A stretch of 11,546 bases of DNA. Source: Pseudomonadota bacterium (GTDB lineage: Bacteria; Pseudomonadota; Alphaproteobacteria; Acetobacterales; Acetobacteraceae). This document shows positions 1 to 11,546 of this stretch, piece by piece (position 1 is the stretch's first letter; each line of letters starts with the position of its first letter). Both the position numbers and the translations under genes were made by a program. The stretch lies in assembly GCA_021815835.1 (NCBI GenBank), contig JAKAZN010000021.1, positions 1 to 11,546 of the forward strand. Direction: 5' to 3'. The notes beneath the pieces are model-generated. The model worked only from the letters and a program-made list of their open reading frames with translations. It was not told where the DNA came from and did not search any database.

Positions 1-94
1 GGAAACTACCTATTCCCCAAAAAAGAAACCGGCGGCGACGGGCGCCGACCGTGAATGCCCGGGTTTGCGTCGGATTTCCTGGGTTCGCCGGCAT
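1..94 (-). CDS. Unidentified protein, N-terminal 31 codons only (runs off left edge)
   Basis: Reading leftward, an ATG at 94 is preceded by GGAGG (101-105) with a 6-nt spacer, one of the best ribosome-binding sites in the window. The frame then stays open for 31 codons to the window edge. The visible peptide starts MPANPGNPTQTRAF and reaches a basic-then-hydrophobic stretch, RRRRFLFWGIGSF, at residues 19-31. That stretch resembles either a twin-arginine (Tat) signal (RR-x-F-L) or the start of an N-terminal membrane anchor. The gene lies 129 nt downstream of csaA on the same strand and could be the last member of that transcription unit or have its own promoter. The function cannot be told from so short a piece. 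The start is supported mainly by the ribosome-binding site; the alternative is a chance open frame. Confidence 0.55.
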   Translation of the reverse strand, partial: MPANPGNPTQTRAFTVGARRRRFLFWGIGSF

Positions 95-125
95 TGATCC
101 CCTCCAGCTTCCGGGGGACGACCGC

Positions 126-145
126 GCGACCGCGATACGCGTCGC
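126..145 (-). other. Small hairpin between csaA and the left-edge gene
   Basis: GCGAC (126-130) pairs with GTCGC (141-145). After a one-base bulge, GCG (132-134) pairs with CGC (138-140) around an ATA loop. It sits 79 nt past the csaA stop. No T-run follows on either strand, so it is not a classical terminator. It may be chance in GC-rich DNA. Confidence 0.2.
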
Positions 146-223
146 CGCGTTCACACTGATGGCAATCAATAATGAAGCAGACGGGAATGGGTCGTGCGCG
201 CGGCGACGGCGATCAGCAGGGCG

Positions 224-565
224 TCAGAACAGCTTCCCCCCGTTCGGCACCTTGAAGTCCGGCTTGATCAGCACGACCGCCCCGTCCTCGTCCGGCATCC
301 CCAGGGTCAGCACCTCGCTGTCGAACCCGCCGATCCGGCGCGGCGGGAAATTCACCACCGCGCAGACCTGCCGCCCGATCAACTGATCGGCCCGGTAATG
401 CACGGTGATCTGCGCCGAGGACCGCTTGCGCCCGAGTTCCGGACCGAAATCGATCACCAGCTTCAGCGCCGGCTTGCGCGCTTCCGGGAAGGGCTGGGCA
501 TCGACGATGGTGCCCACGCGGATATCGACCCGGTCGAAATCCTCCATCGCGATCGTCCCCGGCAT
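224..565 (-). CDS. csaA: CsaA-family chaperone / tRNA-binding-domain protein
   Basis: A 113-residue protein that matches the usual CsaA length and is essentially one OB-fold tRNA-binding domain (the fold shared with the C-terminal domain of methionyl-tRNA synthetase). Hallmarks are DIRVGTI (residues 14-20), PEARKPALKL (27-36), SSAQIT (49-54), NFPPRRIGGFDSEVLTLG (72-89) and VPNGGKL (107-112). CsaA proteins form dimers. In Bacillus subtilis they bind SecA and preproteins as an export chaperone, and they have a tRNA-binding surface; the role in alphaproteobacteria is not established. The ATG at 565 is supported by GGGAGG (571-576) with a 5-nt spacer. The next in-frame ATG, at residue 7, would cut close to the conserved N-terminus. 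The gene lies 58 nt downstream of the CBS-domain gene on the same strand and is probably co-transcribed, so it would share any control at the FNR-like site at 1103-1116. Confidence 0.92.
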   Translation of the reverse strand: MPGTIAMEDFDRVDIRVGTIVDAQPFPEARKPALKLVIDFGPELGRKRSSAQITVHYRADQLIGRQVCAVVNFPPRRIGGFDSEVLTLGMPDEDGAVVLIKPDFKVPNGGKLF

Positions 566-623
566 GGCGCCCTCCCGTGTCCGCCGCGATCATGCCACAC
601 GCGCGCCCGACGTCACAGCGCGC

Positions 624-1046
624 CTAAGCGATGCGCTCCCACAGCCCCGTCTCCTCGTCCAGCCGGTCGAGTTCCAGCCCGCGGAAATCCCCGCGCGAGA
701 CCACCCCGGCCACCACCCCGTCGCGCAGCACCGGCACATGGCGGAAACCGCCGTCGCGCATCAGCCGCAGCGCCTCGATCGCGGTGCAGTCCGGCGTCAC
801 GCTATGCGGCGCCCTCGTCATCACCGCCTCCAAGGTCGTGCGGGCCGGGTCCAGCCCGCGCCCCAGCACCCGCACCGCGTCGCGCCCGGTAAAGATGCCG
901 AGCAGACGGCCAGCGGCATCGGTCACCAGCACCGCGCCGACACCGCGTTCGGCCATGGCGCGGCTCGCCTCCCGCACCGGGACTTCCGGCCCCAGGGTCA
1001 ACGGCACCTGCCGGCGCAGGATTTCCGTCATCGGGCGATTGGTCAT
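624..1046 (-). CDS. Tandem CBS-domain protein
   Basis: A 140-residue stand-alone protein made of two CBS motifs (a Bateman module). The first covers about residues 13-65, with GVGAVLVTDAAGRLLGIFTG followed by RD. The second covers about 76-127, with GFRHVPVLRDGVVAGVVSRG followed by DF. Such modules usually bind adenosyl nucleotides (AMP, ATP, NADH or S-adenosylmethionine) and act as energy or redox sensors; the ligand and partner here are unknown. There is no signal peptide or membrane segment, so it should be cytoplasmic. The ATG at 1046 was chosen because GAGGAG lies 7 nt upstream; a GTG at 1061 is in frame but would place the ribosome-binding site inside the coding region. The gene starts 66 nt after pdxA and has an FNR/FixK-like palindrome in that gap, which suggests control by oxygen or redox state separate from the sugar genes. 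Confidence 0.92.
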   Translation of the reverse strand: MTNRPMTEILRRQVPLTLGPEVPVREASRAMAERGVGAVLVTDAAGRLLGIFTGRDAVRVLGRGLDPARTTLEAVMTRAPHSVTPDCTAIEALRLMRDGGFRHVPVLRDGVVAGVVSRGDFRGLELDRLDEETGLWERIA

Positions 1047-1053
1047 GGCAAAT

Positions 1054-1059
1054 CTCCTC
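1054..1059 (-). promoter_or_regulatory. Ribosome-binding site that fixes the CBS-protein start
   Basis: GAGGAG on the minus strand, 7 nt upstream of the ATG at 1046. The longer in-frame GTG at 1061 overlaps this site, so the ATG is the better start. Confidence 0.8.
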
Positions 1060-1102
1060 ACCGCAGCAAAGGCGAGCCTGCCACGCCCGACGCGCTTGGG
1101 GA

Positions 1103-1116
1103 TTGACCCGGATCAA
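1103..1116 (-). promoter_or_regulatory. FNR/FixK/CRP-type operator (TTGA-N6-TCAA)
   Basis: The plus strand reads TTGACCCGGATCAA. It has perfect TTGA and TCAA half-sites six bases apart, the arrangement bound by FNR, FixK and related CRP-family regulators; with the flanking bases the palindrome is ATTGA-N6-TCAAT. It overlaps the pdxA stop codon and its centre (1109.5) is about 63 nt upstream of the CBS start codon. A class II activator position (centre at -41.5) would put transcription start near 1068 and leave a 22-nt leader containing the GAGGAG site. The -10 region implied by this model is poor, as is common at activator-dependent promoters. Binding is an inference from the motif. Confidence 0.5.
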
Positions 1117-2150
1117 TCGAAGCCGCGACGCCCCGCGGCCAGCGCCAGCGCCAGTTCCACCGCCTCGATCAGGCTGCCCTCCTGCGCCACCCCGCGCCCG
1201 GCGATATCGAACGCCGTGCCGTGATCGACCGAGGTGCGGATCACCGGCAGCCCCAGCGTGACGTTTACCCCCGACAGCGACCGCCAGGCACCGGTCGCGG
1301 GATCGACATCGAACCCGAGCAGCTTCACCGGGATATGCCCCTGGTCGTGATACATCGCCACCACCGCGTCGAACTGTCCGCCGCGCAGCTTGACGAACAC
1401 GGTATCGCCCGGCACCGGGCCGGCCACGTCCAGCCCCTCCGCCACGCAGCGCGCCACCGCCGGCGCCGTCACGTCCAGATCCTGCCGCCCGAACAGCCCG
1501 CCCTCCCCGGCATGGGGATTGAGCGCCGCCACCGCCAGCCGCGGGCGCGCGATCCCCAGGTCCCGCAGCGCACCGAATGTCAGGTCGATCGTGCGCCGCA
1601 GCCGCGCCTCCGTCAGCAGCCCCGGCACATCGGCCAGCGCCACATGCGTCGTGACATGGCTCACCCGCATGTTCCCGTGCACCAGCAGCATCACCGAGCT
1701 TTTCACCCCGGTCAGCGCGGCCAGCATGTCCGTATGGCCGGCGTAACGATACCCGGCCAGGTTGAGCGCGGCCTTGTTGAGCGGCGCGGTCACGATCCCG
1801 GCCACAATCCCGGCCTGGGCCAGCGCCACCGCGCGCGCGACCGCCAGATAGGCGAACCGCCCACCCTCGGCGGCGATTTCCCCGGTCGCGATCGGCGCCT
1901 GCTCCGCCCCCGCCGCCATGAACCCGAGCGGCGGCGGCGCCGCCCCCGGCGCGATTTCGGGGAAGTCCAGCGTCTCGCCGAGCAGATGCCGCGCCCGCTC
2001 CAGCGCGCCGCGATGACCCAGCACCAGCAGCCGCAACGCGCCCGCCTCCAGCCGCGGCAGCAGGCGGCGGCAGGCCTTGACGATGATCTCCGGACCGATC
2101 CCGGCGGGATCGCCCATCGTCACGGCCAGCGCGGGGGCGGGATGCGTCAT
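1113..2150 (-). CDS. pdxA: PdxA-family dehydrogenase, probably a PdxA2 / 4-phospho-D-threonate dehydrogenase type
   Basis: 345 residues, slightly longer than E. coli PdxA (329). Family hallmarks are MGDPAGIGPE (residues 12-21), TAPLNKAAL (121-129), GHTDML (138-143), NPHAGEGGLFG (211-221), YHDQGHIPVKLLGF (267-280) and TSVDHGTAFDIAG (306-318). The metal-ligand histidines of the family correspond to those in GHTD, THV and YHDQ. PdxA oxidises 4-phosphohydroxy-threonine with NAD in pyridoxal phosphate synthesis. PdxA2 paralogues do the same chemistry on 4-phospho-D-threonate or erythronate, yielding dihydroxyacetone phosphate and CO2. The start overlaps the stop of the DUF1537 kinase (TGATG), and the kinase's GGAGAG end supplies the ribosome-binding site, so the two are translationally coupled. 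That pairing favours the catabolic role. Whether another pdxA exists elsewhere in the genome cannot be seen, so a dual or biosynthetic role stays possible. Confidence 0.9.
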   Translation of the reverse strand: MTHPAPALAVTMGDPAGIGPEIIVKACRRLLPRLEAGALRLLVLGHRGALERARHLLGETLDFPEIAPGAAPPPLGFMAAGAEQAPIATGEIAAEGGRFAYLAVARAVALAQAGIVAGIVTAPLNKAALNLAGYRYAGHTDMLAALTGVKSSVMLLVHGNMRVSHVTTHVALADVPGLLTEARLRRTIDLTFGALRDLGIARPRLAVAALNPHAGEGGLFGRQDLDVTAPAVARCVAEGLDVAGPVPGDTVFVKLRGGQFDAVVAMYHDQGHIPVKLLGFDVDPATGAWRSLSGVNVTLGLPVIRTSVDHGTAFDIAGRGVAQEGSLIEAVELALALAAGRRGFD

Positions 2151-3229
2151 CAGCTCTCTCCGTCGCGCGGGTGTGCCAGCAGCCGGGCCAGCCAGTCCGA
2201 CCCGCCGAAAGCGCCCGATTTGGATACCACGCGCAGCCCGTGCCAGCGACCGCCGCGAATCAGCGAGGTCGGCACACCCGGAGACAGCTCCCCGTCCACC
2301 TCCAGCATGGCGGCCCCCAGCGCGTCGCACACACCCCGCAGCGTCTCCCCGCCGGACACCACCAGCGTGCCCGGCCGGTCCAGCGCCGCCAGCAGCCGCG
2401 CGAACCGCTCCCCGATCACGTTCCCGGCCGCCACGCGCGATGCGCCGGGCGGCACCACCACCGCGACCGCCGCGTTGCCTTGCGCCAGCCGGCGCGCGAT
2501 CGGCGCCGCCTCCTCCGCACTCCCCTGGGCAATGCGATGCACCTGCTTCCACGCGGCCGATAACTGGCCCACCGAGACCGGATGGTCCGACCCGATCAGC
2601 GCCAGGATCGGCCCCGGAAGCACCGGGCACGGCACCGGCGCGTGCCCGGCCAGCGCGCCGGCGAGCCCCGCGCAGCCGCACCACAGCACGCGCCCGCCCA
2701 GCACCCGGCCCTCGGCCGCCACCCGATCGAGATCGGCCTCGGTCTCGGCATCCCACAGGCTCACGCCCTCGGGCGCGATATCGCCCGGCCGGCACAGCCG
2801 CGCCGCCACCCCGCGCGCGGCCAGCGCGGCCGGCAGATCGAGGCCCACCTCGCGCCAGGTCCCGCCATCGGCGCGGAATTGCCGCCCGCCGGCGGTGACG
2901 CGCCCCTGGGCCGGGAAAGCCGGCGCGATCACGCAATGATCGAAGCCGTCGAGGCAGGCGGCGAGCTCGGCCGCCACATGGCCGCGCAGCAGGCTGTCGA
3001 TCTTCTTGAAGGCCGGCTCGGCGTCGTCCAGCACCGCGGCCAGCAGCGCGAGGCGCGACAGCGCCGTGTGTTCCGGCAGATGGCGGGTGCCGGAATCGAT
3101 CGCCGCCGGCCAGCCGAGCGCGGCCTGCGGCTTCCAGACGGCCGGCACAGGACCGGCGATCGGCACAAACCGCGCCGCCGCGTCCAGCGCGCCGGTGAGA
3201 TCGTCGGCCAGCAGGCGCAGCCCGGTCAC
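2150..3229 (-). CDS. Four-carbon acid sugar kinase family (DUF1537, DtnK/OtnK-like)
   Basis: A 359-residue kinase, somewhat shorter than the roughly 400-430 usual for the family. Signatures are ADDLTGALD at the N-terminus (residues 8-16), KKIDSLLRGH (75-84), PAFPAQGR (103-110), SGGET (292-296) and KSGAFGGSDWL (337-347). Characterised members phosphorylate D-threonate, L-threonate, D-erythronate or related acids at the 4-hydroxyl with ATP. The PdxA-family dehydrogenase encoded next would then oxidise and decarboxylate the product. The exact substrate cannot be read from sequence. The GTG at 3229 places the ADD motif at the distance from the N-terminus typical of the family. It lacks a clear ribosome-binding site, and an in-frame GTG at 3283 would add 18 residues. 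The gene starts 133 nt after the end of protease gene A, with no clear terminator between. No transporter or sugar regulator is adjacent, unlike many catabolic clusters of this type. Confidence 0.9.
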   Translation of the reverse strand: MTGLRLLADDLTGALDAAARFVPIAGPVPAVWKPQAALGWPAAIDSGTRHLPEHTALSRLALLAAVLDDAEPAFKKIDSLLRGHVAAELAACLDGFDHCVIAPAFPAQGRVTAGGRQFRADGGTWREVGLDLPAALAARGVAARLCRPGDIAPEGVSLWDAETEADLDRVAAEGRVLGGRVLWCGCAGLAGALAGHAPVPCPVLPGPILALIGSDHPVSVGQLSAAWKQVHRIAQGSAEEAAPIARRLAQGNAAVAVVVPPGASRVAAGNVIGERFARLLAALDRPGTLVVSGGETLRGVCDALGAAMLEVDGELSPGVPTSLIRGGRWHGLRVVSKSGAFGGSDWLARLLAHPRDGES

Positions 3230-3362
3230 GGCGCGCGGCGCATCGGCAACCCGAGGCGACCGCGCAAACGACCTACCGCCTTCACCTCTCCGGCCTGCTT
3301 GTCCCGGTCAGACGCGGGTTTCGTCCAATTCCGGCGGCTGGCTCGCATCCATCCCCGAACGC

Positions 3363-5603
3363 TCAGTTGAAGCACTCGACCGGCACCACGCTCGGCCCGT
3401 CGGTGGCGTAGATGTCCTGCGGCGTGACGGGCGGGCCAGGCGGCGCGATCTCGATCTTCACGCCGAGCGAGCGCGCCAGCCGTTGCGCGATCTCCCCGCG
3501 CACCGCGAAATTCACGTTCTCCGCCTTGTCGGGCCGGAGTTGCGCCACGCTGATGCCGATCACCCGCCCGGTTCCGTCCAGCACCGGGCCGCCGGAATTG
3601 CCCGGGTTGATCGGGGTCTGGATCTGGAACTGCGCCGGCGCGCCGGACACTTCCGTGGCGCTGACGTAGCCCGAGGAAATCTTCAGGCTCGCGCCCAGCT
3701 CGAAGCTCAGCGGATAGCCGAGCGCGGTCGCCGGCTCCCCGCCGGCGAGCCGCAGATCGGGGGCGCGGAAGCGCAGCGGCGCGGTGGTCACCCCATCCTC
3801 CTTCAGGATCGCCAGATCGTCGCGCGCGTCCTGCCCCTCGATCCGGACCGACACCGGCGCGCCGGTATCGCGCAGCAGCGCCACGGTCTTGCAGCCATAG
3901 ACGACGTGATTATTGGTCAGGATGTCGCCGTCGCGGGAGATGTAGAAGCCCGACCCGCGCGACAGCAGCGCGCCCGGCTTGCCCCCGGTCAGGCTGACCT
4001 GCGTCGTGTGGCAGACATCGATATGGCCGATCTGCTGGTCCACCTCGTTGTCGAACTCCGCGCGCACGTCGAACATGCAGCCCGAACCCGCCGGAAGATC
4101 GAAGCGCATATCCATCCGCGCGGCGATCATTTCGTTCGCGCCCAGCTTGTTCGCGCCCCAGCCGCGGACCGAGGAGGGCGAGATGAACAGCTTCACGATC
4201 GGCACCCGGTAATCGTTGCGGATATCGAGCGAGAGGGCACCACCCGAGGGGGCCGGCCCAGCGGTCGGCCCAGCGGTCGGCCCGGCGGGCGTTCCGGGAT
4301 GGCTCGTCCCCGACAGCTCGGCCGCCGTCGGCCCATGGAAGACCTGGCCGCCGATCGCGCAGATATTGACCTTGTAGCGGTCCTCCTTCGCGCCGCTCGT
4401 GTAGATCGCGCGCATGTCGTAGTCGCAATGCGCGGCTTCGCCGGCCAGCGGCAGCGGGATCGAAATGGACTGCTCGGCCTCGAGCGGATGGGCCAGCCGG
4501 TTCGGCCCGAAGCTGCGTCCCTGCGCGTTGCTGGGCGAGAGATAGAATCCCTGCAGCGCGGGTCCGCGGGCGTTGCGCACGGTCAGGCTGGACGGGGCGC
4601 TGCGGGCCGCCAATCCAGGCTCGGGCGCCGCGAACACCGCATCCGAATAGCCGCAGATGTTCAGTCCGAGTTGCTGCGAACCGCCGCCATGGCGATAACC
4701 CACCGCGACATCGTAGATGCAGCCGGCGGATGGCGGCAGGTGGACGAGCACCCGCTGGCCCGGGGCGAGCGGGGCGGACAGATGGTTCACCGGGTGCTCG
4801 TGCGTGCCGGTGCGGCGGAACACCGCGCGCAGGATATCGTCCTTGCCGTCGTTGACCACGTAGATATCGGTAGGCGCCGGCTGGCCGATCGGCGCCGCCG
4901 CGACCGGGCCAGGGGCAGGAGACGGGGACGGCGCGGGCGCGGGGGAAGGCGCGGGCGCGGTCGTCGGCCCGGCGAAGCTCTGGTCCGACAGGGTGCAGAT
5001 ATTCACCCCCTGGCGATACTCACGGATGGTGCCGGCGTACATCGCCTCCATGTCGAACACGCAATGCGTGGCATCGAGCGGGATGCGCGCGGTCTGGTTT
5101 TTCCCGAGACTGCCCGACAGCCGGTTGGGACCAAGCGCGGTGCCGCCCGGCGATTGCGGAATGATATAGAACCCGATGAGCACCGGCGCGCCCACGTTCT
5201 TCACCGTGATGGCGAGGGTGCTGCCCGCTTCCCGCACCGTGGGGCCGGCGAAGGTGGTCGTGGCGAACGCGCAGATATCCATGTTGAGCTTGTCGCTATG
5301 CGCGCCGCTGGCGTAACGGGCGTAAAGATCGCGCTGGCAGCCCATCGCGGGATCCGGCGGCAGGGTCGCCTTCTGGTCGCGCCCGAGCGGATGGGCGAGC
5401 AGATTGGCGCCCCAGGCCGTGGTGCCCGCCGCGCGCATATAGAGCCCGGTCATCGGGTCGTTGCCGGCGTTGGACGCGGCCAGGCGGTACTGGGCCAACG
5501 GGTCCGGCGCCTGCGCCCGGGCGATGCCGGGGGCCGCGAGGGCGATGAGACCACCAATCAGGGCGGCAAGACCGCCCCGAAGCGACGCGCGTCCGTGGCC
5601 CAC
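3363..5603 (-). CDS. Secreted multidomain protein A: five two-cysteine repeats plus C-terminal HtrA/trypsin-like serine protease
   Basis: 746 residues. A Sec signal peptide (hydrophobic core about 11-25, likely cut after ARA at residue 30) predicts export to the periplasm or outside. Five repeats follow, with cysteine pairs C89/C111, C181/C203, C295/C317, C393/C415 and C509/C531, each exactly 22 residues apart. Each fits C-x2-D-x4-[YF] and ends in [ND]-[IV]-C. A Pro/Ala/Ser linker (217-234) separates repeats 2 and 3, and a GPTA linker (441-450) separates repeats 4 and 5. The protease spans about 545-720, with the triad His566 (TNNHVV), Asp596 (RDDLAIL) and Ser670 (NPGNSGGPV), and no PDZ domain. 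C571 and C744 are the only other cysteines and could bond. The GTG start has GGGAG 7 nt upstream, exactly as in B. An ATG at 5610 is out of frame. The repeats resemble small secreted alphaproteobacterial domains of unknown role. The substrate is unknown. Confidence 0.93.
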   Translation of the reverse strand: MGHGRASLRGGLAALIGGLIALAAPGIARAQAPDPLAQYRLAASNAGNDPMTGLYMRAAGTTAWGANLLAHPLGRDQKATLPPDPAMGCQRDLYARYASGAHSDKLNMDICAFATTTFAGPTVREAGSTLAITVKNVGAPVLIGFYIIPQSPGGTALGPNRLSGSLGKNQTARIPLDATHCVFDMEAMYAGTIREYRQGVNICTLSDQSFAGPTTAPAPSPAPAPSPSPAPGPVAAAPIGQPAPTDIYVVNDGKDDILRAVFRRTGTHEHPVNHLSAPLAPGQRVLVHLPPSAGCIYDVAVGYRHGGGSQQLGLNICGYSDAVFAAPEPGLAARSAPSSLTVRNARGPALQGFYLSPSNAQGRSFGPNRLAHPLEAEQSISIPLPLAGEAAHCDYDMRAIYTSGAKEDRYKVNICAIGGQVFHGPTAAELSGTSHPGTPAGPTAGPTAGPAPSGGALSLDIRNDYRVPIVKLFISPSSVRGWGANKLGANEMIAARMDMRFDLPAGSGCMFDVRAEFDNEVDQQIGHIDVCHTTQVSLTGGKPGALLSRGSGFYISRDGDILTNNHVVYGCKTVALLRDTGAPVSVRIEGQDARDDLAILKEDGVTTAPLRFRAPDLRLAGGEPATALGYPLSFELGASLKISSGYVSATEVSGAPAQFQIQTPINPGNSGGPVLDGTGRVIGISVAQLRPDKAENVNFAVRGEIAQRLARSLGVKIEIAPPGPPVTPQDIYATDGPSVVPVECFN
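4255..4290 (-). repeat. 12-bp tandem repeat coding the GPTA linker of protein A
   Basis: Two exact copies of GGCCCAGCGGTC (4255-4266 and 4267-4278) and a third diverged copy (4279-4290). They encode repeated Gly-Pro-Thr-Ala between the fourth and fifth cysteine repeats. Gene B ends before this point. Copy number may vary between strains. Confidence 0.8.
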
Positions 5604-5632
5604 CGCTCATCTCCCGTCTGATCGAACGCGAA

Positions 5633-5662
5633 ATTGTGCAACCCGGACCATCCCCCCGTCAA
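5633..5662 (-). promoter_or_regulatory. Candidate sigma-70-type promoter of gene A
   Basis: On the minus strand TTGACG (5657-5662, five of six consensus bases) is followed after 18 nt by CACAAT (5633-5638, four of six). Transcription would begin about 20 nt upstream of the GGGAG site at 5611-5615. The upstream region of gene B carries the same TTGACG, GGTTGCA and GTTCGATC blocks in the same order, which supports a functional promoter. It would let A be expressed separately from B. Confidence 0.5.
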
Positions 5663-5710
5663 CGCAATGTTGGCGCGGGAGCGTATCGTGGGTCGAGATT
5701 CATCGCACGC

Positions 5711-5738
5711 CCGCCGGCCGCCCATTCGCGGCCGGCGG
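5711..5738 (-). terminator. Perfect 11-bp GC hairpin between genes B and A
   Basis: CCGCCGGCCGC (5711-5721) is the exact reverse complement of 5728-5738, with a 6-nt loop. It begins 15 nt past the stop of gene B in the direction of transcription. No T-run follows, so it may be a weak or Rho-assisted terminator, or an RNA-stabilising 3' end for the B message, placed just before the candidate promoter of A. Confidence 0.45.
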
Positions 5739-5752
5739 CGCGGATGCGCGCG

Positions 5753-7069
5753 CTACTGCCTCGCGCCGGGCGGCGGCGCCGAGCCAGGCCCATTGAACAC
5801 CTGCCCGCCGATCTCGCAGATATTCACCCGGTAGCGATCCTCCTTCACCCCGGCCACGTAGATCGCGCGGATATCGTAGTCGCAATGCGCGCTTTCGCCC
5901 GCCAGCGGCAGCGGAATGGTGATCGATTGGCCGGCCGCCAAGGTCCCGCTAAGCCGGTTCGGCCCGAAGCTGGTGGTCTGGGCGTTGCTGGGCGAGAGAA
6001 AGAGGCCCCGGATCGGCGCGCCCTTCGCGGCATTGCGCATCCGCAAGCCGGCGGGCGCGCCGGAGGCGGCCCGACCAGGTTCGGGCGAGGCGAACACCGC
6101 GTCCGAATAGCCGCAGATATTCAGCCGCAGTTGCTGGGAATTTCCGCCATTCCGATAATCCGCCACGATGTCGTACAGGCAGCCCGCTCCGGGCGGCAGA
6201 TGCACCAACTGCCGCTGGCCGGGCGCGAGGGGCGCGCTCAATTGATTGGTCAGCGGTTCGTTGGTGAAGCTGCGCCGGAACGCCGCGCGCACGATCGTGT
6301 CCTTGCCGTGGTTGACCACATAGATATCGGTCGCCGCTGGCTGGCCCTGGGCGCCGAGGGGGGGCGCCGGTTCGGGCGCGGGTTGCGAGGGGGCCGCGGG
6401 TTGCGCCGGCGGCGCGGCGGCCGCCATCTCGGGGCCAGCGAAGAGCTGCTCGTCCTGGGCGCAGAGATTCACCCGTTGACGATACTCGCGGATGGTGCCG
6501 GCGTAGATCGCCTCCATGTCGAACACGCAATGGCCGGCATCGACCGTGACGCGCGCGCTCTGGCCCTTGGCGAGAGTGCCCGACAGCCGGTTGGCGCCAA
6601 GCGAGACGCCGCCCGGCGCCTTCGGAATGACATAGAACCCGATCATGTCCGGGCTCCCCACGTTCTTCACGGTCATGGCGATCGAGCCACCGCCCGCCGG
6701 CATGGTCGGCCCGGCGAAGTTCGTGGTGGAGAAAGCGCAGATGTTCAGGTTCAGCTTGTCGCTGTGCGTGCCGCCCGCATAGCGGGCATAGATGTCGCGC
6801 TGGCAGCCCATCTCCGGATCCGGGGGCAGGGTCACGCGCTGATTGGCGCCGAGCGGGCCGGACACGAGATTGGGGCCCCAGGCGGTGCTGCCGGCGGCGC
6901 GCATGTAGATCTGGGTGATCGCCTCGGTGCCGGCGTTCACGGCGGCCAGGCGGTATTTGGCCAGCGGGTCCGGCGCCTGCGCCCGGGCGGCGCCGGCGAA
7001 CAGGACAGCAAGAAACAACCCAGCCACGGTGGCGAGACCACCCCTCGACGATACGCGTCCATGCGCCAC
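5753..7069 (-). CDS. Secreted protein B: four two-cysteine repeats, paralogue of A without the protease
   Basis: 438 residues. A Sec signal peptide (core about 13-27, likely cut after ARA at residue 30) leads into QAPDPLAKYRL, nearly the same as in A. Four repeats align one to one with repeats 1-4 of A. Their cysteine pairs are C89/C111, C181/C203, C297/C319 and C396/C418, all 22 residues apart and all with D three and Y eight residues after the first cysteine. A Pro/Ala/Glu-rich linker (about 216-244) lies between repeats 2 and 3, where A also has one. The protein ends shortly after repeat 4 (QVFNGPG); A continues there with a fifth repeat and the protease. The GTG start is supported by GGGAG (7077-7081) 7 nt upstream. 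B is transcribed first, 149 nt ahead of A. No enzyme motif is visible. It could be a binding partner, scaffold or decoy for A, but that is a guess from the shared domains. Confidence 0.92.
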   Translation of the reverse strand: MAHGRVSSRGGLATVAGLFLAVLFAGAARAQAPDPLAKYRLAAVNAGTEAITQIYMRAAGSTAWGPNLVSGPLGANQRVTLPPDPEMGCQRDIYARYAGGTHSDKLNLNICAFSTTNFAGPTMPAGGGSIAMTVKNVGSPDMIGFYVIPKAPGGVSLGANRLSGTLAKGQSARVTVDAGHCVFDMEAIYAGTIREYRQRVNLCAQDEQLFAGPEMAAAAPPAQPAAPSQPAPEPAPPLGAQGQPAATDIYVVNHGKDTIVRAAFRRSFTNEPLTNQLSAPLAPGQRQLVHLPPGAGCLYDIVADYRNGGNSQQLRLNICGYSDAVFASPEPGRAASGAPAGLRMRNAAKGAPIRGLFLSPSNAQTTSFGPNRLSGTLAAGQSITIPLPLAGESAHCDYDIRAIYVAGVKEDRYRVNICEIGGQVFNGPGSAPPPGARQ

Positions 7070-7098
7070 GGCCTGTCTCCCGATCGAACGAATGACAA

Positions 7099-7127
7099 AT
7101 CCTGCAACCGCGCCCGGCGCGCGTCAA
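7099..7127 (-). promoter_or_regulatory. Candidate promoter of gene B with palindromic spacer
   Basis: TTGACG (7122-7127) is followed 17 nt later by a weaker CAGGAT (7099-7104), then a leader with GTTCGATC and GGGAG shared with gene A. The spacer holds a perfect 13-bp palindrome, CGCGCC-C-GGCGCG on the plus strand (7109-7121), abutting the -35 box. That is a plausible operator position and is absent from the A promoter. The weak -10 suggests a regulated promoter. Confidence 0.45.
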
Positions 7128-7134
7128 TGCGACA

Positions 7135-7219
7135 AAGCGCCAGGCGATAAAGCGCCGGGCGATCAAGCTCCAGGCGATCAAGCGCCACGATTGTTTCGGC
7201 ATCTGGGATAAAGCGCCGG
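7135..7219. repeat. 15-bp direct-repeat array upstream of the gene B promoter
   Basis: On the plus strand three full units, AAGCGCCAGGCGATA (7135-7149), AAGCGCCGGGCGATC (7150-7164) and AAGCTCCAGGCGATC (7165-7179), are followed by a partial unit (7180-7189). A further 13-nt exact copy of the unit junction (GATAAAGCGCCGG, 7146-7158) recurs at 7207-7219, close to the same phase. The array ends 7 nt from the -35 box of gene B. It may be a set of regulator-binding direct repeats or a slippage-derived tandem repeat. Confidence 0.75.
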
Positions 7220-7246
7220 CCCGCGCGGAACGGCCGACCGCTGCGA

Positions 7247-7275
7247 TTGACCGCCCCCCGGAAATGCCGATATCG
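7247..7275 (+). promoter_or_regulatory. Weak candidate promoter for the molybdoenzyme gene
   Basis: TTGACC (7247-7252) is followed after 17 nt by ATATCG (7270-7275). The -35 is good and the -10 poor. The implied leader to the ATG at 7346 is about 65 nt. The call rests on the -35 and on the need for a promoter in this divergent gap. Confidence 0.3.
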
Positions 7276-7345
7276 CGCCAGGGGCCGGCCCCGCCGCGGC
7301 ACGCCGGCGCGGCCATGCCGTGACAGGATCGAGCGGACCACGCCC

Positions 7346-8035
7346 ATGACCGACCAGGACCCCACGCCGGCCAACCCCGAGCTGGCCAACCCCAAGCTGG
7401 CCAATCTCAAGCTGATCGCCGCCAAGCAAGCCTGGGCGCGCGAAGGCCGTCTGCTGACGGGCATCGCCGCCGATCCCGCCCGCGACCGCCTGCCGCCCGG
7501 CCAGACCCTGGTCCGCGACTGGCCGGTGCTCGATCTCGGCGAGCAGCCGGATGTCACCCCGGCCAGGTTCCGCCTGGATATCGACGGCGCGGTCGCCCAT
7601 CCGCTCAGTCTCGACCTGGATTCGTTCCTTGCGCTGCCGCAGACCGAAACCATTTCCGACATCCATTGCGTCACGCAATGGTCGCGCTACGACAACCGCT
7701 TCACCGGGGTCGCGGCCGCCGCGCTGGTCGCCGCGGTGGCGCCGAAGGACGAAGCCCGCTTCGTCATCTTCCACGCCTTCGACGGCTACACCACGAATCT
7801 CCCGCGCGAACGCTTCGAGGCCGCCGACGTCCTGATCGCGCATCGCTGGAACGGCGCCCCGCTCACCCGCGCCCATGGCGGGCCGGTACGCGCGATCGTC
7901 CCGTCCCTCTATTTCTGGAAATCAGCGAAATGGCTGCGCCGGATCGAGTTCGCGCTGACCGACCGGCCGGGCTTCTGGGAACGCCGCGGCTATCACAACC
8001 ACGGCGATCCCTGGGCCGAGGAACGCTACAGCTGA
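7346..8035 (+). CDS. Sulfite-oxidase-fold molybdopterin oxidoreductase (YuiH-like, COG2041 type)
   Basis: A 229-residue single-domain protein of the oxidoreductase molybdopterin-binding (sulfite oxidase) fold. Cys108 in HCVTQWSRYDNRFTGV (residues 107-122) matches the cysteine that ligates molybdenum. Other hallmarks are HAFDGYTTNLP (143-153), HGGPVRAIVPSLYFWKSAKW (177-196) and GYHNHGDPWAEERY (215-228), the last typical of this short subfamily. No signal peptide or Tat motif is present, so it should be cytoplasmic, unlike MsrP or periplasmic sulfite oxidases. The natural substrate of this subfamily is not established. The ATG at 7346 is preferred; upstream in-frame sequence is unlike the family. 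The ribosome-binding site is weak (GAGCGG, 7331-7336). Residues 9-23 are three copies of a five-residue repeat. The gene is divergent from B and lies 85 nt before the carboxyltransferase on the same strand. Confidence 0.9.
   Translation: MTDQDPTPANPELANPKLANLKLIAAKQAWAREGRLLTGIAADPARDRLPPGQTLVRDWPVLDLGEQPDVTPARFRLDIDGAVAHPLSLDLDSFLALPQTETISDIHCVTQWSRYDNRFTGVAAAALVAAVAPKDEARFVIFHAFDGYTTNLPRERFEAADVLIAHRWNGAPLTRAHGGPVRAIVPSLYFWKSAKWLRRIEFALTDRPGFWERRGYHNHGDPWAEERYS
7370..7414 (+). repeat. In-frame 15-bp tandem repeat at the molybdoenzyme N-terminus
   Basis: Three consecutive units, GCCAACCCCGAGCTG (7370-7384), GCCAACCCCAAGCTG (7385-7399) and GCCAATCTCAAGCTG (7400-7414), encode ANPEL, ANPKL and ANLKL. 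They precede the conserved domain and are probably a disordered or helical extension with possibly variable copy number. Confidence 0.85.
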
Positions 8036-8120
8036 ACGCGACGCCTCCCGGACGCGGTTTGCTGCCCGCCCATCCTTGCCTGTAGCCTCCCGCGAAACGT
8101 CCAGCGGAAACCCCCCGCCC

Positions 8121-9716
8121 ATGCCCGACGACCGGCCGATGCCGCCACCCGCGCCCGCGGACTGGCAGCCCGAGCTTGAAGACCTCGCCCACCGCAAGGC
8201 GCTCGCCCGCGAAATGGGCGGCCCCGAGCGCGTTGCCCGCCAGCACGCAGGCGGTCGCCTCACGGTGCGCGAGCGGATCGAGAAGATGCTAGACCCCGGC
8301 AGCTTCCACGAAATCGGCGCGATTGCCGGCAAGGCGGAATACGGCGCCGATCAGCGGATCGCCGCTTTCACCCCGGCCAATTGCGTGTTCGGCCGCGGCC
8401 TGGTCGATGGCCGCCCGGTGGTGATCGCCGGCGACGATTTCACCCTGCGCGGCGGTTCGGCGGATGCCTCCATCAAGGGCAAGCCGAAAATGTCCGAGCA
8501 GATGGCAACCCGCTTCCGCCTGCCGATCATCCGCCTGATCGAAGGCTCCGGCGGCGGCGGCTCGGTGAAAACGATCGAGACCAGCGGCCGGGCCAACCTG
8601 CCGGGGGGGCTGTCGGACGGATCCTCGTTCGAGCTCTGCGTGGAGAACATGGCGACCGTGCCGGTGGTGGCGCTGGGTCTCGGCTCGGTCGCCGGCCTCG
8701 GCGCCGCGCGGCTCGCCGCCAGCCATTATTCGGTGATGGTCAAGGAAATCGCCGCCGTCTTCGTCGCCGGCCCGCCGGTGGTGGAACGCCTGGGCGAGCC
8801 GCGCACCAAGCAGGAGCTCGGCGGCTGGGAAATCCAGACCGGCTGCGGCGCGGTCGATCACGCGGTCGATACGGAAGACGAAGCCTTCGCGGCCGCCCGA
8901 CGCTTCCTGTCCTACCTGCCCGGCTCGGTCCACGACCTGCCGCCGCGCGTGCGGAGCTGGGACGACCCCGACCGACGCGACGAGGCGCTGCTGCACGCCG
9001 TCCCGCGCGACAAGAAGCAAGCCTACCACATGCGCCGGATCATCGGTCGCGTGGTGGACAAGGACAGCTTCTTCGAAATGGGCACCCGCTTCGGCCGACC
9101 CATCATCACCGGCCTCGCCCGGCTGGACGGCTGGCCGGTGGCGCTGATGGCGGGCGATCCGCTGTATGGCGGCGGCGCCTGGACCGCGGATGCCTGCCAG
9201 AAGATCATCCGCTTCGTCGATCTGGCGGAGACCTTTCATCTCCCCGTGGTCCATCTGGTCGATTGCCCGGGCTTCCAGGTGGGGCTGGCGGCGGAAAGCT
9301 CGGCGGTGATCCGCTGGGGGGTGCGCGCGCTGTCGGCGATCTGCCAGACCACGATCCCCTGGTGCAGCGTCATCGTCCGTAACGTCTATGGCGTGGGGGG
9401 GCTGGGTCACCAGCCGGGCGGGCGGGTCGCGCTGCGCTACGCCTGGCCGTCGGCAAGCTGGGGCTCGCTGCCGCTGGAGGGCGGCGTCGAGGCCGCCTAT
9501 CGCGCGGAGATTGACGCCGCGCCGGATCCGGCTGTGAAGATGGCGGAGATCGACGCCCGGCTGAACGCGCTGCGCTCCCCGTTCCGGTCGGCGGAATCCT
9601 TCTGGGTCGAGGAGATCATCGACCCGCGCGAGACCCGCAAGCTGCTGTGCGACTTCGCCAATCTGGCCGCGCCGCTGCGCACACCGGGGCCGGCCAGGTT
9701 CGGGATGCGGCCCTAA
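8121..9716 (+). CDS. Biotin-dependent acyl-CoA carboxyltransferase (PccB/MmdA-like beta subunit), atypical subfamily
   Basis: 531 residues, close to the usual 510-540. The N-terminal half has GGRLTVRERIEKMLDPGSF (residues 44-62), DDFTLRGGSADASIKGK (105-121), VAGPPVVERLG (215-225) and KQELGGWEIQTGCGAVDHAV (230-249). The C-terminal half has DKDSFFEMGTRFGRPIITGL (313-332), VDCPGFQVGLAAESSAVIR (380-398), RNVYGVGGLGHQPGG (420-434) and EEIIDPRETRKLLCDF (497-512). Such enzymes move a carboxyl group from carboxybiotin to an acyl-CoA. Both acyl-binding loops differ from textbook propionyl-CoA enzymes: GSGGGG replaces the SGGAR-type loop, and YGVGG replaces YGGAY. No biotin carboxylase or biotin carrier is adjacent, so the substrate and partner are open. 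The ATG at 8121 is chosen; a TTG at 8076 would add 15 residues unlike the family. The upstream AGCGGA is a weak ribosome-binding site. Confidence 0.88.
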   Translation: MPDDRPMPPPAPADWQPELEDLAHRKALAREMGGPERVARQHAGGRLTVRERIEKMLDPGSFHEIGAIAGKAEYGADQRIAAFTPANCVFGRGLVDGRPVVIAGDDFTLRGGSADASIKGKPKMSEQMATRFRLPIIRLIEGSGGGGSVKTIETSGRANLPGGLSDGSSFELCVENMATVPVVALGLGSVAGLGAARLAASHYSVMVKEIAAVFVAGPPVVERLGEPRTKQELGGWEIQTGCGAVDHAVDTEDEAFAAARRFLSYLPGSVHDLPPRVRSWDDPDRRDEALLHAVPRDKKQAYHMRRIIGRVVDKDSFFEMGTRFGRPIITGLARLDGWPVALMAGDPLYGGGAWTADACQKIIRFVDLAETFHLPVVHLVDCPGFQVGLAAESSAVIRWGVRALSAICQTTIPWCSVIVRNVYGVGGLGHQPGGRVALRYAWPSASWGSLPLEGGVEAAYRAEIDAAPDPAVKMAEIDARLNALRSPFRSAESFWVEEIIDPRETRKLLCDFANLAAPLRTPGPARFGMRP

Positions 9717-9741
9717 GGGACGGGGGCGGACGGACGAAAAC

Positions 9742-9758
9742 GCCCGGGAACGCCGGGC
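9742..9758 (+). terminator. Weak hairpin after the carboxyltransferase gene
   Basis: GCCCGG (9742-9747) pairs with CCGGGC (9753-9758) around a 5-nt loop, 25 nt past the stop codon. It is followed by CTTGG and no T-run. It may help end transcription ahead of rpoZ but is short. Confidence 0.3.
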
Positions 9759-9809
9759 CTTGGCCCCGCTTGCGGCCCCTCCCCGCCGCCGGCGATCGCG
9801 GCGCATGTC

Positions 9810-9838
9810 TTGCATCCGCCGCCGGTTCCGCTTAGATA
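9810..9838 (+). promoter_or_regulatory. Candidate rpoZ-spoT promoter
   Basis: TTGCAT (9810-9815) and TAGATA (9833-9838) are separated by 17 nt. They lie 36 nt upstream of the rpoZ ATG in the only locally AT-richer stretch of the 158-nt gap. Each hexamer matches the sigma-70 consensus at three of six positions, so the call rests on spacing and position. Confidence 0.4.
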
Positions 9839-9874
9839 CGCAGTCCCCCCGCCTTATGTCCGGAGCTGCCACGC

Positions 9875-10279
9875 ATGGCGCGCGTCACCGTCGAAGACTG
9901 CATCCAGAAAGTCCCCAACCGCTTCGAGCTCGTGCTGTTCGCCGCCCAGCGCGCCCGCGGCCTGGCGCGCGGGGAAGAACTGACCGTCGATCGCGACAAC
10001 GACAAGAATCCCGTCATCGCGCTGCGCGAAATCGCCGAGGAAACCGTCGAGCTCTCGCGGCTCGAAGGCGACCTCCTGCGCTCCCTTTCCCGCGCCCCCG
10101 AGCCGGAACCTGCGGACGAGGAAGTGCTCGACCTCATCCCCACCGACCAGAACATCTTCGGCCTGCAGGATGTCGCCGCCGAGGAGGAAGCCGCGGCGCT
10201 CGCCGCCGAGGCCGAGGAATTGTCCCCCGAGGATCTGGAAGCGGCGATCGAGGCGGAGCTCGCCGGCAAGCAGCGTTGA
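9875..10279 (+). CDS. rpoZ: RNA polymerase omega subunit
   Basis: 134 residues. The N-terminal part is clearly omega: MARVTVEDC (1-9), [15 protein letters not shown] (13-27) and [15 protein letters not shown] (44-58). These helices clamp the C-terminal tail of beta-prime and help RNA polymerase assembly. The family core is about 70-90 residues (91 in E. coli). The remaining 60 or so residues here are an acidic Glu/Ala/Pro-rich tail of a kind seen in alphaproteobacterial omega. The ATG at 9875 has CGGAG (9861-9865) 9 nt upstream. The stop is 7 nt from the GTG of the (p)ppGpp gene, whose ribosome-binding site overlaps this stop codon, so the two are an operon. The link fits biology: in E. coli omega forms part of a ppGpp-binding site on the polymerase. 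Confidence 0.97.
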
Positions 10280-10286
10280 GGACCCG

Positions 10287-11546
10287 GTGAAGGCGGGGGG
10301 CGCCGCGCGGCTGCCACCGGCGCCCCTCCGCGCCCCCGAGGGCGCGCCGCAGCCGGCCGAGCCAACCGCCCGCCCCCACGTCATCCGCCAGTTCGAGCTC
10401 ACCGAGAAAATCCACGCCTACGACCCCAGGGCCGATACCGCCCTGATCGACGCCGCCTACGTGCTGGCCATGCGCGCCCACGGCGCCCAGCGCCGCGACA
10501 ACGGCGATCCCTACATCACCCATCCGCTCGCCGTCGCCGACATCCTCGCCGGCTACCGGCTCGACACCGCCTCCATCGCCACCGGCCTGCTGCACGACGT
10601 GATCGAGGACACCTCGGTCAAGCTGCCGGAAATCCAATCCCGCTTCGGCGCCGAGATCGCCGGTCTCGTCGATGGCGTCACCAAGCTGACGCGGCTGGAG
10701 CTGCAATCGGATCGCACCAAGCAGGCGGAGAATTTCCGCAAGCTGGTGCTGGCGATGAGCAAGGATATCCGCGTCCTGCTGGTCAAGCTCGCCGACCGGC
10801 TGCACAACATGCGGACCCTGCATTTCGTCGCCGATCCGGAACGGCGCAAGCGCATCGCCCGCGAGACGATGGAGATCTACGCCCCGCTCGCCGAGCGCAT
10901 CGGCATGGTGCGGGTGAAGGAGGAACTGCAAACGCTCGCCTTCGCGCAACTGGAACCCGAGGCCTCCGACACCATCCAGGCGCGCCTGAACTTCCTGCGC
11001 GGCCAGGGTGCCGACGTGATCGAGGATGTGCGCGCCGGGCTGCGCCGCGTCTGCGAGGAAGCCGGCGTCACGGTGCTGGAAGTGACGGGGCGCGAGAAAT
11101 CACCCTTCTCCATCTGGGAGAAGATGCAGCAACGCAACGTGACCTTCGAGCAGCTCTCGGACATCATGGCGTTCCGCATCGTCGTGGAGACGCGGGAAGC
11201 CTGCTATGCCGCGCTCGGCGCCGTGCATGCCGCGTTCCAGATGATCGCCGGACGCTTCAAGGACTACATCTCCACCCCGAAATCGAACGGCTATCAGAGC
11301 CTGCACACCGGCGTCACGTTGCGCAAGCCGCGCAACCAGAAGATCGAAATCCAGATCCGCACGCGCGAGATGCACGAACGCGCCGAGGCCGGCGTCGCCG
11401 CGCACTGGCTGTACAAGCAAGCGGATGCCACCACCGACGAGCTGCACCAGCTCCGCTGGGTCCAGGACCTGCTGGAAATCCTGGAAAACTCCGCGGCCCT
11501 CGACGAATTCCTGGAAAACACCAAACTGGAACTCTACGGCGACCAG
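10287..11546 (+). CDS. spoT: Bifunctional (p)ppGpp synthetase/hydrolase (RelA/SpoT homologue), 3' end missing
   Basis: 420 codons are present of an expected 700 or more. The window ends at LELYGDQ, just before the TGS domain; the ACT region is also outside. The hydrolase (HD) domain is intact: His79, His103-Asp104 (LLHDVIEDT) and Asp170 (KLADRLHNMRTLH) have the same spacing as the catalytic residues of Streptococcus Rel. The synthetase domain has GREKSPFSIWEKM (268-280), RFKDYISTPK (323-332), GYQSLHT and EIQIRTREMHERAEAGVAAH (354-373). RFKD is the RXKD form found in bifunctional enzymes rather than the acidic ExDD of E. coli RelA. The protein makes (p)ppGpp from GTP/GDP and ATP and degrades it, setting the stringent response. 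The GTG start has GAGGA (10278-10282) 4 nt upstream, overlapping the rpoZ stop. It gives a Pro/Ala-rich N-terminal extension of about 31 residues before IRQFELTEKIHAYD. Confidence 0.97.
   Translation, partial: MKAGGAARLPPAPLRAPEGAPQPAEPTARPHVIRQFELTEKIHAYDPRADTALIDAAYVLAMRAHGAQRRDNGDPYITHPLAVADILAGYRLDTASIATGLLHDVIEDTSVKLPEIQSRFGAEIAGLVDGVTKLTRLELQSDRTKQAENFRKLVLAMSKDIRVLLVKLADRLHNMRTLHFVADPERRKRIARETMEIYAPLAERIGMVRVKEELQTLAFAQLEPEASDTIQARLNFLRGQGADVIEDVRAGLRRVCEEAGVTVLEVTGREKSPFSIWEKMQQRNVTFEQLSDIMAFRIVVETREACYAALGAVHAAFQMIAGRFKDYISTPKSNGYQSLHTGVTLRKPRNQKIEIQIRTREMHERAEAGVAAHWLYKQADATTDELHQLRWVQDLLEILENSAALDEFLENTKLELYGDQ

Follow-up and report, generated by a model that had tools for sequence, protein, structure and literature searches.

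Proteases of the HtrA/DegP/DegQ (Do) type carry PDZ domains next to an S1-type catalytic domain with a His/Asp/Ser triad. The MarP-family serine proteases, which are periplasmic in mycobacteria, are devoid of PDZ domains, and the family is defined by an N-terminal CvpA-type membrane domain. Periplasmic adaptor-protease pairs are represented by NlpI-Prc and LbcA-CtpA (PMC10671308, PMC8764530).

The window, that is, the whole 11,546-nucleotide stretch of Acetobacteraceae DNA that was analyzed, encodes two neighboring paralogs, A and B, that share an array of repeats, with only A fused to a protease. The features are as follows:

3363..5603, minus strand: gene A, 746 aa, five-repeat protein with a C-terminal trypsin-like protease (ORF, Pfam, repeat profile)
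5262..5474, minus strand: A repeat 1, residues 44-114, C89/C111 (repeat profile)
4983..5207, minus strand: A repeat 2, residues 133-207, C181/C203 (repeat profile)
4641..4862, minus strand: A repeat 3, residues 248-321, C295/C317 (repeat profile)
4353..4583, minus strand: A repeat 4, residues 341-417, C393/C415 (repeat profile)
3996..4223, minus strand: A repeat 5, residues 461-536, C509/C531, no counterpart in B (repeat profile)
3369..3980, minus strand: A protease domain, residues 542-745, with H566, D596, S670, C571 and C744, no PDZ
5604..5665, minus strand: A upstream region, related to the B upstream region
5662..5633, minus strand: promoter-like TTGACG-18-CACAAT, within the A upstream region
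5753..7069, minus strand: gene B, 438 aa, protease-free paralog of A repeats 1-4 (ORF, BLASTP, repeat profile)
6728..6940, minus strand: B repeat 1, residues 44-114 (repeat profile)
6452..6673, minus strand: B repeat 2, residues 133-206 (repeat profile)
6101..6322, minus strand: B repeat 3, residues 250-323 (repeat profile)
5810..6025, minus strand: B repeat 4, residues 349-420 (repeat profile)
7070..7131, minus strand: B upstream region, aligning with the A upstream region when anchored at the start codon

The Pfam matches of A are solely to trypsin-like or S46 peptidase domains, with Trypsin_2 covering residues 550-684 (3.3e-24). The triad H566/D596/S670, considered complete in the preliminary description, is indeed identical in all 64 collected repeat-protease fusions, and the pair Cys571/Cys744 is common to all of them as well. 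With E values of up to 1 allowed, Pfam detects neither a PDZ domain nor a CvpA-type one in A, and the protein stops directly after the protease domain. Judging from the signal-like N termini, A is a putative extracytoplasmic, secreted-looking protease, and the Cys-paired repeats would then contain disulfides. Identification of A as an RT-Protease defense gene by PADLOC was rejected: the matches are confined to residues 518-703, that is, the protease and the end of repeat 5, and no reverse transcriptase was found in A by Pfam. Structure prediction, which had been proposed for both proteins, yielded a model of B with four beta-sandwich domains (mean pLDDT 80.6, pTM 0.52), but the model of A is so poor in the protease part (pLDDT mostly below 50) that it is unfit for use.

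The repeat is ~80 amino acids long, and every copy in A and B contains one pair of cysteines, 22 residues apart. With the repeat profile, five copies are recognized in A, including the fifth one (461-536) that had been noticed as missing from B, and four in B; because the profile was seeded with these very copies, its matches are not independent evidence. Independently of the profile, a single BLASTP comparison aligns non-corresponding repeats of the two proteins with each other (31% across 298 columns; E 6e-31). The repeat matches none of the Pfam families, its one match among the PDB sequences is at chance level, and fold comparison, with Fibronectin type III and Ig-like domains considered, returns generic beta-sandwich matches only. 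It is present in at least 125 of the 249 sampled Acetobacteraceae genomes, and the absences are soft because this is a sample that includes incomplete genomes, with a limited number of candidates scored per genome. A widespread, secreted-looking domain that is absent from the Pfam and NCBIfam descriptions is thus brought to light.

The repeat-protease fusions, from 64 collected loci, occur in both domain orders and include 1 to 5 repeats. Most members of the repeat family in Acetobacteraceae lack the protease: 60 repeat-only ORFs versus 5 fusions are found in the first 62 loci, which were selected by repeat matches, and 96 versus 32 in the first 122 loci, the last 20 of which were selected for the protease (two overlapping frames each in L110 and L173 are counted among the repeat-only ORFs). 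Five-repeat ORFs without a protease recur as well (n = 11). Both observations favor the possibility, a serious one even if rather doubtful, that B is an independent, sub-functionalized binding protein that perhaps recognizes the ligand class of A, with no joint action of the two.

The closest relative of B among the repeat proteins found is, nevertheless, A itself. The alignment of B with residues 1-428 of A (548 bits; 65% identity, with 282 identical positions in 431 columns) extends over the N terminus, which resembles a signal peptide, and over the Pro/Ala linker that separates repeats 2 and 3, in full agreement with the original reading of B as repeats 1-4 of A. No Pfam match to B, and hence none to a protease domain, was obtained at E up to 1, and no remnant of repeat 5 or the protease is seen behind the B stop codon (the score of 45 was equaled by 107 of 300 shuffles). 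The C-terminus of B falls in what is, in A, the low-complexity linker between repeats 4 and 5, as would be the case if B were a recent, transient by-product of recombination among the repeats, with no function of its own. This scenario appears highly improbable given that, at a nucleotide divergence from A of about 25%, the ORF, all the Cys pairs and the N terminus of B are intact, with a dN of 0.232, a dS of 0.595 and, accordingly, dN/dS of about 0.39 (NG86, 403 codons). B is under constraint and, with no stops and all Cys pairs retained, is not a pseudogene.

The upstream regions of the two genes are related. When these are aligned from the start codons, none of 5000 composition shuffles is as good; without anchoring, the test is weak, with 31 of 1000 shuffles equaling the alignment, and in both tests the shuffles keep base composition, not dinucleotides. 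In a sliding control across the window, the best place besides B's own upstream region is that of A. There is no terminator-like site between B and A. Because the relationship is anchored at both start codons, co-regulation of A and B is probable, and together with the adjacency of the genes, it argues against the independence of B. Related upstream regions could also hold the A/B ratio steady, as would suit a competitive brake, with B sharing the recognition surface of A and titrating its substrate or blocking its assembly; a protease-free recognition half would be the simplest form of a decoy. Such a brake is a special case of B as a partner of A, with an inhibitory sign, and appears improbable given that the sequence gives no indication of the direction of the effect.

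Conservation of the B-A order in relatives, set beforehand as a test of the suggested two-gene system, failed within the window's own genus. In the five congeners searched, A was found in two and B is missing at that locus from both, where the next gene upstream of A encodes a luciferase-like monooxygenase (by Pfam for one of the two); no match to the repeat was obtained in the other three. B-A as a conserved pair of this genus is accordingly rejected (0 of 2), and, with B absent beside A in both congeners, A has no need of B, a finding that suits both an independent B and a by-product. In the repeat tree, which includes 72 chosen repeats and 84 columns and came with long-branch warnings, duplication after the split from the congeners is strongly supported by two of the four repeats and weakly by one, with one weakly disagreeing. 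As judged from these comparisons, the pair is probably local and young, and any exact age of the duplication would be a putative one.

What stands of the two-gene proposal is the constraint on B and a similar layout in g142 (the label for another genus of the same family, with 35 species sampled). In 15 of these species, one or two repeat-only genes are located directly upstream of a one-repeat protease gene; in 14, the repeat-only and repeat-protease genes are intact and on the same strand, and the 15th is broken by a contig end. In three loci, two repeat-only genes overlap by 4 nt; the gap lengths in g142 are approximate because each gene was taken to begin at the first or at a guessed start codon, and the ORFs of L262, L263, L268 and L272 extend too far on the N-terminal side. 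All 18 repeats of the repeat-only proteins fall outside the clade of the fused repeats (support 95/86; repeat tree). The repeat-only orthologs show dN/dS of 0.22-0.63 in ten comparisons (NG86, dS high in places) and change faster than the neighboring fused genes. From the tree and these ratios, the g142 repeat-only copies are old and constrained, which counts against a by-product, and the recurrence of the layout counts against an independent B. A protease accompanied by a protease-free paralog thus recurs and is kept, and because many species of a second genus retain such a pair, the possibility that B helps or regulates A deserves a test. Repetitive genes easily shed partial tandem copies, so that the recurrence itself could be mutational. 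A repeat-only gene accompanies the fusion in 15 of the 64 loci, but this count is not a frequency because 20 regions were chosen after the pair positions were known; among the 44 other fusions outside the window, fetched without aiming at the layout, one has a repeat-only gene beside it.

The g142 protease belongs to a clade different from that of A (protease tree of 50 of the 64 fusions, with 14 near-duplicate g142 rows omitted), and copA adjoins the g142 pair, not A. The g142 protease gene is opposite a gene for a CopA-type copper ATPase, with a CueR-like dyad between the two (scored against random segments of the same loci, coding DNA included). When 30 CopA loci of the family were examined, the protease was found next to the 11 that score best and next to none of the other 19. 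This neighborhood ties one protease branch to copper export and suggests copper as a condition in which culturable relatives could be screened for a phenotype. For the B-A pair of the window, a connection with copper was rejected: the window has no copA match, neither of the two genes has a CueR-like dyad nearby, and the genome that contains the window, only 62% complete, yields no CopA that passes the strict cut-off.

In the explanation that is tentatively preferred here, the repeats would provide an extracytoplasmic protease with its means of recognition or assembly, and B would be a partner without catalytic activity that relies on the same surface. A would be a PDZ-less S1-type enzyme in which the N-terminal array of Cys-paired beta-sandwiches plays the part of the PDZ domains of HtrA proteases. 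B would have been born by a tandem duplication that encompassed the A upstream region, the signal peptide and repeats 1-4 and ended in the repeat 4-5 linker. Occupying the ligand or assembly surface of A, B may act on A by co-assembling with it or by presenting or withholding its substrates. A broader proposal, which seems unlikely at present, is that these are an undescribed class of extracytoplasmic proteolytic systems of the Acetobacteraceae in which an uncatalogued Cys-paired beta-sandwich domain would replace the PDZ of an S1 protease, with upstream protease-free paralogs tuning it, one branch residing in a copper-export locus (copA, CueR-like dyad) and the window's branch having reached the layout separately.

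Compared with the known systems, A resembles HtrA/DegP/DegQ in its catalytic domain and triad, and, among the PDB sequences, it is matched best by DegP-like, MucD and HtrA structures, but A has beta-sandwich repeats at the N terminus in place of PDZ. Its scores of 87.4 bits (TIGR02037, cut-off 416.2) and 88.3 bits (NF041521, cut-off 450) fall far short of the NCBIfam DegP/HtrA families, so that the initial label ‘HtrA-like' fits the catalytic domain, not the whole protein. MarP shares with A a trypsin-like domain near the C terminus without PDZ, and it ranks first when the one-repeat protease from one of the g142 species is compared with NCBIfam (2e-30), but both A (64.1 bits) and the g142 protease (106.1) are below the MarP cut-off of 250 (NF033740), and A, with its Pfam matches limited to peptidases, lacks a CvpA-type membrane region. 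The g142 repeat-protease is 53% and 48% identical, over ~90% of its length, to Roseomonas marmotae WP_207448315.1 and R. haemaphysalidis WP_207415907.1, respectively, and a g142 repeat-only protein matches the N-terminal part of both. Both are named ‘trypsin-like peptidase domain-containing protein', and no characterization of either was found. In the Roseomonas loci, genes for a P-type ATPase, a MerR/CueR-type regulator and a metal-binding domain adjoin the protease gene, and none of the annotated neighbors is a repeat-only partner. The NlpI and LbcA adaptors are not known to be paralogs of the non-catalytic part of their own protease. The claim that no characterized system has the architecture of the window's pair is uncontradicted by the available portions of the open-licence literature searched, PMC2605481 and PMC3140484 included, in which neither the repeat domain nor the B-A pair was found. 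In NlpI-Prc and LbcA-CtpA, a separate non-catalytic protein serves an extracytoplasmic protease, making them possible analogs of B-A, and the orphan pair becomes a testable case of how a copy of the recognition half of a protease, lacking the active site, is kept as a separate gene.

Gene A of the window encodes a protease with an array of repeats as its non-catalytic half, and gene B, its neighbor, is a copy of this half that has been under constraint:

A, 3363..5603, minus strand, 746-aa ORF; cysteine pairs 89/111, 181/203, 295/317, 393/415 and 509/531
B, 5753..7069, minus strand, 438-aa ORF directly upstream of A; cysteine pairs 89/111, 181/203, 297/319 and 396/418

As stated in the preliminary description, B matches repeats 1-4 of A end to end (65% identity to A residues 1-428; 282 of 431 columns), and the alignment extends through the signal peptide-like N terminus and the Pro/Ala linker that separates repeats 2 and 3. 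A repeat profile, built from an initial alignment and later refined, detects five repeats in A and four in B, and every repeat has a single Cys pair at a fixed offset of 22 residues; across the 14 copies aligned first, both Cys are invariant, as are a single Asn and a single Asp. The protease domain (Trypsin_2, residues 550-684) is present only in A, and the catalytic triad, which had been placed correctly in that description, is conserved together with Cys571 and Cys744 in all 64 repeat-protease fusions that we collected. Cys571 is located five residues past the catalytic His and Cys744 is the third residue from the C terminus; the two may form a pair. Long antisense open frames over A and B (3006..5621, plus strand, 871 aa; 5636..7150, plus strand, 504 aa), and one of 801 aa over A of the congener G005, are most likely an effect of the ∼70% G+C content.

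The 62 bases preceding the two start codons align when anchored at the starts, with a score of 36 compared with 26 for the best of 5000 composition-preserving shuffles. Among the predicted consensus matches, a promoter-like TTGACG-18-CACAAT precedes A and TTGACG is also found within the aligned stretch before B, so that A and B each appear to be preceded by a version of a single predicted promoter. Between the genes, no terminator-like site was found. The B coding sequence terminates inside the equivalent of the A linker between repeats 4 and 5, and the 149-base gap between B and A contains no detectable remnant of repeat 5 or the protease.

The B-A order is not conserved in the genus of the window: the congeners G005 and G001 encode full-length A (62% and 61% identity to A of the window, respectively) and have no B beside it. 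A sugar-acid-kinase-like gene (Pfam SBD_N/NBD_C in the window), which reads as the same gene, adjoins A in all three genomes; upstream of A, G005 has a luciferase-like monooxygenase gene (Pfam) and G001 a near-identical one, so that synteny breaks at B. Genome search detected no repeat match in the congeners G002-G004. In the window, a molybdopterin oxidoreductase gene (PF00174; 7247..8035, plus strand) is divergent from B. In the shared repeats, A and B are 66% identical overall and 60-70% per 60-column block; between A and its G005 counterpart, the identity per block is 34-69% and reaches the A-B level only near repeats 3 and 4. The repeat tree strongly supports a sister pairing of A with B, to which G005 does not belong, for repeat 1 (100/98) and repeat 3 (98/88); repeat 2 agrees with weak support (96/66), and repeat 4 weakly contradicts this grouping (93/25). 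Most simply, the duplication would be younger than the split from G005; gene conversion may be an alternative. The dN/dS between A and B (0.232/0.595; 403 codons) indicates that B has been under constraint.

Within the family, the first 122 loci scanned (the window, L079 and 120 fetched regions) include 32 ORFs combining repeat and protease and 96 repeat-only ORFs. The 64 fusions comprise 50 with one repeat followed by the protease, seven protease-first and seven with 2-5 repeats before the protease. In the protease-domain tree, which took in 50 of the 64, A of the window forms a group with the proteases of G005, G057, G121 and G039 (100/100) that is separate from both the one-repeat and the protease-first proteases. 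A match to repeat 5 plus protease exceeds 280 bits in six of the 397 family genomes (G005, G001, that of the window, G057, G121 and G039), the next best being 147 bits. Five repeats without a protease are found at L121, L123, L125, L129, L130, L131, L136, L152, L154, L156 and L162; most of these ORFs barely exceed the repeats, and that of L156 has ∼990 extra residues. At L085, L087, L090, L094, L097, L132 and L135, where the ORF starts may be over-long, C-terminal repeats follow ∼190-570 ORF residues for which Pfam has no family.

Prior to any aimed search, one of the 31 non-window fusions was found to be immediately preceded by a co-directional repeat-only gene (L212 in G943; 47% identity to its fused neighbor over 107 columns). 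When 35 genomes of g142, another Acetobacteraceae genus, were searched, such genes turned out to be frequent. In the regions examined, which cover 23 of the 35 species, one or more intact co-directional repeat-only genes lie upstream of an intact one-repeat protease gene in 14 species (L212, L261-L264 and L266-L274), and the protease is alone in eight further species (L224, L227 and L275-L280); in G962 (L265), which has two repeat ORFs, the contig ends within the downstream ORF, ahead of the expected position of the protease. At L268, L270 and L272, two successive repeat-only genes, with 4-nt overlaps, are located between copA and the repeat-protease gene. The gap to the protease gene is an estimated 35-150 nt, with one case of 495. 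None of the 18 g142 repeat-only repeats belongs to the fused-repeat clade (95/86), which indicates an old origin of these copies; the dN/dS of their orthologs is 0.22-0.63 (10 pairwise comparisons), compared with 0.10-0.20 for the fused genes (seven comparisons). Thirteen further fusions from other genera have no repeat-only neighbor of this kind. On these trees, the layout originated at least twice and persisted across one species group. The possibility that B is a transient recombination product is weakened both by the selection data and by the g142 layout.

A P1B ATPase adjoins the g142 one-repeat protease and many of its relatives in other genera. The region includes a CopA match for 41 of the 50 repeat-first one-repeat fusions, the exceptions being L225, L226, L228, L229, L284, L297 and L300, along with L221 and L283, both cut by a contig end. 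The protease and CopA genes are divergent in 44 of the 44 loci with both placed, that is, the 41, L265 and two Roseomonas records (L212-L220, L222-L224, L227, L230, L261-L282, L285-L290, L296 and L301). The Roseomonas marmotae ATPase scores above the curated threshold for copper-translocating ATPases (534.7 vs 397); encoded next to it are a CueR-like regulator, at 147.3 bits against a cut-off of 147.4, and a CopZ-like protein that also scores below its cut-off. A CTTCC-N7-GGAAG dyad, which resembles CueR sites, occurs in 29 of the 44 intergenic stretches when up to one mismatch is tolerated, compared with 2.6% of random segments; when up to two are tolerated, the figures are 38 of 44 and 14.7%. 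Conversely, among 30 CopA loci from 100 family genomes, the 11 best scoring (66-77% identity) all adjoin repeat and protease; for the other 19, the 1.5 kb examined contains neither. One of these 19, L330, is a partial match with 71% identity and thus a counter-example by identity; the partial match in G033 is linked to a repeat-protease gene (L301), and the 30 loci leave out partial matches of 67-69% identity in G040 and G131. At L309 (G132), one of the 11, repeat and protease lie beside copA in two overlapping reading frames, which suggests a disrupted gene or an assembly error at this locus. No copA is present in the regions of the window's own protease branch, and therefore, the copper link concerns this kind of protein, not A and B themselves.

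In DegP-type proteases, accessory PDZ domains recognize the substrate and take part in assembly. In a 2008 survey, 112 of 247 prokaryotic trypsin-like proteins contained one or two PDZ domains (PMC2605481). By analogy, the repeats of A are the prime candidates for a PDZ-like role in substrate recognition and assembly, and B would accordingly have ligands or assembly contacts in common with A and serve as an adaptor, a co-assembly partner or a decoy; the sign of its effect on A cannot be read from sequence. A rival explanation is that B is an independent binding protein.

Catalytically, A is an ordinary S1-type protease. The literature accessible to our search yielded no description of the repeat domain or of the A-B pair. 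Unlike the Do/HtrA family, A has no PDZ domain and scores far below the family cut-off, and membership is ruled out by these tested features; a score below the cut-off likewise rules out the MarP family. The interest lies mainly in the recurrent pairing and the copper-linked branch, and less in the pair of the window by itself.
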